Assembly: GCF_004117075.1 (NCBI RefSeq)
Contig: NZ_CP026721.1
Coordinates: 620,001 to 684,000 of the forward strand
Source of the DNA: Fervidobacterium changbaicum
GTDB lineage: Bacteria; Thermotogota; Thermotogae; Thermotogales; Fervidobacteriaceae
Direction of reading: 5' to 3'
Length of the DNA: 64,000 nt
Shown here: positions 1 through 64,000 of the stretch, piece by piece
Numbering within the stretch: position 1 is the first letter of the stretch
How the letters are laid out: every line of letters begins with the position of its first letter
Position numbers and translations under genes: made by a program
The notes under the pieces: generated by a model
Databases searched by the model: none
Told to the model about the DNA's origin: nothing
The model's input: only the letters and a program-made list of their open reading frames with translations

Positions 1-350
1 ACCACGTCTAATCTCATGCCTGGTTTATAGAACGCAGGTATGTCAGCAACAACCATAACAAGAGCAACGTTGCGTGACTTCAAATCGTTTGGATTGACTG
101 AAACACCGAAATTCTTCAACATATTCGCCAAAAGTGAGGAGTTCAGATTTCCGCTGTCACCGGTGCCATTCAAACCAACAACCAGCCCGATTCCAAACAA
201 CTGGTTGTCCCTTGCACCACGGAACTTTGCAAAATCTTTGATTCTTACATTTGCTGAGAATAGGTTCGATGAAATCAGCAAGGCAATTAAGAAAAATAAC
301 AGACCCGCTGAAATCTTTGATTCATTTGCTCTCCTTAGCACATTCCTCAT
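1..350 (-). CDS. flgI: Flagellar P-ring protein FlgI (N-terminal part, cut by window edge)
   Basis: FlgI forms the periplasmic (P) ring around the flagellar rod. Reading the minus strand from ATG at 350 gives a hydrophobic signal peptide (residues about 13-31), then the family hallmark RIKDFAKFRGARDNQLFGIG followed by LVVGLNGTGDSG, typical of the mature FlgI N-terminus. About 116 residues are present; the rest lies beyond position 1. The SD GGAGG sits 8 nt upstream of the ATG, which supports this start over nearby codons. It follows flgH by 29 nt and flgA lies upstream, so it is the third gene of a flgA-flgH-flgI ring operon. Confidence 0.93.
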   Translation of the reverse strand, partial: MRNVLRRANESKISAGLLFFLIALLISSNLFSANVRIKDFAKFRGARDNQLFGIGLVVGLNGTGDSGNLNSSLLANMLKNFGVSVNPNDLKSRNVALVMVVADIPAFYKPGMRLDV

Positions 351-379
351 ACTCCATGCCTCCAGAAATTTACGTTTAT

Positions 380-1003
380 TTAGAATTTAAACAAGTTCGC
401 AATTGCCGAAAGCAGAAGACCCAGCCAAGAACTTTCTTGTGGGTCGTCTTGGAAGACGATCTTCCCGTTTTCCCATATTTGCGCGTTGATAAGGTCCGTT
501 GAATTGACGATATTTCCTGGTTTTATCGCATCTGGATGAACCCATCCTGTGATAATAATCTCCCTGAGATCGTTCCCTACTTTAATTTGCTTGCGCCCCT
601 CAAGGAAGAGTTTGCCTTGCTGATCCACTTCCTTCACAACTGCCGTAAGTTCAAGCACTGCATTAGCCTGACTCTTATTGTCCCGCTTATCTGTTGAAGA
701 GCCACTTGATGGAAGGTACTTACTCAAATCGAGCCCCACCAACTTTGTGCCTGTGTTTATAGCGTTGATGAATGCGTTAGTCAGTGTATTAACTTGCGAG
801 GAAGTTGAAATCCTTGGGGACTCGTAAACAACTACGGTGACATAATCTCCGACCCTTGAAGGCTTGTATGTACCAAGAATATTCTTAAATTGCGGATTTG
901 TAGAAGATGTGTAAAGTGAAGTGGCGAATGTCAAAGAAGAAATACTAACAAATAGTAGCACCGATGCGATACTGAGATTTAACAAAGTTCTTTTCATCTC
1001 CAT
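380..1003 (-). CDS. flgH: Flagellar L-ring protein FlgH
   Basis: FlgH builds the outer-membrane L ring of the flagellar basal body. The 207-residue product has an N-terminal signal sequence (about residues 5-28), then the FlgH core: GDYVTVVVYESPRIS (entry into the conserved VTVxVxE block), an ELTAVVKEVDQQGKLFLEGR strand pair and the signature IITGWVHPDAIKPGNIVNST near the C-terminus. No lipobox cysteine is visible at the signal peptide end, unlike proteobacterial FlgH lipoproteins. Start ATG 1003 is preceded by GGAGGTGGAG. It lies between flgA (3 nt upstream) and flgI (29 nt downstream), consistent with co-translation of the ring genes. Confidence 0.92.
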   Translation of the reverse strand: MEMKRTLLNLSIASVLLFVSISSLTFATSLYTSSTNPQFKNILGTYKPSRVGDYVTVVVYESPRISTSSQVNTLTNAFINAINTGTKLVGLDLSKYLPSSGSSTDKRDNKSQANAVLELTAVVKEVDQQGKLFLEGRKQIKVGNDLREIIITGWVHPDAIKPGNIVNSTDLINAQIWENGKIVFQDDPQESSWLGLLLSAIANLFKF

Positions 1004-1006
1004 ATC

Positions 1007-1969
1007 TTACTCCACCTCCAGAACGATAACTGTCCCATTTTCTTGCACTGTTCCTTTTACAATGCTGCCATTATCTATGTTTTTAATACTTATGACACTT
1101 CCCACGTATCCATGTTCTAACGCCTGTGCAAGTATCGAAACAGTAACACCCCCCACACGACTGTATGCCTTTACAAACTGACCTTTGATGACAATAGGTA
1201 CATCCTTTGTGTTTCTCATATCAATAATCTCACCTTTTGAAAAGACCTTATCAGCAAGTAATGGGAGGTCATCTTCGAAAACGGGAACTTTGTTGAGTGC
1301 TAAAACATTGTACTCTACGTATTCTACGTCCTTAATACCAATTATCTCTCCCTTCTCTATCTTTCTACTCGCAACTGCGATATTCCTTAACAGAATCGCT
1401 TCATATTGGAACAAAAGATAACCAACGATTCTACCTGCCTTCCTTAACGTAACTTTTACGAAGGGAGATGATTTGTTAGCTATCTGTACCGATACGGAAT
1501 AACTGTCATGATCGAGCAATTGTCCAACCTGGCTTTTTAACTTGAACTCGGTTCCTTGTGGGTACCGTCCTTTGAGCTCTTCCAATATAATCTCTCTCAA
1601 CTTTTCATTTGTCAAAGTCTGGTGCTCAGAGCCCTTTGTTGTGCTTTCTACAGGTTTGGCTTCTATAACGACAGGGACATCGTCTATCCGTGCTTGAACA
1701 TCCCCAATTCTCCTTTTAACCAAATTAAGCAGGTATTTCTTATTAAGTGAAAGAGAACTGTTGACAGGAACGTATGCAACGATGATTTTCTCCAGCACTT
1801 CAATGGGAACATCTGTTTCGGATGCCTCCACGAGTTCAAGCATAGTGACAGGCCCACCGGAGGTGGTTAATGAAGATTTGAAAACAACACTGTATGAAAA
1901 TAGCATTGAAGCATAAACAACGGCTACAAATATCAACAAGCTCAGCCGAAGATTATTTGTAAAAGCCAT
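1007..1969 (-). CDS. flgA: Flagellar P-ring assembly chaperone FlgA
   Basis: FlgA is the periplasmic chaperone that helps FlgI assemble into the P ring. The 320-residue product has an N-terminal membrane/signal segment (residues about 8-28). Its C-terminal half contains an SAF-type domain: AVASRKIEKGEIIGIKDVEY, then LADKVFSKGEIIDMRNTKDV and a final beta region GGVTVSILAQALEHGYVGSV ending VQENGTVIVLEVE. That order is the standard FlgA/CpaB arrangement. The middle (residues about 60-150) is not conserved. It is first in the flgA-flgH-flgI cluster; a TATAAT box on the minus strand at 2021-2026 could be its promoter, though no good -35 was found. Confidence 0.88.
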   Translation of the reverse strand: MAFTNNLRLSLLIFVAVVYASMLFSYSVVFKSSLTTSGGPVTMLELVEASETDVPIEVLEKIIVAYVPVNSSLSLNKKYLLNLVKRRIGDVQARIDDVPVVIEAKPVESTTKGSEHQTLTNEKLREIILEELKGRYPQGTEFKLKSQVGQLLDHDSYSVSVQIANKSSPFVKVTLRKAGRIVGYLLFQYEAILLRNIAVASRKIEKGEIIGIKDVEYVEYNVLALNKVPVFEDDLPLLADKVFSKGEIIDMRNTKDVPIVIKGQFVKAYSRVGGVTVSILAQALEHGYVGSVISIKNIDNGSIVKGTVQENGTVIVLEVE

Positions 1970-2020
1970 AAACTTACATCACCTTTCCGCGCTGCTGTCT
2001 TATTTGTCTGTCCACAGTTC

Positions 2021-2026
2021 ATTATA
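2021..2026 (-). promoter_or_regulatory. Possible -10 box upstream of flgA
   Basis: The minus strand reads TATAAT here, about 50 nt upstream of the flgA start. No convincing -35 hexamer lies 16-18 nt further upstream, so this is only a candidate. The rest of the 295-nt stretch from 1970 to 2264 holds the gyrB terminator and nothing else recognised. Confidence 0.35.
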
Positions 2027-2220
2027 CTATACGAATAATTTGATCTCCTTGTTAGCGATTTTTGCATGAGTTGAAAGTCAAATAGTAGAAATCTTTTTTA
2101 CAGGTGTATAAATCTCTATCGAGATTTTATATGAAAAGTTGCGGTAGGTTGCATTAAACTAAAGAACATGTGATACGCGTGCACACTCATACATGTAGTC
2201 TATGGTTGACAGAAAAGCAA

Positions 2221-2248
2221 AAAAGCGCACCTGCGGGTGCGCTTTTTC
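2221..2248 (-). terminator. Rho-independent terminator after gyrB
   Basis: A perfect 12-bp inverted repeat AAAAAGCGCACC / GGTGCGCTTTTT with a 4-nt loop. It lies 17 nt past the gyrB stop and is flanked by A/T runs that give a U tract on the minus strand. It ends the long operon that starts near 8903. Being symmetric, it could also stop plus-strand transcripts. Confidence 0.9.
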
Positions 2249-2264
2249 AACAAATTCCGCATTT

Positions 2265-4199
2265 TCACACATCCAAATCAACTAAGCTGAGTTGTCTTGC
2301 ATGTCGCATTATGTAACCTCTTCGTTCTTCTGGGTCTTTTCCCATCAAGATCTCAAAGAGGTTGTCCGCTTCTTCGGCGTCTTCTATCGTTATTTTGATT
2401 ATCTTCCTTGTTACTGGGTTCATCGTCGTTTCCCAAAGTTGTTCTGGGTTCATTTCGCCAAGACCTTTGTACCTTTGGATTTCGTAACGTTTACCATTTA
2501 TGCCTGCAAGCCTTTCTTTTAGTTCTTCATCTGAATACAGGTATACGGGCTTTTCACCACTGACGGTGAGCTTGTAAAGTGGTGGCATAGCTACGTATAT
2601 TCGTCCATTTTCAAGTAATGGACGCATGTACCTGTAAAAGAGAGCTAAAAGCAACGTTCTTATGTGCGCACCGTCAACGTCCGCATCGGTCATTATTATG
2701 ATTTTTCCATACCTAAGTTTCGACTCATCGAAATTGTCCCCTGTTCCAGTCCCTATGGCAGTTATTATGTCCCTAATCTGCTCATTTTTGAGTAATTTGA
2801 GTTCGTTGCTTTTTTCAACGTTAAGTATCTTTCCTCTAAGTGGCAAAATGGCTTGGAAGTTTCTATCTCTTGCTTGTTTTGCACTCCCACCTGCAGAATC
2901 ACCCTCAACGATGAAGAGTTCGGATTCCTCTAAGTTCTTGGTAATGCAATCCGCGAGTTTTCCAGGAAGTGTTGAGGCACCAAGACTGCTCTTTCGTTTC
3001 ACAGCTTCTCTTGCGCGTTTCGCTGCTTCTCTTGCTTCCCTTGTCTGCTGAGCTTTTTGAATTATAACTTTCAGTACAGATTCGTTGACCTCAAAGTAGT
3101 CCGTCAGTTTGTCTCTGACAACTTTAGCAACGGCGTCCTGGACTTCTTCGTTACCGAGCTTGGATTTTGTCTGTCCTTCGAATTGTGGTGTTCCCATCAT
3201 GAGCACGGATATAACAGCCGTCATTCCCTCACGCAAATCTTCGCCTCTGAATGGTTCACCTTTTATTAAGTTCTTCTTCTTCCCAAGTTCGTTTACAACC
3301 CTCGTAAAAGCTGTTTTGAAGCCAGTGACATGAGTTCCACCGTCAACAGTCTTTATGTTGTTCACAAACGAAATGATTTCTTCAATGTCATTATCCGTGT
3401 ACTGAAATGCTACTTGAACTTGAACGTCTTGTACTCCTCCTTCTATATAAACTATATCGTGGAGAGTCTTTTCACCTCTGTTCAGGTAGGATACGAATTC
3501 TTTCAAACCTCCGGAGTAGTGGAGTGTTCTCTGGATATTGTTCCTCTCGTCTATAAATTCTATTGTCACATTCGGATTCAGAAATGCTAAGTCTCTCAAC
3601 CTTGTTAGTATCGTGTCAGAATCGAATTCAACGGTTGTGAATATGGTCTTATCGGGCTTGAATCGAACTATTGTTCCGCGATTTGTGGTCTCACCTACAA
3701 CTTCCACTTCCGTAACTTTTACTCCACGAGAATAGCGCTGCCTGTAAATTTTACCGTCCCTATGAACCTCAACTTCCATCCACTCCGAAAGTGCGTTCAC
3801 AACAGAAGCACCAACACCGTGCAAACCACCACTAACTTTGTAGCTTTCTTTTGAGAACTTACCACCAGCATGGAGTGTTGTCATCACAACTTCAAGGGCA
3901 CTTGTCCCCGTTTCCGGGTGTATATCGACTGGTATTCCTCGACCATTGTCTTCAACCTCAACTGACCCATCTGCTTTAATCCTTACGGTAATCCTATCAC
4001 AATAACCTTGGATAGCCTCGTCTATGCTGTTATCAACGATTTCATATACGAGGTGATGTAATCCCGTCTTACCCGTCGAACCAATGTACATACCTGGCCT
4101 TTCTCGAACAGGTTCCAGACCTTTCAAAACCTTTATGTTCTGAGCAGTGTATTGATTTGTTATTCCGTTCTCTTTCTCTTTATTCACTACGTTGTCCAC
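2265..4199 (-). CDS. gyrB: DNA gyrase subunit B
   Basis: GyrB is the ATPase subunit of gyrase (type IIA topoisomerase). The product is about 644 residues, normal for the short bacterial form. Landmarks in order: GLEPVRERPGMYIGS and EIVDNSIDEA (GHKL ATPase), VEDNGRGIPVDIH (ATP lid region), GGLHGVGASVVNALS, then the TOPRIM signatures FIVEGDSAGG and IIMTDADVDGAHIRTLL, and the C-terminal RYKGLGEMNPEQLWETTMNP. The start is placed at GTG 4199, 7 nt after GGAGGT; the longer in-frame GTG at 4208 lies inside that SD. It is the last gene of the operon, followed by the terminator at 2221-2248. Confidence 0.97.
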   Translation of the reverse strand: MDNVVNKEKENGITNQYTAQNIKVLKGLEPVRERPGMYIGSTGKTGLHHLVYEIVDNSIDEAIQGYCDRITVRIKADGSVEVEDNGRGIPVDIHPETGTSALEVVMTTLHAGGKFSKESYKVSGGLHGVGASVVNALSEWMEVEVHRDGKIYRQRYSRGVKVTEVEVVGETTNRGTIVRFKPDKTIFTTVEFDSDTILTRLRDLAFLNPNVTIEFIDERNNIQRTLHYSGGLKEFVSYLNRGEKTLHDIVYIEGGVQDVQVQVAFQYTDNDIEEIISFVNNIKTVDGGTHVTGFKTAFTRVVNELGKKKNLIKGEPFRGEDLREGMTAVISVLMMGTPQFEGQTKSKLGNEEVQDAVAKVVRDKLTDYFEVNESVLKVIIQKAQQTREAREAAKRAREAVKRKSSLGASTLPGKLADCITKNLEESELFIVEGDSAGGSAKQARDRNFQAILPLRGKILNVEKSNELKLLKNEQIRDIITAIGTGTGDNFDESKLRYGKIIIMTDADVDGAHIRTLLLALFYRYMRPLLENGRIYVAMPPLYKLTVSGEKPVYLYSDEELKERLAGINGKRYEIQRYKGLGEMNPEQLWETTMNPVTRKIIKITIEDAEEADNLFEILMGKDPEERRGYIMRHARQLSLVDLDV

Positions 4200-4235
4200 A
4201 AACCACACCTCCGATTTGCTTTTCTTACGCTCTTG

Positions 4236-4526
4236 CTATCTCTTTCGCTCAACTTCAATTTTTATGTCTGAAAATGTTATGCCTAAGTATTGTTCGATTT
4301 TCTTCTTAATTTGTCGCTTCATCTTCTTGAGTTCGTTGCTCCATATTATATCGTCACATGTTATAGTTACTATACCTGATTCAAAGCTTTTGAAAGTGCA
4401 GTGCTTTGAAACCGCACTTCCAAGTATTTGAACCGTTTCATCCTGCAGTGAAGACAGGACAAGCAGCTTCCTGAAGAATTCGTTGCTTTTTGCCAAGTCT
4501 TCAAATGCTTTTTTCAGAGTAAACAT
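4236..4526 (-). CDS. DUF721 / DciA-like protein
   Basis: A 96-residue protein of the DUF721 family, which includes DciA, the loader of replicative helicase in bacteria lacking DnaC. Seen: an N-terminal helical segment, the core SKHCTFKSFESGIVTITCDD (KH-like beta strands) and WSNELKKMKRQIKKKIEQYL, then a basic tail. The start ATG 4526 has GAGGAG 8 nt upstream and overlaps the upstream aminotransferase end by 13 nt. It stands just before gyrB; a DUF721 gene beside gyrase or recF genes is common in bacteria, which supports a DNA-replication role. Function by family only. Confidence 0.75.
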   Translation of the reverse strand: MFTLKKAFEDLAKSNEFFRKLLVLSSLQDETVQILGSAVSKHCTFKSFESGIVTITCDDIIWSNELKKMKRQIKKKIEQYLGITFSDIKIEVERKR

Positions 4527-5284
4527 TTTATATACTCCTCGAATTCTTTGGCGAGTTTTTCAGAAAGGCTTGTACTGATGGTTTTAAGAGTACCCACTTG
4601 ATGAACAGGGACAATACCTCTGCTTGTATGTGTTAGAAATACCTCATCTGCGTAGAACACTTCGCAAGGTTCTACAAACCTCTCTTCAACGGTGTAACCT
4701 TTCTCTTTTAAAAATCTTATCACGTACATTCGTGTGATACCGTCCAATATGCCTGAATCCAGAGATGGTGTTACGAATCTGCCGCCTTTTAAAAGAAATA
4801 CATTACTGAAAGTTCCTTCGCACAATTGACCTTTGCTTCCCAATAAAAGCACATCGTAATTGTCGCCCTTTGTGAGTCTTGCGAGGTATATGTCAGGTCT
4901 TCCAAGAGACTTTAAGTCAGGCGGAATGCTACTTGGACCTGCTCGTCGTACGTTAGTGAAATCTATCTTAACATAATCAACGGTAAAATTTTCGGTAGAC
5001 TCTTGGAAAACATAGCTGAGTAGCCTACCATCGTACACATACACTACTCTGATTCGCTCTGAAAGGTTATCGTAGATGAGCTTTTCAAACTCTTCGTAAG
5101 TTGGCGGGTTTATCTTAAGGTATCCAAGTGACTTGCAGAGCCTACGGTAGTGCTCTTCTATCGCAAATGGTTTTCCGTTGTAAGTTCTGAGAGTTTCGTA
5201 AACAGCTATTCCCTTGGTCAAAGCATCTATGATCTCATTCGTTTGATGCCTGCTTTTGAACAACTTTCGACACCACACCTTCAT
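4514..5284 (-). CDS. Class IV PLP aminotransferase / aminodeoxychorismate-lyase-like protein
   Basis: Fold-type IV PLP enzyme, 256 residues, of the branched-chain aminotransferase / 4-amino-4-deoxychorismate lyase group; the substrate cannot be told from sequence. Landmarks: VYETLRTYNGKPFAIEEHY near the N-terminus, GQLCEGTFSNVFLLKGGRFV, PSLDSGILDGITRMYVIRFL and ADEVFLTHTSRGIVPV. The usual long first strand (a VNG-type motif) is replaced by a short MKVWCRKLFKSR opening. I recall the Thermotoga maritima homologue opening in a similar way, which supports the long start at 5284 despite a 50-nt overlap with mtaB. It lies mid-operon between mtaB and the DUF721 gene. Confidence 0.82.
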   Translation of the reverse strand: MKVWCRKLFKSRHQTNEIIDALTKGIAVYETLRTYNGKPFAIEEHYRRLCKSLGYLKINPPTYEEFEKLIYDNLSERIRVVYVYDGRLLSYVFQESTENFTVDYVKIDFTNVRRAGPSSIPPDLKSLGRPDIYLARLTKGDNYDVLLLGSKGQLCEGTFSNVFLLKGGRFVTPSLDSGILDGITRMYVIRFLKEKGYTVEERFVEPCEVFYADEVFLTHTSRGIVPVHQVGTLKTISTSLSEKLAKEFEEYIKCLL

Positions 5285-6533
5285 TCGTGACTGAACATAT
5301 CTTCACTTTTGAAAATTCTCCGATAATGCCCGTATTGATTTCGTGGAAGAGGTAATATTCATCGTATCCGTAAGCAATTCCGTTCTGCACGCCTTCGACC
5401 AGTACAACCGTTGTTTTACCAACAAGCTGTTTTCTGTACTCGTTGGCAACGTTATCGGCATGCTTTATAAGTATCTCAGCGCGATCTTTTTTCACATTCC
5501 CAGGTACTTGGTTTTCAAAACGTGCTGCAGGTGTATTCGGTCGTTGAGAATATCTAAAAGTATGGACTTTACTGAATTGGATAGTTCTAACAAAATCTAA
5601 CGTTTCTTTGAATTCTTCTTCCGTTTCACCAGGGAAACCGACCATGATGTCCGTAGTTATGGAAAAGAACGGATCGATCTGCCTAAGTTTGTTAACTCGC
5701 TCTATGAAATACTCGGCGCTGTAGTTTCTCCCCATCCTTCTCAGCACACTCGTGCTTCCGCTTTGAGCGGGTATGTGCAAGTGGTTGCAAATTCGCTCTT
5801 CTTGTGTAATAACCTTTATCAGTTCGTCGGTCAAGTCCTCGGGATTTATTGAGCTCAACCTTATTCTGAAATCACCTTCGATACTTGCAATCTTCTGCAG
5901 CAGTTCCGCAAGGTTAACCCCCAAGTCCACACCATACTTTCCCAAATTCAAGCCAGTTATCACTATCTCTTTATGCCTTTTACTGACGAGCTTTTCGATT
6001 TCTTTGACCACCACTTCTATTGGCTTACTTCTTATTCTGGTACCTCTCAACGAACGAATCACGCAGTAAGTACATCCGTTATTACATCCATCTTCAACTT
6101 TTACAAACGCTCTGGAACGCTCGGTCACAGAGTTTTCGACGATTTCGAATGATATATCGTCTTCTTCCCAATACCGAGAGTTGAAATATCCACCAACTTC
6201 GTTTATGAAATTCAGTATGCGCTTTTTTTCAAGATTACCAAGTACTAAATCCACACCTAACGAACTGTACTCTTCGATAGCTCTTGGAACTTGGACATAG
6301 CATCCTGTAAGTATGATCTTCGCGTCTGGATTGAGTTTTCTCAAGTGTCTAACTGCCTGCCTTACCTTTCTTTCTGCCTCGCCAGTTACCGCACAGCTAT
6401 TGAGTATGTAAACCTCCGCACCTTGATCTTCACCGTAAAGTACCACATATCCAGCATTCTCAAGCATCTCTATTATCAGTTCACTTTCGTATTGATTCAT
6501 CTTACACCCGTGAGTAATCACCGAAACTCTCAT
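5235..6533 (-). CDS. mtaB: tRNA t6A37 methylthiotransferase MtaB
   Basis: MtaB converts t6A to ms2t6A at position 37 of tRNAs decoding ANN codons, using radical SAM chemistry. 432 residues, the family length. Domains: N-terminal UPF0004 cluster domain with cysteines in VITHGCKMNQYESE, ILNSCAVTGEAERK and LTGCYVQ; radical SAM domain with DGCNNGCTYCVIRSLRGTR (CxxxCxxC); C-terminal TRAM-like segment (LVGKTTVVLVEGVQNG). The ARGR/LRGTR context after the SAM cysteines matches MtaB rather than MiaB or RimO. It is in the operon after the CBS protein and overlaps the aminotransferase gene. Confidence 0.92.
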   Translation of the reverse strand: MRVSVITHGCKMNQYESELIIEMLENAGYVVLYGEDQGAEVYILNSCAVTGEAERKVRQAVRHLRKLNPDAKIILTGCYVQVPRAIEEYSSLGVDLVLGNLEKKRILNFINEVGGYFNSRYWEEDDISFEIVENSVTERSRAFVKVEDGCNNGCTYCVIRSLRGTRIRSKPIEVVVKEIEKLVSKRHKEIVITGLNLGKYGVDLGVNLAELLQKIASIEGDFRIRLSSINPEDLTDELIKVITQEERICNHLHIPAQSGSTSVLRRMGRNYSAEYFIERVNKLRQIDPFFSITTDIMVGFPGETEEEFKETLDFVRTIQFSKVHTFRYSQRPNTPAARFENQVPGNVKKDRAEILIKHADNVANEYRKQLVGKTTVVLVEGVQNGIAYGYDEYYLFHEINTGIIGEFSKVKICSVTNEGVVSKVVQKQASNE

Positions 6534-6569
6534 CCGCGTTTCACCACTCTCCTAAATTAACTCTAAACC

Positions 6570-7040
6570 TTACTTTATTTCTTCTACTGTATTGGCGTTT
6601 ATAGCACTTTGTAAAATCGCAACTCTTGTAACGTACCCCAGCAAAACATTGTTTTCATCAACAACAGGGACCATTTTAAAGCCTTTTCTCATTATCATAT
6701 CCGCAACGTAGAGCAACGTGTCATCTTGTTTCACTGTAAAAACAGGCTTTGTAGCGTATTTTCCTATAGGATTGTGTGCAATGCTCTTCAAATTCTTTAT
6801 GAATAAGTTTGTATCTGGTAGAAAAGCCGCAGTTTGAAGCAGGTTGAAGTAGCTTGGCAAACATGCTTTTATTATATCGTCTTCGCTAACAAATCCGACC
6901 ACTCTCAATTCTGAATCGACAACGCAGAGACCCGAAAGTCCAGTTTTGTGGAGTATATCAACTACGTCCTCAACGGTATCGTTCTCGAATACGAATGTTA
7001 AATCGTAGGTCATAAAGTCTTTAACCTTGAGATTTCGCAT
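6570..7040 (-). CDS. Two-CBS-domain protein
   Basis: A 156-residue stand-alone CBS pair. CBS1 is residues about 1-60 (KVKDFMTYDLTFVFENDTVE ... GLCVVDSELRVVGFVSEDDI). CBS2 is about 90-150 (ATKPVFTVKQDDTLLYVADM ... MVPVVDENNVLLGYVTR). CBS pairs usually bind adenine nucleotides and sense energy state; no partner domain is present here. The ATG lies 2 nt after the PfkB kinase stop with GGGTGGAG as SD, so the two are translationally coupled. The partner or target is unknown. Confidence 0.85.
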   Translation of the reverse strand: MRNLKVKDFMTYDLTFVFENDTVEDVVDILHKTGLSGLCVVDSELRVVGFVSEDDIIKACLPSYFNLLQTAAFLPDTNLFIKNLKSIAHNPIGKYATKPVFTVKQDDTLLYVADMIMRKGFKMVPVVDENNVLLGYVTRVAILQSAINANTVEEIK

Positions 7041-7042
7041 AC

Positions 7043-7996
7043 TTACTCCACCCTCTCAGTCGTTATATGACCTAAAAATTCTTCTATCTGTTCCACAGAT
7101 GGTGGCTCCTTACCTAAGTAGGATGTCTTTGCAACAGCAGCCGCATACCCGTACCTTGCCATGTCGATGCAACATTTATTCTTAAGATTTGCGTACACCA
7201 TTGCTGCAACGAATGTGTCACCGCTACCTAACAAGTAAGAATGGTCTATTTGAATTTTTGGGGAGAACTTCCAAACACCGTCTTCGTTCGCAACAAAGTC
7301 GTACACCGTTTTGTAAGACAGAATGGTGAGCTTCACTCCCTGTTTGACAAATTCTTTCGCCGCTTGTGTGTACTCTTGCTCCGTGTTCAGAATGTTTCCA
7401 AGCACTTTTTCACTTCTTCTCATGTCGTATTTTAAAACATCTGGATAAGCAATCTTTATAGATTCGGTTATAATTTCATCACGTGCCTCCCAAAAGACGG
7501 TTTTATTGTACTTCTTTGCTATTTGCGTCAATTCGCCGTATATGTTGTTTGGAACACCCTTCGGAACGCTTCCCGATATGACAACCACTTTTACTTTTTG
7601 AACAAGAACCTCGAATCGTTTGATGAACTTTTTGATGTCTTCCTCATTTACCCTTGGACCTTCTGAATTTATCTCGGTCAGTGTGTGGTTCACCGTATCT
7701 ACAATAGCTATATTTTCACGTGTCTCATCGTTTATCCGCAGAAAGCTCGTCGTTATCAGTGAACTTTTCTTTCTCAGCTCTGAAAGGAGCACGTTTCCAA
7801 CGTAGCCTCCGAGGAAACCCGTGACAACAGACTTCACACCGTAATTCGATAAGATAACGGCAACGTTTACTCCCTTTCCACCGGGACTCATCTTGTTCTT
7901 TTCATTAGGGACGATGTTCAACTTATCAATTTTGAAATTGTCGACCACAAACTCGCGGTCCAGAGCCGGGTTAAGACATACGGTCAAAACTTCCAT
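7043..7996 (-). CDS. PfkB-family kinase, 1-phosphofructokinase-like
   Basis: Ribokinase-fold sugar kinase of 317 residues, closest in motif pattern to 1-phosphofructokinase / tagatose-6-phosphate kinase. The N-terminus VLTVCLNPALDREFVVDNF and PGGKGVNVAVILSNYG are the FruK/LacC signature. The C-terminal catalytic motif is LLGSGDTFVAAMVYA, with Ser in place of the usual Ala of GAGD but the catalytic Asp kept. No PTS fructose genes flank it, so the substrate (fructose-1-P, tagatose-6-P or other) is open. It starts 3 nt after the degenerate ABC ATPase and is coupled to the CBS protein. Confidence 0.85.
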   Translation of the reverse strand: MEVLTVCLNPALDREFVVDNFKIDKLNIVPNEKNKMSPGGKGVNVAVILSNYGVKSVVTGFLGGYVGNVLLSELRKKSSLITTSFLRINDETRENIAIVDTVNHTLTEINSEGPRVNEEDIKKFIKRFEVLVQKVKVVVISGSVPKGVPNNIYGELTQIAKKYNKTVFWEARDEIITESIKIAYPDVLKYDMRRSEKVLGNILNTEQEYTQAAKEFVKQGVKLTILSYKTVYDFVANEDGVWKFSPKIQIDHSYLLGSGDTFVAAMVYANLKNKCCIDMARYGYAAAVAKTSYLGKEPPSVEQIEEFLGHITTERVE

Positions 7997-7999
7997 GGT

Positions 8000-8728
8000 T
8001 TATACCCCCAATACGTATTCTTTGGGATCACCGAAAAACTTCACCTGTCCGCTCTTCATGACGATAAGCACATCTCCCAAACCTATGAATCTCTTCAGTG
8101 TTCTTGTTGCCAGTATAACTACCTTGTATTCCGAAAGTTCTCTGAGCATTTTTGTAACTGACTCGACGTGCTCATCATCAAGATGGTCAAGCAAACAATC
8201 AAGCACGAGAACAGAAGACTGCCTCACCGTAGAAACAAAAAGTAAAAGTCCTATTTTCTCAAGAACGTACAACGAAGAAAGTGGTGTCTTTTCAAACTTA
8301 TAGAGTGCTTTCAACACACCGAAATTATCAAGTTCCGTGGCATGGTCTTCAATTTTGAATTTATAGTGCGAACCAAATACTAGCCTGACAAGGTCTTTGA
8401 ACGTCAAGTAATCGAGTGATTCGAGGAAATTGGTATCCAGGTAAGTAACGATCTGTCTTACTTCCTTCTCATCGATTTGGAAAAGGCTTGTGTCGTCAAG
8501 ATATACGTTTCCTGAGTACTCTATGTTTGGATAAACTTCACGATTAAGAAGTGCAAAACTTCTGAGAAAAGCAGATTTTCCAGAACCTCTCGGACCGTAT
8601 AAGACAGCAAACTGGCCTACGTTGAGAGATAGGTTCACGTTTTCGAACAATATACTTTCCTGAACTTTTGCACCGAAATTCTCACACCTCAAATGATTTA
8701 TTCTACTTTGTATCTTTCTTTTTCTCAT
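8000..8728 (-). CDS. Degenerate ABC-type ATPase (pseudo-ATPase)
   Basis: 242 residues with the shape of an ABC transporter ATP-binding subunit, somewhat PstB-like. The Walker A motif is intact (VLYGPRGSGKSAFLRSF). Every other catalytic motif has decayed: the Q-loop region reads VTYLDTNFLE, the LSGGQ signature is replaced by TPLSSLYVLEKIG, the Walker B reads VLVLDCLLDHLDD with Cys in place of the catalytic Glu, and the switch region ILATRTLKRF lacks His. It probably binds a nucleotide but should hydrolyse it poorly. No permease gene is nearby. It overlaps the small Lys-rich gene by 26 nt and is followed by the PfkB kinase. The role is unknown. Confidence 0.75.
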   Translation of the reverse strand: MRKRKIQSRINHLRCENFGAKVQESILFENVNLSLNVGQFAVLYGPRGSGKSAFLRSFALLNREVYPNIEYSGNVYLDDTSLFQIDEKEVRQIVTYLDTNFLESLDYLTFKDLVRLVFGSHYKFKIEDHATELDNFGVLKALYKFEKTPLSSLYVLEKIGLLLFVSTVRQSSVLVLDCLLDHLDDEHVESVTKMLRELSEYKVVILATRTLKRFIGLGDVLIVMKSGQVKFFGDPKEYVLGV

Positions 8729-8858
8729 CCTTTTTCACCGTGTCCTTTAACCGTTCCTCCAACTCGGATTTTGCTTTTTCATCACCCATGTTCGCAAGCT
8801 TTATCAACTCGTACTGGGAAAGTGTCTTTTCTTTTTTCAATTTAACTACCTTCTGCAC
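8703..8858 (-). CDS. Small Lys/Glu-rich hypothetical protein, first gene of the gyrB operon
   Basis: I place the start at GTG 8858 (51 residues). GGGG lies 8 nt upstream, and a TATAAT box on the minus strand at 8898-8903 would start transcription near 8891, so the longer ATG at 8954 would not be on that transcript. The product is highly charged: a helical stretch QYELIKLANMGDEKAKSELE and a C-terminal run KKDEKKKDTK. The LANMGDEKA turn resembles the sigma-70 region 1.2-like motif seen in some small regulators, but this is weak. The family is not recognised. It overlaps the downstream ABC-like gene. Confidence 0.5.
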   Translation of the reverse strand: MQKVVKLKKEKTLSQYELIKLANMGDEKAKSELEERLKDTVKKDEKKKDTK

Positions 8859-8897
8859 TATACCAGCCCCTTTTTTCAATTTTTTCTTTTCATTTGT

Positions 8898-8903
8898 ATT
8901 ATA
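8898..8903 (-). promoter_or_regulatory. -10 box of the operon ending with gyrB
   Basis: Minus-strand TATAAT in the context GGTATAATAC, 40 nt upstream of the GTG at 8858. The -35 region is poor. It is the only good promoter element between the aspartate aminotransferase terminator (8983-9013) and the eight-gene operon. Confidence 0.6.
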
Positions 8904-8982
8904 CCACAAACCTGACCTCCCTGCATTGCCCGTTAGATTAATATTCTTAGCCATAAGTTAAGAAAATTGAACAAAAAACAAA

Positions 8983-9013
8983 AAAATGGGCTACACAGAC
9001 AGTAGCCCATTTT
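8983..9013 (-). terminator. Terminator after the aspartate-type aminotransferase gene
   Basis: Perfect 12-bp inverted repeat AAAATGGGCTAC / GTAGCCCATTTT with a 7-nt loop, followed on the minus strand by a U-rich tract. It separates the aminotransferase/glycine-cleavage genes from the gyrB operon. Confidence 0.88.
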
Positions 9014-9048
9014 GGGTTGTTAGATTGTATGTTATATTTTCAGAGCTC

Positions 9049-10179
9049 TTAATTCCCGCTTCTAATAAATTCGCCCAACCTTTTCATCCCTTCTTCTATC
9101 TTTTCGATGGATGTAGCAAAACTGATTCTCACAAACCCCGGCATCTCAAACGCACTACCGGGCACGGTTGCAACCAATTTTTCTGAGAGCAGTTGTTTGC
9201 AGAATTCTTCATCGTTGCCACTGACTTTAAAGAAGAGATAGAACGCTCCTTTTGGCTCTATAAATTCCAATCCATACTCCTTAGCTTTGTTCATTATGAA
9301 TTCCCTGCGCTTTTTGAACTCCTCAATCATCGGTTTGTTATCCGTGTTACACGCTTCTATTGCCGCGTACTGAGCTGGGGTATTTATATTTGAACTGACA
9401 TGGCTTTGGATTTTGGAAATTCTTTTCTTAATTTCTTTATTCTTCGTCGCGGTGTAACCCACACGCCAACCAGTCATCGCATGAGATTTGCTGAATGCGT
9501 TAACGTAAATAAGAAGTTCATCCTTCACAAGACCGTACATTGAGATATGAGTTCCATCGTACACCAAGTCATCGTATACTTCATCACTAACAACGAAGAC
9601 GTTTCTTTCGTTGGCTATTTTCGCAATTGTTTCAAGTGTTTCTCTGTCGTAGATACCTCCAGTTGGATTGTTCGGCGAGTTTACAAGTATCACTTTTGTT
9701 CGATCGGTTATGTTATTTAGTATCTCATCCTTAGTTGGCACAAAGTTGTTCTCGAATTTTGTCTTAACCACAACCGGTTTTCCCCGGGCAAGTAGGACCT
9801 GTGGAATGTAGCTTACCCAAAGCGGTGCGAACATCAAAACTTCGTCGCCTTCATCCAATATGGCAGAAAATGCGTTAAAAAGTGCCTGCTTGCCACCATT
9901 ACTAACAACGATATCATCTGGTGTATAGAAGACCTTTTTCTTTTCTGCTAAGTATTTAGATATAGCTTCACGAAGTTGGGGAATGCCGTTGCTGTCTACG
10001 TATTTCGTGTAGCCTTTTCTGATCGCTTCTATGGCCTTTTCGGCTATGTTACTTGGTGTAGGAAAATCGGGCTCACCAACCGTGAAGTTTATTACATCTT
10101 TCCCTACTGATAACAGCTTCTTGGCCAGTGCATCGATTTCCAATGTTTTCGACGGTGCTATACATTCTGTGGGATGCAT
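9049..10179 (-). CDS. Aspartate aminotransferase-type PLP enzyme (class I)
   Basis: 376-residue fold-type I aminotransferase of subgroup Ib. Visible: FTVGEPDFPTPSNIAEKAIE (substrate loop), YTKYVDSNGIPQLREAI, VLVNSPNNPTGGIYDRE, VSDEVYDDLVYDG, and the PLP-lysine segment YVNAFSKSHAMTGWRVGYTA in which the Lys of SKSHAMTGWR is the Schiff-base residue. The late Arg in MPGFVRISFAT binds the substrate carboxylate. Aspartate is the likely donor, but related enzymes take other amino acids. It begins 28 nt after gcvPB and ends before the terminator at 8983-9013, so it is probably read with the glycine cleavage genes. Confidence 0.9.
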   Translation of the reverse strand: MHPTECIAPSKTLEIDALAKKLLSVGKDVINFTVGEPDFPTPSNIAEKAIEAIRKGYTKYVDSNGIPQLREAISKYLAEKKKVFYTPDDIVVSNGGKQALFNAFSAILDEGDEVLMFAPLWVSYIPQVLLARGKPVVVKTKFENNFVPTKDEILNNITDRTKVILVNSPNNPTGGIYDRETLETIAKIANERNVFVVSDEVYDDLVYDGTHISMYGLVKDELLIYVNAFSKSHAMTGWRVGYTATKNKEIKKRISKIQSHVSSNINTPAQYAAIEACNTDNKPMIEEFKKRREFIMNKAKEYGLEFIEPKGAFYLFFKVSGNDEEFCKQLLSEKLVATVPGSAFEMPGFVRISFATSIEKIEEGMKRLGEFIRSGN

Positions 10180-10209
10180 TGTCCAACACCACCCAACTCT
10201 ATCGTTTGC

Positions 10210-11643
10210 TCACTTTTTGAATCGGAATACCGGGAACTTAGTAGCTGTTACGTCGTCTAACCTTCTAATAGGTGTAGTGTACGGTGCTTTTTTAACAAGC
10301 TCTGGGTCTGAGTGCGCTTCATTGTAAATCTTTTCCATTATCTCAACGAATTTATCAAGTGTCATCTTGCTTTCTGTTTCAGTCGGTTCTATCATCATTG
10401 CTTCGTGGACTATGAGTGGGAAATAAACAGTTGGTGCGTGCATTCCATAATCAAGTATTCTCTTGGCGATATCTAGGGTCTTCACACCGGTTTTCTTTGC
10501 GAATTCTTCGTTGTCAATTACAAATTCGTGCATACATATCCTATCGTAGGCAACTTGGTAGAGCTTCGAGAGTTTCTTTCTCAGATAATTTGCATTGAGG
10601 ACCGCCATATCACTTACGTGTTTGAGTCCTTTATTGCCCATCGTCAAGATGTATGTGTACGCCTTGACCATTACCAAGAAGTTACCGTAGAAGCTACGCA
10701 CCATGCCTATCGATTTCGGTAAGTTGTAATCCAAATCGTAACCACTTTCTGTTTTTCTCACAACAGGTACGGGCAAGTACGGTGCGAGGTGTTTCTTAAC
10801 TCCGATTGGTCCACTTCCTGGTCCACCCATTCCGTGTGGCGTACTGAATGTTTTGTGCAGGTTCAGGTGTACGATATCAAATCCCATATCACCAGGTCTT
10901 GTTCTTCCCATGATTGCATTTAGGTTCGCTCCGTCGTAGTAAAGTAGTGCTCCAACTTCGTGTGCCATCTGGGCTATTTTAAGTATATCTTTTTCAAAAA
11001 GTCCCAACGTATTTGGATTGGTGAGCATTATAACCGCAACGCTTTCATCCAGATGCGTCTTTAATTCATCAAGGTTAACACAACCATCTTCTCCCGATTT
11101 CAGTTCTACAACCTCGAAACCTGCCATCGCAGCAGATGCTGGGTTTGTACCGTGTGCACTATCAGGCACAAGTACTTTCCTTCTTTTTTCCAATTCGCCT
11201 TTATCTTCAAAATACGCCCTTGCGACAAGCAATCCCGTCAACTCTCCATGCGCTCCTGCTGCTGGTTGTAGCGTCATATCATCGGTCCCTGTTATCTCGC
11301 ACAATAACTCTTTGAGATGTCCCATCAGCTTTACGGCCCCTGTTATTGTTTCTCTTGGTTGGAACGGATGAATGTCAGTAAAAAGTGCTGCCATATCTTC
11401 GTTGATTTTCGGATTGTACTTCATTGTACATGAACCGAGCGGATAGAACCCTCTGTCAACTGAGTAGTTCTTCATTGCAAGGTCTGTGTAGTGTCTCACA
11501 ACATCGACTTCTGAAACTTCTGGAAGCATCGGTGGTTCTTTTCTTACAAGGTGCTGTGGAATTTCGCACGTTAACTCTTCAACATCGTAAACGGGCAGTT
11601 CGTAACCTTTTCTTCCTGCTACACTTTTTTCGAAGATTGTCAT
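10210..11643 (-). CDS. gcvPB: Glycine dehydrogenase (decarboxylating) subunit 2, GcvPB
   Basis: C-terminal half of the split P protein of the glycine cleavage system; it binds PLP and decarboxylates glycine onto the lipoyl arm of GcvH. About 477 residues. Landmarks: [78 protein letters not shown] and the PLP-lysine site [20 protein letters not shown]. The start is ATG 11643, which overlaps the gcvPA stop as ATGA with GAGGTGA upstream; a longer ORF to 11703 is an artefact within gcvPA. It follows gcvPA directly and precedes the aminotransferase. Confidence 0.96.
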
Positions 11644-12965
11644 TTTGACATCACCTCGACAAGCTTTTTCATCGACTCTTTCGTGTTGACTTCCGTTGCA
11701 CAAGCGAGAGCACTCGGTCCGAGCGTTTTGTAAACTCTATCAACCGGTATTGGACCAAGGATACCTTCTTTCACCATATTGTGCCATTTTTCCCTGTAAT
11801 TATCAGGTACTCTGATTACGAACTCGTTGAAGAACTCCCCTTTGAAAATTCTTTCAAATCCTTTTTCTTCAAGCATCTTAGCAAGTACATGGGCGTTGTT
11901 GTAAGACCTCCAAGCGACTTCTTTTAACCCCTGAGGTCCCATTGTTGAAAGGTAAATAGCGTTTATTAATGCTATGTACGCTTGGTTAGAGCAGATATTT
12001 GACGTTGCTTTTTCTCTTCTGATGTGTTGTTCCCTTGTTTGGAGTATCATCACATAACCCTTCTTGCCTTCCAAATCTTTCGTTTCACCTATGATTCTGC
12101 CAGGCATCTTTCTCACATGCTTTTCAAGTGTCGTGAAAAAGCCTATTCCTGGTCCTCCAAAGTTTGGAGTGACACCGAGTGATTGTCCTTCGCCCACAAC
12201 GATATCAGCACCGAACTTTCCTGGAGCTTCTAAGAGAGCCAAAGACACTGGTTCCGCCACGACTATAAATACGATGTTTTGTGGTATGACTTCCCTTACA
12301 GCCTTTAAATCTTCGATAACACCAAAGAAGTTCGGATAAGCAACCGCCACAGCGGCAATTTCTTCGGAAAGTGAACTTCTAAGGATGTTCAAATCTATTC
12401 TCCCCGTTTCATCGTACTTAATTTCAACAATTTCTATACCTTGAGGTTTTGTATAAGTTTTGGCGACCGTTCTATATTCTGGATTTATCGACTCGGCGAC
12501 AAGCATTTTAGTCTTTCCTGTTATCCTTGTTGCCATGAGCAAACTTTCTGCAAACGCGCTTGCACCATCGTACATGGAAGAATTGGCAACTTCCATACCT
12601 GTTAGCTCGCACATCATCGTTTGATATTCGAATAGCATCTGAAGAGTGCCTTGTGAAACTTCGGCTTGGTAGGGCGTGTAAGCGGTTACGAAATTCGGGT
12701 TTGAAGCCATATGTCTTACAACTGATGGAATATAGTGGTAGTAAACCCCTGCACCTAAGAAGACATTAGTTGGTTCAAAGTGCACGTTTTCTTTTGCCAA
12801 ACCTTCGACTATCTTCTTTACGGTGAATTCATCTCTGCCTTCAGGTATGTTGTATCCATCTATCGTTTTTGGGACATCCACGAATAAGTCGTCGATACTG
12901 CTGACCCCTATTTCTTGGAGCATCTGTTTTATCTCTTCTTCGGTGTGCGGTATGTACCTGTGCAC
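11640..12965 (-). CDS. gcvPA: Glycine dehydrogenase (decarboxylating) subunit 1, GcvPA
   Basis: N-terminal half of the split P protein; pairs with GcvPB. 441 residues, normal length. Seen: [80 protein letters not shown], and [23 protein letters not shown] start 12965 has AGAAGGGAG upstream. It lies 24 nt after gcvT, so there is no room for gcvH between them although many related operons carry it in that place. Overlaps gcvPB by 4 nt. Confidence 0.96.
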
Positions 12966-12989
12966 TTAACTCACTCCCTTCTGTCGGTA

Positions 12990-14282
12990 TTACTTCTTTG
13001 ACCTTACACTACCGCGGTAGAACGGTGTTTTCACAACCGTTCCATCCACATACTTGTCCCTTATCAGCACCTGAACAACGTCGCCGAGCTTGATGTTCGC
13101 ATCGACAAGCGCGAAGGCTATCGATTTATTCAGCGTCGGCGAGAATGTTCCGCTTGTTACGTGTCCAATTCTTTGACCATCTTTATAAACCTCCATCCCG
13201 TGTCTTGGGACAAGTTTCGATTCAAACGTTAAGCCCCTCAATCTTCGCTTAAGTCCTTCTTCTTTCTGCTTCAGCAATGCGTCTTTTCCAAAGAAATCAC
13301 CTTTCTCAAACTTCACTGCCCAGGAGATACCTGCTTCAAGTGGAGTTACTGTATCGTCCATGTCGTTTCCGTAAAGCAAGAGTCCTGCTTCCAATCTCAG
13401 CACGTCTCTTGCGCCAAGTCCTGCTGGTTTTATGCCAATTTCAAGTAATTTGCGCCAAACAAACGTAGTTTCGTTTGCAGGAAGGTAGAGCTCGAATCCA
13501 TCTTCTCCCGTGTAGCCTGTTCTTGAAATGATACCTTTTACTCCAAATATCTCACCTTCGGCAAAAGAATAAAAACCAATATCTTCAAGGTTCAAATTAG
13601 TATGAGGCTGGAGCTTTTCTTGTGCTTTTGGACCCTGAACGGCGATGAGTCCTGTTTCATCTGAGATATCCTTTAGAGTAACTTTGAATTTTTGTGCGAG
13701 TTTCGACAAGTGGTTGAAATCCTTGGTGATATTTGCAGCGTTAACAACGAACATGACCTTCTCAGGAGCTATTTTGTAAACAAGCAAATCGTCTACAAAA
13801 CCGCCATTTTCGTTGCACATAGCTGTGTAGATGACATCTCCAAATCTTATCGAACCAAAATCATTCGTCACCGCATAGTTTGCAAAGCTTATCGCATCTG
13901 GTCCTTCGCACAAAAATTCACCCATGTGGGAAACATCGAACATTCCGACTTCTTTTCTTACCAAGTTTACTTCAGCGACTATTCCTTCGTACTGCAACGG
14001 CATGTAATAGCCCGCGAATTCAACCATCTTTGCTCCTAACTTTACATGGTCTTCGTACAGCGGTGTGTATTTCACCTTGGTTCCCTCCTTCTGAAGTAGA
14101 TTGCACGCTTCTTCGTAGTATTCTTCAGGGACTAGCACTTCACATTGTGCACTGCTTCCAAAAATTGGATGAACAAAAACATCCGTCTTTTGGATTACGA
14201 CGGGGATACCATATGCCTCCAGGAACTTCTGAATAAGCTGCGCTTCCAACTCACCAATCGTACTTTTAATTATTTTCCACAT
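12990..14282 (-). CDS. gcvT: Aminomethyltransferase GcvT, reading frame fused to an N-terminal DUF2007-like domain
   Basis: GcvT (T protein) releases ammonia and passes the one-carbon unit from aminomethyl-lipoyl-GcvH to tetrahydrofolate. The open frame codes for 430 residues. Residues about 70-430 are a complete GcvT: TPLYEDHVKLGAKMVEFAGY, EVGMFDVSHMGEFLCEG, GIISRTGYTGEDGFELYLPA, LGARDVLRLEAGLLLYGND and the C-terminal RHGMEVYKDGQRIGHVTSG. Residues 1-66 look like a DUF2007-type small domain (MWKIIKSTIGELEAQLIQKF ... ILVPEEYYEEACNLL pattern). An internal GTG at 14075 has AGAAGGAGGG ending 7 nt upstream and begins exactly where normal GcvT begins (361 residues). Both a fusion and a separate GcvT may be made. 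Confidence 0.9.
   Translation of the reverse strand: MWKIIKSTIGELEAQLIQKFLEAYGIPVVIQKTDVFVHPIFGSSAQCEVLVPEEYYEEACNLLQKEGTKVKYTPLYEDHVKLGAKMVEFAGYYMPLQYEGIVAEVNLVRKEVGMFDVSHMGEFLCEGPDAISFANYAVTNDFGSIRFGDVIYTAMCNENGGFVDDLLVYKIAPEKVMFVVNAANITKDFNHLSKLAQKFKVTLKDISDETGLIAVQGPKAQEKLQPHTNLNLEDIGFYSFAEGEIFGVKGIISRTGYTGEDGFELYLPANETTFVWRKLLEIGIKPAGLGARDVLRLEAGLLLYGNDMDDTVTPLEAGISWAVKFEKGDFFGKDALLKQKEEGLKRRLRGLTFESKLVPRHGMEVYKDGQRIGHVTSGTFSPTLNKSIAFALVDANIKLGDVVQVLIRDKYVDGTVVKTPFYRGSVRSKK
14073..14092 (-). promoter_or_regulatory. Internal Shine-Dalgarno and GTG start inside the DUF2007-gcvT frame
   Basis: The minus strand reads AGAAGGAGGG (14092-14083), seven spacer bases, then GTG (14075-14073). This is one of the strongest SDs in the window and sits in frame, at the point where GcvT homology starts. 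It suggests independent translation of the short GcvT. Confidence 0.7.
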
Positions 14283-14371
14283 CGGTTTTAGTCATCTCCC
14301 AAGAACCGAATGCTGTACATTTTGTCTTCAAATCTATTCTATTGCGCAATGCGAACTTTTTCAAAAGATTC

Positions 14372-15676
14372 TTACTCTTCCCAATAACGTTTAGGAACGA
14401 TTTTCAAGTGTGATGCGTCTTTTTTGTATCTTCCCACCTTCGCACACGGTCTTCCGTTGACTTCCACTATGTCAGCTGTTATATCTATCTTTTTCTTCAG
14501 CAATTTCGAACCTACGCCGTACACATCAGCTGGCACTCCTAAAGATTCGAAAAGTTTTATCTTTTCTTCGTCGAATCCTCCTGAAACGACGATTTTCAAG
14601 TCTTTTAACCCCACTTTATCGAATTCGTTTCTCGCCTTCCAAACAAGTTCTGGACACACGCCAAACGACTGAGGACCGATGGGTGTGACCGACTTGTCCC
14701 TTAGATTTCCAGATGTATCGAACCTTACGCCCCAGATTTTATTCTTTCCAGGTCCGATAATCGGCGATGGGTCTGTCTCACCAAGGATGAAAGGTTTACC
14801 CATTACGTATTCGTAATGTTTCTTCACAACCCTGAACGTTGTGCCGATAACATCGTTGTCCCAATCCACGAGCACGATTCTGTTGACGTTCTCTGGCATG
14901 TACTTGTCAAACGCAATTGCCGCATCTTCCGTGCTTCCATCGTATGCAGCGATGAGTGCATGTGGGATGGTACCCATCGATTCTACACCCCAGTAGTCCG
15001 CATTTGCATCTGTTGAAACACCGAAGGCACCAGCTTTGAGTGCTGCATAACCGTCTGTTGCCTGCACCCAGTAGTGGTCAAATCGTGCACTGAAAAAGAG
15101 GATTGGTTTTCCATTAGCAGCGTCAACGACTTTCTTCACAGCTGTTGCTGTACTTGTTGCCCTTGCGATAACCCCGAGCAAAACGGTTTCCAAATATCCG
15201 AAGTAAATCGGGTCACCTTCGATCGTCATCAATGGCTCGCCTTCAGGAACATACTCTCCATCGTACACAGCTCTAACTTCTATCTCGTCCCATTTGTCAA
15301 CCCAGAGGTCGTTGAGTTTCAATCTTATGTCCCACTTTTTCCTCGTAAGTTCAACAATTTCCTCAACGTTCCCTTCAACAGCTAGACTTTGCATCGCCTT
15401 ATCCAGTCTGAGGATATCGTTGTAGAGCTCTTTCGCACGCTCTTCATCTTTGTAATACCCCGTGCAGTATCTTAATATGGCCAGTGCTTCATCAACCCCG
15501 CAGACAATTGCGTTGTCTCGTGGAAAGAACTGGTAGTACACCCTTGGGTGACGGTTATCCTTTTTCAGAACCTCAACGTATCTTGTAAAGTATTTATCCG
15601 AATAATACCCCATCCTTATTCTATCGATTGGAACTTTGAAAACCTTTGGATGGAGCCTTTTCATATTTGCACTCAT
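14372..15676 (-). CDS. pncB: Nicotinate phosphoribosyltransferase
   Basis: Converts nicotinate and PRPP to nicotinate mononucleotide in NAD salvage. 434 residues. Features seen: N-terminal YYSDKYFTRYVEVL, GDPIYFGYLETVLLGVIARA, LFFSARFDHYWVQATDGYAA, GVSTDANADYWGVESMGTIP with HALIAAYDGSTEDAA, the DWDNDVIGTTFRVVK phosphate-side segment, WGVRFDTSGNLRDKSV, and VSGGFDEEKIKLFESLGVPA with DVYGVGS (phosphoribosyl loop). These match the archaeal/Thermotoga-like NAPRTase branch. Start ATG 15676 follows GGGGAGGTAAG. It lies 4 nt after the radical SAM gene stop, so the two are co-transcribed. Confidence 0.92.
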   Translation of the reverse strand: MSANMKRLHPKVFKVPIDRIRMGYYSDKYFTRYVEVLKKDNRHPRVYYQFFPRDNAIVCGVDEALAILRYCTGYYKDEERAKELYNDILRLDKAMQSLAVEGNVEEIVELTRKKWDIRLKLNDLWVDKWDEIEVRAVYDGEYVPEGEPLMTIEGDPIYFGYLETVLLGVIARATSTATAVKKVVDAANGKPILFFSARFDHYWVQATDGYAALKAGAFGVSTDANADYWGVESMGTIPHALIAAYDGSTEDAAIAFDKYMPENVNRIVLVDWDNDVIGTTFRVVKKHYEYVMGKPFILGETDPSPIIGPGKNKIWGVRFDTSGNLRDKSVTPIGPQSFGVCPELVWKARNEFDKVGLKDLKIVVSGGFDEEKIKLFESLGVPADVYGVGSKLLKKKIDITADIVEVNGRPCAKVGRYKKDASHLKIVPKRYWEE

Positions 15677-15680
15677 CGTC

Positions 15681-17474
15681 TTACCTCCCCTTCATCACGT
15701 TGGTAACTTTGTAATCAAAACAAACTCTACAAGCTGTGCAGCGTTCACGACAATCTATAGTGGTCTGACCGGAGAAATATTTTTGGTATTCGCTCCAGAG
15801 GAAGTTCTTATCTACACCACTATCAAGATGGTCCCATGGAAAGTCCTCAAGTCCATAAGGACCTGTGTAACGATTGATATCTACCTCTTCAAAAAGCTTC
15901 GACCACTTTTCGTATGAAAAATACTCTCCCCACTCATCATAGTAACCAATTTTGTAGGCCTTTTCAATTATGGGCAAGAGCAACCTATCACCGCGAGAGA
16001 GGATACCTTCGACAAAGCTCTTTTTTCCGTCGTTTATGTCCAGTTTTCCAAATTTTTTGTATGGATTCAATATCTTCTTCACTGTATCCATATATTCCGG
16101 TGGTTGCAATTTCGCAAACTCGAACGCTGTATGCGGTTTTGGAATTAGCAGATTAATCGATGCCGTTATATCCATGAACCCGATTTTTTTAATTGCTTTC
16201 ACAAGCTCACCTATCTCACGGATGTCCTCTTCGGTTTCGTCAGGAAAACCTACCATGAAGTAAAGTTTTATTCTCCTCCAACCAGCTTTTTTGGCTTCCT
16301 GAGCAGTTTTTAGTATTTCATCGTACGAAATCTGCTTATTTATCGCGTCCCTCATCTTTTGACTACCTGCTTCCGGGGCGAACGTTAAACCCGTTTTACG
16401 AACTGTAGAGATCTTCTCAGCCAACTGTATGTTAAAAGCATCAACTCGTGTTGAAGGAATGGAGATGGAAATATTCTTCTCCTTCACATAAGGCAGGAAT
16501 TTATCAACTATTTCATTTATCTGCGAATGATCCAATGCGGAAAGCGATAGGAGCGAAACCTCGTCGTATCCAGTATTTTCAAGAAGCCTTTTTGCAATCT
16601 CAACAATCTTATCAGCACTTCTTTCCCTAACTGGTCTGTAAACGTAACCAGCATGGCAGAATCTACAGCCTCGAGTGCAGCCTCTACTTATTTCAACAAC
16701 AACTCTATCGTGCACACTTTCAACGTGCGGAACTATCTTCTTTTCAAAATGTCGGACACTGTCCAAGTCTTTAACGATGTTTCTTTTAACCTTTTGTGGA
16801 ACAAAATCGTACTTTGGAACAATCTTTCTACCCACCTGTGTGTAAAACATGGGAATGTACACACCGTTTATCTTTGCAAGTTCCTTTAAACGTTCTTCTC
16901 GGTTTAAACCCTTGGTCTTTTGTACAACTCTCAGAAAGTTCTGAAAATTGACCTCTCCATCACCAAGGTAAATTGCATCGAAAGCTTCGGCGATGGGTTC
17001 ACAGTTGAAAGCAACAGGCCCCCCACCAACAACGATAGGGTCATTTTCCCTTCTTTCGTAGCATCGAATCGGAATACGGGCAAGTTCAAGTAACTTAAGC
17101 ACGTTTGTGTAGGATAGTTCGTATTCAAGAGAAATTCCCAGTACGTCCATTTCGTAGACGGGCGTCTTAGTTTCCAATGTGAAGAGCGGTACATCGTGCT
17201 CTTCCATCTTTTCAATCATATCAGGCCAGGGAAGAAACGTGCGTTCTGCGTAGACAAAATCAAGTTCGTTTGCAAGCCAATACAATATCTCCAATCCGTA
17301 ATGCGACATCCCAACTTCGTAGACGTCGGGGAACGCTAACGCTACCCGGAGTGTGTTACTCTTGACTTCTTTAAAGACAGCATTGTACTCTCCACCGATG
17401 TAACGTGCAGGCTTTGAAACACGATTTAGGTTTTCCGAGAGAAATTTGATGATTCTGCTGCTCTCTTGTTTCAC
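15681..17474 (-). CDS. TIGR03960-type radical SAM protein with B12-binding-like domain
   Basis: 597-residue radical SAM protein of the TIGR03960 family (function undefined), often found near ribosome-related genes. The N-terminal part is a cobalamin-binding-like Rossmann domain (RVALAFPDVYEVGMSHYGLE ... VDVLGISLEYELSYTNVLKL). The radical SAM cluster motif is EISRGCTRGCRFCHAGYVYR (CxxxCxxC), followed by DEVSLLSLSALDHSQI, LTFAPEAGSQKMRDAINKQI and YFMVGFPDETEEDIREI. The C-terminus has an extra Cys pair, ERCTACRVCFDYKV, that may hold another metal site. GTG start 17474 follows AGGAGGTATATT. The substrate is unknown; upstream of it are 125 nt without a gene. Confidence 0.88.
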   Translation of the reverse strand: MKQESSRIIKFLSENLNRVSKPARYIGGEYNAVFKEVKSNTLRVALAFPDVYEVGMSHYGLEILYWLANELDFVYAERTFLPWPDMIEKMEEHDVPLFTLETKTPVYEMDVLGISLEYELSYTNVLKLLELARIPIRCYERRENDPIVVGGGPVAFNCEPIAEAFDAIYLGDGEVNFQNFLRVVQKTKGLNREERLKELAKINGVYIPMFYTQVGRKIVPKYDFVPQKVKRNIVKDLDSVRHFEKKIVPHVESVHDRVVVEISRGCTRGCRFCHAGYVYRPVRERSADKIVEIAKRLLENTGYDEVSLLSLSALDHSQINEIVDKFLPYVKEKNISISIPSTRVDAFNIQLAEKISTVRKTGLTFAPEAGSQKMRDAINKQISYDEILKTAQEAKKAGWRRIKLYFMVGFPDETEEDIREIGELVKAIKKIGFMDITASINLLIPKPHTAFEFAKLQPPEYMDTVKKILNPYKKFGKLDINDGKKSFVEGILSRGDRLLLPIIEKAYKIGYYDEWGEYFSYEKWSKLFEEVDINRYTGPYGLEDFPWDHLDSGVDKNFLWSEYQKYFSGQTTIDCRERCTACRVCFDYKVTNVMKGR

Positions 17475-17599
17475 AATATACCTCCTATAGTCTTGTGAAA
17501 TCTTTTACAATCCACAATTGGAAAATGTGTTATGTGTGTTGTACGAGCATTTCAAACTAAAACCACTGTTTTTACGAAGGCTCAGCTTTGCTCAGTGTA

Positions 17600-18764
17600 T
17601 TAGAAGATATCCTCTAATACTCTATCTAAGTAATCGAAAGATATAGACACCGTTTCGCTATCCGACACGTTCACCACGATTTCAACAACATCTGAGGCCT
17701 GATGGACAATGGTGCCCTTTGAGCAAGCAAAGTTAGAAATATCTTTCGCTTCTATAACTATCCTTGTAGATCCATTTCCTTTTAATTTTAAATCGCCGGT
17801 TACATATGTTCTTTCATTGGCTTTAGACATTTTAGTTAGTACCCACGAATGGTACACTTGCCAACTTTTTGAAACGAATACTGTACCTTCTCCGGTTATA
17901 TCGGGCATATTTATAACTTTGATAGGTACGTTGTAGCCAAAGATGTCACCGTAGATGTACAGTTTTCCGGAGGGAAGTTCTTGATCCGTTTTCAGTTCGA
18001 TAATGTAATCAGCAGGCTTCCAGTCGTAGCTTGAACGATATGTCAATCGGATCCTGTTGAAATCTTTTCTATCAACCTTTATAGTTTTATTTTTAATGTT
18101 AATGTCCTTATCCAAACCTTCTACATCACCAAACAAAAACATCTTCATACCGGCATAGGACGTCTCTTCGTATAGTGCTTCGGGTGAAGTTGATTTTACT
18201 CGGGTTGTTAATCTGTACAGCGTAATGTACATGCTTGCGCGTTCTACCTCTTCGTACGGTGCCGTTGAGATAATTACATGAGCCTTGTCGACAGGTGCCT
18301 GCAGTCGGAAAAATTGTTCGAGAACATCACCCTTTAAAATGTAGTACACCACTACAGAAGCGGGAACCTTGAATAGCACATCCGATTCTTCGCTGAGTCT
18401 TAGTACGTATTCTGCTTTTCCCTCTTCAAGTACTTTCGTAAGTCCGAATGGTGTGTTTGCAAATGTATCTCCATTTTCTGAGACAAGATGATCCTTGATC
18501 ATCTTGTATGTTCCAGTTTGCAAAGTTGCAGGCAATTCGTATCTTGTTTTCGTCTCTTTGATTTCTAAGTAACCACTTAGATGCCGATGCATACACGACA
18601 TTCCAATCTTGAGGGACTGAAAAACCATCTTTAACTTTCTTTATAAACCAACCGTAATTGGCAAACAAAATAAGTACATCATCGTACGGTGCAGTCGTTC
18701 TCTTAGCAGATGAGGTTTTTTTTCTGGTCATCCTGAACACTTCCGCCAATCTCAGTTCACTCAA
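17600..18764 (-). pseudogene. Frameshifted tandem copy of the secreted protein at 18757-19869
   Basis: Two overlapping frames together give a near-full copy of the upstream gene. The first (18764 to about 18572) reads ILFANYGWFIKKVKDGFSVPQDWNV... and ends its homology at SASKW. The second (about 18573 to 17600) resumes with YLEIKETKTRYELPATL. The paralogue reads SASRWYVESKKTDTKYELPS across the same point, so one extra T (minus strand, TGGTTAC for TGGTAC at 18569-18575) breaks the frame. The copy also lacks the signal peptide; its N-terminus is a basic MTRKKTSSAKRTT stretch. Either a decaying duplicate or a sequencing indel plus a changed N-terminus. The TTG start at 18764 overlaps the paralogue stop. 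Confidence 0.75.
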
Positions 18765-19869
18765 TCAGGTAATTAAACGATATAGCTACCTTCGCAACAC
18801 CGGACACGTTCAATTCTATTTCGGCATAGTCAGATGCTTGTTTAACTATGGTACCTGATGAAATGGTAAGATTAGCAATACCTCTTGCCTGTATAACTAT
18901 CTTCGCAATGCCATTTCCTTTCAAGTTTAAATCCCCGGTTATATAAATCCTTCCGCCAGCTTTTGTCAGTTTAGTAAGCGTCCAAGAATGGAAAACTTGC
19001 CAGCTCTTTGAGACAAAGATGTTTCCCTCTTTGTTCAGATCCGGCATCTGTGTGTATCCAATAGGAACTGTGTAGCCTAAGATGTTGCCGTAAACGTACA
19101 ATTCTCCGGAAGGCAGTTCTTCGCCTGTTTTCAATTCGACAACGTAATCAGCTGGCTGCCAGTCGTAGCTGTAACTGTAATTCAATGTGATCCTGTTGAC
19201 ATCTCTTCTGACAACTTTAATAACCTTGTTTCTGATATTGATGCCCTTGTCCAAGCCTTCCATGTTTCCCAAGATAAAGATCTTCCTACCCGCTGCAGAG
19301 GTCTCCACTGCCTCAACCGATTGCGCCACTGCCATCTTGCTGAAAGCGACTCTGCTTTCTTCGGGGGCTGTCGAAAGAATTACGTAAGCATTCTCCACAG
19401 GTGCTCTTAACTCGAAGAATTGTTCAAGCATGTCACCTTTCAAACTGTAGTAAATCCTGTAAAAGCCGGGGATTCTGAAAAGTACATCTGCCTTTTCGCT
19501 AAGTTTAAGAACATTTTGCACCTTTCCTTTTTCAAGCACTTTTGCAAGTCCGAAAGGTGTGTTTGCGAAGACCTCCCCGGTTTCAGAAACGAGGTAGTTC
19601 TCAGTTATTGTGTATGTACCAAGTGGTAAAGTTGATGGCAATTCGTACTTTGTGTCTGTTTTTTTGGACTCAACGTACCATCTGGATGCCGATACCTGAA
19701 GCACCTGCCAATCTTGTGGGACAACGAAACCGTCGTCAACGTTTTTGATCAACCAACCGTAGTTGTTAAATAGTACAAGTATGTTAGCAAACGCAGTGGC
19801 TGAAAAGATGATCGACAGAGCGACGAAAAATCCGAGTATCTTCACAAACAACAAAATTGTTCGGGACAT
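18757..19869 (-). CDS. Secreted beta-rich hypothetical protein
   Basis: 370 residues with a clear N-terminal signal peptide (LLFVKILGFFVALSIIFSAT, then AFAN as cleavage context). The mature part is rich in alternating hydrophobic residues and Tyr/Gly, suggesting beta-sandwich folds: ILVLFNNYGWLIKNVDDGFV, YDWQPADYVVELKTGEELPS, GELYVYGNILGYTVPIGYTQ and WQVFHSWTLTKLTKAGGRIY. The LPSGELYVYG ... VSKSWQV arrangement is loosely like DUF4139 proteins, but I would not assign it. It is the intact member of a tandem pair. ATG 19869 has AAGAGGTGG upstream. Likely periplasmic or surface exposed. Confidence 0.8.
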   Translation of the reverse strand: MSRTILLFVKILGFFVALSIIFSATAFANILVLFNNYGWLIKNVDDGFVVPQDWQVLQVSASRWYVESKKTDTKYELPSTLPLGTYTITENYLVSETGEVFANTPFGLAKVLEKGKVQNVLKLSEKADVLFRIPGFYRIYYSLKGDMLEQFFELRAPVENAYVILSTAPEESRVAFSKMAVAQSVEAVETSAAGRKIFILGNMEGLDKGINIRNKVIKVVRRDVNRITLNYSYSYDWQPADYVVELKTGEELPSGELYVYGNILGYTVPIGYTQMPDLNKEGNIFVSKSWQVFHSWTLTKLTKAGGRIYITGDLNLKGNGIAKIVIQARGIANLTISSGTIVKQASDYAEIELNVSGVAKVAISFNYLIE

Positions 19870-19968
19870 ACCGAACCACCTCTTTTGTTTTTGATGGATT
19901 CCAACCTAACCTGTACCCTAGTTAATAATTAATTGGTTCACTTACGCAAACATACGATGTCCAATAAC

Positions 19969-20682
19969 TCAGCGAGTTGCCAATTTGAGCAGTGTAAAGT
20001 CAGAGTAAACCAGCATTCCAAAGCTAATTACAACCAGTATTAAAAGCAGAGTCGCTAACGTTTTCCAAAATCTCTCCGCTCGGTACGATGAGTAAACAGG
20101 AATTGCATATCCAAGAAGCATGCCCGTTAACAACCCACCTATGTGTGCCGCGTTGTTTATACCTGAACCTGGGATAAATCCCAGTGCGATGTTTATTATT
20201 ATCATTGGAAGCAGTGCGCTACCTGTTATGGGCTTTAAAAAGAAAGGTGTATCTTTCCTAAAACCCGATGCAAAGAGTGCGCCGACTAATCCAAATATCG
20301 CACCGCTGGCACCTACTGACAGAGAGTCGTGATAGAAATAGTGAGTCGCAACGTTACCTGCGATGCCTGTTATAATAAAATAGGAGAGGAAACGGTACGA
20401 ACCGTAAATCCCCTCCGCGTAGCTTCCAAGTATGTATAAAGCGTACATATTAAATGCCAAATGCAGAAATCCACCATGCATGAACATCGCAGTTACGATT
20501 CTCCACCATTCACCTTGGTCAACAAAAGGGCCATACTGCGCACCGAAAAGCAAGTAAGCGGTATCACCTACTCTGTAAAACGTTTGAGCCACGTAGAATG
20601 CAAGTAAAATCAGCGAATCAATCAATATTATGTACATGTAAAACTGCCTTCGCGACGCTATATTATCCAAAAATCTGAACAT
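19969..20682 (-). CDS. Rhomboid-family intramembrane serine protease
   Basis: 237 residues with about six membrane segments plus a C-terminal one. Motifs: WWRIVTAMFMHGGFLHLAFN (the HGGFLHL..N loop), the nucleophile Ser in SVGASGAIFGLVGALFASGF, and the catalytic His in NNAAHIGGLLTGMLLGY. All catalytic residues are intact, so it is probably active, cleaving membrane-protein helices. ATG 20682 follows GGAGGTATGGG. It sits after ybaB with a 42-nt gap, and 99 nt separate it from the secreted tandem proteins; it is not known whether those are substrates. Confidence 0.93.
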   Translation of the reverse strand: MFRFLDNIASRRQFYMYIILIDSLILLAFYVAQTFYRVGDTAYLLFGAQYGPFVDQGEWWRIVTAMFMHGGFLHLAFNMYALYILGSYAEGIYGSYRFLSYFIITGIAGNVATHYFYHDSLSVGASGAIFGLVGALFASGFRKDTPFFLKPITGSALLPMIIINIALGFIPGSGINNAAHIGGLLTGMLLGYAIPVYSSYRAERFWKTLATLLLILVVISFGMLVYSDFTLLKLATR

Positions 20683-20724
20683 CCCATACCTCCGTACGAT
20701 TTAGTAAAATTTGCCAAGGAAGAA

Positions 20725-21087
20725 CTAACCAAGTGGATTATACTTCGCAATTATTTCGTTTGTTTTTTCTTCTCTGATATTTTCTACTTTTTGCCATATC
20801 TCATTCATAGCCGTTTTCAGCATATCGTTGAACATCTCCAAGTCTTCGAGTAAGTCCTTTTCGTAAATGATATCTCGTATCTGCCTGTCGCATGTTGCCA
20901 CTACCTTAAGTGCTCCTCCTCCAACTTCCACTTCCACTTGCTCTTGTGCGAACGATTCTTCGAGGCTTTTAAGTTCTTCCTCCATCTTCATCTGCAACCT
21001 TTGCAATTCCGCAAAGTTCTTAGGTAGTCCAGGAGTTCCACTTGCCCCACCGAGGTTTCTTCCGCCAAAACTTTTCAACTTTTTCAT
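20725..21087 (-). CDS. YbaB/EbfC-family nucleoid-associated protein
   Basis: A 120-residue member of the YbaB/EbfC DNA-binding family. Core: LPKNFAELQRLQMKMEEELK coiled-coil entry, EEVEVEVGGGALKVVATCDR-like beta segment (here VEVEVGGGALKVVATCDRQI), then DLLEDLEMFNDMLKTAMNEI. The N-terminus has an extra Gly-rich MKKLKSFGGRNLGGASGTPG. The start is placed at ATG 21087 because AAAGGAGG lies 9 nt upstream; the longer ORF to 21120 would place that SD inside the gene. No recR or dnaX gene, the usual neighbours, is present. Confidence 0.9.
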   Translation of the reverse strand: MKKLKSFGGRNLGGASGTPGLPKNFAELQRLQMKMEEELKSLEESFAQEQVEVEVGGGALKVVATCDRQIRDIIYEKDLLEDLEMFNDMLKTAMNEIWQKVENIREEKTNEIIAKYNPLG

Positions 21088-21123
21088 CTGAGTACTCCTC
21101 CTTTTACTGTTAATTTCCAAAAA

Positions 21124-22164
21124 TTACCTATCGGCTATTTCGTAAATTTTGAAGTTATCGGTTCTCAAAAGTTGCTTTTTCGGAGTTACCAAAAGCACCT
21201 CCGCACCGTATTTTGGGAAGACCGTTCGAGTAAACAACCACCTATCTTCACCAAGTACGAATGCAGCTGTTGAAAATGCGTCTGCAATGACGGGATCATT
21301 TGAGATCACAGTTGCGCTAACTGCCTTGTTTGCAGGATAACCTGTTCTCGGATCAAGAATGTGGTGGTATCTGACGTTGTCAACTATGAAGAATCTCTCG
21401 TAATCACCGCTTGTGGCTACGGAACCTTCGCTTAAATATACTATGTCTATGTTCTCACCAGGTTGCCCGCGTGGATCTCTTACACCTATAACCCACTTTG
21501 TTCTGTTGTACTTCGGACCAAGGATCATGATCTGACCGCCGGTTTCTATGAACCCATGGCACGACTTATCAAATTCTTTCGCGATTTGATAAGCCCTCTT
21601 CAGAGCGTATCCCTTTAGCATCCCACCGAGGTCTATCCAGGCACCGTTTGTCCTGATTTTCTTATTCACATAGTCAATTGCTACCTTCTGGTAACCTGAT
21701 TTTGAAGCAGCTTCTGCGATCTCACTAGCACTAGGGATGTTGAATATTCCATTCGCCTGCCTTTCTGTAAATTTGCTGAATCCCCAAAGGTCTATGAGGC
21801 GTCCTAATGCAGGGTCAAAGGCACCTTCCGTATCCCGCGCAATCTTTAGAGCCAAGTCTATCACAGACAAAGTTTCATCGTCGACCTCTACCCAGTCTTC
21901 TGAATGGTTCAGCTTGTAGAGAACGGATGCTTTATCGTACGGATCGAACTTTTTCTCGAGCCGTTTCATTTCAGCAAAAATGGCTTTAGCGATGGTTGAA
22001 GGATTCACCCTGGAAGAAATCTTCATTCTGACGTACGTTCCGAATATGTAATCCTCAAAATCCGAGTACTGGCCCGTCTTTCCGGAGACAAAGAGTAAAT
22101 AAATAGCGGCGATAACTATGAAGAAAACAATTACCGAAAATACAACAATCTTGTTGAGTATCAT
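21124..22164 (-). CDS. apbE: FAD:protein FMN transferase ApbE
   Basis: ApbE attaches FMN covalently to Thr/Ser of membrane redox subunits such as RnfG/RnfD or NqrC. About 346 residues. N-terminal membrane anchor (IVVFSVIVFFIVIAAIYLLF) without an obvious lipobox. Catalytic-region landmarks: FDPALGRLIDLWGFSKF, WIDLGGMLKGYALKRAYQIA, GFIETGGQIMILGPK, VIGVRDPRG and YHHILDPRTGYPANKAVSAT, with the metal-site SNDPVIADAFSTAAFVLG at the C-terminus. Start ATG 22164 overlaps the upstream stop as ATGA. It forms a pair with the radical SAM gene; its flavoprotein substrate is not in the window. Confidence 0.93.
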   Translation of the reverse strand: MILNKIVVFSVIVFFIVIAAIYLLFVSGKTGQYSDFEDYIFGTYVRMKISSRVNPSTIAKAIFAEMKRLEKKFDPYDKASVLYKLNHSEDWVEVDDETLSVIDLALKIARDTEGAFDPALGRLIDLWGFSKFTERQANGIFNIPSASEIAEAASKSGYQKVAIDYVNKKIRTNGAWIDLGGMLKGYALKRAYQIAKEFDKSCHGFIETGGQIMILGPKYNRTKWVIGVRDPRGQPGENIDIVYLSEGSVATSGDYERFFIVDNVRYHHILDPRTGYPANKAVSATVISNDPVIADAFSTAAFVLGEDRWLFTRTVFPKYGAEVLLVTPKKQLLRTDNFKIYEIADR

Positions 22165-23201
22165 AATTTCTTTAGGATCTGGTTGTTGCACACCTTGCAC
22201 CGCCCTTCCTCATCCAAATTTACGATTCGCACATCGTAACCTCTTCTAATTATAACAACATTTCCGCACTTTGGACAATATGTACTTTCATACCGTTCAT
22301 CCCAAACATTGCCTAAATAGACATAGTTCAAATATTTTCTCGCAAGTTTGTAAGCTTCTAATAGAAAATCTACTTTTGTAGCAGGCACGCTGTATCTGTA
22401 AGCAGGATGGTAGCGCGAAAGGTGTAGAGGGATGTCTTTGGATATCTCTGCTAACGCCTTAAATTCCTCTTCAAGTTCATCCAACTTATCGTTACCACCG
22501 GGAACAACGAGTGTGGTCACTTCCACATGAACACCTGCCTTGTAAGCTTTTTCAATGGTCCTCAAAACATGCTCATACCTTCCACCACATACTTTTTGAT
22601 AGAACTCGTTGTTAAATGCCTTAAGGTCAATATTCATCGCATCGATGTAGGGAATTAGTTCGTCAAATGGTTCATCGTTTATATAGCCATTTGTGACAAG
22701 TACATTCTTAAGATTCCTAACTTTTGCCAACTTCGCTGCGTCGTACACAAATTCATACCACACTATCGGTTCACTGTAGGTGTACGCAATGCCTAAATTT
22801 CCTTCATGCATGTACTCAAGAGCTATATCAACCAAGTCGTCTGGTGTAATTCTTTTCACGTACGGTGGTCTTTGTTGCGAAATCTCCCAGTTTTGGCAAA
22901 ATTGACATTTGAAGTTACAGCCCCAAGTGCCAACAGATATTATCGAACTTCCCGGATAGAAATGAAAGAGTGGCTTTTTCTCTATCGGATCAAGTGCTAT
23001 GGAACTTATCTCTCCGTAATTCATCGTGTATAATCTTCCGCCTATGTTTCTCCTAACCTTGCAGACGCCAACGCCATTTTCTTTTATCACGCAGTTGTGA
23101 GGACAAAGCCCGCACTGGACTGTATTGTCACCAAGTTGTTTGTAAAACAATGCCTCTTTCAACTTTATGAACTCTTCCATGCTATCTTCGGGCTTACTCA
23201 T
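22161..23201 (-). CDS. amrS: AmmeMemoRadiSam-system radical SAM enzyme
   Basis: Radical SAM protein of the AmmeMemoRadiSam (AMMECR1-Memo-RadicalSAM) group, also described as PflA-like. About 346 residues. An N-terminal Cys motif CGLCPHNCVIKENGVGVCKV binds metal. The SAM cluster is GTWGCNFKCQFCQNWEISQQ (CxxxCxxC), and the C-terminus carries a zinc-ribbon-like CPKCGN ... CKVC pair. The partner AMMECR1 and Memo proteins are not encoded in the window. I chose ATG 23201, with GGTGG 8 nt upstream, over ATG 23222, which abuts the dnaE stop and lacks an SD. It is coupled to apbE. Confidence 0.88.
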   Translation of the reverse strand: MSKPEDSMEEFIKLKEALFYKQLGDNTVQCGLCPHNCVIKENGVGVCKVRRNIGGRLYTMNYGEISSIALDPIEKKPLFHFYPGSSIISVGTWGCNFKCQFCQNWEISQQRPPYVKRITPDDLVDIALEYMHEGNLGIAYTYSEPIVWYEFVYDAAKLAKVRNLKNVLVTNGYINDEPFDELIPYIDAMNIDLKAFNNEFYQKVCGGRYEHVLRTIEKAYKAGVHVEVTTLVVPGGNDKLDELEEEFKALAEISKDIPLHLSRYHPAYRYSVPATKVDFLLEAYKLARKYLNYVYLGNVWDERYESTYCPKCGNVVIIRRGYDVRIVNLDEEGRCKVCNNQILKKL

Positions 23202-23222
23202 TTCACCCACCACCTTCTGCAT

Positions 23223-25838
23223 TTATGCATTTACACTTCTATCTACTTCTTTAACAAACAACGTTTTAAAAGAGTTTTTGATTGGTCTGGCGTTCTGTAT
23301 TACTTCTTTGCTTGGTAAAACTATCCTTTCGTAACCTCTGCCAGATGTGGACTTTGAAATCTCGCTTTTCAGAGGCTCTTCATCGAGCACGTAGTCGACC
23401 CTCAGCTTACCCAGTTCGTAGGTGTTCGGATAAATCAGTGTGTACTCACCGTCAGGCATGTGCGCTTTAAAGACACTTTTCCCGTCGGTTCCAAAACCCG
23501 CCTTTACGGTAACATGAACACCAAGTGGTAATTCTAAAGCATAAGCAAGTGAATATGGAGCTAAGAAGTTTTCAGCTTTCGTAGGGATAGTGAACGCTAT
23601 TTTCAATATATCGTATTCCATCTGTGTGCGTTCCCAGTCATCTTCTGTCTTTACTTCCTCTTTTTGCAAAACTTTTCCGAAAAGTTTGCTACCGATTTTA
23701 ACAACCTCCGGATTTATTCCGCTCCTCAAAGAGCGCAACTTCTGAATAGCCTTCCTCCTACTTTCGAACAATCCGTCGAACGCACCAATTTTGATGAGCA
23801 CCTCGACTGTTGAAAGTGAGAGTCCGGATTTCTCCACAAATTCCTCAAACGATTCGAAGGTCTGGGATTGTAAGTTTCTTGATTTTTCCAAAGACATACC
23901 GGGAACAACGTAGAGTGGTAGCGTGTATATATGCTCTCGAAGCTGTTTGTTCTTTCTATCAACTATCGCTCCAATGTTCAGTTTCGGCGGACTAACGGTG
24001 TATCCAAGAGCTTGCAGATTGTAAACTGCAGTAGGAAGAATTGTTGTGTCGTACTTTAAATAGACATCGTAGAAGAGCGTCGGATAGTTGACTTTGAAGT
24101 AGGCCATGAAATATGTGATGTGTGCATAAGCAACCGCATGCGATTTGTTGAACGCGTATTCTCCAAGAGTGAGAATTACCCTTGAAAGTTCCTTACCCTC
24201 ACTACCGTAAAGTTCCGTCAGCTTCCTTGTAAGCATTTCATAGGTTTCTTTGACCTTCCCCATGTCCTTTTTAGCTATAGCCTTTCGCAGTTCATCTGCT
24301 TGAACACTCGTCAGACCTGCTAACTCCATTGCGATTTTCATTACCTGTTCTTGATAAATCGGGAAACCGTAAGTCTCTTTCAGCTGTGGGATGTTGAACT
24401 TGAACGTTTTGTGCAATTTTAATTGCCTTATTTCTTTGGTGATACCCGCCTTTATAGGTCCAGGTCTGTTAAGCGATATTGCCATTACGAGCTCTTCAAA
24501 TGTCGCTGGTTTCAAATCGCGAACTACTTGTTTGGCTATAAAACTATCGAGCTGGAAGATGTTGTCTGTGAAGCCAGCGGAAATGTACTTGTAGGTCTTC
24601 TTTCCTTCTTCCGAGTTCTGGAGTTCAAGCAACATCTGGTAAAAAAGATCAGGATTAACATTCAGAATCCTTGTTAGATGTGGATTTTGTGCTATCTTTT
24701 TCGATTCCTTTGATTCTTCCCTCAGTTCTTTTAATACAGTTAACGTCTTTAAACCAAGGATGTCGAATTTTGTGTACCCAAGCTTTTCCAAGTCTTTCAT
24801 ATCCCACTCTATCGTTTCTGTACCGGGAACGAGGGGAACTTTCAACGGTGTGGTCGAAATTATAACGCCCGCTGCATGTGTCGTTCTCTGAACAGGGATA
24901 TCGGAAAGATAATCCGCCAAGGGACCGTACTGTTTTAGTATCTTTTCAGGCATTGTGGCGAAGGCACTAATGTTGTAAACATTCCCGAACTCGTTTCTCA
25001 GAACGTTTATCAATCTCTGGCGTTGAATATCTTCAACATCAAGGTCGATATCCGGATAATCTCTCCTGCCTTCGTTCAAAAACCTCTCGAAAAGTAGTCC
25101 AAATTTCGCAGGGTCTACCTTTGTGATTCCAAGCCTGTAAGCAAGTAAACTACCAACAACACTTCCCCTTCCAGGGCCAATCTCTACACCATTCCGCTTG
25201 GCTATGTCCACTATACGCTTTACTGTGTGAAAATAACTCTCAAACTTGAACTTCTTAACGAGCTCAATTTCGTGCTTCAACCTTGCATAATACTCTTTCT
25301 CATTTTCCAAAAGTTTTGGAAAGAAATCCTCCGAACCATGGTACAAAGTCTGAGAACTCCGCAAATCGTAGGTGAAATTTCCATTGGTTTTTAACTCAAA
25401 TCCTTTGAAATAGCTTGCAGTGGCTATGGTTTCTGGGGATTTCCCAAAGTATTGAACCATCGCTTGAAAGTACTCTTTTTGTCCCGGCAAATAGTAAATT
25501 GGAGGATGAGATATGGATTCGAATTCTTGGTTTAAAAGCTCTTCAATTCTCGCTGATTGTGTCTGTGATTTGGCATACCTGTTGTAGATGATAAACATCC
25601 TGCCCAATTCGTTTGAATCTTTTGCGATGTAGGTCTTATCACCGACTCTGAGTCCTATTATTGCCCGTACTCTATAGTTTTTCGCTGTCTCCAAAAACTT
25701 AACGATTCCGGAGAACGTTGTATCAGAAAGCACGACCTGGCTAACCCCGTTTTCCAGGCACCATCGGAAAAGTTCTTCGAATTTTATTACTGAACCCTCG
25801 AACGAATAAGGTGAAGCAACACAGATAGTGATAATCAA
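23223..25838 (-). CDS. dnaE: DNA polymerase III alpha subunit, short DnaE type
   Basis: Family C DNA polymerase of 871 residues, much shorter than E. coli DnaE (about 1160) and like the short Thermotoga form I recall. Catalytic region: IGPGRGSVVGSLLAYRLGIT (about 221-240), DYPDIDLDVEDIQRQRLINV with the metal-binding Asp pair (about 260-280), FDILGLKTLTVL, and SLNRPGPIKAGI. Palm-to-fingers motifs FAYAFNKSHAVAY-like (GEYAFNKSHAVAYAHITYFM) are present. The N-terminal PHP domain is degenerate: SPYSFEGS replaces the metal-binding HxH. The C-terminal OB/tau-binding parts look trimmed. The TTG start lies almost on the SD (GAGGTGG), so the true start could be one or two codons away. Confidence 0.9.
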   Translation of the reverse strand: MIITICVASPYSFEGSVIKFEELFRWCLENGVSQVVLSDTTFSGIVKFLETAKNYRVRAIIGLRVGDKTYIAKDSNELGRMFIIYNRYAKSQTQSARIEELLNQEFESISHPPIYYLPGQKEYFQAMVQYFGKSPETIATASYFKGFELKTNGNFTYDLRSSQTLYHGSEDFFPKLLENEKEYYARLKHEIELVKKFKFESYFHTVKRIVDIAKRNGVEIGPGRGSVVGSLLAYRLGITKVDPAKFGLLFERFLNEGRRDYPDIDLDVEDIQRQRLINVLRNEFGNVYNISAFATMPEKILKQYGPLADYLSDIPVQRTTHAAGVIISTTPLKVPLVPGTETIEWDMKDLEKLGYTKFDILGLKTLTVLKELREESKESKKIAQNPHLTRILNVNPDLFYQMLLELQNSEEGKKTYKYISAGFTDNIFQLDSFIAKQVVRDLKPATFEELVMAISLNRPGPIKAGITKEIRQLKLHKTFKFNIPQLKETYGFPIYQEQVMKIAMELAGLTSVQADELRKAIAKKDMGKVKETYEMLTRKLTELYGSEGKELSRVILTLGEYAFNKSHAVAYAHITYFMAYFKVNYPTLFYDVYLKYDTTILPTAVYNLQALGYTVSPPKLNIGAIVDRKNKQLREHIYTLPLYVVPGMSLEKSRNLQSQTFESFEEFVEKSGLSLSTVEVLIKIGAFDGLFESRRKAIQKLRSLRSGINPEVVKIGSKLFGKVLQKEEVKTEDDWERTQMEYDILKIAFTIPTKAENFLAPYSLAYALELPLGVHVTVKAGFGTDGKSVFKAHMPDGEYTLIYPNTYELGKLRVDYVLDEEPLKSEISKSTSGRGYERIVLPSKEVIQNARPIKNSFKTLFVKEVDRSVNA

Positions 25839-25856
25839 CCACCTCAGAACATGAGT

Positions 25857-26519
25857 TTAATATTCCGTATTGGCAGAGGCATTTAAGATTTCTTCTCTTA
25901 ACTGTGCCAGCCTTGGATTTCTGAAAACTCCGTATCCCATTACCAATATATCGACACCTATCTTGACAAGTTCCACGGCATTCTCGTTACCTACTCCTCC
26001 ATCAACCGCTATCTTGAATTGGTAACTTTTGTGCTTTCTGATGTCACTCAACCTCTTTATCTTTTCTATCATCGTTGGTATGAACTTTTGGCCGGAAAAT
26101 CCTGGATTGACTGTCATTACTAGTATTCCGTCCACGTAGGGCAATATCTCTTCGAGTGTGGACAATGGAGTTGCTGGGTTAATCGCAACGAAGGCTTCCG
26201 CTCCCAAAGATTTTATATACTCAACGGTTCTATGCAAGTGATAACACACTTCCTGATGGACTGTGACCCTTGTTGCTCCTTTTTCTACGAAACCTTTGAT
26301 GAGATCTGTAGGATTTGTGACCATAAGGTGTGCATCGATAGGAAGATTCGTAAATGTTCTCAATGCTTCTATCATAGGAAATCCGAACGTCAAATTCGGA
26401 ACGAAATGTCCGTCCATGACATCGAGGTGTATCTCGTCAATCATGTTCTCAACCCTTTTAACCTCTTCGCTAAGACTTGCCAAATTGGCAGCAAGAATCG
26501 AAGCACTTATGATAGCCAT
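25857..26519 (-). CDS. rpe: Ribulose-phosphate 3-epimerase
   Basis: Interconverts ribulose-5-P and xylulose-5-P in the pentose phosphate pathway. 220 residues, standard length. Signatures: SASILAANLASLSEEVKRVE, IDEIHLDVMDGHFVPNLTFG (metal-binding His and Asp), IDAHLMVTNPTDLIKGFVEK, VLVMTVNPGFSGQKFIPTMI, and FKIAVDGGVGNENAVELVKI. ATG 26519 has AAAGGAGG upstream. It is downstream of a candidate minus-strand promoter at 26646-26651 and upstream of dnaE by 18 nt, so it heads the rpe-dnaE-amrS-apbE-ybaB group. Confidence 0.96.
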   Translation of the reverse strand: MAIISASILAANLASLSEEVKRVENMIDEIHLDVMDGHFVPNLTFGFPMIEALRTFTNLPIDAHLMVTNPTDLIKGFVEKGATRVTVHQEVCYHLHRTVEYIKSLGAEAFVAINPATPLSTLEEILPYVDGILVMTVNPGFSGQKFIPTMIEKIKRLSDIRKHKSYQFKIAVDGGVGNENAVELVKIGVDILVMGYGVFRNPRLAQLREEILNASANTEY

Positions 26520-26645
26520 AATTTATCCTCCTTTTTCGACATTTACTCACATTAAGTTTCCTAAATCTAAATTGAACTTTTACGATACACATTGGCAAAG
26601 AAGAAACTCATATTTTAATAGAAATCTTTTCTCTTTTCTGATATA

Positions 26646-26651
26646 ATTATA
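26646..26651 (-). promoter_or_regulatory. Candidate -10 box for rpe and downstream genes
   Basis: Minus-strand TATAAT (context GTGTATAATTATATC), about 127 nt upstream of rpe. The -35 (TTTGTA, about 17 nt upstream) is weak. A plus-strand TATAAT overlaps the same palindromic A/T stretch at 26642-26647. Confidence 0.4.
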
Positions 26652-26684
26652 CACGTGGAAACTAAAAATACAAATATGCTGCGA

Positions 26685-26810
26685 GGTCAACCACCCACCA
26701 CTTAAGTGGCGGGTTTGAGAAAGTCTTGGTTGACCAGCCTGAGCAAAGGCCAACGGTTGGCAATTAAGATAAGAACAAGCTATTCTATGTTTCACACGAC
26801 TGAAGTCGCA
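26685..26810 (-). ncRNA. Orphan omega-RNA-like element / IS200-IS605 right-end remnant
   Basis: A structured stretch between rpe and phoH. Read on the minus strand it has, in order: a hairpin CGACT-TC-AGTCG (26808-26797), a hairpin GCCAA-CCG-TTGGC (26761-26749), and an outer 8-bp stem GGTCAACC (26735-26728) with GGTTGACC (26692-26685). That stem encloses a hairpin ACCCGCCACTT / AAGTGGTGGGT (26714-26693). The inner stem is fully paired (one G-U) only on the minus strand; the plus strand would have an A-C mismatch, so the RNA is probably minus-strand. This layout resembles the 3' scaffold RNA of TnpB elements, but no tnpB remains. Alternatives: a REP-like palindrome or a lineage-specific RNA. 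Confidence 0.55.
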
Positions 26811-26837
26811 TACCTCTAAATTGAGGAAGGTGAAGAT

Positions 26838-27803
26838 GTGGCGGTAAGGAGAATCGTTGTACCGGACGATGTTGCGATGATAGAAGTACTGGGACAGTAC
26901 GATAATAAGGCAAGGTACTTAAGGAGGCGATACAACGTAGAGATTTCGGTCGTGGATAACGAGATCAGGGTAAAGGGAGAAGATGAAAGGTCACTTGATA
27001 TTGTGGAAAAGGTCTTGAAGGAAGTTATAAATATAACGCGTGATGGTCATCTGCTTGACTGGACGGAGTTCGAATACATTGTAGAAGAGAATGAAAAGAT
27101 CGAAAATCCAAGGGAAGTCTACAAAAAATCTGTCGGAAAGGTAAAAGCCAAGACGGAAGGTCAGAAGAAATATCTGGAAGCCATAGAAAAGAACGATATA
27201 GTCTTTGCAATTGGACCGGCTGGAACTGGAAAGACTTATCTTGCATCAGCTGTCGCTGTAGATTATCTAAAATCAGGTAGAGTGCAGAGAATCGTGCTCA
27301 CAAGACCGGCAGTTGAGGCTGGTGAAAAGCTCGGGTTTTTACCCGGAGATTTGACAGAAAAAGTAGACCCTTACCTGAGACCTTTGTACGATGCGCTAAT
27401 AGACATGTTGGGAATAGAAAAGTTCATCTCTCTACGCGAGAAAAACGTTATCGAGATCGCACCACTTGCGTATATGCGAGGTCGAACGCTTAACAACGCT
27501 TTCATTATATTAGACGAAGCACAAAATACGACATATGAACAAATGAAGATGTTCTTAACGCGTATGGGTTTTGGTTCAAAGGTTATAGTTACCGGTGACA
27601 TTACTCAGATAGACATTGAGGAAAGGTCAGGATTAGTTGTAGCACAAGAGATACTCAAGGATATAGATGGTATCGCCTTTGTTTACCTAACCGATGCGGA
27701 TGTTGTGAGACATCCCCTTGTTAAGAAAATTATAAGGGCATACGATAGTTTCGAGAGAATGGAAAAACAAGAAAAGCAAGAAAAACAAAGAAGGAATCAT
27801 TAA
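26838..27803 (+). CDS. phoH: PhoH-family ATPase
   Basis: Cytoplasmic P-loop protein of the PhoH (PhoL/YbeZ) family, 321 residues, linked to rRNA processing and RNA metabolism. The N-terminal part has a KH-like region (VEISVVDNEIRVKGEDERSL). The PhoH domain has Walker A IGPAGTGKTYLASAVAV, RPAVEAGEKLGFLPGDLTEK, and Walker B NAFIILDEAQNTTYEQMKMF plus VTGDITQIDI. The start is GTG 26838, with GGAAGGTGA upstream; ATG at 26836 is out of frame. It heads phoH-pgpH-ybeY, an order common in bacteria and consistent with a joint role with YbeY. Confidence 0.95.
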   Translation: MAVRRIVVPDDVAMIEVLGQYDNKARYLRRRYNVEISVVDNEIRVKGEDERSLDIVEKVLKEVINITRDGHLLDWTEFEYIVEENEKIENPREVYKKSVGKVKAKTEGQKKYLEAIEKNDIVFAIGPAGTGKTYLASAVAVDYLKSGRVQRIVLTRPAVEAGEKLGFLPGDLTEKVDPYLRPLYDALIDMLGIEKFISLREKNVIEIAPLAYMRGRTLNNAFIILDEAQNTTYEQMKMFLTRMGFGSKVIVTGDITQIDIEERSGLVVAQEILKDIDGIAFVYLTDADVVRHPLVKKIIRAYDSFERMEKQEKQEKQRRNH

Positions 27804-27845
27804 GTCACCAGAATTCAAAGTCCTCACGAGGAGAGAACGACGAAG

Positions 27846-29231
27846 ATGGAGCAACATCGAAGTCAAAGGTCAGAAGTGATGCTAAGTGAATCTTTCATGT
27901 ACGATGGTGTGATAATAGCGCTTATCATAAGCGTAGCAAATAACTTGTACGACCTCGGAGTACTTGACCTTGCAAACGAGTTCATTCTCATCCTCATCAT
28001 ATGGTACGGAATCGTCGAGCACTTCATTCGGAACTCTAACGTTATAAACTTCGATATCAGATACAGGTTGTTCTTCTATACCGCGTTACTTGGTGGTGCA
28101 GCCCTAAATACAACAGTTTACAAAACGTACGGACTGAGCTACATACCGATTATCATTGCGCCGATGATCATCACACTACTTGTTGATTACGAATTCGGTG
28201 CAAGTGCAGGACTCATTCTTTCGCTTTCAACGGCATTTCACCACCACGATTTCTTTATGTTTCTTCACCTATTCCCCCAAGTCTTCCTCTCAACTTATAT
28301 GCTAAGAAACACAAAGAGTCGCATTCAAGTAGCAAAAGCTGGTTTGATATCTGGTATAGCCAGCTTACTGATGATTTTTTTACAAGAACCAGTCAGGCAT
28401 TTTTACTTCTCACTGAAAGATTACGTTGTCATATTCCTCAACCCGATATTTTCTTCTATAGCAGTAGTTGGCATTTTGCCTTATATTGAGATAATTACTC
28501 GTATTTACTCGAACATAGGTCTTGCAGAGATAGCAACGATCAATCATCCTCTGCTTAAAACACTTTCGTTGCACGCGCCTGGGACTTATCAACACAGCTT
28601 AAGAGTTGCAGAGCTCGCGGAGCACGCCGCAGAAAGTATAGGTGCCAATTCTGTACTTGTCAGGGCATGTGCACTCTACCACGATATTGGAAAAGTGAGA
28701 AACCCCGATTTCTTTGTGGAAAACTTGAAGTCACCTGAAGAAAACCCACACAATATCCTACCTCCAGATGTAAGTAAGAGTATCATCATGAAACACGTGA
28801 CGGATGGCATCGAGATTGCCCGTAAATACAGGCTACCGATCCAAATTGAATTGGCGATTCCTCAACACCATGGAACGAGAGTGCAAAAGTACTTCTACAT
28901 AAAAGCTTTATCGGAAAATTCAAACGTCAGTATTGATGAATACCGTTACAGCGGTCCTAAACCAAAGAGCAAGGAAATGGGCATACTGATGCTGGCTGAT
29001 ATCGTTGAAGCAACATCCAGAAGCAAGAATCAAATATCTTTGGAAGAAATGGAAAAGGTTATCGAAAAGACGATAATTGAACTTTTTGAAGAAAACCAGC
29101 TTGATGAAACTGGACTTACCCTCGCAGAATTAAGAACAATCATGGATAGCTTCTTAAACGTTTTCCAAAGCTTGTTGACACGCAGGATAGAATATCCGAC
29201 TATAAATGAAGAAATAGAAAGCATTGGTTAG
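27846..29231 (+). CDS. pgpH: Membrane HD-domain phosphohydrolase, PgpH-like (truncated form)
   Basis: 461 residues: about 6-7 membrane helices (residues about 15-220) followed by an HD domain with [20 protein letters not shown] and [20 protein letters not shown], then [16 protein letters not shown] and [16 protein letters not shown]. This matches the 7TMR-HD (YqfF/PgpH) family, which hydrolyses cyclic di-AMP in Firmicutes. The large extracellular 7TMR-HDED domain (about 250 residues) of that family is absent, so ligand sensing must differ. ATG 27846 has GAGGAG upstream. It lies between phoH and ybeY, the usual neighbours of this family. Confidence 0.85.
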
Positions 29232-29260
29232 GTCAGAAAAAAATCGAGGATGGTGGTTTT

Positions 29261-29725
29261 ATGAGCGCATTAGTCAGATACTTTGAAGCGTCGGAAGATA
29301 TTCAGGGCTTTCTTGCTCAGAGCAACGATAAACTTTCTGAAATCGTAGAAAAGGAAATTGGCGATGTGGTTATACATTTTATTTTTGTTGATAGTGAGAT
29401 AATTTCTGAAATGAATAAAACTTACAGGGGTAAGGAAGGTCCAACGGATGTACTGACCTTCGTCTACGGAGATTCGCGTGATATTGAGGAAGAAGAACAA
29501 GAAGCTCAAGAAGCAACATCTCCATATGCTGAGGGCTATATATGTTTGGATGTGGTTAGAAAAAATGCCGAGGAATTCAGAAACTCTTTTGAAAAAGAGC
29601 TCTTAACAGTGCTTGTTCACTCAATTCTTCATATGGCTGGGTACGACCATGAGTACGATACCACGAATGCAGCCGAGATGTTCCAAAAGCAAGACGCGTA
29701 TCTTAAAGACTTGATTAACGAATAA
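29261..29725 (+). CDS. ybeY: Endoribonuclease / rRNA maturation factor YbeY
   Basis: Metal-dependent single-strand RNase acting in 16S rRNA 3' maturation and ribosome quality control. 154 residues. The zinc motif HxxxHxxGxxH is present as [15 protein letters not shown], with the upstream [20 protein letters not shown] and [14 protein letters not shown] blocks. An acidic insert ([13 protein letters not shown]) is inside the loop after the DVLTF block. ATG 29261 follows GGATGGTGG. It is the last gene of the phoH-pgpH-ybeY set and converges on the MBL gene with a gap of 7 nt. Confidence 0.95.
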
Positions 29726-29732
29726 TCACTCA

Positions 29733-30479
29733 TTACTCGGTCATTAGATTCTTGATACCCCATTCGAGCATTTCGGCATGTTTTCGATTGATAAAGTTCG
29801 GATCGCTTTCAAGCTCGTACGGATTGAGTTCTCCGTTCATGAGTTTTCTTATTTTTTCGATGTAGTCTCTCATTTTTTCGATACTTTCATATGAACCGAA
29901 ATCACCGTGACCAGGAATGACGTGCTTAGCATGTGGCATAGTGTCCAGAGTTTTCATCCAGACATTTAAATTGCTATCGGAAACTATTTCAGGGTGTATA
30001 TCGTTAATCACCGTATCACCTGTGATTAAAACCGATTCGCTCGGGATATATACATAAGACGAATCAGGTGTATGACCTGGTCCGTGTACGAATAGGATTT
30101 TCAGTCCATCTTCGTATTCGAATTGGTCTTCGAAAAGAACGTCTGGAAGTTTTGGTTCTGTATATTCGATTCCAAGACTTCTAAAATAGGAAGAGTCAAA
30201 CTGCTCCATTTTTCTTCTTGTTAACTCATGAGCTAAAATAGGAACGTCAAAAACGACATTCCCGAACGTGTGGTCAGGATGGTAATGCGTATTGAAAACC
30301 AATGTGATGTTCTTCATGGTGAATTCTCGAACGAACTTTGCGATGCTTTTGGCTTTCTCCGGGAAAAGGGAGGTATCGACCAGGACTACTCCCTTTTTTC
30401 CGATGATTATAACGTTGTTTGCCGCTTCCTCATGCTCGATAAGATAGACATTTTCAGTAACTTTCTTTACCACATTCAA
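29733..30479 (-). CDS. Metallo-beta-lactamase-fold hydrolase
   Basis: 248-residue MBL-fold protein. The di-metal motif is LVFNTHYHPDHTFGNVVFD (HxHxDH), with the next His in FVHGPGHTPDSSYVY, the bridging Asp in VLITGDTVIND and a final His in HAKHVIPGHGDFGSYE. The pattern is of the cyclase/glyoxalase-II-like hydrolase group; the substrate cannot be inferred. It stands alone on the minus strand between ybeY and csaB, both on the plus strand. Confidence 0.85.
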   Translation of the reverse strand: MNVVKKVTENVYLIEHEEAANNVIIIGKKGVVLVDTSLFPEKAKSIAKFVREFTMKNITLVFNTHYHPDHTFGNVVFDVPILAHELTRRKMEQFDSSYFRSLGIEYTEPKLPDVLFEDQFEYEDGLKILFVHGPGHTPDSSYVYIPSESVLITGDTVINDIHPEIVSDSNLNVWMKTLDTMPHAKHVIPGHGDFGSYESIEKMRDYIEKIRKLMNGELNPYELESDPNFINRKHAEMLEWGIKNLMTE

Positions 30480-30557
30480 ACACCTCGGACCAATTCGAAG
30501 TGATATTCTTATAAGTTATCTTTCACATCATTTTTCTGTAAAGGGGTTGGTAATTCC

Positions 30558-31538
30558 TTGAAAGTCTTGTTATCTGGCTACTATGGATACGGTAATTTTG
30601 GCGACGAATTGATGAGATTGGGAATGGAAGACTTTTTTAGCAAATTCAAAATAGACTACACGTTAGCGTTACCAAAGAGAGTAAGCAAAGACACCATTTC
30701 TCGATTTAATCTGTTGGAAGTCATCGGTGCTCTCTTCGATTCTGAAGCGCTCATATACGGTGGTGGAGGCTTGCTACAAGATATAACAAGCTCCAGAAGT
30801 TTTCTCTATTACATTTCAACTGTCCGGTTAAGTTTGAACCTCGGAAAGCCTGTAATCCTATTTGGAAACAGCCTCGGACCTGTTCGAAAAGGTTTCAATA
30901 GATGGCTTCTAAGAACCACTCTTAAAAATGAAAAAGTCTACGTGTTTGCAAGAGATATCGTCTCTTACCGTTATGCGAAATGCCTTAACAAAAATGCCGA
31001 ACTTTCTTGTGATCCAGCTGTTCGGTATTTGGCAAAGTTCCAAGTCCTGCCCGATAAACAATTTGATTTGGTCCTTGTACCACGTAAAGTTCAAAATGTT
31101 GAAAAATACGATATCCTGAAACATTATTTCAATAATATAATTGTTTGTCCGGCTCAGAGTTCTGATATCGATGTTGCCATGAAAATCAGTAGACGGCTTG
31201 GAGCAGAATGTATAGAACAAATAGACGACATTAACATTGTTCTCTCAACAATATTATCGGCAAAGTTTGTTGTTTCTGAAAGATTCCATCCAACGCTTGT
31301 CGCTGCTTACTTTGGAATTCCTTTTGTTTCTTTGGAGAATTCAAAATCAGAGAGGTTTTTCAGAAAATACACAAATAGAAGAGAGTTTTTTGCCAAGGAT
31401 ACGGTAGATTTCCCGAAGCGTTTTGAACAAGTCATCTCAAATCCACTTTTTCTAAAAGAAAAGATGGACACAGAATGTGATGACTCGTTCAAGAAGTTGT
31501 ACAAACTTCTCATACGCATAAAATCCTCCACGACGTGA
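30558..31538 (+). CDS. csaB: Polysaccharide pyruvyl transferase, CsaB-like
   Basis: Adds ketal pyruvate to cell-wall polysaccharide, the modification recognised by SLH domains in many bacteria. 326 residues, standard for CsaB. Seen: LLSGYYGYGNFGDELMRLGM, LIYGGGGLLQDITSSRSFLY (Gly-rich loop), KPVILFGNSLGPVRKGFNRW, FARDIVSYRYAKCL and SAKFVVSERFHPTLVAAYFG with the conserved RFH. The start is TTG 30558 with AAGGGG upstream. The window also encodes an SLH-domain protein (50658-52178), which makes the pairing meaningful, though linkage is only inference. It ends at the terminator 31551-31579. Confidence 0.88.
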   Translation: MKVLLSGYYGYGNFGDELMRLGMEDFFSKFKIDYTLALPKRVSKDTISRFNLLEVIGALFDSEALIYGGGGLLQDITSSRSFLYYISTVRLSLNLGKPVILFGNSLGPVRKGFNRWLLRTTLKNEKVYVFARDIVSYRYAKCLNKNAELSCDPAVRYLAKFQVLPDKQFDLVLVPRKVQNVEKYDILKHYFNNIIVCPAQSSDIDVAMKISRRLGAECIEQIDDINIVLSTILSAKFVVSERFHPTLVAAYFGIPFVSLENSKSERFFRKYTNRREFFAKDTVDFPKRFEQVISNPLFLKEKMDTECDDSFKKLYKLLIRIKSSTT

Positions 31539-31550
31539 ACTCCATAAATA

Positions 31551-31579
31551 AAGCCGTCTCACTTGGAGACGGCTTTTTT
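31551..31579 (+). terminator. Terminator after csaB
   Basis: 10-bp perfect stem AAGCCGTCTC / GAGACGGCTT with a 5-nt loop and a following T run. It lies 12 nt after the csaB stop. Also usable on the minus strand for the nuoF-like gene ending at 31607. Confidence 0.9.
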
Positions 31580-31606
31580 GTTGTAAGAATTATTCAACTT
31601 ATCATT

Positions 31607-33220
31607 TTATTTAATGATAGCTCTTTTCGGTTTAACTTCTTTACACAACCCCACACTGCACACCTTGTCTTTTACATGGGCGAGGAATTCGTCTCTGAAA
31701 TTGTTGATAAGAGATAACAATGGAACGTTTATGCTCTGCCCAAGTCCACAGAAGGACGCATCTGCGGTCACGTAAGCTATCTGCTCTAAATACTTCAAAT
31801 CCTCTTCGGATGCTTGGAATTTTGTCATCTTTTCGAGTATATCACATGCAACTTTTGTTCCTTCCCTACACGGTGTACACTTCCCACATGATTCGTGTCT
31901 GAAGAATTCCATAACATTCAAAGCAATATCGACCACACAGTGTGTGTCATCGATGGCAAGTATAACTCCAGAACCAAGGCTGACACCGTAATTTTTCATG
32001 GAATCATAATCAAGTGGAGTATCGAGTTTATCAGGTCCGATGAAAGTTCCTGCAAGGCCACCGGTTTGAACCATTTTCAGTTCTCTTCCGCCTTTGATTC
32101 CTCCACCAAAACCGTAGAGCACCTCTCTAACGGTTACCCCCATCGGTAGTTCCACCATTCCACGCCTATTAACATCTCCAACAAGACAGAAAACCTTTGT
32201 TCCTGGGGAATTAGGCGTTCCTATACTTCTGAACCACTCGGCTCCGTTTAGTATAATCTGTGGAACATTAGCGAGCGTTTCAACGTTGTTTATCACTGTG
32301 GGCTTCCCAAAGAGTCCAACCTGAGGCGGGTAAGGCGGCTTAAGCCTTGGACGTCCGGATTTGCCTTCTATAGATTCAAGCAATGCAGTTTCCTCACCAC
32401 AGACATAGGCACCGGCACCGAGTCTCACCGTTAAATCAAAGTTGAAACCACTTCCGAGTATGTTTTCGCCAAGGAACCCGTACTCGTATGCATCTTTAAT
32501 TGCCTTTCTCAAGTTTTCTACAGAATTGTAATACTCACCTCGTATGTAAATATACCCTTTTGTTGCACCAACAGCGTAACCTGCAATAATCATCGCTTCA
32601 ATGACAGAGTGTGGGTCGCCTTCCATTATCAACCTATCTTTGAATGTCCCTGGCTCGCCTTCGTCTGCGTTACAAACTATATACTTCTGATCAGCATTTG
32701 CTTTCGCAGTGAATTCCCATTTCAAACCTGTTGGGAAACCTGCACCACCGCGTCCACGCAGTCCACTTGCCTTTATCTCGTTTATAACCTCCTCAGGTTT
32801 CATCTTCAGTGCCTTTGAAAGTGCGAAATATCCATCCCTTGCGATGTACTCTTCTATATTCCTTGGGTCAATAACCCCTATGTTTCTTGTGACAATTCTG
32901 TATTCTTTGACTTTAAATTTTTCGCCTGGTTTCAGCTGGGATTTGTCCACTGTCAGGTCCCAGACCTGTCTTCCTTTGAGCAGGTGTTCCTCAACTATCT
33001 TCTTAACATCTTCCTTTTTCTTGACAACATAGTAAACATCATCTGGTAAAACATGGAACACAACTCCGTCGTACGTACCTATTGCCACTGTCTCCAGCAC
33101 ACTAACAAGAGGATCAAGATTGTATTCGCTTATCAGTGCTCTTAGATAATTTGCAAGTTCCTTCGCACCTAAAAGGATACTGTTGCTATCGACAGAGACC
33201 AGAACGGTAATTGGTGTCAT
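31607..33220 (-). CDS. NuoF-like NADH-binding subunit, second copy, lacking Trx-domain cysteines and C-terminal ferredoxin
   Basis: 537 residues, flavin/NADH subunit of the NuoF/HydB family. Intact: GLRGRGGAGFPTGLKWEF (FMN), NADEGEPGTFKDRLIMEGDP, GAGAYVCGEETALLESIEG, and the 4Fe-4S ligands HESCGKCTPCREGTK with a later Cys in DASFCGLGQS. Changed relative to the neighbour at 33802: the N-terminal thioredoxin-like [2Fe-2S] domain has lost all four cysteines, and the C-terminal 2x[4Fe-4S] domain is absent, the protein ending HVKDKVCSVGLCKEVKPKRA. So it carries one Fe-S cluster instead of four. It overlaps the second nuoE by ATGA. Probably a NADH dehydrogenase module of unknown partner. Confidence 0.85.
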   Translation of the reverse strand: MTPITVLVSVDSNSILLGAKELANYLRALISEYNLDPLVSVLETVAIGTYDGVVFHVLPDDVYYVVKKKEDVKKIVEEHLLKGRQVWDLTVDKSQLKPGEKFKVKEYRIVTRNIGVIDPRNIEEYIARDGYFALSKALKMKPEEVINEIKASGLRGRGGAGFPTGLKWEFTAKANADQKYIVCNADEGEPGTFKDRLIMEGDPHSVIEAMIIAGYAVGATKGYIYIRGEYYNSVENLRKAIKDAYEYGFLGENILGSGFNFDLTVRLGAGAYVCGEETALLESIEGKSGRPRLKPPYPPQVGLFGKPTVINNVETLANVPQIILNGAEWFRSIGTPNSPGTKVFCLVGDVNRRGMVELPMGVTVREVLYGFGGGIKGGRELKMVQTGGLAGTFIGPDKLDTPLDYDSMKNYGVSLGSGVILAIDDTHCVVDIALNVMEFFRHESCGKCTPCREGTKVACDILEKMTKFQASEEDLKYLEQIAYVTADASFCGLGQSINVPLLSLINNFRDEFLAHVKDKVCSVGLCKEVKPKRAIIK

Positions 33221-33702
33221 TGTGCATCACCGCCCTTAAGGCTTTCGATAATCTCTTCAACTTTTTCTACCGTCAAGTCACCGTAGTATTGGTCGTTTAT
33301 CATTATCACGGGTGACACACCACACAAACCAAGACATCCCGTCTCTTCGAGTGTGAAGAGTCCATCCTTTGTCGTCTCGCCAAAGTCTACACCGAGTTTT
33401 TTCTTCAAATATTCAACTATCTCGCGCCCGCCAGGAACATGGCAAGGCAAACTAGTACATACGCGGATGATGTACTTACCCCTCGGTTTTGTGGAGAACA
33501 TCGTGTAGAAGGTTAGCACTTCGTAAACTTTTGAAGGTGGGATATTCAGCTCTTCGGCTATCATTTCACCTACTTCAGGTGGTATGTAATGACTTTCATA
33601 GTAATCTTGGACTTTGTGGAGCAGGTAGATGAGAATATCTTGCTGTTCAAGTTGTTCGGTTTTTAACTCACTAATGATGTTCCTCAAAATTGCGCGATCC
33701 AC
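33217..33702 (-). CDS. NuoE-like [2Fe-2S] subunit, second copy
   Basis: 161 residues, the 24-kDa NuoE/HydC type. Cluster ligands are RVCTSLPCHVPGGREIVEYL (C-x4-C) and LEETGCLGLCGVSPVIMIND (C-x3-C), all four present. The helical N-terminus leads to NIPPSKVYEVLTFYTMFSTK, a family hallmark. The start is GTG 33702, preceded by GGGAGGGAAGG; a longer ORF to 33792 would run through the terminator hairpin and encode an implausible hydrophobic leader. It is coupled to the second nuoF by a 4-nt overlap. Expression past the terminator may be limited. Confidence 0.88.
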   Translation of the reverse strand: MDRAILRNIISELKTEQLEQQDILIYLLHKVQDYYESHYIPPEVGEMIAEELNIPPSKVYEVLTFYTMFSTKPRGKYIIRVCTSLPCHVPGGREIVEYLKKKLGVDFGETTKDGLFTLEETGCLGLCGVSPVIMINDQYYGDLTVEKVEEIIESLKGGDAQ

Positions 33703-33760
33703 ACACCTTCCCTCCCCGAAAAAGATTCCAAAGATTAGAAAAATAAGCAGATAGATAAAC

Positions 33761-33796
33761 AAAGGTGAGCCTCCCTCTGACTGGGGGCTCACCTTT
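33761..33796 (-). terminator. Hairpin between the two NuoE/NuoF modules
   Basis: 11-bp stem AAAGGTGAGCC / GGCTCACCTTT, overlapping the end of the NuoF-like gene at 33802 and followed on the minus strand by a broken U tract (TTTGTTTATC). It lies inside the operon, so it may act as a partial terminator setting the ratio of the first module to the second. Confidence 0.7.
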
Positions 33797-33801
33797 GATT
33801 T

Positions 33802-35631
33802 TTACCTTGAAATGCTTCCTACTACAGCTGGTGTTACTTTGCTTATCGCACCGAATCTACAGACCTCGATACAACTACCACACCTTACACAAGCATCTTG
33901 ATCGATTTCGTGAACTTTTCTAACTTCGCCGTGTATTGCATTTGTCGGACATACCCTTGCACACGCTGTACAGCCTACACACTTTTCTGGATTAATCACA
34001 TAGCTAATGAACGCCTTACACTTCTTAGCCGGACACACACCATCTTTAACGTGTGCTTCGTATTCGTGTCTGTAATATTTCAGCGTAGACAAAACTGGAT
34101 TTGGAGCAGTCTGACCAAGACCGCACAATGAAGAATCTTTTATGACCTGCGCTAATTGTTCAAGTTTCTCAATATCTTCCATCGTTCCTTCGCCTTTTGT
34201 AATCTTATCGAGTATATCGTACATTACTTTTGTACCCTCACGACACGGTGTACATTTACCACACGACTCATCGACTGTGAATTCCAAGAAGAATTTTGCG
34301 ACATCCACCATACAGTCGTCTTCGTCAAGTACGATCATACCACCGGAACCCATAATGGCTCCGAGTTTACCAAGCGACTCGTAATCAACGGGTGTATCGA
34401 AGTATTCCGCAGGTATCACTCCACCGCTTGGTCCACCAGTTTGTACCGCTTTAATTTGCTTACCTTGCGGGTGCCCTCCACCAATATCGTAGAGCAATTC
34501 TCTAAGTGTAATTCCCATCGGAACTTCGACAAGCCCCGTGTTCTTAATTTTTCCAGCCAGCGCAAAGACCTTTGTTCCAGGCGACTTCTCAGTTCCGTAC
34601 TGTCTGAACCATGCAGCACCTTTGTGTATGATAGGTGGAACCAAAGAGAGTGTTTCAACGTTGTTTATAACCGTAGGTTTACCCCAAAGCCCCTTTTGGA
34701 CAGGGAACGGTGGTTTAACCCTCGGCTGACCTCTCTTACCCTCTATCGAGTGCATAAGCGCGGTCTCTTCACCACATACAAAAGCACCGGCACCTATCCT
34801 TATCTCAATATCGAATGAAAAGTCCGTTCCAAAGATGTTTTCGCCAAGGAAACCATATTCATGAGCTGTTTCGATAGCTTTTTGCAACCTTTCAATCGCA
34901 AGTGGATATTCAGCCCTGACGTAAACAAAGCCCTTCTGCGCACCAATTGCGTAGCCTGCTATAGTCATGGCCTCAACGATAGAATGGGGGTCCCCTTCGA
35001 GTATTGACCTGTCCATGAACGCACCAGGGTCGCCCTCATCGGCGTTACAAATCATGTATTTGATGTCAGACTTTTGCTGCCTTGCAAGTTCCCACTTCAA
35101 ACCCGTTGGGAATCCAGCTCCTCCTCTACCTCTCAGACCACTGTCCTTAATTTCCTTTATAACCTCTTCCGGTGTCATCTGCGTGAGTGCCTTATGCAGT
35201 GCAAAGTAACCGTCCCTTGCGATGTATTCTTCAATGCTCAACGGGTCGATAACTCCGACATTCCTCAAAGCAATCTTGACTTGCTTAGCAAAGAACGGTA
35301 TTTCTGCAGGTTCCTTTTCTTTTATCGTAAGCTTTTCCTTTTCTCCTTCAAAAAGGTACTCAGGAACAACGCGACCTTTTAAAATGTGCTCTTCGACTAT
35401 CTTCTCAGCTGCTTTTGGCGTGAGCTTTTGATAATACACGCCATCGGGGTAAACCACTGCAAGCGGTCCCAAGCTACAGGCGCCCATACATCCAGTTTCG
35501 ACAACTGACACTACTGTATCAAGACCGTATTCTTTTAGCTTCCTTTCAAATGCCTGCTTCACACTCTCTTCGCCTGCGGATATACAGCCACCACCAGCAC
35601 AGATAAGAATTGTATTAGTTTTCAAAGCCAC
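33802..35631 (-). CDS. NuoF-like / bifurcating hydrogenase beta (HydB-type) subunit with C-terminal ferredoxin domain
   Basis: 609 residues with the full HydB layout. N-terminal thioredoxin-like [2Fe-2S] domain: ICAGGGCISAGEESVKQAFE and VVETGCMGACSLGPLAVV. NuoF core: GLRGRGGAGFPTGLKWEL, NADEGDPGAFMDRSILEGDP, GAGAFVCGEETALMHSIEG, and DESCGKCTPCREGTK. C-terminal 2x[4Fe-4S]: NPEKCVGCTACARVCPTNAI and QDACVRCGSCIEVCRFGAIS. In electron-bifurcating [FeFe] hydrogenases and related NADH/ferredoxin enzymes this subunit holds FMN and the NADH site. GTG 35631 follows GGAGGCGAAGAGC. No HydA-type gene follows, so the partner must be encoded elsewhere. Confidence 0.9.
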   Translation of the reverse strand: MALKTNTILICAGGGCISAGEESVKQAFERKLKEYGLDTVVSVVETGCMGACSLGPLAVVYPDGVYYQKLTPKAAEKIVEEHILKGRVVPEYLFEGEKEKLTIKEKEPAEIPFFAKQVKIALRNVGVIDPLSIEEYIARDGYFALHKALTQMTPEEVIKEIKDSGLRGRGGAGFPTGLKWELARQQKSDIKYMICNADEGDPGAFMDRSILEGDPHSIVEAMTIAGYAIGAQKGFVYVRAEYPLAIERLQKAIETAHEYGFLGENIFGTDFSFDIEIRIGAGAFVCGEETALMHSIEGKRGQPRVKPPFPVQKGLWGKPTVINNVETLSLVPPIIHKGAAWFRQYGTEKSPGTKVFALAGKIKNTGLVEVPMGITLRELLYDIGGGHPQGKQIKAVQTGGPSGGVIPAEYFDTPVDYESLGKLGAIMGSGGMIVLDEDDCMVDVAKFFLEFTVDESCGKCTPCREGTKVMYDILDKITKGEGTMEDIEKLEQLAQVIKDSSLCGLGQTAPNPVLSTLKYYRHEYEAHVKDGVCPAKKCKAFISYVINPEKCVGCTACARVCPTNAIHGEVRKVHEIDQDACVRCGSCIEVCRFGAISKVTPAVVGSISR

Positions 35632-35675
35632 GCTCTTCGCCTCCTTAACCTAAGGAAAACTTCACTTCAACATGT

Positions 35676-35792
35676 CTACAAAGCTTTTACAAGATGCATT
35701 TTCTTCGCGCTGTGTTCCATAGTCTTAAGTATCTTAAAACCGCCACCACCATTGCAACGGAGACAATCCGAACATAAACAGTGGATTTCTCG
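35676..35792 (-). other. Four-cysteine reading frame directly behind a UGA stop
   Basis: After the TGA (35795-35793) of the 2Fe-2S gene, the same frame stays open for 38 codons to TAG at 35678-35676. It begins REIHCLCSDCLRCNGGGGFK (CxCxxCxxC then a Gly run) and continues ILKTMEHSAKKMHLVKAL. There is no ATG, GTG or TTG before the cysteines; the first ATG comes after them. It could be a stop-codon read-through tail, a small metal-binding protein starting at a rare AUC, a remnant after a nonsense mutation, or chance. It fills most of the 160-nt gap before the NuoF-like gene. Confidence 0.35.
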
Positions 35793-36170
35793 TCAGACTT
35801 CTCCTCTCTTTACCACTAAGTCGGAAACTACTTTTCCTTCAAGGATGTGAGACTGAATTATTCTCTTTGCATTTTCTGGAGTGACGTTTCCATAAACTAC
35901 AGGTTCCTGCCCTTCAAGTGCCACCTCTATCGTCGGCTCAACTTCGCAAAGCCCCATGCAACCTGACTGTACAACAGCGATATCGTCTATTTTCATCTCA
36001 TTCATATACTCAACTATAGCCTTTAATGTGTCCTTTGCACCTGCTGCAATCCCACATGTTCCCATTGCAACGACGATCTTTCCTCTTTTTCCTGCTTCTC
36101 TCATCTTGATGTTCTGCAGTGCCTGTTCTTTGATCTTCATTAATTCTTCCAAGCTTTTCACTTTACTCAT
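35793..36170 (-). CDS. (2Fe-2S) ferredoxin-like thioredoxin-fold protein of the redox operon
   Basis: 125 residues, a stand-alone thioredoxin-like [2Fe-2S] domain as found in bifurcating hydrogenase operons. The cluster ligands are VAMGTCGIAAGAKDTLKAIV (with one Cys visible here, the second position being Ala) and VVQSGCMGLCEVEPTIEVAL (two Cys). The first half has only CGIAAG rather than CxxxxC, so one ligand appears to be missing and the cluster may be altered or absent. ATG 36170 overlaps the nuoE stop as ATGA, showing coupling. Its role is probably electron transfer or assembly with the NuoE/NuoF module. Confidence 0.8.
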   Translation of the reverse strand: MSKVKSLEELMKIKEQALQNIKMREAGKRGKIVVAMGTCGIAAGAKDTLKAIVEYMNEMKIDDIAVVQSGCMGLCEVEPTIEVALEGQEPVVYGNVTPENAKRIIQSHILEGKVVSDLVVKRGEV

Positions 36171-36661
36171 TGCGACCCACCCCTCCTGTACGCAGCGATG
36201 ATTTTGCTAACCATATCGGGAGTTACCTTTCCATAGAAATCTTTCTCACCAATCAAAACAACTGGTGCCATACTACAAGCACCCAAACACCTCACCGCAT
36301 GGACAGAGAACAAACCGTCCTCGGTTACCTCCTCTGGTTTTACTCCCAGCTCCTCTAAGAATCTTTCCATCACTCTATCTCCACCCTTGACGTAACAAGC
36401 TGTTCCCAAACAGACCTTTATCTGGTGTTTGCCCTTCGGCTTAGTGGAGAAGAAGTTGTAGAACGTGACAACTCCATAAACCTCGGATACTGGGATGTTC
36501 AACTTCTCTGCGATATGTTCTTGTACTTCCTGCGGTAGCCACCCAAAAAGTTCCTGGGCTTTATGCAACACACCGATAAGGATACCAGGTTTATCCTTCA
36601 CCTGTTCGATATACGAATCCAGCTCTTCGTAAAGTTCTTTGTGCTGCTCACACACGGCCAC
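36167..36661 (-). CDS. NuoE-like [2Fe-2S] subunit (HydC-type), first copy
   Basis: 164 residues. NuoE/HydC family: NIPVSEVYGVVTFYNFFSTK, then Fe-S ligands KVCLGTACYVKGGDRVMERF (C-x4-C) and VHAVRCLGACSMAPVVLIGE (C-x3-C). The start is placed at GTG 36661, 7 nt after GGAGG; the promoter -10 at 36690-36695 would begin transcription near 36683, which excludes the longer ORF to 36721. It is the first gene of the operon nuoE - 2Fe-2S protein - NuoF-like - nuoE2 - nuoF2. Together with the NuoF-like subunit it forms the NADH-side electron-input module. Confidence 0.9.
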   Translation of the reverse strand: MAVCEQHKELYEELDSYIEQVKDKPGILIGVLHKAQELFGWLPQEVQEHIAEKLNIPVSEVYGVVTFYNFFSTKPKGKHQIKVCLGTACYVKGGDRVMERFLEELGVKPEEVTEDGLFSVHAVRCLGACSMAPVVLIGEKDFYGKVTPDMVSKIIAAYRRGGSQ

Positions 36662-36689
36662 ACACATCCCTCCTTCATACTTCGTGATT

Positions 36690-36695
36690 ATTATA
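36690..36695 (-). promoter_or_regulatory. -10 box of the NuoE/NuoF redox operon
   Basis: Minus-strand TATAAT (context TGTTATAATAATC), 29 nt upstream of the GTG at 36661. The -35 at 17 nt (GTGAAC) is weak. It supports the short nuoE start. Confidence 0.6.
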
Positions 36696-36826
36696 ACATG
36701 ATAATGCAGAAAGTTCACCATTACAAAACACTATCTAACTGTCGTCTTTTGTCAATTTCTTTATTTTTCGTAACCTATTCAGCTTTTTCTATTGTTTATG
36801 CTTTTTTTCACAAAGTTCCAAAAATA

Positions 36827-36845
36827 AAAAATAGCCTCTATTTTT
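36827..36845 (-). terminator. A/T-rich terminator candidate after the EamA gene
   Basis: Stem AAAAATAG / CTATTTTT with a 3-nt loop, 13 nt past the EamA stop, followed on the minus strand by TTATTTTT. The stem has only one G-C pair, so it is weak. Confidence 0.4.
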
Positions 36846-36857
36846 AAGCCTTTGGAT

Positions 36858-37718
36858 TTATAGACTTAGTGAAATAAAAACGATAATCATCCCAATGATT
36901 TTGAAAACGCTTAGACTTTCACCGAGGAGTACCATTGCGAAAATTGTCGCAACGATAGGTTTTAAGAAAAATACTTTACTGGATTGCGTCGCTCCCAACG
37001 TTTCCATAGCTTTGAAATACGTCAGATAGGCTACTCCCGTGACGATAAGTCCCAAGTAGATAAGGATAAGCCAACCTGAGAAACCAAGTCTTACGGGAAC
37101 CTCAAATCTGCCAAACATAACAAGCAGAGCAACGTATATCAAACTTGAACAGAGCGATGAATAAGCGGTTACAAGAACTGGGCTGTATTTCTTCGTGTAT
37201 TTTCTCATAAGCACTGTGTACAGTCCAAACGTCAATGCGGCAAGTACCCCAAAAAATATTCCAGTCCACGAATCACCGCTGATTTTTCCTAAACTGAAAA
37301 CAATTATGCCAACAAAACCGAGACCGATACCAACGTACTTCCTCAGTCGATACTTCTCGTTCAACATAATTGCAGCAAATAGTGAAACAAAGATCGGGTT
37401 GCTGGCAACAAGCGTTGCAGCCGTGGAAGCATTAGAATATTTTACAGCTAACTGCAACGATGTCATGGAAACAACGCTATTAAGTGTCCCAACAAGTGTG
37501 ATAGGTAGTAAATCACTTAGCTCAACATCTTGCTTAACAAAGACCATCAAAAAAAGGCCACCTATCAGAAAGCGAAAAGCGGTCATGAAGAAAGGATCTA
37601 CCTTTCCCATCAAAGGTTTGGATATAACCTCGATACTCGAAAAAGCAAGTAGAGTAAACAACAAAAACAGGTAAGCAAAAACCATCTTTCTCTTAGTTGG
37701 CTTATTTTCGTTCGTCAT
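36858..37718 (-). CDS. EamA-family (DMT) transporter
   Basis: 286 residues with ten predicted membrane helices in two EamA repeats: residues about 10-140 (FAYLFLLFTLLAFSSIEVIS, LKYSNASTAATLVASNPIFV-like AVKYSNASTAATLVASNPIF) and about 150-286 (SWTGIFFGVLAALTFGLYTV, VTGVAYLTYFKAMETLGATQ, SSKVFFLKPIVATIFAMVLL). Drug/metabolite superfamily; typically exports amino acids or other metabolites, substrate unknown. ATG 37718 follows AGGAG. It lies 23 nt after the cupin gene, so the two are probably one transcript. Confidence 0.88.
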   Translation of the reverse strand: MTNENKPTKRKMVFAYLFLLFTLLAFSSIEVISKPLMGKVDPFFMTAFRFLIGGLFLMVFVKQDVELSDLLPITLVGTLNSVVSMTSLQLAVKYSNASTAATLVASNPIFVSLFAAIMLNEKYRLRKYVGIGLGFVGIIVFSLGKISGDSWTGIFFGVLAALTFGLYTVLMRKYTKKYSPVLVTAYSSLCSSLIYVALLVMFGRFEVPVRLGFSGWLILIYLGLIVTGVAYLTYFKAMETLGATQSSKVFFLKPIVATIFAMVLLGESLSVFKIIGMIIVFISLSL

Positions 37719-37741
37719 AAGAAACTCCTATATCAAAACAA

Positions 37742-38008
37742 TTATCCCATCCTGTAGTGCTTGAAAATCCTCTTTTTCACATGCCAAGTGCAAGACACTC
37801 CGCCCTCAAAACGCACCATATCGCCAGCGCCAAACCTGACCTTTGTTCCATCATCAAGTACAACTTCTACTTCACCTTCAACAACATAAAACTGCTCAGG
37901 TTCGTCGTAGTACCAATCAAAAATGCTTTCTTCCTTGCTCCAGGTGCTCCATGTCTTTGCTTGCTTTATTTCCTCTTCCGTAGGTTTCCAAATTCTTACT
38001 TTTTCCAC
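37742..38008 (-). CDS. Small cupin protein (DUF861/EutQ-like)
   Basis: 88 residues, a single cupin barrel. Motifs: IFDWYYDEPEQFYVVEGEVE (in place of the usual HxHxxE pattern), VVLDDGTKVRFGAGDMVRFE and GGVSCTWHVKKRIFKHYRMG, the last typical of DUF861 (G.. TWxV...KHY). The short WxTWxKExS N-terminus also matches this group. Metal-ligand His residues are few, so it may not be a metal enzyme. GTG 38008 follows GGGAGGGG. Co-transcribed with the EamA transporter. Function unknown. Confidence 0.85.
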   Translation of the reverse strand: MEKVRIWKPTEEEIKQAKTWSTWSKEESIFDWYYDEPEQFYVVEGEVEVVLDDGTKVRFGAGDMVRFEGGVSCTWHVKKRIFKHYRMG

Positions 38009-38195
38009 AGCAAACCCCTCCCTTTCACACTTGCTTTCCAGTACCCTCCACCAAATATTTTAAACCAAACAAAGTATTCTGTTAATCAAGAAAATGTTAC
38101 TGTTTGAGAAAGTTCTCACAACACAGGGCAATTCGGCAAAAATCATTGATTAATCTTACTTCCACGTACGTATTTAATCAAATATAAAAATTTAC

Positions 38196-38224
38196 TTGAC
38201 TATTTAGGTAAGACTAAGTATAAT
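38196..38224 (+). promoter_or_regulatory. Sigma-70-type promoter for the NADH oxidase gene
   Basis: TTGACT at 38196-38201, a 17-nt spacer, and a perfect TATAAT at 38219-38224. The transcript would start near 38231, giving a leader of about 64 nt before ATG 38295 with AAAGGAGGGTG as SD. One of the best promoters in the window. The 38009-38294 gap holds nothing else recognised. Confidence 0.88.
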
Positions 38225-38294
38225 ATAAGTGTTGATATAAGTTATTTTTATCACAAATCAAAAATGTTTATCCGACAAAGGAGGGTGCTCACAC

Positions 38295-39653
38295 ATGGAT
38301 CAAAAGAAAGTAATAGTTATTGGATGTACGCATGCGGGAACGGCTTTTATAACCACGGCAAAAAGACTCTACAAAGACAATGTAAAAATCATCACGTATG
38401 AACGCAACGATACGGTATCTTTTCTTTCTTGTGGAATTGCACTCCACGTCGGTGGAGTTGTTAAAGACCCAATGAAGCTTTTCTACTCGTCTCCGAAAGT
38501 GCTCAGCGACCTTGGAGCTGAAATGAAGATGAGACACGAGGTTATAGATGTGGACCTCGAGCAAAAATACGTTAGAGTTAAGAATCTTGAAACAGGAGAG
38601 ATTTTTGAAGATAACTACGATACACTTGTCGTAACAAGTGGTTCCTGGCCGATAATTCCCCGTGTACCAGGAAACGATTTACGTGGAATTCTCTTGTCCA
38701 AAAATTTCTATCACGCACAGGATATCGTTCGCTATTCGAAAGATGCAAAAACCATAGTCATCGTAGGAGCAGGGTACATCGGTGTTGAACTTGCCGAGGC
38801 ATTTAGGAAGAACGGGAAAGACGTTGTGTTAATAGATATAGCAGATAGAGTTCTTGCGAAGTACCTTGACAAAGAATTTACCGATGTATTGGAGCAGGAA
38901 TTAACTAAAGAAGGTATAAAACTTGTCTTGAACGAGAAGGTCGAAAGGTTCGAGGGAGAAAATGGTAGGGTCAAGAAGGTGATAACGAATAAATCGGAGA
39001 TACAGGCAGATTTGGTAATACTCGCCACTGGTTTTAGACCGAATACTGAACTTTTCAATGGTAAGCTGAAAACACTTGAAAATGGAGCTCTAATAGTTGA
39101 TGAATACCTACGTACATCAAATCCTGATGTCTTTGCAGCCGGGGATTGTGCAGTTGTATGGTACACCCCAACGGAGAGTTATGAATACATTCCACTTGCA
39201 ACAAACGCAGTCCGTATGGGAACACTCATTGCGTACAATCTCTTTAAAAACAGGCTGAAGTACAAAGGTACACAGGGCACTTCTGGAGTAAAGGTGTTCT
39301 CGTACAACGTCGCCACTTCAGGCCTCAACGAGTTACTTGCAAGAGAAAAAGGTATTCAGTACGAAGTTATCTACGCAATCGAAAACAACAGACCCGAATT
39401 CATGCCCGATTACGAACCCGTCCACGTGAAAATACTTTATAGAAAAGATGATAAAAGAATCATCGGTGGTCAAGTCATGTCGAAAGCAGACGTCACAGAA
39501 AGCGCAAACACACTTTCTCTTGCGATTGCAAACAAAATGACGATCTATGACCTTGCATTCGCAGATTTCTTTTTCCAACCGTACTTCAACAAACCTTGGA
39601 ATTTCTTGAACACTGTAGCACTCAAAGCTATCGAAAGGGATAGTTTAGTCTGA
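38295..39653 (+). CDS. FAD-dependent NADH oxidase / CoA-disulfide reductase-like pyridine nucleotide oxidoreductase
   Basis: 452 residues, class III pyridine nucleotide-disulfide oxidoreductase. FAD site VIVIGCTHAGTAFITTAKRL (here GCTHAG in place of GxGxxG) and the redox cysteine in TVSFLSCGIALHVGGVVKD, matching NADH oxidase/peroxidase rather than two-Cys reductases. NAD site TIVIVGAGYIGVELAEAFRK; second FAD motif NPDVFAAGDCAVVWYTPTES; C-terminal dimer domain with YFNKPWNFLNT. It probably reduces oxygen to water or peroxide, or reduces CoA disulfide. A strong promoter (38196) and terminator (39682) isolate it as a monocistron, suggesting a dedicated oxygen-defence response. Confidence 0.88.
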   Translation: MDQKKVIVIGCTHAGTAFITTAKRLYKDNVKIITYERNDTVSFLSCGIALHVGGVVKDPMKLFYSSPKVLSDLGAEMKMRHEVIDVDLEQKYVRVKNLETGEIFEDNYDTLVVTSGSWPIIPRVPGNDLRGILLSKNFYHAQDIVRYSKDAKTIVIVGAGYIGVELAEAFRKNGKDVVLIDIADRVLAKYLDKEFTDVLEQELTKEGIKLVLNEKVERFEGENGRVKKVITNKSEIQADLVILATGFRPNTELFNGKLKTLENGALIVDEYLRTSNPDVFAAGDCAVVWYTPTESYEYIPLATNAVRMGTLIAYNLFKNRLKYKGTQGTSGVKVFSYNVATSGLNELLAREKGIQYEVIYAIENNRPEFMPDYEPVHVKILYRKDDKRIIGGQVMSKADVTESANTLSLAIANKMTIYDLAFADFFFQPYFNKPWNFLNTVALKAIERDSLV

Positions 39654-39681
39654 TTTTTGAAGGAATTAAAACCTTAACTTC

Positions 39682-39719
39682 AAACACCCCCTGACTTTTC
39701 GCAACAGCAGGGGGTGTTT
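39682..39719 (+). terminator. Terminator after the NADH oxidase gene
   Basis: 12-bp perfect stem AAACACCCCCTG / CAGGGGGTGTTT with a 14-nt loop and a T run. It starts 29 nt past the stop. Confidence 0.88.
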
Positions 39720-39734
39720 TGTCTTACTTATTGC

Positions 39735-39764
39735 TTGACAATGTTTATTAGCTGGAGATAGAAT
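39735..39764 (+). promoter_or_regulatory. Promoter for the pyroglutamyl peptidase gene
   Basis: Consensus -35 TTGACA at 39735-39740, an 18-nt spacer, and TAGAAT at 39759-39764. Transcription would begin near 39771, 27 nt before ATG 39798. Confidence 0.75.
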
Positions 39765-39797
39765 GTCATCAAGATAAGAAAATAGGGGGGAATCCTG

Positions 39798-40463
39798 ATG
39801 GAAAAGACAGAAAAAAGTGGACTCAGCGATTCAAAAAAGCTGAGCGTTTTGCTAACGGGATTTGAACCGTTCGGTGGCGAGAAGGTCAATCCAAGCATGC
39901 GCATAGTGAAACGGCTTTCAAAGGCTGTTTTTCCACATATCTCACTACATACTTTAATACTGCCTGTGAGTTATCAAAAAAGTACTGAGGTGCTTGAGGA
40001 ATATTATAAAACACATACTGTTGACGTTGCCTTACATTTAGGTCAAGCCGGTGGTGGTGCCGGAATTAGGTTAGAAAAAGTGGCAATAAATCTACTTGAT
40101 TCAAAGCACCCTGACAACGATGGGCAGATAAAGGAAGATGTTTTCATCATCGATAACGGGCCTGATGCTTACATGACGCGTGTTAAGATCAAAGCGGTTG
40201 CCGAGTTATTGAAGAAAAAGAAGATTCCCGCTTTTGTCTCGTACACCGCGGGGCAGTACATTTGTAATGAAGTGTATTATTACTCACTGCACCGCTCAAA
40301 CGTAACGGGAACCCCAAAACACGCCCTATTTGTGCACCTACCATTCTTGCCAGAGCAAGTGGCAACAAAAGAAGGAAAGTTGGAGAAATTGCCTTCGATG
40401 ACACTTGAACTTCAAACAAAAGCAGTTCGACTCATACTGGAAAACTTGAAAGAATTCATCTGA
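39798..40463 (+). CDS. pcp: Pyroglutamyl-peptidase I
   Basis: Removes N-terminal pyroglutamate from peptides; cytoplasmic cysteine peptidase of family C15. 221 residues. Motifs: LLTGFEPFGGEKVNPSMRIV, ALHLGQAGGGAGIRLEKVAI with the Glu-region substitution noted below, the catalytic Cys in YTAGQYICNEVYYYSLH and the His in HALFVHLPFLPEQ. The usual LGxxG...xxxExxAxN block reads IRLEKVAINLLD, so the general Glu is retained. ATG 39798 has a GGGGGG SD. It overlaps by 8 nt, convergently, the end of the IS-split phosphatase gene. A role in amino-acid recovery from peptides fits a protein-fermenting thermophile. Confidence 0.93.
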   Translation: MEKTEKSGLSDSKKLSVLLTGFEPFGGEKVNPSMRIVKRLSKAVFPHISLHTLILPVSYQKSTEVLEEYYKTHTVDVALHLGQAGGGAGIRLEKVAINLLDSKHPDNDGQIKEDVFIIDNGPDAYMTRVKIKAVAELLKKKKIPAFVSYTAGQYICNEVYYYSLHRSNVTGTPKHALFVHLPFLPEQVATKEGKLEKLPSMTLELQTKAVRLILENLKEFI

Positions 40464-41084
40464 GGTTTTTGAAGACTTTTATGCATTCTACAGTATCAAA
40501 GCTTATAGTTATACTCATCGGTAGCTTTCTCAAAATTGGCCCGATTTCGACATTTTTGGTTGTTATCGACCAGAATTTTCCGTGGTCGTTGATCAAAACA
40601 GCGTAATGGTCCGCTGCACGGAGAATAATATCATCCACCAAGCTTTTCAAAGTTCGTTCGAAAGGTATCATTTCGTACTTTGAATTTTCTGAGTAGTAAG
40701 CTGAACCAAAGCTGCGACCAAATGCGATGAAAGAGTAGTCATCAGGTATTTCATAATATCTTCTTCTTAGCGCGTTGGCCGTGGCAAATGGCAAGGCTTC
40801 TGGCATTATTCCTGAAATTTCTTTGTTAAGGAACTCCAATAGTAGCTGCATCGAATCCTCTGAAGCTCGTATACGCTCAAATATAGAGTACAGACCATCC
40901 GAATAAGCGACAAACGTTAGACCCTCCTGCATTTCAAAACTTCCACAGTCTTCTGGTGTGTACCGGTAATCTAACAATCCTATTGGAAAGACGGATTTTA
41001 AATTCATAGTCGTGAAGTTCGCACCATCGTAAATTATCAACGGCGGATGACCGCAGTTTATATATTCAACTTTGCTGCCCCTTA

Positions 41085-41092
41085 TTTTTAAG
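41085..41092. repeat. Target-site duplication, left copy
   Basis: TTTTTAAG directly outside the left end of the insertion sequence. It is identical to 42152-42159. Eight bases is the duplication length of IS6-family transposition. Confidence 0.92.
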
Positions 41093-41112
41093 GATACTGT
41101 TAACTAAAAGTA

Positions 41113-41141
41113 TTGAAACTTTCCAAAAACCGCATTATCCT
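41113..41141 (+). promoter_or_regulatory. Candidate transposase promoter
   Basis: TTGAAA at 41113-41118, a 17-nt spacer and TATCCT at 41136-41141, about 52 nt upstream of the transposase ATG. Confidence 0.45.
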
Positions 41142-41193
41142 TATAAAGAGGGGACACCCCCCAACCAACTCTCGACAAAGGAGGTATCCCGAT

Positions 41194-42144
41194 ATGAACA
41201 ACTCAACGCTCTCTTGTCCAAAATGCGGTTCCACCAGCTTATACAAAAACGGTCATGACAAATACGGTAACCAACAATTCCTTTGCAAACTCTGCCATCA
41301 TTCTTTCAAACTCTCCCATTCTCACAAACGCAAAAACTTCTCTTTCCCTTATCCCAAATGCACTTCTTGTGGTAAATCTATGCAAATTTACAAAGTCCGT
41401 CGCTCTTTCGTTGTCTTCCGTTGTAGAGCTTGTCGTACCAAAGATAGAGTACCTTTTAACCTCCCCGAACCAGTCACCCTTATTCCTGAGAAATTTAAAT
41501 ATTTCCGCTTCCCTATCTTTTTCGTCTTAAAGGCTTTCGTTTTGTATATGAAACACAATATGTCTTATCGCTCTCTTGCTCATTCTCTTAATATCAAAGT
41601 ATCTCATGTCACCATATACAAATGGGTTATTAAATTGTGTACTTTATTCTCTGTACTTTTTCCAACATTTACCATCGAAAATGTTTTCTCAGTTCATGCT
41701 GATGAAACTGTTCTTGTTTTCAAAGAACAAAAGTACTATGTTTGGCTATTAGTTGATCACGAAACTAACTTAATTCTTTGTTGGCATGTCTCAAAGTATC
41801 GTGATATGGGACAAGTCAAAGTATTGCTCGAGAAGTTCTTTGGTAATTCAAAACCTAGAAACATTGAACTTATTACTGATGGACTTGGTGCATATGAAAG
41901 TGCAGTAAAGCTGTTGTTCAGAAATATCAATCACGTAGTGGTACCGCTCGGTAAAAACAATCAATGTGAATCCAAGTTTTCATTGTTGAAAGACTTTTTC
42001 CGACTCAAGCGAGGGCTGAAGAATACGAAGAATTTAGCGAAATATATTCAAGGATTTTGTGTAGTGAAGAATCTTTGGAAAACGCACAATGGTAATATCA
42101 ATCTCATTCTTTCACACTTACACTCTTTCATCACTACAAGTTAA
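41194..42144 (+). CDS. IS6/IS240-like DDE transposase
   Basis: 316 residues. The N-terminus has two zinc-ribbon motifs: LSCPKCGSTSLYKNGHDKYG with QFLCKLCHHSFKL, and KCTSCGKSMQIYKV with FRCRACR. A helix-turn-helix follows (MSYRSLAHSLNIKVSHVTIY), then the DDE core: FSVHADETVLVFKEQKYYVW (D), NIELITDGLGAYESAVKLLF (D) and NNQCESKFSLLKDFFRLKRG (E). The IS6-type K/R after the Glu is present. The start is ATG 41194, with AAAGGAGG upstream; a longer frame from 41113 lacks an SD. The gene looks intact, so the element may still be active. Confidence 0.9.
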   Translation: MNNSTLSCPKCGSTSLYKNGHDKYGNQQFLCKLCHHSFKLSHSHKRKNFSFPYPKCTSCGKSMQIYKVRRSFVVFRCRACRTKDRVPFNLPEPVTLIPEKFKYFRFPIFFVLKAFVLYMKHNMSYRSLAHSLNIKVSHVTIYKWVIKLCTLFSVLFPTFTIENVFSVHADETVLVFKEQKYYVWLLVDHETNLILCWHVSKYRDMGQVKVLLEKFFGNSKPRNIELITDGLGAYESAVKLLFRNINHVVVPLGKNNQCESKFSLLKDFFRLKRGLKNTKNLAKYIQGFCVVKNLWKTHNGNINLILSHLHSFITTS

Positions 42145-42151
42145 CACTATC

Positions 42152-42159
42152 TTTTTAAG
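42152..42159. repeat. Target-site duplication, right copy
   Basis: TTTTTAAG directly outside the right end of the insertion sequence, identical to 41085-41092. Confidence 0.92.
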
Positions 42160-42999
42160 AAAAGCCCTGTAACATAGTTGTGCCCTAAAACAGTCTTCAT
42201 ACTATCTTGGAGCTCGTTAACTACTTCTGAGATGTATAATCCCCTTTGCGCTGCTGAACGAATCACGGATTTTACAGCAGAACACAAAAGTGCGGACTGA
42301 ACGCCGTGACCTGAAATGTCTGCTGTGTAAAGGTAAACGTCCTCACCCACGGTGAAATAATCGTAAATATCTCCCCCAACTATCTGAGAAGGCATGTAGT
42401 TTGAGGTTATCCATATCCCGTTACACATTTCAATGGGTTCAGGCAGCATCAACGTCTGCAATGAACTAGCAAGGTCGAGACTCTCTCGAAGTTCCTTGTA
42501 CAAACTCTCTATCTTTTCTCTGTTTTTCTTCAGTTCGATGTGCAATGCTATTTTCGATATGAGTTCCACATCAATTATCGGGAATTCTATGTAATCAGAT
42601 ATACCTATTTGATACAATTCCAAAAGCGTGACGTAATTCTTTTCTTGAATAAGCACAATAACGGGAATGTCTTTAGTTGACTGCGTTGTTTTAATATATC
42701 TAACAACCTCCTGTGCGTTCTTCAGTAGTTGGTAGTAGACAAGCACAACCTGAATATTGTTGTTTTTGAGGAAAGTACTAACATCTGATTCTATACTGAC
42801 ATCGTAACCAACAAATTCAAGTAACTGCACAATATCTTGGATGTTGTCAGGACTGTCAGTGAAAATTACAACCCTATCACTCGGCATTTCATACACCTCT
42901 CACCAAATTTCCATTGAGCTTTTTTTCCAAACTTATTATACAATATTTCTTAGACGAAATAGACATTTTTCATCCATCAAATAAAAAGAGGTGATATCT

Positions 43000-44409
43000 G
43001 TGGGCGGCACAGGACTAAGAATTGGCATCATAGGTGCAGGAAGCGCGGTTTTTTCAATGAAGATTGTATCAGACCTTTGCAAATTTCCAAGCCTTTCTGA
43101 TTCACATGTAGTACTTATGGATGTCGATAGAACAAGGGTCGAAAATGTTCTGGTACTTGCAAAAGAACTAACTAAGTATTTCAACGCAAAGCTCAAATTC
43201 AGCATTGTTGAAACTATCAAAAACGCAGTTGAGGGTTCTGATTTTGTTATCAATACAGCCTTAGCAGGAGGGCACGGATATCTCGACCTTGTTAGGTCAA
43301 TAGGTGAAAAGCACGGTTACTATCGTGGAATTGACGCTCAGAATTTCAATTTCGTTTCCGATTATCTCAATCTCACGAACTGGAACCAGTTGACACTTTT
43401 TTTGAAAATAGCAAGAACAATAGAGAAATACGCACCAAACGCGTGGTACCTTCAAGCAGCTAACCCGGTTATGGAAGGAACTACACTTGTTTCTACACAA
43501 ACGGGGATAAAGATGGTTGGATTCTGTCATGGGCATCACGCGGTTGAGGCCATTGCAAAATTCTTGGGTGTATCAGAATACGAATGGCAGGTTGGTGGTG
43601 TGAACCACGGAATCTGGCTGACAAAATTCAGAACAAAAGATGGCAAGGACCTTTACAAAGAAGTTGAAAAGGCACTTCAAAAGACCAGATACGAGGAATT
43701 CAAACCGTCCAATCCTTTCGATGACCAACTTTCACCTGTTGCCTGGGAGATGTACAAACTCTATGGATTATTTCCAATAGGGGACACCGTTAGAAATTCC
43801 ACGTGGAAATACCACAGAGACCTTCAAACAAAGATAAAGTGGTACGGTGCACCTTGGGGAGGTGCAGATTCCGAAATTGGTTGGAAGTGGTATGTGGAAG
43901 AGCTCTCTCGGGTGGTTGGCGTAATAGACATGTTTGCAAAAATGGTACGCGAAGGGGCAAAAATAAACGAACTCAAAACGGGAACACAGATTGATGATTA
44001 CTTGAAAGAGATCCTCAGCGAGAAAATCAGCGGAGAACAACATGTTCCGTTCATAAACAGTGTAGTCTCAAAAGTTCCGGGAAGGTTTGTCGTAAATGTT
44101 CTGAACAAGGGGAAGATAAAAAACCTGGAGGATGATGTGGCGGTTGAAATCTGTGCAACGGTGTGCGGTGAGAAGTTTGAATACGAAGAGACGCACATCC
44201 CAGAGCGTGTTGTGAACTGGTATTTGAAACCAAGAATTCTACTTGCAAAGCAAGCGATAGATGCATTCTTAAACAAAGATGTTAGACTAATAGCAGATAT
44301 TCTAGAGAGAGACCCAAGGACTAAGAGCACCGAGCAAGTCGAAAAATTAATAGCTGAGCTCTACACTGTCGTAAGGCAAGAAGCAGAAAAAGTAGAACAG
44401 CAGGAATAA
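43000..44409 (+). CDS. Glycoside hydrolase family 4 (alpha-glucosidase / alpha-galactosidase type)
   Basis: GH4 enzymes use NAD+ and Mn2+ with an oxidation-elimination-addition mechanism. 469 residues. NAD-binding N-terminus GLRIGIIGAGSAVFSMKIVS, then WYLQAANPVMEGTTLVS, the metal motif MVGFCHGHHAVEAIAKFLGV (Cys and His ligands) and QVGGVNHGIWLTKFRTKDG. The CHGHH form points to the AglA/MelA group, with alpha-glucoside or alpha-galactoside as substrate, rather than 6-phospho-glycosidases (CNVP). The start is GTG 43000, 6 nt after GAGGTGAT; an upstream GTG at 42991 lies inside that SD. No sugar transporter is adjacent. It ends at a terminator. Confidence 0.92.
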   Translation: MGGTGLRIGIIGAGSAVFSMKIVSDLCKFPSLSDSHVVLMDVDRTRVENVLVLAKELTKYFNAKLKFSIVETIKNAVEGSDFVINTALAGGHGYLDLVRSIGEKHGYYRGIDAQNFNFVSDYLNLTNWNQLTLFLKIARTIEKYAPNAWYLQAANPVMEGTTLVSTQTGIKMVGFCHGHHAVEAIAKFLGVSEYEWQVGGVNHGIWLTKFRTKDGKDLYKEVEKALQKTRYEEFKPSNPFDDQLSPVAWEMYKLYGLFPIGDTVRNSTWKYHRDLQTKIKWYGAPWGGADSEIGWKWYVEELSRVVGVIDMFAKMVREGAKINELKTGTQIDDYLKEILSEKISGEQHVPFINSVVSKVPGRFVVNVLNKGKIKNLEDDVAVEICATVCGEKFEYEETHIPERVVNWYLKPRILLAKQAIDAFLNKDVRLIADILERDPRTKSTEQVEKLIAELYTVVRQEAEKVEQQE

Positions 44410-44422
44410 TCTTCTAAAACAG

Positions 44423-44444
44423 GGCTGGGAAGCAACTCCCAGCC
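44423..44444. terminator. Bidirectional terminator between the GH4 gene and recN
   Basis: 8-bp stem GGCTGGGA / TCCCAGCC with a 6-nt loop, flanked by A- and T-rich tracts. It touches the recN stop and serves both converging genes. Confidence 0.85.
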
Positions 44445-45989
44445 TTATTTTCCTTTTCTTTTATTCTCTTTAGACGCAAAGTCTCCAAGTAATTCGATGA
44501 ATTCTTCCCCACCAAACATCCTCTTTATCTCTTCGTCCCTTGCCCTCTCATCCAACTCTACTACAGTCCCTGTGTCCCCAGTTCTTCTTAGGGACAAGTG
44601 CTTATCGGCTTTTAAAGCAATTTGTGGCAAGTGTGTAACTACTATGACCTGATGTTTTTTCGAAAGTTCGCTGAGTTTGTCTGCCAGTTTGACAGCTGTT
44701 ACACCACCTATGCCAGCATCGATCTCATCGTACACCAAAACATCAGTACTTGCCAGACTGAGTTCCAAAGCAAGCATCAAACGTGATAACTCACCACCCG
44801 AGGCTATCTTACGCAAGGGATAGAGTGGACCCGTTGACAAAGTACTCCCAACAAGTTCAACATCATCAATACCATCCCTTGCCATATCTTTCTGATTAAA
44901 ATAGAAGTCTATTCGCGCGTTCATGTTTAAATCTTTCAAGTGCCTTTCTATGGATTTCACAATATTCCTCGCCGCGTTCTTTCGCTTTTCACTAATCTGA
45001 ATAGCAAGACTGCGAAGCTCACTTTCCAGTCTTAACCGCTCTTCTTCTGCGTTTTCAAGTATTTTGATGGTTTTTTCGATCTGTTTGATCTCTTCTAACC
45101 ACTTCTGGAGATTTGCTATTACATCTTCAGTCGTAGGACCGTATTTCCTGCGCAACTTTTTGTATACCCACAAACGGTTCTCTATCTCTTCGAGGTTCAT
45201 TTCCTCTATCTTCGATAGTTCCTTGCTAATTTGATTACTCAACTCGGCAATTGACTCGACGGCGGTATCAAGAAATTCATGGTACTTGTCCTCTATGAGT
45301 GAGTAGATTTTCCTAAGTGCGTTCTCGATCTCTTCTAAGTGCTGAGACACACTGCTGTAATTTTGCAGCAATGTTTGGAGGTTAAGAGCCTTTTTGTATT
45401 TTTCTTCCAATTCCTGCTCTTCTTCTTCGCTCAGATGGGCACTCTCTATTTCGTTGACTTTTTCTCTTAATTCCTCAAGCTTTTTCAATTCTGAATCTTT
45501 GTTCGCGCCTGCGATAATCTTCAAAACATGTTGGTAGTTTTCGTAAAGTTCTTTGTACTTTTCGAGTAGTTCATAGTTGTCTGCCACAGTATCCAAAACC
45601 TCGAGGATGAAGTCCTTATCCAACAACTTCATGTGTGAATTTTGTTTGTGGATCGTTATGATGTTTGAAAGAATATTCTGAACTTGCTCACGTCCGATGA
45701 GTCGACCGTCTACTTTGTAAAACAACCTCTTGTTCTTTCTTTCAACACTGAATATGTGCTGTCCTCTTCTAATCCCAATCTCATCAAAATCCATGTCGAG
45801 GTTCAGAACCATATCTGCAGAAAAAGTTTCACTCCGTATGTTTTGGTAATCTAAGAACGAACCGATTACATCCAATATCAAGCTCTTTCCAGTTCCAGTC
45901 TCACCGGTGATTACGTTGAGTCCCTCAGAGAAATATATATCGACATCTTTCAAGTAAACATATTCGTTGATATGTATCAGTTCTATCAA
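44445..45989 (-). CDS. recN: DNA repair protein RecN
   Basis: SMC-like ATPase of double-strand break repair. 514 residues, slightly short of the usual 550. N-terminal Walker A VITGETGTGKSLILDVIGSF, a long Lys/Glu-rich coiled coil (residues about 150-350), then the signature KIASGGELSRLMLALELSLA, Walker B TDVLVYDEIDAGIGGVTAVK and the D-loop/His VTHLPQIALKADKHLSLRR. The start is TTG 45989 with GAGGTGAG upstream. It lies downstream of cdd and corC on the same strand with a 28-nt gap. Confidence 0.93.
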   Translation of the reverse strand: MIELIHINEYVYLKDVDIYFSEGLNVITGETGTGKSLILDVIGSFLDYQNIRSETFSADMVLNLDMDFDEIGIRRGQHIFSVERKNKRLFYKVDGRLIGREQVQNILSNIITIHKQNSHMKLLDKDFILEVLDTVADNYELLEKYKELYENYQHVLKIIAGANKDSELKKLEELREKVNEIESAHLSEEEEQELEEKYKKALNLQTLLQNYSSVSQHLEEIENALRKIYSLIEDKYHEFLDTAVESIAELSNQISKELSKIEEMNLEEIENRLWVYKKLRRKYGPTTEDVIANLQKWLEEIKQIEKTIKILENAEEERLRLESELRSLAIQISEKRKNAARNIVKSIERHLKDLNMNARIDFYFNQKDMARDGIDDVELVGSTLSTGPLYPLRKIASGGELSRLMLALELSLASTDVLVYDEIDAGIGGVTAVKLADKLSELSKKHQVIVVTHLPQIALKADKHLSLRRTGDTGTVVELDERARDEEIKRMFGGEEFIELLGDFASKENKRKGK

Positions 45990-46017
45990 GAAGCGCTCAC
46001 CTCAACAAATCCATCTC

Positions 46018-47734
<1,717 letters not shown>

Positions 47735-47780
47735 GAAAACTTCACCTCCAAAGAGAAGCTGTAACGACACATCGATACAT

Positions 47781-47809
47781 ATTATACCACAACGCAAAAT
47801 CACATCCAA
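47781..47809 (-). promoter_or_regulatory. Promoter for corC-cdd-recN
   Basis: On the minus strand, TTGGAT (47809-47804), a 17-nt spacer and TATAAT (47786-47781). Transcription would begin near 47774, 40 nt upstream of the GTG at 47734. It is divergent from the GGDEF gene promoter. Confidence 0.72.
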
Positions 47810-47826
47810 TTTCAAAGTTTCGAAAT

Positions 47827-49455
47827 TTGTGTGATATAATTAAAAAAAGGGTTGAGAAAAGAGGTGAGATTATCCAAGAAAGTGGTTTAGTTTTAGATTT
47901 CGAAACGCTCAAGTCCGCACTTGAAAAATCAAAGATCTTCGTTATCACTTTTAACGAACAGGGAGACATTGTTGCACACTCTGAGAATATACCTAACTTC
48001 CTAAAGGGAAGAAAAAATATCTTCCAAAGTATCCCGAATTTCTTAGAAATCATCAAGCTTGTTAACAAAGCCGGCTTTTCACAAGACATTGTGACCATTT
48101 ATGAGCCCAGAGTAGAAAGGGTAAGACTAATAACTTTGAAAAGTAAAGACTATTATTGGATATTAGGTGAAATAATCACCGAACAGTTGCTTATTGACGA
48201 ACTAATCTCTGAAAGGCTTGAGACTTTAACAATGTACCTTGAATTTGCACCTGTTTTCTTTGTTGTCTTAAATGAAAAAGGAGAGATTACCTACATTAAC
48301 AACTGGGCTTTGGAAAAAACCGGATACTCTTTGCCAGAAGTTTTAGGAAAAAACTGGTTCGATATCTTTATTCCAGAAGAGATTAGACCAACTGTAAAAA
48401 GAGTTTTTGAAGACATAATGAACAAGAATATTGAGTTGAGAAAAACTTTCGAAAACGACATACTAACAAAAGATGGAAGACTAATCACGATCCTTTGGGA
48501 AAACAAACTTCTTGTTAAAGACGGAAAACCGTCGGGAGCAATAAGTGTAGGTGTAGATGTCACAGAGCAGAAAGCGAAAGATTTTGAGGAACAAGTAATG
48601 CTGTCCATTTTGACTGTTACTGCAGAAAGCAATTATCATGTTGGGATAAGTAAATTAGCAAATGTCTTAGAGGAAATGTGTAATATAAAAAGGGCTGTCG
48701 GGATAATTCAAACGCACGAGGAAACAAAGCCAATCGAGATTTTGAACAAGATCGAAATAGATGACCTTAACAAATTTACCACGCTACATTTCAAGCGTAA
48801 TTTAGATGATAGGATTTTAAAATTAGAAATTGCCTATGAAACGCTACCCAGATATGCATCAAACAGGTTTTTCGAGAACATAGCCACCATTGTTCTAAGT
48901 TTCATAGACCGAGTTTACTATATTCAAAAGCTTGAAGAGGCTTCTTTCAGAGACCCGTTAACTAATCTCTTCAACAGAAGGTACTTTTTGATGATACTCC
49001 AAGCTGAAATCAGAAGGGTAAAACGCTACGGTGGTGATTCTTGCATTGTTATGATAGATCTCGATGGGTTGAAAGAAATCAATGATACATTTGGACACGA
49101 TAAAGGTGACTTTGCAATTATCACATTAGCCCAGGTGATGAGAGAAAATACACGTAGCAGTGATATACCTGCAAGGTTTGGTGGTGATGAATTTGCATTA
49201 CTGCTCCCAAACACTGCTCTGAAAAATGCCGAGATCATCATCCAAAGGATAATTAAAACACTTGATGCTCTTAATGTAAAAGAATTCCGCATATCGATAA
49301 GCGCCGGCATAACGAAGATCTTGCCAACCGATGATGACGAAGGTATAAGCGTGCTGAAAAGAGCCGATGAACTACTTTATCAAGCAAAAAAGAGTGGAAA
49401 GCACACCATCTGTGTCGATACATTTGACGAAAGAGATGCTTCCGTCTCAGATTAG
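47827..49455 (+). CDS. PAS-GGDEF diguanylate cyclase
   Basis: About 540 residues, no membrane segment. A PAS domain (LEFAPVFFVVLNEKGEITYI ... SVGVDVTEQK, residues about 135-255), a GAF-like stretch, then a GGDEF domain: FRDPLTNLFNRRYFLMILQA, CIVMIDLDGLKEINDTFGHD and ARFGGDEFALLLPN. The I-site RxxD is present (RSSD, five residues before GGDEF), so product inhibition by c-di-GMP is likely. The start is uncertain: TTG 47827 overlaps the -10 box at 47835-47840, while behind the SD AGAGGTGAG (47860-47868) the in-frame codons are ATT (47869) and ATC (47872). No canonical start follows before conserved sequence. Confidence 0.85.
   Translation: MCDIIKKRVEKRGEIIQESGLVLDFETLKSALEKSKIFVITFNEQGDIVAHSENIPNFLKGRKNIFQSIPNFLEIIKLVNKAGFSQDIVTIYEPRVERVRLITLKSKDYYWILGEIITEQLLIDELISERLETLTMYLEFAPVFFVVLNEKGEITYINNWALEKTGYSLPEVLGKNWFDIFIPEEIRPTVKRVFEDIMNKNIELRKTFENDILTKDGRLITILWENKLLVKDGKPSGAISVGVDVTEQKAKDFEEQVMLSILTVTAESNYHVGISKLANVLEEMCNIKRAVGIIQTHEETKPIEILNKIEIDDLNKFTTLHFKRNLDDRILKLEIAYETLPRYASNRFFENIATIVLSFIDRVYYIQKLEEASFRDPLTNLFNRRYFLMILQAEIRRVKRYGGDSCIVMIDLDGLKEINDTFGHDKGDFAIITLAQVMRENTRSSDIPARFGGDEFALLLPNTALKNAEIIIQRIIKTLDALNVKEFRISISAGITKILPTDDDEGISVLKRADELLYQAKKSGKHTICVDTFDERDASVSD
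47835..47840 (+). promoter_or_regulatory. -10 box for the PAS-GGDEF gene
   Basis: TATAAT in the context GATATAATTAAA, with TTCAAA about 18 nt upstream (47811-47816). Transcription would start near 47847, 14 nt before the SD AGAGGTGAG. It conflicts with a start at TTG 47827. Confidence 0.55.
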
Positions 49456-49456
49456 G

Positions 49457-50536
49457 TCAGCGACAAAAGTGTTCTCTCGCTTCATTATAAGCCTGCATGA
49501 TTGTTTCTAAATCGTATTTCCCGGGTGTTGCGCTGAGGTGTGAAGCATTTACTACAATTTGAGCCCAAGAGTTTATTTCCTCGTCAGATATTTTGATATT
49601 CAATCCTACATTTAAAGAGCGGAAAAACTCGTACAGAGAATCATCGAAGATTTCAAGAACACGGTTAGCTTTCTCATAGCCGTGTTTTTTTGCAACCTTC
49701 AATTCGAATGGCAAGAATACAGCGGTAGCGAGCCCGTGTTTAACTCCTTTCTCAGTTGTCAATGGATAACCAAGCGCATGCGCGACAGTTGTACCTGTTT
49801 GAGCTATTACCATTCCTGCCAGTGTCGAGGCAAACATCATCCGTTCTCTGTAGAATTCGTTATCCAAATCATCCATCAACCTTGGAAGGTATTCCTTGAT
49901 TATCTTCATGCTCTCAACTGCCAATGTATCACTGAAAGGCGTAGCCTTCGTTGATAAGAAACCCTCAACTGCATGTGATAGTGCATCGAGTGCTGTTGAA
50001 AGAGTCAGTGCCTCGTTGAGTGTAATTGTGTATTTGTAATCGACAAACGAGAGCTTTGGGAATGCACAGTCATGGGAAAATCCACGCTTTCTACCGTTTA
50101 CAGTCAGGACTGAGTACTGGGTTACCTCGCTTCCAGTTCCAGCTGTGGTGGGGACACATATTATCGTCTTTGCACTCTTGTACTTCGACTTATCGTACAG
50201 TTCCTCAGGTTTTAGATGCTTGTTTTCCATTAAAACAGCGACCGCTTTCGCTGTGTCCATTGGACTCCCACCACCAAGCCCGATGACCACATCCACATCT
50301 TCGCAATTTTCCGCTACTTCTTTCACAACTTCAAGTGGTGGATTCTCAGGTGTTTCATCGTATACGTACACATGCTTTCCTTCGAGCACGTCTAATAAAT
50401 CATCGAGGCTTCCGTTTTGCTTCGAACTTTTGCCCGTTACAATGAGAAATGATTCACCGGTTGACTGAAAAACGTCCCTATTTTTCAAAATTACATCCTT
50501 GCCATAAAAAACCCTCGTTGGCATGAAAAAGCCCAT
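49457..50536 (-). CDS. Iron-containing alcohol dehydrogenase
   Basis: Group III Fe-ADH, 359 residues. NAD(P) binding: VVIGLGGGSPMDTAKAVAVL and VPTTAGTGSEVTQYSVLTVN. Metal site: ALDALSHAVEGFLSTKATPF (Asp/His), GTTVAHALGYPLTTEKGVKH with GLATAVFLPF (His ligands). The C-terminal third is short relative to the 380-400 residue norm. It likely interconverts aldehydes or ketones and alcohols during fermentation. ATG 50536 follows GGGAGG. It is separate from the Omp-alpha-like gene by a terminator and ends next to the GGDEF gene stop, convergently, with a 1-nt gap. Confidence 0.92.
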   Translation of the reverse strand: MGFFMPTRVFYGKDVILKNRDVFQSTGESFLIVTGKSSKQNGSLDDLLDVLEGKHVYVYDETPENPPLEVVKEVAENCEDVDVVIGLGGGSPMDTAKAVAVLMENKHLKPEELYDKSKYKSAKTIICVPTTAGTGSEVTQYSVLTVNGRKRGFSHDCAFPKLSFVDYKYTITLNEALTLSTALDALSHAVEGFLSTKATPFSDTLAVESMKIIKEYLPRLMDDLDNEFYRERMMFASTLAGMVIAQTGTTVAHALGYPLTTEKGVKHGLATAVFLPFELKVAKKHGYEKANRVLEIFDDSLYEFFRSLNVGLNIKISDEEINSWAQIVVNASHLSATPGKYDLETIMQAYNEAREHFCR

Positions 50537-50599
50537 ACAATTGCCTCCCTTCGACCATCATTAATTAGTATTGAAACACTCGAAAAATTCGAAGAAAAA

Positions 50600-50619
50600 G
50601 CTGGTCCAACAGGACCAGC
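50600..50619 (-). terminator. Terminator after the SLH-domain protein gene
   Basis: 8-bp stem GCTGGTCC / GGACCAGC with a 4-nt loop, followed on the minus strand by TTTTTCTTC. It lies 38 nt past the stop. Confidence 0.88.
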
Positions 50620-50657
50620 CCTCAAAATTTATTCCCAGACGAACTATGATGAAACTA

Positions 50658-52178
50658 TTACTTCTGTAAAGCAAACCAAAGCGCTGCTCCACCAAGTATC
50701 ACACCAATTATACTTAGAATCAGGCTCATATTTCCCATCTGATTAGTTTCAAGCGCTGAAACTTTTGATTTCAAACTATCATTTTCCTTTTCTAGCTTCT
50801 CAACTTTGCTCTCCAACTGTTTTGCATCATTTTTCACGCTGTCCACGTCACTCTTAACGCTGTTGACTTCAGACTTGTTTGCGTACTGCGTACTTTGTTG
50901 TTGCAATGTTTGAACTTTTGCTGAAAGTGATTGGAGTTCATTGTTTACGTTCAGAATATCTGACTTGAGCTTTTCCATATCTTGTTTTGTTTGATTGTTT
51001 AGACTTGCTTGCTGTTGCACTTGCTTTTCAAGATTTGCTACCATGCCTGTGACTGTCGAAAGATTCTCATTAATCTTTACATCCGCTTGTTTTAAATTGA
51101 TAATCTCGACTTTTAGATCGTTTACATCAACTTTTAAGTCACTTACGTCACTCTTCAGGCTGCTCACATCACTTTTCGCATTCTTTACGTCGACTTTCAA
51201 GCTATCCACATCACTTTTAAGGTTGTTCAGACTGGTCTTGAAACTCTCGAGCTGCTCTTTCAAAGCAGAATCTGCCTGTTTAAGACCAAGTATTTCGTTG
51301 TTAAGAGCATCAAGTCTGTTTTTGAGCGTCGTAACATCTGATTTGATGGTGTTGACATCGCTTGAAATCTTTGTTGTCGAGCTCGAAATCGTTGACACCT
51401 GTGTGCTAATCCCGCTTACGGTGTCCTGCAAATCTTTAACGTTTTTCTCAACGCCTGTGACCCGCGAAGTAAGAGCTGATACACTATCAGCAGTCGTGAA
51501 CGTGGACACTTTCTGATTCAGCGAAGTCACTGTTTGCTCGAGACTTGTCAATCGTTTCTTTAAACTCTCCACATCAGCTTTGACATCATCTATGCTTTTT
51601 GATAATTCATTAAGATTTTGCCCAGTCGGAGTAGTTGAAACCAGACCTCTCATCTCGGTTACTTTTTGCACTAAAGCATCGTACATTGCTTTGAGCCCAG
51701 CCAAGTCAGTCTTTACACTGTCCAAGTCCCTTGAAGCAGAATCAACTCTTGAAGACAATGAACCAACCTGGGCCGATAAGTTGTCGATCCTTGTGCTTAT
51801 GTTTCTATCTGCAGTTGCAAGGTCCAGTATCTTGTTCGAAAGGTCTTTAAGTTGCGCGTCAATATTGGCCGGAATCGTTACCTGCTGTGTTTGCTGAGTT
51901 GTAGTAGTTGTAGGTACGGATACCTTTTTTTCTACTGCAGATATTCTGTCGTTGAGTATATTCAGCATTCTGTAAAGTGCAACAGCAAGTTGGTACCTGG
52001 TCAGAGGCTGATTTCCCTGAAACGTTCCATCCGGCATACCACTTAAGATGCCCAATTTTGTAAGTTGGTCAACAGCTTCGTATGCCCAGTGGTTTGCTGG
52101 AACATCTTTAAATGTTGCAGCGTAGATACTTGTGAACACCACGAAGATAAAAGAAAATACCAAAAGTGCTTTCTTCAT
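50658..52178 (-). CDS. SLH-domain, coiled-coil outer-envelope (toga) protein, Omp-alpha-like
   Basis: 506 residues in four parts. Signal peptide (LLVFSFIFVVFTSIYAA); one SLH domain, residues about 22-75 (FKDVPANHWAYEAVDQLTKL, GILSGMPDGTFQGNQPLTRY); a coiled-coil rod from about 85 to 475 with seven-residue units such as LKSDVDS, LKVDVKN, AKSDVSS, LKSDVSD, LKVDVND; and a C-terminal membrane anchor (LILSIIGVILGGAALWFALQ). This is the layout of Omp-alpha of Thermotoga, which spans the periplasm: the SLH end binds the cell wall, the rod bridges, the tail sits in the toga. A short leader and GGGAGGG SD suggest high expression. Monocistronic. Confidence 0.9.
   Translation of the reverse strand: MKKALLVFSFIFVVFTSIYAATFKDVPANHWAYEAVDQLTKLGILSGMPDGTFQGNQPLTRYQLAVALYRMLNILNDRISAVEKKVSVPTTTTTQQTQQVTIPANIDAQLKDLSNKILDLATADRNISTRIDNLSAQVGSLSSRVDSASRDLDSVKTDLAGLKAMYDALVQKVTEMRGLVSTTPTGQNLNELSKSIDDVKADVESLKKRLTSLEQTVTSLNQKVSTFTTADSVSALTSRVTGVEKNVKDLQDTVSGISTQVSTISSSTTKISSDVNTIKSDVTTLKNRLDALNNEILGLKQADSALKEQLESFKTSLNNLKSDVDSLKVDVKNAKSDVSSLKSDVSDLKVDVNDLKVEIINLKQADVKINENLSTVTGMVANLEKQVQQQASLNNQTKQDMEKLKSDILNVNNELQSLSAKVQTLQQQSTQYANKSEVNSVKSDVDSVKNDAKQLESKVEKLEKENDSLKSKVSALETNQMGNMSLILSIIGVILGGAALWFALQK
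51100..51240 (-). repeat. 21-nt degenerate tandem repeats encoding coiled-coil heptads
   Basis: Within the toga rod gene the minus strand carries successive 21-nt units coding for L-K-(S/V)-D-V-(D/K/S)-(S/N/D). About seven units are seen with nucleotide divergence. They are a likely site for length change by recombination. Confidence 0.7.
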
Positions 52179-52198
52179 CTTTATACACCCTCCCTGTT

Positions 52199-52204
52199 AT
52201 TATA
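52199..52204 (-). promoter_or_regulatory. -10 box upstream of the toga protein gene
   Basis: Minus-strand TATAAT (context GACTATAATAACAGGGAGGG). The -35 (TTTCTT at 16 nt) is weak. Transcription would start close to the SD, giving a very short leader before ATG 52178. Confidence 0.5.
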
Positions 52205-52246
52205 GTCTTAGTCCTCTCGAAAGAAATTGTATCATATGAGGAGAAC

Positions 52247-53284
52247 TTACACAAGCTCAACAAGTTTTTCAGGAATCTTATCTGCTGGGAGTACGTAGTC
52301 AGCATATCCTTCTTCTATAACCGACTTAGGCATACCGAAAACAACACACGTTTCCTGACTTTCAGCTATTACAGTACCTTTGAAGAATTTCACCTTGAAA
52401 GCACCTTTCGTTCCGTCTTTTCCCATGCCAGTGAGTATAACTGCGATAGTGTTTTCCTTGTAAATCTCTGCAACCTTATCAAGCGTGTAATCAACCGCTG
52501 GTCTAACATTGTTTATCTTATCGGTGTTCTTGTCAAGATAAATAATGCCTTTTCTGTCTTGATATTTTATGCCCATATGATGGTCCCCTGGTGCTACGTA
52601 AACCCAGCCAGGTTTAAGAACGTCTCCATCTTCCGCTTCTTTAACAGACAAGTTTGAAATCCTGTCAAGTCTTTGCGCTAATGATTTTGTAAAGCCCGGC
52701 GGCATATGTTGTACCAACAAAATAGGGGCAGGGAAGTCCTTTGGAAGCGGTGGGATAACAAGGTCCAGTGACCTTGGACCTCCTGTTGAGGAACCTATAA
52801 CAACAACTTTACCAGAAACAACAGATTTCACTCGTAAGTTAGCTAAAGGTCTTCTCTTTAAGAGAATTTGTGAAACATTTATTTTCATCGCATCCCTGAT
52901 TTTCTGAACCAGATCAGGTCCCATCCTTCTGAAATCCATGGATACGCTTCCAGAAGGTTTAGTTACAAAATCCACGGCTCCAAGCTCGAGAGCTAAGAGT
53001 GTAATCTCAGCGCCTTCCTCCGTCAAGCTACTAACCATTATGATTCGAGCAGGTGCTCTCTTCATTATTTCCTTAAGTGCTTCTATACCGTTCAATTTTG
53101 GCATTTCAACATCCATTGTTATTACGTCCGGTTTAAGCTTTATGGCAAGTTCAACAGCCTCCATTCCATCCTTTGCCACACCGACAACTTGCATGTCAGG
53201 TTCTTTGTCAATTATATCTTTGAGGATCATCCTCATGAATGGAGAATCATCAACAATCATTACTTTTATCTTTTCCTTTTCCAA
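52247..53284 (-). CDS. cheB: Chemotaxis protein-glutamate methylesterase CheB
   Basis: Demethylates and deamidates chemoreceptors. 345 residues. Receiver domain KVMIVDDSPFMRMILKDIID with phospho-Asp in DVITMDVEMPKLNGIEALKE and Lys in FVTKPSGSVS. The methylesterase domain has the catalytic Ser in VVIGSSTGGPRSLDLVIPPL, His in LLVQHMPPGFTKSLAQRLDR and Asp in ILTGMGKDGTKGAFKVKFFK. The start is TTG 53284 with GGTGGTGAG; it overlaps the dgkA stop by 19 nt. It is last in a cluster with korB-korC-dgkA; no other che gene is near. Confidence 0.95.
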   Translation of the reverse strand: MEKEKIKVMIVDDSPFMRMILKDIIDKEPDMQVVGVAKDGMEAVELAIKLKPDVITMDVEMPKLNGIEALKEIMKRAPARIIMVSSLTEEGAEITLLALELGAVDFVTKPSGSVSMDFRRMGPDLVQKIRDAMKINVSQILLKRRPLANLRVKSVVSGKVVVIGSSTGGPRSLDLVIPPLPKDFPAPILLVQHMPPGFTKSLAQRLDRISNLSVKEAEDGDVLKPGWVYVAPGDHHMGIKYQDRKGIIYLDKNTDKINNVRPAVDYTLDKVAEIYKENTIAVILTGMGKDGTKGAFKVKFFKGTVIAESQETCVVFGMPKSVIEEGYADYVLPADKIPEKLVELV

Positions 53285-53781
53285 TTTCTCACCACCCTGA
53301 TACTAAGTAATGGGAATGCTATTGTAGATATTATAGCAAAAATTTTCGCTATCTCCAAACTCCAGTCGAAGAGAATACCTCCAAAGACCATTATTCCAAC
53401 TGTTACGGAGAAGAGCGTTGCCCAAAGAACAACGCCAGCGCTGACGTCCTTAACTATCTTAATTACCGGATGGTATTCTTTGCTGTACAAATTCATGAGG
53501 TGTTCGATAATGGTGTTTACAAGCTCTGACCAAATAACAAAAAAGACAGCAAATATGATCCATAATGTATCTTCTCTTTTTACAGGAAGAAAGAACGTTG
53601 CGGTAATAACCAACAAACCCACAAAGAAGTGGATTCTTAAATTTCTTTCCGATAATATTGATTCAACAATACCCTCGATTGCGTGTTCAAAAGATTCTAT
53701 AAGATTATTCGAACCCAATTGTTCTCTTTCTCTTTCGTTCAATTCTTGGTTTGTAGACTTTATCTGTAAGCGACGCTCCAA
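53266..53781 (-). CDS. dgkA: Diacylglycerol kinase / undecaprenol kinase, DgkA family
   Basis: Small integral membrane lipid kinase. The core is typical: NNLIESFEHAIEGIVESILS, ERNLRIHFFVGLLVITATFF, EDTLWIIFAVFFVIWSELVN with TIIEHLMNLYSKEYHPVIKI, then VKDVSAGVVLWATLFSVTVG (KDxxAGxV). Three to five membrane helices. The open frame starts at 53781 (171 residues), overlapping korC by 77 nt. A TTG at 53718 (150 residues) starts nearer the conserved part with a weak AGAGAAAGAG SD; I cannot decide between them. It recycles diacylglycerol or undecaprenol for envelope synthesis. Confidence 0.88.
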   Translation of the reverse strand: MERRLQIKSTNQELNEREREQLGSNNLIESFEHAIEGIVESILSERNLRIHFFVGLLVITATFFLPVKREDTLWIIFAVFFVIWSELVNTIIEHLMNLYSKEYHPVIKIVKDVSAGVVLWATLFSVTVGIMVFGGILFDWSLEIAKIFAIISTIAFPLLSIRVVRNWKRKR

Positions 53782-54301
53782 ACTTGATCGCCTCCACGTT
53801 GAGTTCGTAGTACTTTGGATTTACTTCTTCCTTTACCGCATCAAAGAGCGTTTCAAAATCAACCAATGCTGTACTCTTCACCAACGCTCCAAGCAATATC
53901 ATGTTGGAAACCATTACGTTTCCGAACTTCTCAATGGCCAATCGACTTGCAGGGATTTCAATTATCCTTTTTGTTATGCGTTTGAATTCACTCGGAATGT
54001 CTTTTATGTACGTACTGTCGTATACAATTATACCATTAGTTGCAACGAATTTTGCATGTCCAACCATTGAAGGATGCATTATTATCAAAGAGTCAAATAC
54101 CACTGCTTTAGGATAAAGTATCGGTTCGCTTGAAACAAGCACATCGCAATAGCTCGGGCCTCCACGAACCTGCTCGCTGTAATTTTGCGTTTGTACGACG
54201 TACTTATCAGCAAAGACAAAAGCTCTTGAAAGGATATATCCTGCAAGCAAATTACCTTGTCCACCAATTCCTGCAATTCTTATAGAGAATGGTCTGTTCA
54301 T
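53705..54301 (-). CDS. korC: 2-oxoacid:ferredoxin oxidoreductase gamma subunit
   Basis: 198 residues of the POR_gamma family. SIRIAGIGGQGNLLAGYILS is the N-terminal Gly-rich motif, followed by YVVQTQNYSEQVRGGPSYCD, a family hallmark, and NMILLGALVKSTALVDFETL. With the beta subunit upstream (2-nt gap) it forms part of a 2-oxoglutarate or other 2-oxoacid:ferredoxin oxidoreductase, which makes acyl-CoA, CO2 and reduced ferredoxin. Alpha and delta subunits are not adjacent. ATG 54301 follows GGGGGAA within the korB stop context. Confidence 0.88.
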   Translation of the reverse strand: MNRPFSIRIAGIGGQGNLLAGYILSRAFVFADKYVVQTQNYSEQVRGGPSYCDVLVSSEPILYPKAVVFDSLIIMHPSMVGHAKFVATNGIIVYDSTYIKDIPSEFKRITKRIIEIPASRLAIEKFGNVMVSNMILLGALVKSTALVDFETLFDAVKEEVNPKYYELNVEAIKFGASLTDKVYKPRIERKRKRTIGFE

Positions 54302-54303
54302 AA

Positions 54304-55128
54304 CTATTCCCCCTTAATGTGATTGGCGTAGGTGAGTCTATACCTTGTGTAGAAATCGGGCTTAGATTCGTCTTTCCTAAATAGTCCGATGACAATCTTG
54401 CCTTTTAGCTCGTCTTCAGACATCTGATCAGCTTTTTCTTTCATAATAGTGTTGTTTTTGAAGAAATCCATCATTTGCCACGGTTCCCTAAGTCCATTGT
54501 ATCTACCATAGTAGGTGTGGCAGTTGCTAAGAACCTCAACTACCGAAATGCCTTTGTGCAAGAGTGCTTCTTTTATGTACTTCACTGTGAGCGCATAATG
54601 GTATACCGTTGACCTTGCAACATACGTTGCGCCAGCTGAAAGTGCAAGTCTTACAACGTCAAATTGCTCTTCTACATTTCCTAAGGGCATCGTTCCTGCA
54701 ACTTTCCCTGCCGGAGTTGTTGGTGAGTGCTGTCCTCCTGTCATTCCGTATATCATGTTGTTATAGATTATCACTGTTAAATTAATGTTCCTTCTACAAG
54801 CGTGAATAAAATGGTTACCACCTATAGCTGTTATATCTCCGTCACCACCCATCACAACGACCTTAAAATCCGGCCTTGCAAGTGCAACACCAGTTGCAAA
54901 GGCTATAGCTCTGCCATGCAACGTGTGCATCGTATTAAAATCGAGGTAACCTGTTGACCTTGATGAACAACCTATACCAGAAACAACGGCTGTTTGATCT
55001 GGGTTCAAACTGGTTTGATCGTAAGCTTCTAAAAAGCTTTTCAATATTATTCCATTTCCGCATCCCGGGCACCAGACCGTGGGCCATCTATCTTCCCTTA
55101 TGTACTTAAGCAGTCTATCAACCTTCAC
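54304..55128 (-). CDS. korB: 2-oxoacid:ferredoxin oxidoreductase beta subunit
   Basis: Thiamine-diphosphate subunit, 274 residues. [20 protein letters not shown] (Fe-S/TPP region), [60 protein letters not shown] with [20 protein letters not shown] (GDG...NN TPP motif) and [11 protein letters not shown]. KorB-type rather than PorB (no extra C-terminal Cys). The start is placed at GTG 55128, 5 nt after GGAGGTGA, rather than 55143. It overlaps the dCMP deaminase gene end by 11 nt. No korA lies upstream, where it normally sits. Confidence 0.9.
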
Positions 55129-55621
55129 CTTGTTCACCTCCACATAGTTCTATTCCACACGTTTGGAAGAAGAAATCAGTTAAAGGGTCTGGATAGCCTT
55201 CAATGTAAACAACCCTTTTGATCCCTGCGTTGATTATAAGTCGTGCACAAACGGAACATGGTTTGTGAGTTACGTAAATCGTGGCACCATCAGTTGAGAT
55301 TCCAAACTTCGCAGCTTGCATAAGGGCATTCTGTTCAGCGTGTAAACCGTAACAAACTTCCTGGTTTTTACCAGATGGGATATTCAGGTCATCCCTAATA
55401 CAGCCAATTTGATCGCAGTGAGGAAACCCAGATGGTGGTTGGTTGTATCCGGTTGCCAGTATTCGTTTATCCTTTACTATTAAAGCACCAACCTTCCTGT
55501 GAACACAAGTAGATCTTTCTGCAATTAACTTTGCCAACCTTTTGAAATAATCGTCCCAACTTTCCCTTTCACTTTTCACATCTTTTATGGTAACATTTTT
55601 CAGATAGGCTTCTAAGTCCAT
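55118..55621 (-). CDS. comEB: dCMP deaminase (ComEB-like)
   Basis: Deoxycytidylate deaminase, 167 residues, giving dUMP for thymidylate synthesis. Zinc motif [20 protein letters not shown] (HAE) and [20 protein letters not shown] (PCxxC). Extra loops [16 protein letters not shown] with Cys and the N-terminal [20 protein letters not shown] match the ComEB/dCMP branch, which binds an additional zinc. ATG 55621 follows AAGAGGTGAAC. It heads the comEB-korB-korC-dgkA-cheB run on the minus strand, divergent from ogt. Confidence 0.92.
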
Positions 55622-55731
55622 ATGTTCACCTCTTTTAAAAGAATTGAACTTCCCAAGTTATATTCTAAACTATTTAGGAACTAATATCAACCAGCAACAA
55701 AATCTACGAACACAAGAAAGGAGATGGAAAG

Positions 55732-56190
55732 ATGGGAAACTTTGAAATTTCAGTTGTTAGAGCTGAAATTGGTAGTATTTTGATATATACAATAAATGAC
55801 GTCTGTGAACAAATACAACTAACAGATGAATTCTTACCAGAACAAGGAGATAATACCTTCACAAAGCAGATTAAAGAATATTTAAGTGGGTATCGAAAGA
55901 TCTTGGATTTCCCTGCCAAGTATTCCTCTGGACCTGTTTTTGAGAAAATTTGGTCTTATTTGAAAGAAAACGTTGGATATGGTAAAATCATAACGTATGG
56001 TGACTTAGCAAAGGCTTGTAAGACGAGTCCAAAAGTTGTTGGATATGCAATGGCCTCGAATCCTTTGCCATTATATATCCCATGTCATAGGGTTGTTGGG
56101 AAAAACTCTATTGGTGGATTTACAACAAAGGATGGAAAAAGTATGATTACATGGAAAAAATATCTTCTAGAGCTGGAGGGATCACTTTGA
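55732..56190 (+). CDS. ogt: Methylated-DNA--protein-cysteine methyltransferase
   Basis: Suicide repair enzyme that removes O6-alkyl groups from guanine. 152 residues. The C-terminal domain has GKIITYGDLAKACKTSPKVV (HTH), GYAMASNPLPLYIPCHRVVG with the acceptor Cys in PCHRV, and GKNSIGGFTTKDGKSMITWK. The N-terminal domain is short and poorly conserved. ATG 55732 follows AAGGAGATGG. It overlaps the PBP gene as TTGA, so the two are translationally coupled, an unusual pairing. Confidence 0.94.
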   Translation: MGNFEISVVRAEIGSILIYTINDVCEQIQLTDEFLPEQGDNTFTKQIKEYLSGYRKILDFPAKYSSGPVFEKIWSYLKENVGYGKIITYGDLAKACKTSPKVVGYAMASNPLPLYIPCHRVVGKNSIGGFTTKDGKSMITWKKYLLELEGSL

Positions 56191-58250
56191 AAAAGTTTCT
56201 TTTCTTGTTGTTTTTAGCTTTCTTCATTTTATCCTTCACCATCCCACTTATGATTTACAACAGATACACGGTGAATCTCCCTGCACCGCAAAACAGAGTT
56301 CCCACAAGCTTGGTCGTTGAATACTCCGATGGTACACCGTTATATAGTCCAAAGACAGTATGGATCGATTTCGAAGACATTCCAGCATTGGTGAAAGACA
56401 GTATCATAGTATCTGAAGACAAGAGATTCTACTCCCATAGCGGTGTTGATCTCATAGGGATTGCCAGGGCACTTTTTACAATACTCACCACCGATGAGAT
56501 CCAAGGTGGTAGTACAATAACTCAGCAGTTAGCCAGGACTCTGTACCTTACTCAAGAGAGGACTTGGAAGCGCAAGATTAAAGAAGCTTTCATTGCGATC
56601 TGGTTGGAACAAAATTACTCGAAAAATGAGATTTTAGAAATGTACATTAATTCCGTTTACTTAGGAAACGGTGTTTACGGCTTTCCTGCAGCAGCTAAAT
56701 TCTATTTTAACAAAACACTTGAGCAACTTACTCCACTTGAAGTTGCAATGCTTACAGCTACTTTGAGGTCTCCTGAGAAAGCGAATCCACTTATGGAGTT
56801 AAATAAAGATTTCACCAAAAATGTATTAAGAAAGATGAAAGAAGCAGGCTTTCTAACTGAGTTAGAATATTCTAGAGCACTGGAAGAGCTGAAAAATATA
56901 AACATAAGATCCACAAACAATTTTGCTCGCTCATTTGACCAAGATCTTTTCTGGATGATTGTTACCGAACTTAAAGAACTCGGATTCGAGCTTGGAGATT
57001 TAAGGAGTGGATTCCGAGTTAGAACAACCATCGATAAAAAACTACAGGAACTCTTAATGTCCAACATAACAAAAGACCAGTGGGCAGGATTAATAGTCGA
57101 ACATTCAACTGGAAAAATAAGAGCAGCGTACGGTCTTGGTATCATAAATGGTCGTAGGCAAGTCGGTTCCGCGATCAAACCTTTCTATTATTATCTTGCC
57201 TTCATGGCCGGTTACAATCTTGACGATACTCTTCCAGACGAACCTATAAAAATTGGCCGATGGGAACCTGAGAACTTTGACAAAAAATTCCGCGGGAAAG
57301 TTACTATCGAATACGCTCTTGCACATTCTTTAAACATACCATCCATAAACTTATTCTTAAAGCTCGGGCAAGGAACTGTTATGAACTTTCTCAAGAATAC
57401 TTTGATGATCTCTGGATTCTATCCGAACGATGCCACATTAGCACTCGGAACATTAGAAACTTCTCTAGTTGACATAGCACAAGGCTATTCAGCAATATTC
57501 ACCGGTGGATTGGTCGTAAAACCAAGAATTGTTGAATATGTTAAAGATAAAAATGGATACCTCTATTATTCTTATACCCCGGCGTTGTTAAACGTTGTTA
57601 AAGCTCCAAAAGGTTTAGACAAAAGATCCCCAGTTGAAGCTTCGGTCCTTATGCTAAGAGCTATGGAAAAAGTAGTTACAGAGGGAACTTCACGGTCTGC
57701 ACAAATGCCTGGAAGGAAGATATACGGCAAATCTGGTTCGGCAGAGAATTACGCATGGTTCGTTGGTGGCGATGGGAAGTATTTGTTCATATTGGCGAGA
57801 GACAATGTAAAAGAAGTTAGTGGACTTGTTGTTACACCAAAATGGAGGGAAATCGCCATAAGAACAGAGATCGGATACACTCCTATTTCTTTACCGATAA
57901 ATAGCAAGATCACGAGGTTCAATGTTATGGACAAATCGGAAAGTCCTACTCAACCAGAATCTATGGCAGATGAAACATCCCAAATAGAAAATCAGAAAGC
58001 TGCTACTCAAACAGAGACCGTGGTAAAACAAACACAATCAGAAAATCCAAATCCGCAGAAAGCTCTATCAAGAGAAGAAATTCTTGCTCGAGTTCAGAAT
58101 TCTAACATCTCAGCAAACGAAATCATCGAAAGTTTAAAATCATTTAGTCCTGACGAAAGAAGATCGGTACTTGCCGAAATAAATTCAATTGCGCCGGATC
58201 TGGCCGCCGAAATATATCAAAAGCTCTTAGATCAAGGTATTGAGTTCTAA
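56187..58250 (+). CDS. Class A penicillin-binding protein (transglycosylase-transpeptidase)
   Basis: About 687 residues, PBP1-type. N-terminal membrane anchor (FLFLLFLAFFILSFTIPLMI). GT51 domain with IVSEDKRFYSHSGVDLIGIA (catalytic Glu), IQGGSTITQQLARTLYLTQE and IWLEQNYSKNEILEMYINSV. Transpeptidase domain with the active Ser in RQVGSAIKPFYYYLAFMAGY (SxxK), SLN in YALAHSLNIPSINLFLK and KSG in YGKSGSAENYAWFVGG. The C-terminus (residues about 590-687) is a Gln/Glu-rich linker and a helical tail with SREEILARVQNSNISANEI. The start is TTG 56187, with GGAGGG 6 nt upstream, sharing TTGA with the ogt stop. Confidence 0.92.
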   Translation: MKKFLFLLFLAFFILSFTIPLMIYNRYTVNLPAPQNRVPTSLVVEYSDGTPLYSPKTVWIDFEDIPALVKDSIIVSEDKRFYSHSGVDLIGIARALFTILTTDEIQGGSTITQQLARTLYLTQERTWKRKIKEAFIAIWLEQNYSKNEILEMYINSVYLGNGVYGFPAAAKFYFNKTLEQLTPLEVAMLTATLRSPEKANPLMELNKDFTKNVLRKMKEAGFLTELEYSRALEELKNINIRSTNNFARSFDQDLFWMIVTELKELGFELGDLRSGFRVRTTIDKKLQELLMSNITKDQWAGLIVEHSTGKIRAAYGLGIINGRRQVGSAIKPFYYYLAFMAGYNLDDTLPDEPIKIGRWEPENFDKKFRGKVTIEYALAHSLNIPSINLFLKLGQGTVMNFLKNTLMISGFYPNDATLALGTLETSLVDIAQGYSAIFTGGLVVKPRIVEYVKDKNGYLYYSYTPALLNVVKAPKGLDKRSPVEASVLMLRAMEKVVTEGTSRSAQMPGRKIYGKSGSAENYAWFVGGDGKYLFILARDNVKEVSGLVVTPKWREIAIRTEIGYTPISLPINSKITRFNVMDKSESPTQPESMADETSQIENQKAATQTETVVKQTQSENPNPQKALSREEILARVQNSNISANEIIESLKSFSPDERRSVLAEINSIAPDLAAEIYQKLLDQGIEF

Positions 58251-58273
58251 AAGACGGTGGAGGTGTATGGTAA

Positions 58274-58807
58274 ATGAAATTTTTCTACAACTTGGAGAGA
58301 AAGGATAACTTTGAATACATAGTCCTGAGAGTTGAGGAAAACAACATATCTGGAACGGGAGCTATCCTTCCGATTCGAAGAAACGGTGAAAATTATAAAA
58401 TATTCATGGGTGTGATTGAAGAATACAGAAGCATCGTCGAGAAATTGCACAGTGAAGATGTCTTTGTTATAACCAACATACTCGAAGAGCACTTCCCAAA
58501 CCACCCGAAGGTAAAATTCGCTATCCAAGCTGCAGTTCTTGAATTGTTTTCTAAGAAATACAACCTTGATATCAACAAACTCTTAGGTGGTGTAAAATCT
58601 ACCAAAAATGAGTTGTGTGGTGAAAGGTTATTTCCTGAGTACTTGGGCGATGTATTCCATGCCAAGTACTATCCAAAGGATAACAAAGAAAAGAACACAA
58701 CTTTTGTTTTAACAAAGTATCCGAACAACGAGATGGATGCTATATTGAGTGCACTCTCTTCCAATTATGATTATCTGGAGGTGATCTCTTGGAAAGAACT
58801 TTTATAA
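58274..58807 (+). CDS. Isolated enolase-superfamily (MR/MLE) N-terminal capping domain
   Basis: 177 residues that resemble only the N-terminal domain of muconate-lactonising / dipeptide-epimerase enzymes. The best match is HPKVKFAIQAAVLELFSKKY followed by NLDINKLLGG, the usual helix before the barrel. The barrel with catalytic Lys and metal Asp/Glu residues is absent; the C-terminus instead reads GLDVFHAKYYP-like text (LGDVFHAKYYPKDNKEKNTT) and ends in an Ndk overlap. Not a recent frameshift that I can see, since no barrel remnant follows. It overlaps ndk by 19 nt, and lies 23 nt after the PBP gene. Non-catalytic on its own; function unknown. Confidence 0.65.
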   Translation: MKFFYNLERKDNFEYIVLRVEENNISGTGAILPIRRNGENYKIFMGVIEEYRSIVEKLHSEDVFVITNILEEHFPNHPKVKFAIQAAVLELFSKKYNLDINKLLGGVKSTKNELCGERLFPEYLGDVFHAKYYPKDNKEKNTTFVLTKYPNNEMDAILSALSSNYDYLEVISWKELL

Positions 58808-59232
58808 TACTTAAACCAAATGCAGTTAGAAGGGGACTCATCGGTGAGATAGTAAAGAGATTCGAGCAGAGGGGAATAAAAATCGTCGGACTAAAGTTTC
58901 TTTGGATGACACAAGAACAATGTGAGAGACTCTACGAGCCACACAAAGGGAAGCCGTTTTACCAAGAGCTTGTGGAATTTATGATGAGCGGTCCTGTAGT
59001 AGCGATAGTATTGGAGGCTCCAAGAGTAATAGAAATGGTAAGGCACATAGTCGGAGCAACAGACCCTCTCAAAGCTGAGGCTGGAACAATAAGGGGGGAA
59101 TTTGCTTTAACAGTCACCAAAAACCTTATTCACGCGAGTGATTCTGTTGAAAATGCCGAAAGAGAGATGTCTATATTCTTTAGGCCTGATGAGCTAATTG
59201 ACTATAAACTTGACATACAAGACGATATTTGA
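58789..59232 (+). CDS. ndk: Nucleoside diphosphate kinase
   Basis: Transfers the gamma phosphate between nucleoside triphosphates and diphosphates. 147 residues. TFIILKPNAVRRGLIGEIVK, YQELVEFMMSGPVVAIVLEA, RHIVGATDPLKAEAGTIRGE, and the catalytic His in TKNLIHASDSVENAEREMSI. The start is TTG 58789, with GGAGGTGA upstream inside the preceding gene. It ends the ogt-PBP-capping domain-ndk run and is followed by the terminator 59338-59406. Confidence 0.96.
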   Translation: MERTFIILKPNAVRRGLIGEIVKRFEQRGIKIVGLKFLWMTQEQCERLYEPHKGKPFYQELVEFMMSGPVVAIVLEAPRVIEMVRHIVGATDPLKAEAGTIRGEFALTVTKNLIHASDSVENAEREMSIFFRPDELIDYKLDIQDDI

Positions 59233-59337
59233 TAAATTGAAATTTTCGTGTTCCATACGAACTATATTGATAATTGGTCTTCAGGACAACAGTATAGCTA
59301 GTTTGAGTAAAAAAGCAAATCAAACTTTTTTAAGACG

Positions 59338-59406
59338 GTGCGGTAAGAAGAACAAGAAATTCTAGTGACACTCTTGATCTTCCTACCGCACTTTTTGACG
59401 AATATC
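59338..59406 (+). terminator. Long imperfect terminator hairpin after ndk
   Basis: Outer stem GTGCGGTA (59338-59345) with TACCGCAC (59394-59401), continued inward by GAAGA/TCTTC and CAAGA/TCTTG pairs with A bulges, then TTTTT. The remaining 59233-59489 gap shows nothing else. Confidence 0.8.
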
Positions 59407-59489
59407 AACCAACAAGCAAAACATATTATTTGGCAGTTCAGGAGCGCAAAGTAGTTTTCAGACATCGATAATTGTAAATTTTGAAAAAG

Positions 59490-61016
59490 TCAATATTGAT
59501 TCGTAGACTTGTTATTCTTATTTCTTGATTTCTTCGCTTCGTAAAGCCTCTCATCTGCTATTTTGATGAGTTCCAAAATCTTGTTCCCATCTTCCAAAGA
59601 ATTCGAAATTCCTGAAGAAAATGTTATCTTAATCTTTTTCCCTTCTACTTCCAAAGGTTGGTCCGACCTTTCTTGCAACCTTTCAACGATACTTATCGCA
59701 GCACTTTTACCTTGTTTTGTGATAATTAAGAATTCATCACCACCGTATCTAATCAAGAATTCGTCCTTTCTTATAGAATTCCTTAAAATTTTAGTAAAAG
59801 CCTTGAGGACCTCATCACCAAAAGGATGACTGTACTCATCATTTAGTTGTTTGAAATTATCTAAGTCAAGCATTATTATAGAAAAATTGTCCCCAAGGTC
59901 TGGAAATTTTTCAATAAAATTATCGAGTAGATTTCTGTTAGCCACACCAGTTAACGGGTCTTGATAAGCCTTATCCTGCCAAAACAGTATCTGCAGCTTT
60001 TGATCTGTTATATCGTGCATAACTACGATAGAACCTTCATAAGTATTTTCATAATCTGAAATCCGCTTGATTTCTAACCTAAACCACCTTGTCCCCGATG
60101 AGGTTTTAACAGTCAGTTCTTTGTTGAATTCCTCTGCCGCTTTTGATAATTCAGCTAAAATGTTTTGACTCAAATCACCAACTTCCCATACTAAACGCTC
60201 GTAGCTTTGGTTGTACACTTCTATCTGTTTTGATCGACCAAAAAGTGCCACAGGTTCGGGTATTGAGTTAATGAGCTTTTTGAGTATATCTCTTTCGAAC
60301 GATAACTGCTTTAACATCTTCGTTCTTTCTACGTTGTTCTTGATGTACTGAAAGACAAAAGAGGAATAGATAACCAAAATGATAGCGAAGACCAAGTAAA
60401 AACTTTTCTGAACCTCTTTCCTAGCTTTCTTTACTTGTTCAAGTATGGACGTCCTGTAAAAACCTGTACCAACAATCCAACCCCATGGCTCAAAAATGGT
60501 TATGGCTGAAATCTTACTCTCAGTTTCACGGGAGCCGTATTTGTAGAATGAATACTCAGCGTACCTCATTCCGGATCTGGCTGCTTTTAGAATACTCTCA
60601 GCAGCTGTTCTCAATATTTCATCATCCACTTTCATATAGTGAAGACCCACGTATTCTTTCTCATAAGGGTGAGCTATAAGTACTCCGTCAGTACTTAGTA
60701 TCCAAAAATAATCGAGATTTTCTGGACCAAAAAATGAAGTTTCGACGTACTCTCTTACTAATCTCTGAGCAGTTTGCTCATTTATGTCTCCAGCAAGGTA
60801 TTTTTGGTAAATCTTTTCAATGTTATCAACCGCTACATTTAACGCAAGATGTGCCTGGTCGATTATATTGTTCTTCACAATTGTCTCGACGCTTTTGAAA
60901 AGATGCAAGTTGGCAATTAATGATAAGTGCAGTACAGTTACGCCTATTAAAACTAGAAGAATTTCCGCAGAGTACTTCATAAGTTTCCTTTGCATATCGC
61001 CAATACCCCACTTCAT
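59490..61016 (-). CDS. Cache-sensor diguanylate cyclase (GGDEF)
   Basis: 508 residues. A membrane helix (AEILLVLIGVTVLHLSLIAN), a periplasmic Cache domain (residues about 50-200: LVREYVETSFFGPENLDYFW, ILSTDGVLIAHPYEKEYVGL, EPWGWIVGTGFYRTSIL), a second helix (FYLVFAIILVIYSSFVFQYI), a PAS-like segment, and a GGDEF domain with YQDPLTGVANRNLLDNFIEK, IIMLDLDNFKQLNDEYSHPF and LIRYGGDEFLIITK. The I-site position reads RKDE, not RxxD, so product inhibition may be lost. The second ATG at 60995 is an alternative start. A TATAAT box on the minus strand lies at 61054-61059. It probably senses an external ligand. Confidence 0.92.
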   Translation of the reverse strand: MKWGIGDMQRKLMKYSAEILLVLIGVTVLHLSLIANLHLFKSVETIVKNNIIDQAHLALNVAVDNIEKIYQKYLAGDINEQTAQRLVREYVETSFFGPENLDYFWILSTDGVLIAHPYEKEYVGLHYMKVDDEILRTAAESILKAARSGMRYAEYSFYKYGSRETESKISAITIFEPWGWIVGTGFYRTSILEQVKKARKEVQKSFYLVFAIILVIYSSFVFQYIKNNVERTKMLKQLSFERDILKKLINSIPEPVALFGRSKQIEVYNQSYERLVWEVGDLSQNILAELSKAAEEFNKELTVKTSSGTRWFRLEIKRISDYENTYEGSIVVMHDITDQKLQILFWQDKAYQDPLTGVANRNLLDNFIEKFPDLGDNFSIIMLDLDNFKQLNDEYSHPFGDEVLKAFTKILRNSIRKDEFLIRYGGDEFLIITKQGKSAAISIVERLQERSDQPLEVEGKKIKITFSSGISNSLEDGNKILELIKIADERLYEAKKSRNKNNKSTNQY

Positions 61017-61214
61017 AAGACAGAAAATTGGCTAATCCAACTTACTTAATTCAATTATATCAAAAATTTATCGCATATAAATGATTGCTAGAAGCTTTCT
61101 GAAACCATCCTTTTCTACGAAAGAGGGGAACATCAGTATGTCGCTCCCAAATAGTCCCTATAGCACGCTTTTATCTAATTGGTCAGACGTTTGCGCAACT
61201 CGTAAATACAAAAG

Positions 61215-61244
61215 AAAAACCCAGGGAAAGACTCCCGGGTTTTT
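61215..61244 (-). terminator. Terminator after the NhaC antiporter gene
   Basis: Stem AAAACCC-A-GGGA with TCCC-GGGTTTT (one bulged A) and a 5-nt loop. A U tract follows on the minus strand. It lies 26 nt past the stop. The rest of 61060-61270 is without a recognised gene. Confidence 0.8.
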
Positions 61245-61270
61245 GTTTTTATGTTTTATGTTTCATGTTT

Positions 61271-62887
61271 TTATTCTTGTTCCCTTACCTTACTCCTTCT
61301 CACCATAACTTCAAAAGCTACGAAGAACACAATGAGAGCAGAAACCAATCCTGCCAATGCGTTGTTAAGCAACCCTGCAACAAAGTAACCAATTGCGGCC
61401 ATTACCATAGTAAAGACAGCGTAAGGCATCTGCGTTGCCACATGTTCAAGATGTGGACAACTTGCTCCTGTTGAAGAAAGAATCGTGGTGTCTGATATGG
61501 GAGAGCAGTGGTCTCCAAATATAGCACCTCCAACTGCAGCACCAACAGAAATAAGTGCACTGTTCAGAAGGTTAGCACCTGTTTTTTCAGCAAGCGCAAC
61601 TGCGATAGGCAAGGTAATTGGTATCATTATCGAAAACGTTCCCCAACTTGTTCCCGTTGCAAACGAAATCGCCGCTGCAATCAAGAATACAACGACAGGC
61701 AACGCCCACAGTGGGAAACCTCCAGTTGTAACAATATGAGCGAGGTATTTAGACAAACCAAGTCCGCCATCCTCTGGTGAAGCTTTAATAACCGTACCGA
61801 TCGTCCAAGCAAGCGTTAGTATAACCAATGCAGGCACCATCGACTTAATACCACTTATAATCGCCTCTCCAACCTTTTGGATAGTGAGTAAACCTCTGAG
61901 TATAAAGTAAAGCGACGAGAAGACAAGTGTGAATACTGATGCGTAAAATAGCGCTTTTGAAGCATCTGTGTTATTGAATGCTTCTTTGAGACTCATCGAC
62001 TTAACAGCTTCAGAGAACGTGTGGATATTTTCCCCATCTATTGCTCCAAGATAAGTTGTGACTGGGAAGAAAACAACCGCAAGACCAACAAGAACAAGTA
62101 TAGGTAGTATCATGTCAATGGCCCTGGCATGTTCTTTAACAACTATGCCTTCCTTTATCTCACCTGTAGGCTGTCCAAACTCTTCGTTGTATAAGCCCAA
62201 ACCTTTAATAGCTCTCTCTTCACTTTTTGCCATAGGTCCAAAGTCTTTACGGAAAGACGTTTGGAGAACCATCAATATCGCGAGTATTGCATAAAGATTA
62301 ATAGGAATAAGCATTATGAAAAATGTAAACTCACTCACTCCGAGTTTTGAAAATCCGTCCGAACCTTTGATAATACTCATTACCGTTACAACCCAACTCG
62401 AAATCGGTGCAAGAACACTAACAGGTGCTGCAGTTGAGTCAAGTATGTACGCAAGCTTTGCACGGGAAATTTTTTGCTCGTCGGTAACAGGACGCATAAC
62501 TGTTCCAATAGTCAGTGAGTTGAAATAGTCGTCTATGAATATAATTATCCCGAAGAGCCAAGTTATGAAAAGAGTCCCTTTTCTACTTTTAACCTTTGAT
62601 GCCATCGCTTTTCCAAATGCGTGTGCAGCCCCTGTAGCCTGCATTAATCCAACAAACGCTCCTAATAGTGCACAGAACAGGATGATTCGAATGTTCCAAG
62701 AATCGTTAAGTGAGTTGGCAATCCCATCTGTCACACCTATCAACGCTGTAAGGGGGTTCCAGTTGCTAACGATAAGGTAACCCACAAAGATACCTGTGAA
62801 TAGTGAAAAAACAACTTCTTTCGTTACAAGTGCGAGTACCACAGTCACAACAGGCGGTAAAATACTTAGCCAACCGTAATGTTCCAT
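61271..62887 (-). CDS. Na+/H+ antiporter, NhaC family
   Basis: 538 residues, about 12 membrane helices. Family landmarks: LPPVVTVVLALVTKEVVFSL at the N-terminus, FIDDYFNSLTIGTVMRPVTD (DDYFN), ILDSTAAPVSVLAPISSWVV, SFATGTSWGTFSIMIPITLP (central GTSWGTF), and AVGGAIFGDHCSPISDTTIL with SSTGASCPHLEHVATQMPYA at the end (GDHCSPISDTT). It exchanges protons for sodium, or possibly malate/lactate with sodium as in some NhaC members. ATG 62887 has GGGAGGGG. A TATAAT at 62936-62941 on the minus strand is its likely -10. Confidence 0.92.
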   Translation of the reverse strand: MEHYGWLSILPPVVTVVLALVTKEVVFSLFTGIFVGYLIVSNWNPLTALIGVTDGIANSLNDSWNIRIILFCALLGAFVGLMQATGAAHAFGKAMASKVKSRKGTLFITWLFGIIIFIDDYFNSLTIGTVMRPVTDEQKISRAKLAYILDSTAAPVSVLAPISSWVVTVMSIIKGSDGFSKLGVSEFTFFIMLIPINLYAILAILMVLQTSFRKDFGPMAKSEERAIKGLGLYNEEFGQPTGEIKEGIVVKEHARAIDMILPILVLVGLAVVFFPVTTYLGAIDGENIHTFSEAVKSMSLKEAFNNTDASKALFYASVFTLVFSSLYFILRGLLTIQKVGEAIISGIKSMVPALVILTLAWTIGTVIKASPEDGGLGLSKYLAHIVTTGGFPLWALPVVVFLIAAAISFATGTSWGTFSIMIPITLPIAVALAEKTGANLLNSALISVGAAVGGAIFGDHCSPISDTTILSSTGASCPHLEHVATQMPYAVFTMVMAAIGYFVAGLLNNALAGLVSALIVFFVAFEVMVRRSKVREQE

Positions 62888-62935
62888 CTTTCATCCCCTC
62901 CCACATGCAAACTAAGAAACCAACCGTTTTCTAAG

Positions 62936-62941
62936 ATTATA
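62936..62941 (-). promoter_or_regulatory. -10 box for the NhaC gene
   Basis: Minus-strand TATAAT, with TTTGTT about 17 nt upstream (62964-62959). Transcription would start near 62929, giving a leader of about 42 nt. Confidence 0.55.
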
Positions 62942-63037
62942 CCATTTAATCGTTACAAAACAAAACATAAAAAGAAAGCCGTTGTGAAATTTATGAAATC
63001 CTACTATTAATTCGAACATATGTGCCCCTGAAACTTT

Positions 63038-63065
63038 TTGTTTAAACTTACAAATATGGTATAAT
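63038..63065 (+). promoter_or_regulatory. Promoter for the rubrerythrin-like gene
   Basis: TTGTTT at 63038-63043, a 16-nt spacer and TATAAT at 63060-63065. Transcription would start near 63072, inside the palindrome 63071-63086. Confidence 0.7.
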
Positions 63066-63070
63066 AAATT

Positions 63071-63086
63071 TTGAGCCGAGGCTCAA
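63071..63086. promoter_or_regulatory. Palindrome at the transcription start of the rubrerythrin-like gene
   Basis: TTGAGCC-GA-GGCTCAA, a perfect 7-bp inverted repeat with a 2-nt centre, beginning 5 nt after the -10 box. Its position fits an operator; the tight centre disfavours an RNA hairpin. The regulator is unknown. Confidence 0.6.
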
Positions 63087-63115
63087 TACATTCTGAATCT
63101 TTGGGAGGTGTGAAC

Positions 63116-63595
63116 ATGAGAGGAAGAGAGTTATTAAACATCGCTATTAAAGTGGAATCGGCAGGTTACAGCTATTATTCTAAACTTGCAGAGAAAACAC
63201 AAGGTCAACTCAAAGTCTTCTTCAACGAACTTGCGCAACAAGAGAGAGACCATGCAAAAAGGTTCGAGGAGATAATGAAGAAGTACCAAGAAGACCCATC
63301 GCTGGCTACTTGGCAAAATGAAGAAGTAAGTGGTTACGCTGAAACCTATGCAAAGGCTTTCATCTTCCCTGAAATTGAAAACGAAAACATTCCAGAAACA
63401 GTGCTTGGTGCTCTTAGAAGAGCCATCGAAGTTGAAAAAGATTCCATAATATACTATAACGAGATTAAACAACTAATCCCCGATCCAAAGCCGGTGGAAG
63501 AGATAATAAACGAAGAAAAGGAACACTTAAGGAAACTTTCTGAAAAGATTCTAAGCGAAGACCTGTCAACATACAGTGAAGGAAGCATGATTTAA
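63116..63595 (+). CDS. Ferritin-like rubrerythrin-domain protein
   Basis: 159-residue four-helix-bundle diiron protein of the rubrerythrin (erythrin) family, without the rubredoxin domain. Helix A has the ligand Glu in NIAIKVESAGYSYYSKLAEK; helix B gives ELAQQERDHAKRFEEIMKKY (ExxH); helix C has LRRAIEVEKDSIIYYNEIKQ; helix D has EEIINEEKEHLRKLSEKILS (ExxH). It probably reduces peroxide or stores iron in oxygen defence. The start is ATG 63116, 7 nt after GGGAGGTG. Preceded by a palindrome-marked promoter and followed by a terminator, so monocistronic. Confidence 0.9.
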   Translation: MRGRELLNIAIKVESAGYSYYSKLAEKTQGQLKVFFNELAQQERDHAKRFEEIMKKYQEDPSLATWQNEEVSGYAETYAKAFIFPEIENENIPETVLGALRRAIEVEKDSIIYYNEIKQLIPDPKPVEEIINEEKEHLRKLSEKILSEDLSTYSEGSMI

Positions 63596-63613
63596 GCAAT
63601 TCTAATAATATCA

Positions 63614-63645
63614 AAACAAGAACCCGGTTTTCCGGGTTCTTGTTT
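63614..63645 (+). terminator. Terminator after the rubrerythrin-like gene
   Basis: 14-bp perfect stem AAACAAGAACCCGG / CCGGGTTCTTGTTT with a TTTT loop, 19 nt past the stop. Confidence 0.9.
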
Positions 63646-63670
63646 ATACAGTCAGGGGGACGTATTTGAC

Positions 63671-64000
63671 ATGTCGAACCCATCCAAATTCTGCAAAAGT
63701 TTTGCTTGTTTTTTCTTCTTGCTAATCTTCATATTAAAATCATCGATCTTCTCTACACAAATAACATTTTCGTTTGTCGGAGACGTTATGTTCCACATGC
63801 CCACTATAAACTCCGCTTACTCAAATGGCAGATACGATTTTAAAAATATCTTCTCATATGTAAAGAAATACATTGAAAAAAGCGATATTGCTTTCTGTAA
63901 CCTTGAAACAACTCTTGGTGGACTACCATACACTGGATACCCACAGTTCTCCTCACCCGACGAAGTACTCGACGCGCTAAAGTACGCGGGTTTTGACATT
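63671..64000 (+). CDS. CapA-family protein, N-terminal part (cut by window edge)
   Basis: 110 residues are visible. A signal sequence (SFACFFFLLIFILKSSIFST) is followed by ITFSFVGDVMFHMPTINSAY, the CapA/PgsA metallophosphatase-like motif (GDxM), then ISYVKKYIEKSDIAFCNLET-like text (FSYVKKYIEKSDIAFCNLET) and SSPDEVLDALKYAGFDI. CapA-type proteins act in poly-gamma-glutamate or capsule synthesis, but many homologues are uncharacterised exported phosphatase-like proteins. ATG 63671 follows AGGGGGACG. The remainder lies beyond 64000. Confidence 0.85.
   Translation, partial: MSNPSKFCKSFACFFFLLIFILKSSIFSTQITFSFVGDVMFHMPTINSAYSNGRYDFKNIFSYVKKYIEKSDIAFCNLETTLGGLPYTGYPQFSSPDEVLDALKYAGFDI

Follow-up and report, generated by a model that had tools for sequence, protein, structure and literature searches.

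The 64,000-nucleotide stretch of the Fervidobacterium changbaicum genome analysed here, hereafter the window, carries a plus-strand phoH coding sequence (26838-27803; an ORF of 321 amino acids, 88-97% identical in sister genomes, with named Fervidobacterium relatives at 89% identity), preceded by a promoter-like site (TATAAT; 26619-26647, plus strand) that is a consensus match only, the region of its second hexamer being conserved in sister genomes and lying upstream of the insertion described below. Between the two is a 144 bp element (26686-26829, plus strand; uncertain by one base, because there is a G at either end), interpreted as a whole but truncated IscB (ISC/HEARO) element on the grounds that both its halves are homologous to full elements and that the orthologous site in sister genomes is empty. 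The 5' end (26686-26745, plus strand) corresponds to the guide-adaptor part of the HEARO, or omega-RNA, and comprises an outer stem GTCAACCA/TGGTTGAC and inner hairpins. It is followed by an approximate internal deletion site (26746-26748, plus strand), placed at the break between the halves when aligned with the copies L054, L055 and L063, and by a 3' end (26749-26829, plus strand) made up of decayed last iscB codons, an end hairpin CGACTGAAGTCG and the terminus, recognised through homology to iscB 3' ends. The left flank (26665-26685, plus strand), from which the omega-RNA would take its 5' guide, has the same bases, up to substitutions, as those before the junction in sister genomes, and directly 3' of the element is the tetranucleotide GTGA (26830-26833, plus strand), both an apparent target-adjacent motif and part of the phoH Shine-Dalgarno sequence. 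A promoter-like match inside the element (TTGGCA-18-TATTCT; 26757-26786, plus strand) was discarded, such matches being about as frequent in shuffled sequences.

Both strands of 26685-26810 fold more stably than shuffled sequences (minus strand, z = -3.44; plus strand, z = -3.37), with no shuffle equally stable, as is expected of the palindromes at transposon ends. An earlier note on this DNA had described an 8 bp stem enclosing an 11 bp hairpin on the minus strand. The nested arrangement is indeed present, as an outer stem GGTCAACC/GGTTGACC around an inner hairpin CCCGCCACTTAAGTGGTGGG, but the latter consists of nine pairs and a TTAA loop, and reaches 11 pairs only when the self-complementary loop is counted. 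The note had also favoured the minus strand because one position forms a G-U pair there and an A-C mismatch on the plus strand. This is true of the window, but in 24 related copies the position is occupied by A.C (11), A.G (5), C.A (4), or otherwise A.A, G.G and, once, T-G, while the pairs adjoining it vary on both sides (C-G, T-A or G-C); it is therefore an unpaired internal mismatch across the family, and cannot decide the strand. That the structure is more than a chance occurrence follows from its match to a known RNA family and from the 13 other matching sites in the genome.

These sites were found in a DNA search of the organism's own 2.27 Mb genome with the stretch (E values 5e-8 to 3e-18); most match the half 26684-26745 alone and two match the half 26749-26834 alone. 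Twice, both halves occur on one strand with about 1.5 kb between them (1720031/1721665 and 2074586/2076205), as the ends of a single element. The long ORF of the larger copies encodes IscB in all three proteins tested (NCBIfam NF040563; E values 8e-128, 5e-106 and 1e-105), with RRXRR and HNH domains (Pfam), and a search with PF14239 showed the long frame to be uninterrupted in six copies and broken in two. Sorting the copies by their 3' ends distinguishes group A, consisting of L054, L055 and L063 with iscB and L057, L064 and the window element in deleted form, from group B, consisting of L058-L062 with iscB and the deleted L056. Deletion derivatives other than the window element are found in the same genome (L056, L057 and L064), as truncated copies in a sister genome (G003), and in another (G007) as an element, L092, that has a complete HEARO but lacks iscB.

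In alignment, positions 26686-26745 (or from 26685) represent the first ~60 nt (or ~61) of a full group A element, the 5' half being 79-90% identical to five group A copies, and the last ~80 nt are 78-80% identical to the iscB 3' ends of L054, L055 and L063, with the reading frame broken. Both halves are thus ends common to iscB-bearing elements, with ~1.5 kb missing between them relative to the full elements of 1.6 kb; the window element contains neither an iscB gene nor a complete omega-RNA. MITE-like or palindrome-associated IS200/IS605 derivatives are similar in being geneless and very short, with two palindromic ends. However, no second copy joining both halves in this short form was found in the genome itself, and a first DNA search of 40 relatives gave only chance-level matches outside it; a MITE family was therefore rejected, and the element is regarded as a lone deletion derivative rather than a member of a spreading family.

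The window matches the HEARO family (RF02033) on the plus strand only, starting at 26686, and scores 33.3 bits against a gathering threshold of 83, with E values of 1.9e-5 for the sub-window and 3.3e-5 for the whole genome, where it is one of 12 HEARO hits. This match, to a HEARO omega-RNA at the 5' end in the iscB sense, is partial: approximately the first 57 of 211 model positions are aligned and the middle is missing, which explains why an Rfam search at the gathering score found no match in the window. All eight larger copies in the genome have full-model matches, of 109-165 bits, upstream of iscB. The earlier note had recognised the omega-RNA-like end of an IS200/IS605-superfamily element lacking its nuclease gene, and this is upheld by the HEARO match and by homology to the ends of iscB elements. 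The minus-strand RNA it envisaged is contradicted by the plus-only match, which places the omega-RNA in the phoH direction and makes the guide the plus-strand flank ending at 26685. The coordinates proposed for this guide (26665-26684, or 26685) consequently stand, with the polarity reversed such that it would be at the 5' rather than the 3' end of the RNA.

The same note had read the structure as belonging to a TnpB element: its right end, encoding an omega-RNA on the minus strand whose 3' guide would run from 26684 to 26665. The window element shares its transposon superfamily and palindromic ends with the IS200/IS605 TnpB elements; furthermore, the genome contains seven TnpB-family Zn-ribbon hits, with the one intact Y1 transposase gene beside a tnpB, and the minus strand folds as well as the plus. 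By contrast, in TnpB systems the omega-RNA shares sequence with the tail of tnpB and carries a 3' guide, unlike the window element, which derives from iscB and would take its guide from the 5' side. At none of the 13 matching places was there a tnpB hit; these places carry iscB or are deleted forms. As the matching larger copies encode IscB (NF040563) together with a full HEARO, and the G-U argument fails across relatives, tnpB was rejected as the lost nuclease and a TnpB origin is considered vanishingly improbable.

The insertion event itself can be reconstructed by comparison with sister genomes. In the two closest, the sequence upstream of phoH (...TTTGCGAGGTGAAG...) is free of the element, which is absent from phoH in all seven sister genomes examined, these representing sister species rather than the same species. 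Joining the left flank (...GCTGCGAG) to the right flank (GTGAAG) rebuilds the empty site, ...GCGAG|GTGAAG..., and hence there is no target duplication. Similarly, when the flanks of two further group A insertions are joined, the closest sister genomes align without gaps at the junctions (...TTCAAAGGGGTGAA... and ...AAGAAAGAAGGTGAAAG..., both GTGA-ending). Insertion next to ATGA or GTGA is said to have been noted already in Weinberg's 2009 description of the HEARO family. In this genome, the motif directly 3' of the element is GTGA in all six group A copies and ATGA in all six group B copies. These junctions agree with NTGA, which PMC9581776 gives as the target-adjacent motif of DtIsrB, a related nickase, and the window element likewise combines insertion without target duplication with an NTGA motif on its 3' side. 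The outcome that the earlier note had named as refuting its reading, a structure confined to phoH loci and never near tnpB or one matching no IS605 right end, did not emerge: the structure is missing from phoH in the seven sister genomes and recurs at iscB elements. At phoH, the element is inserted in the direction of the gene, and parts a conserved promoter-like box (TATAATTATA) from the ribosome site and start codon.

The other copies in the genome (L054-L064) also lie in the direction of their host genes, either at the Shine-Dalgarno sequence (group A, GTGA) or at the start codon (group B, ATGA), and the end of iscB falls immediately ahead of the host gene or slightly within it, such that translation of the latter may be coupled to that of iscB. 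The 3' ends of three group B copies (L058, L060 and L062) consist of GGAGG, then a GGGCTAC...GTAGCCC hairpin, then the host ATG; with the hairpin looped out, GGAGG would be at a normal ribosome-site distance, and the end of the element may hence supply a Shine-Dalgarno sequence to the gene it has displaced. The insertion of L061 (G000:C1:1399200-1401400) apparently splits a single reading frame, the parts of which join in frame across the empty junction, with the right part starting with the ATG of the target motif. Hits to Y1 transposases (G000:C1; 2159697-2160056, 516391-516729 and 2060770-2060874) are not near any iscB copy, and the IscB elements would thus need to be moved in trans.

These comparisons lead us to propose, with a probability of about 0.88, that a group A IscB-type transposon of the IS200/IS605 superfamily inserted at the phoH ribosome-binding site and was then reduced to its two ends. 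As judged from the alignments, both ends are homologous to those of iscB elements, and iscB and most of the omega-RNA have been lost. The transposon would have entered this lineage between ...ATGCTGCGAG and GTGAAG, in the phoH direction, with ~1.5 kb subsequently being lost from its middle to leave the two ends, although the internal deletion may instead have preceded the insertion, the two orders being indistinguishable here. The conserved promoter upstream would then drive transcription of the remnant within the phoH leader, and translation of phoH would continue after the insertion, since GTGA, the target, forms part of its Shine-Dalgarno sequence. A Y1 transposase acting in trans might still mobilise the two ends. 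What is left of the element is most likely inert and transcribed through within the leader of phoH.

A different possibility is that the element is a working non-autonomous omega-RNA, which would be transcribed from the plus strand with a guide ending at 26685, load into an IscB encoded elsewhere in the genome and cleave the empty phoH site, thereby keeping or restoring the insertion. The genome has six unbroken iscB genes, the empty phoH site consists of the guide sequence followed by GTGA, a sister genome harbours L092, in which a complete HEARO is not accompanied by iscB, and, according to PMC9581776, there are standalone omega-RNAs that function with IscB. Against this, only about 57 of the 211 HEARO positions are left, the score of 33 is well short of 83, and no second copy of the deleted form occurs in the genome. 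For IsrB, nicking is abolished by mutations that disrupt the omega-RNA pseudoknots but tolerates the loss of part of the guide-adaptor region (SL1), the DNA for which is important in transposition (PMC9581776). Judged by this related system, the window element retains the guide-adaptor region, which transposition needs, and has lost the remainder, which the nuclease needs, making a guide function unlikely even though the genome encodes IscB; with most of the scaffold missing, including the pseudoknot partners, the remaining RNA would be unable to act as an IscB guide. We consequently regard a working omega-RNA as highly improbable. The earlier note's suggestion of a scar or non-autonomous element fits these data, but not that of a present trans-acting guide RNA, given that most of the omega-RNA is deleted. 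The protospacer search it had proposed, run with 26665-26685 against the genome, returned the flank itself as the sole perfect match; seven further sites differ at two positions, and none is followed by NTGA at the right place.

It has also to be considered whether the remnant was co-opted, being kept because its hairpins regulate the translation of phoH or the stability of its mRNA. It lies within the presumed phoH leader, between the promoter-like box and the ribosome site, and folds stably. However, transposon ends would be expected to do so anyway, the 3' half has decayed, and the absence of the element from phoH in the seven sister genomes indicates that it is not a conserved control element; such a role thus seems doubtful in the extreme. 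There is an equally slim chance that the shortened omega-RNA 5' end, co-transcribed with phoH, is retained as a regulatory leader, a decoy or a mini guide RNA binding IscB in trans.

Among known systems, the inert remnant favoured here has the same two ends as the IscB transposons (ISC elements; HEARO RF02033, NF040563), with the omega-RNA at the 5' end, a guide drawn from the 5' flank and RTGA at the 3' junction, and differs from them in the deletion of iscB and most of the omega-RNA. It resembles standalone iscB-free omega-RNAs in having no nuclease gene, but these keep a complete omega-RNA scaffold, which the window element does not. L092 (G007:C2:28884-29099, plus ~180 bp beyond) is of the latter type, with a complete HEARO (155 bits), no iscB and an end at the ATGA of a host ORF, and is the kind of standalone omega-RNA the earlier note had in mind. 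No paper naming IscB and Fervidobacterium together was found in the literature searched. The window element is an ordinary leftover of the known IscB family, not a new kind of guide RNA. Its interest lies in showing how comparisons within the genome and with sister genomes can assign an orphan omega-RNA-like structure to a nuclease family and a strand, and recover the event by which it was inserted. It is also a clean example of an IscB element whose insertion falls precisely on a ribosome-binding site, the unoccupied target, consisting of the guide sequence and GTGA, still being visible in relatives.
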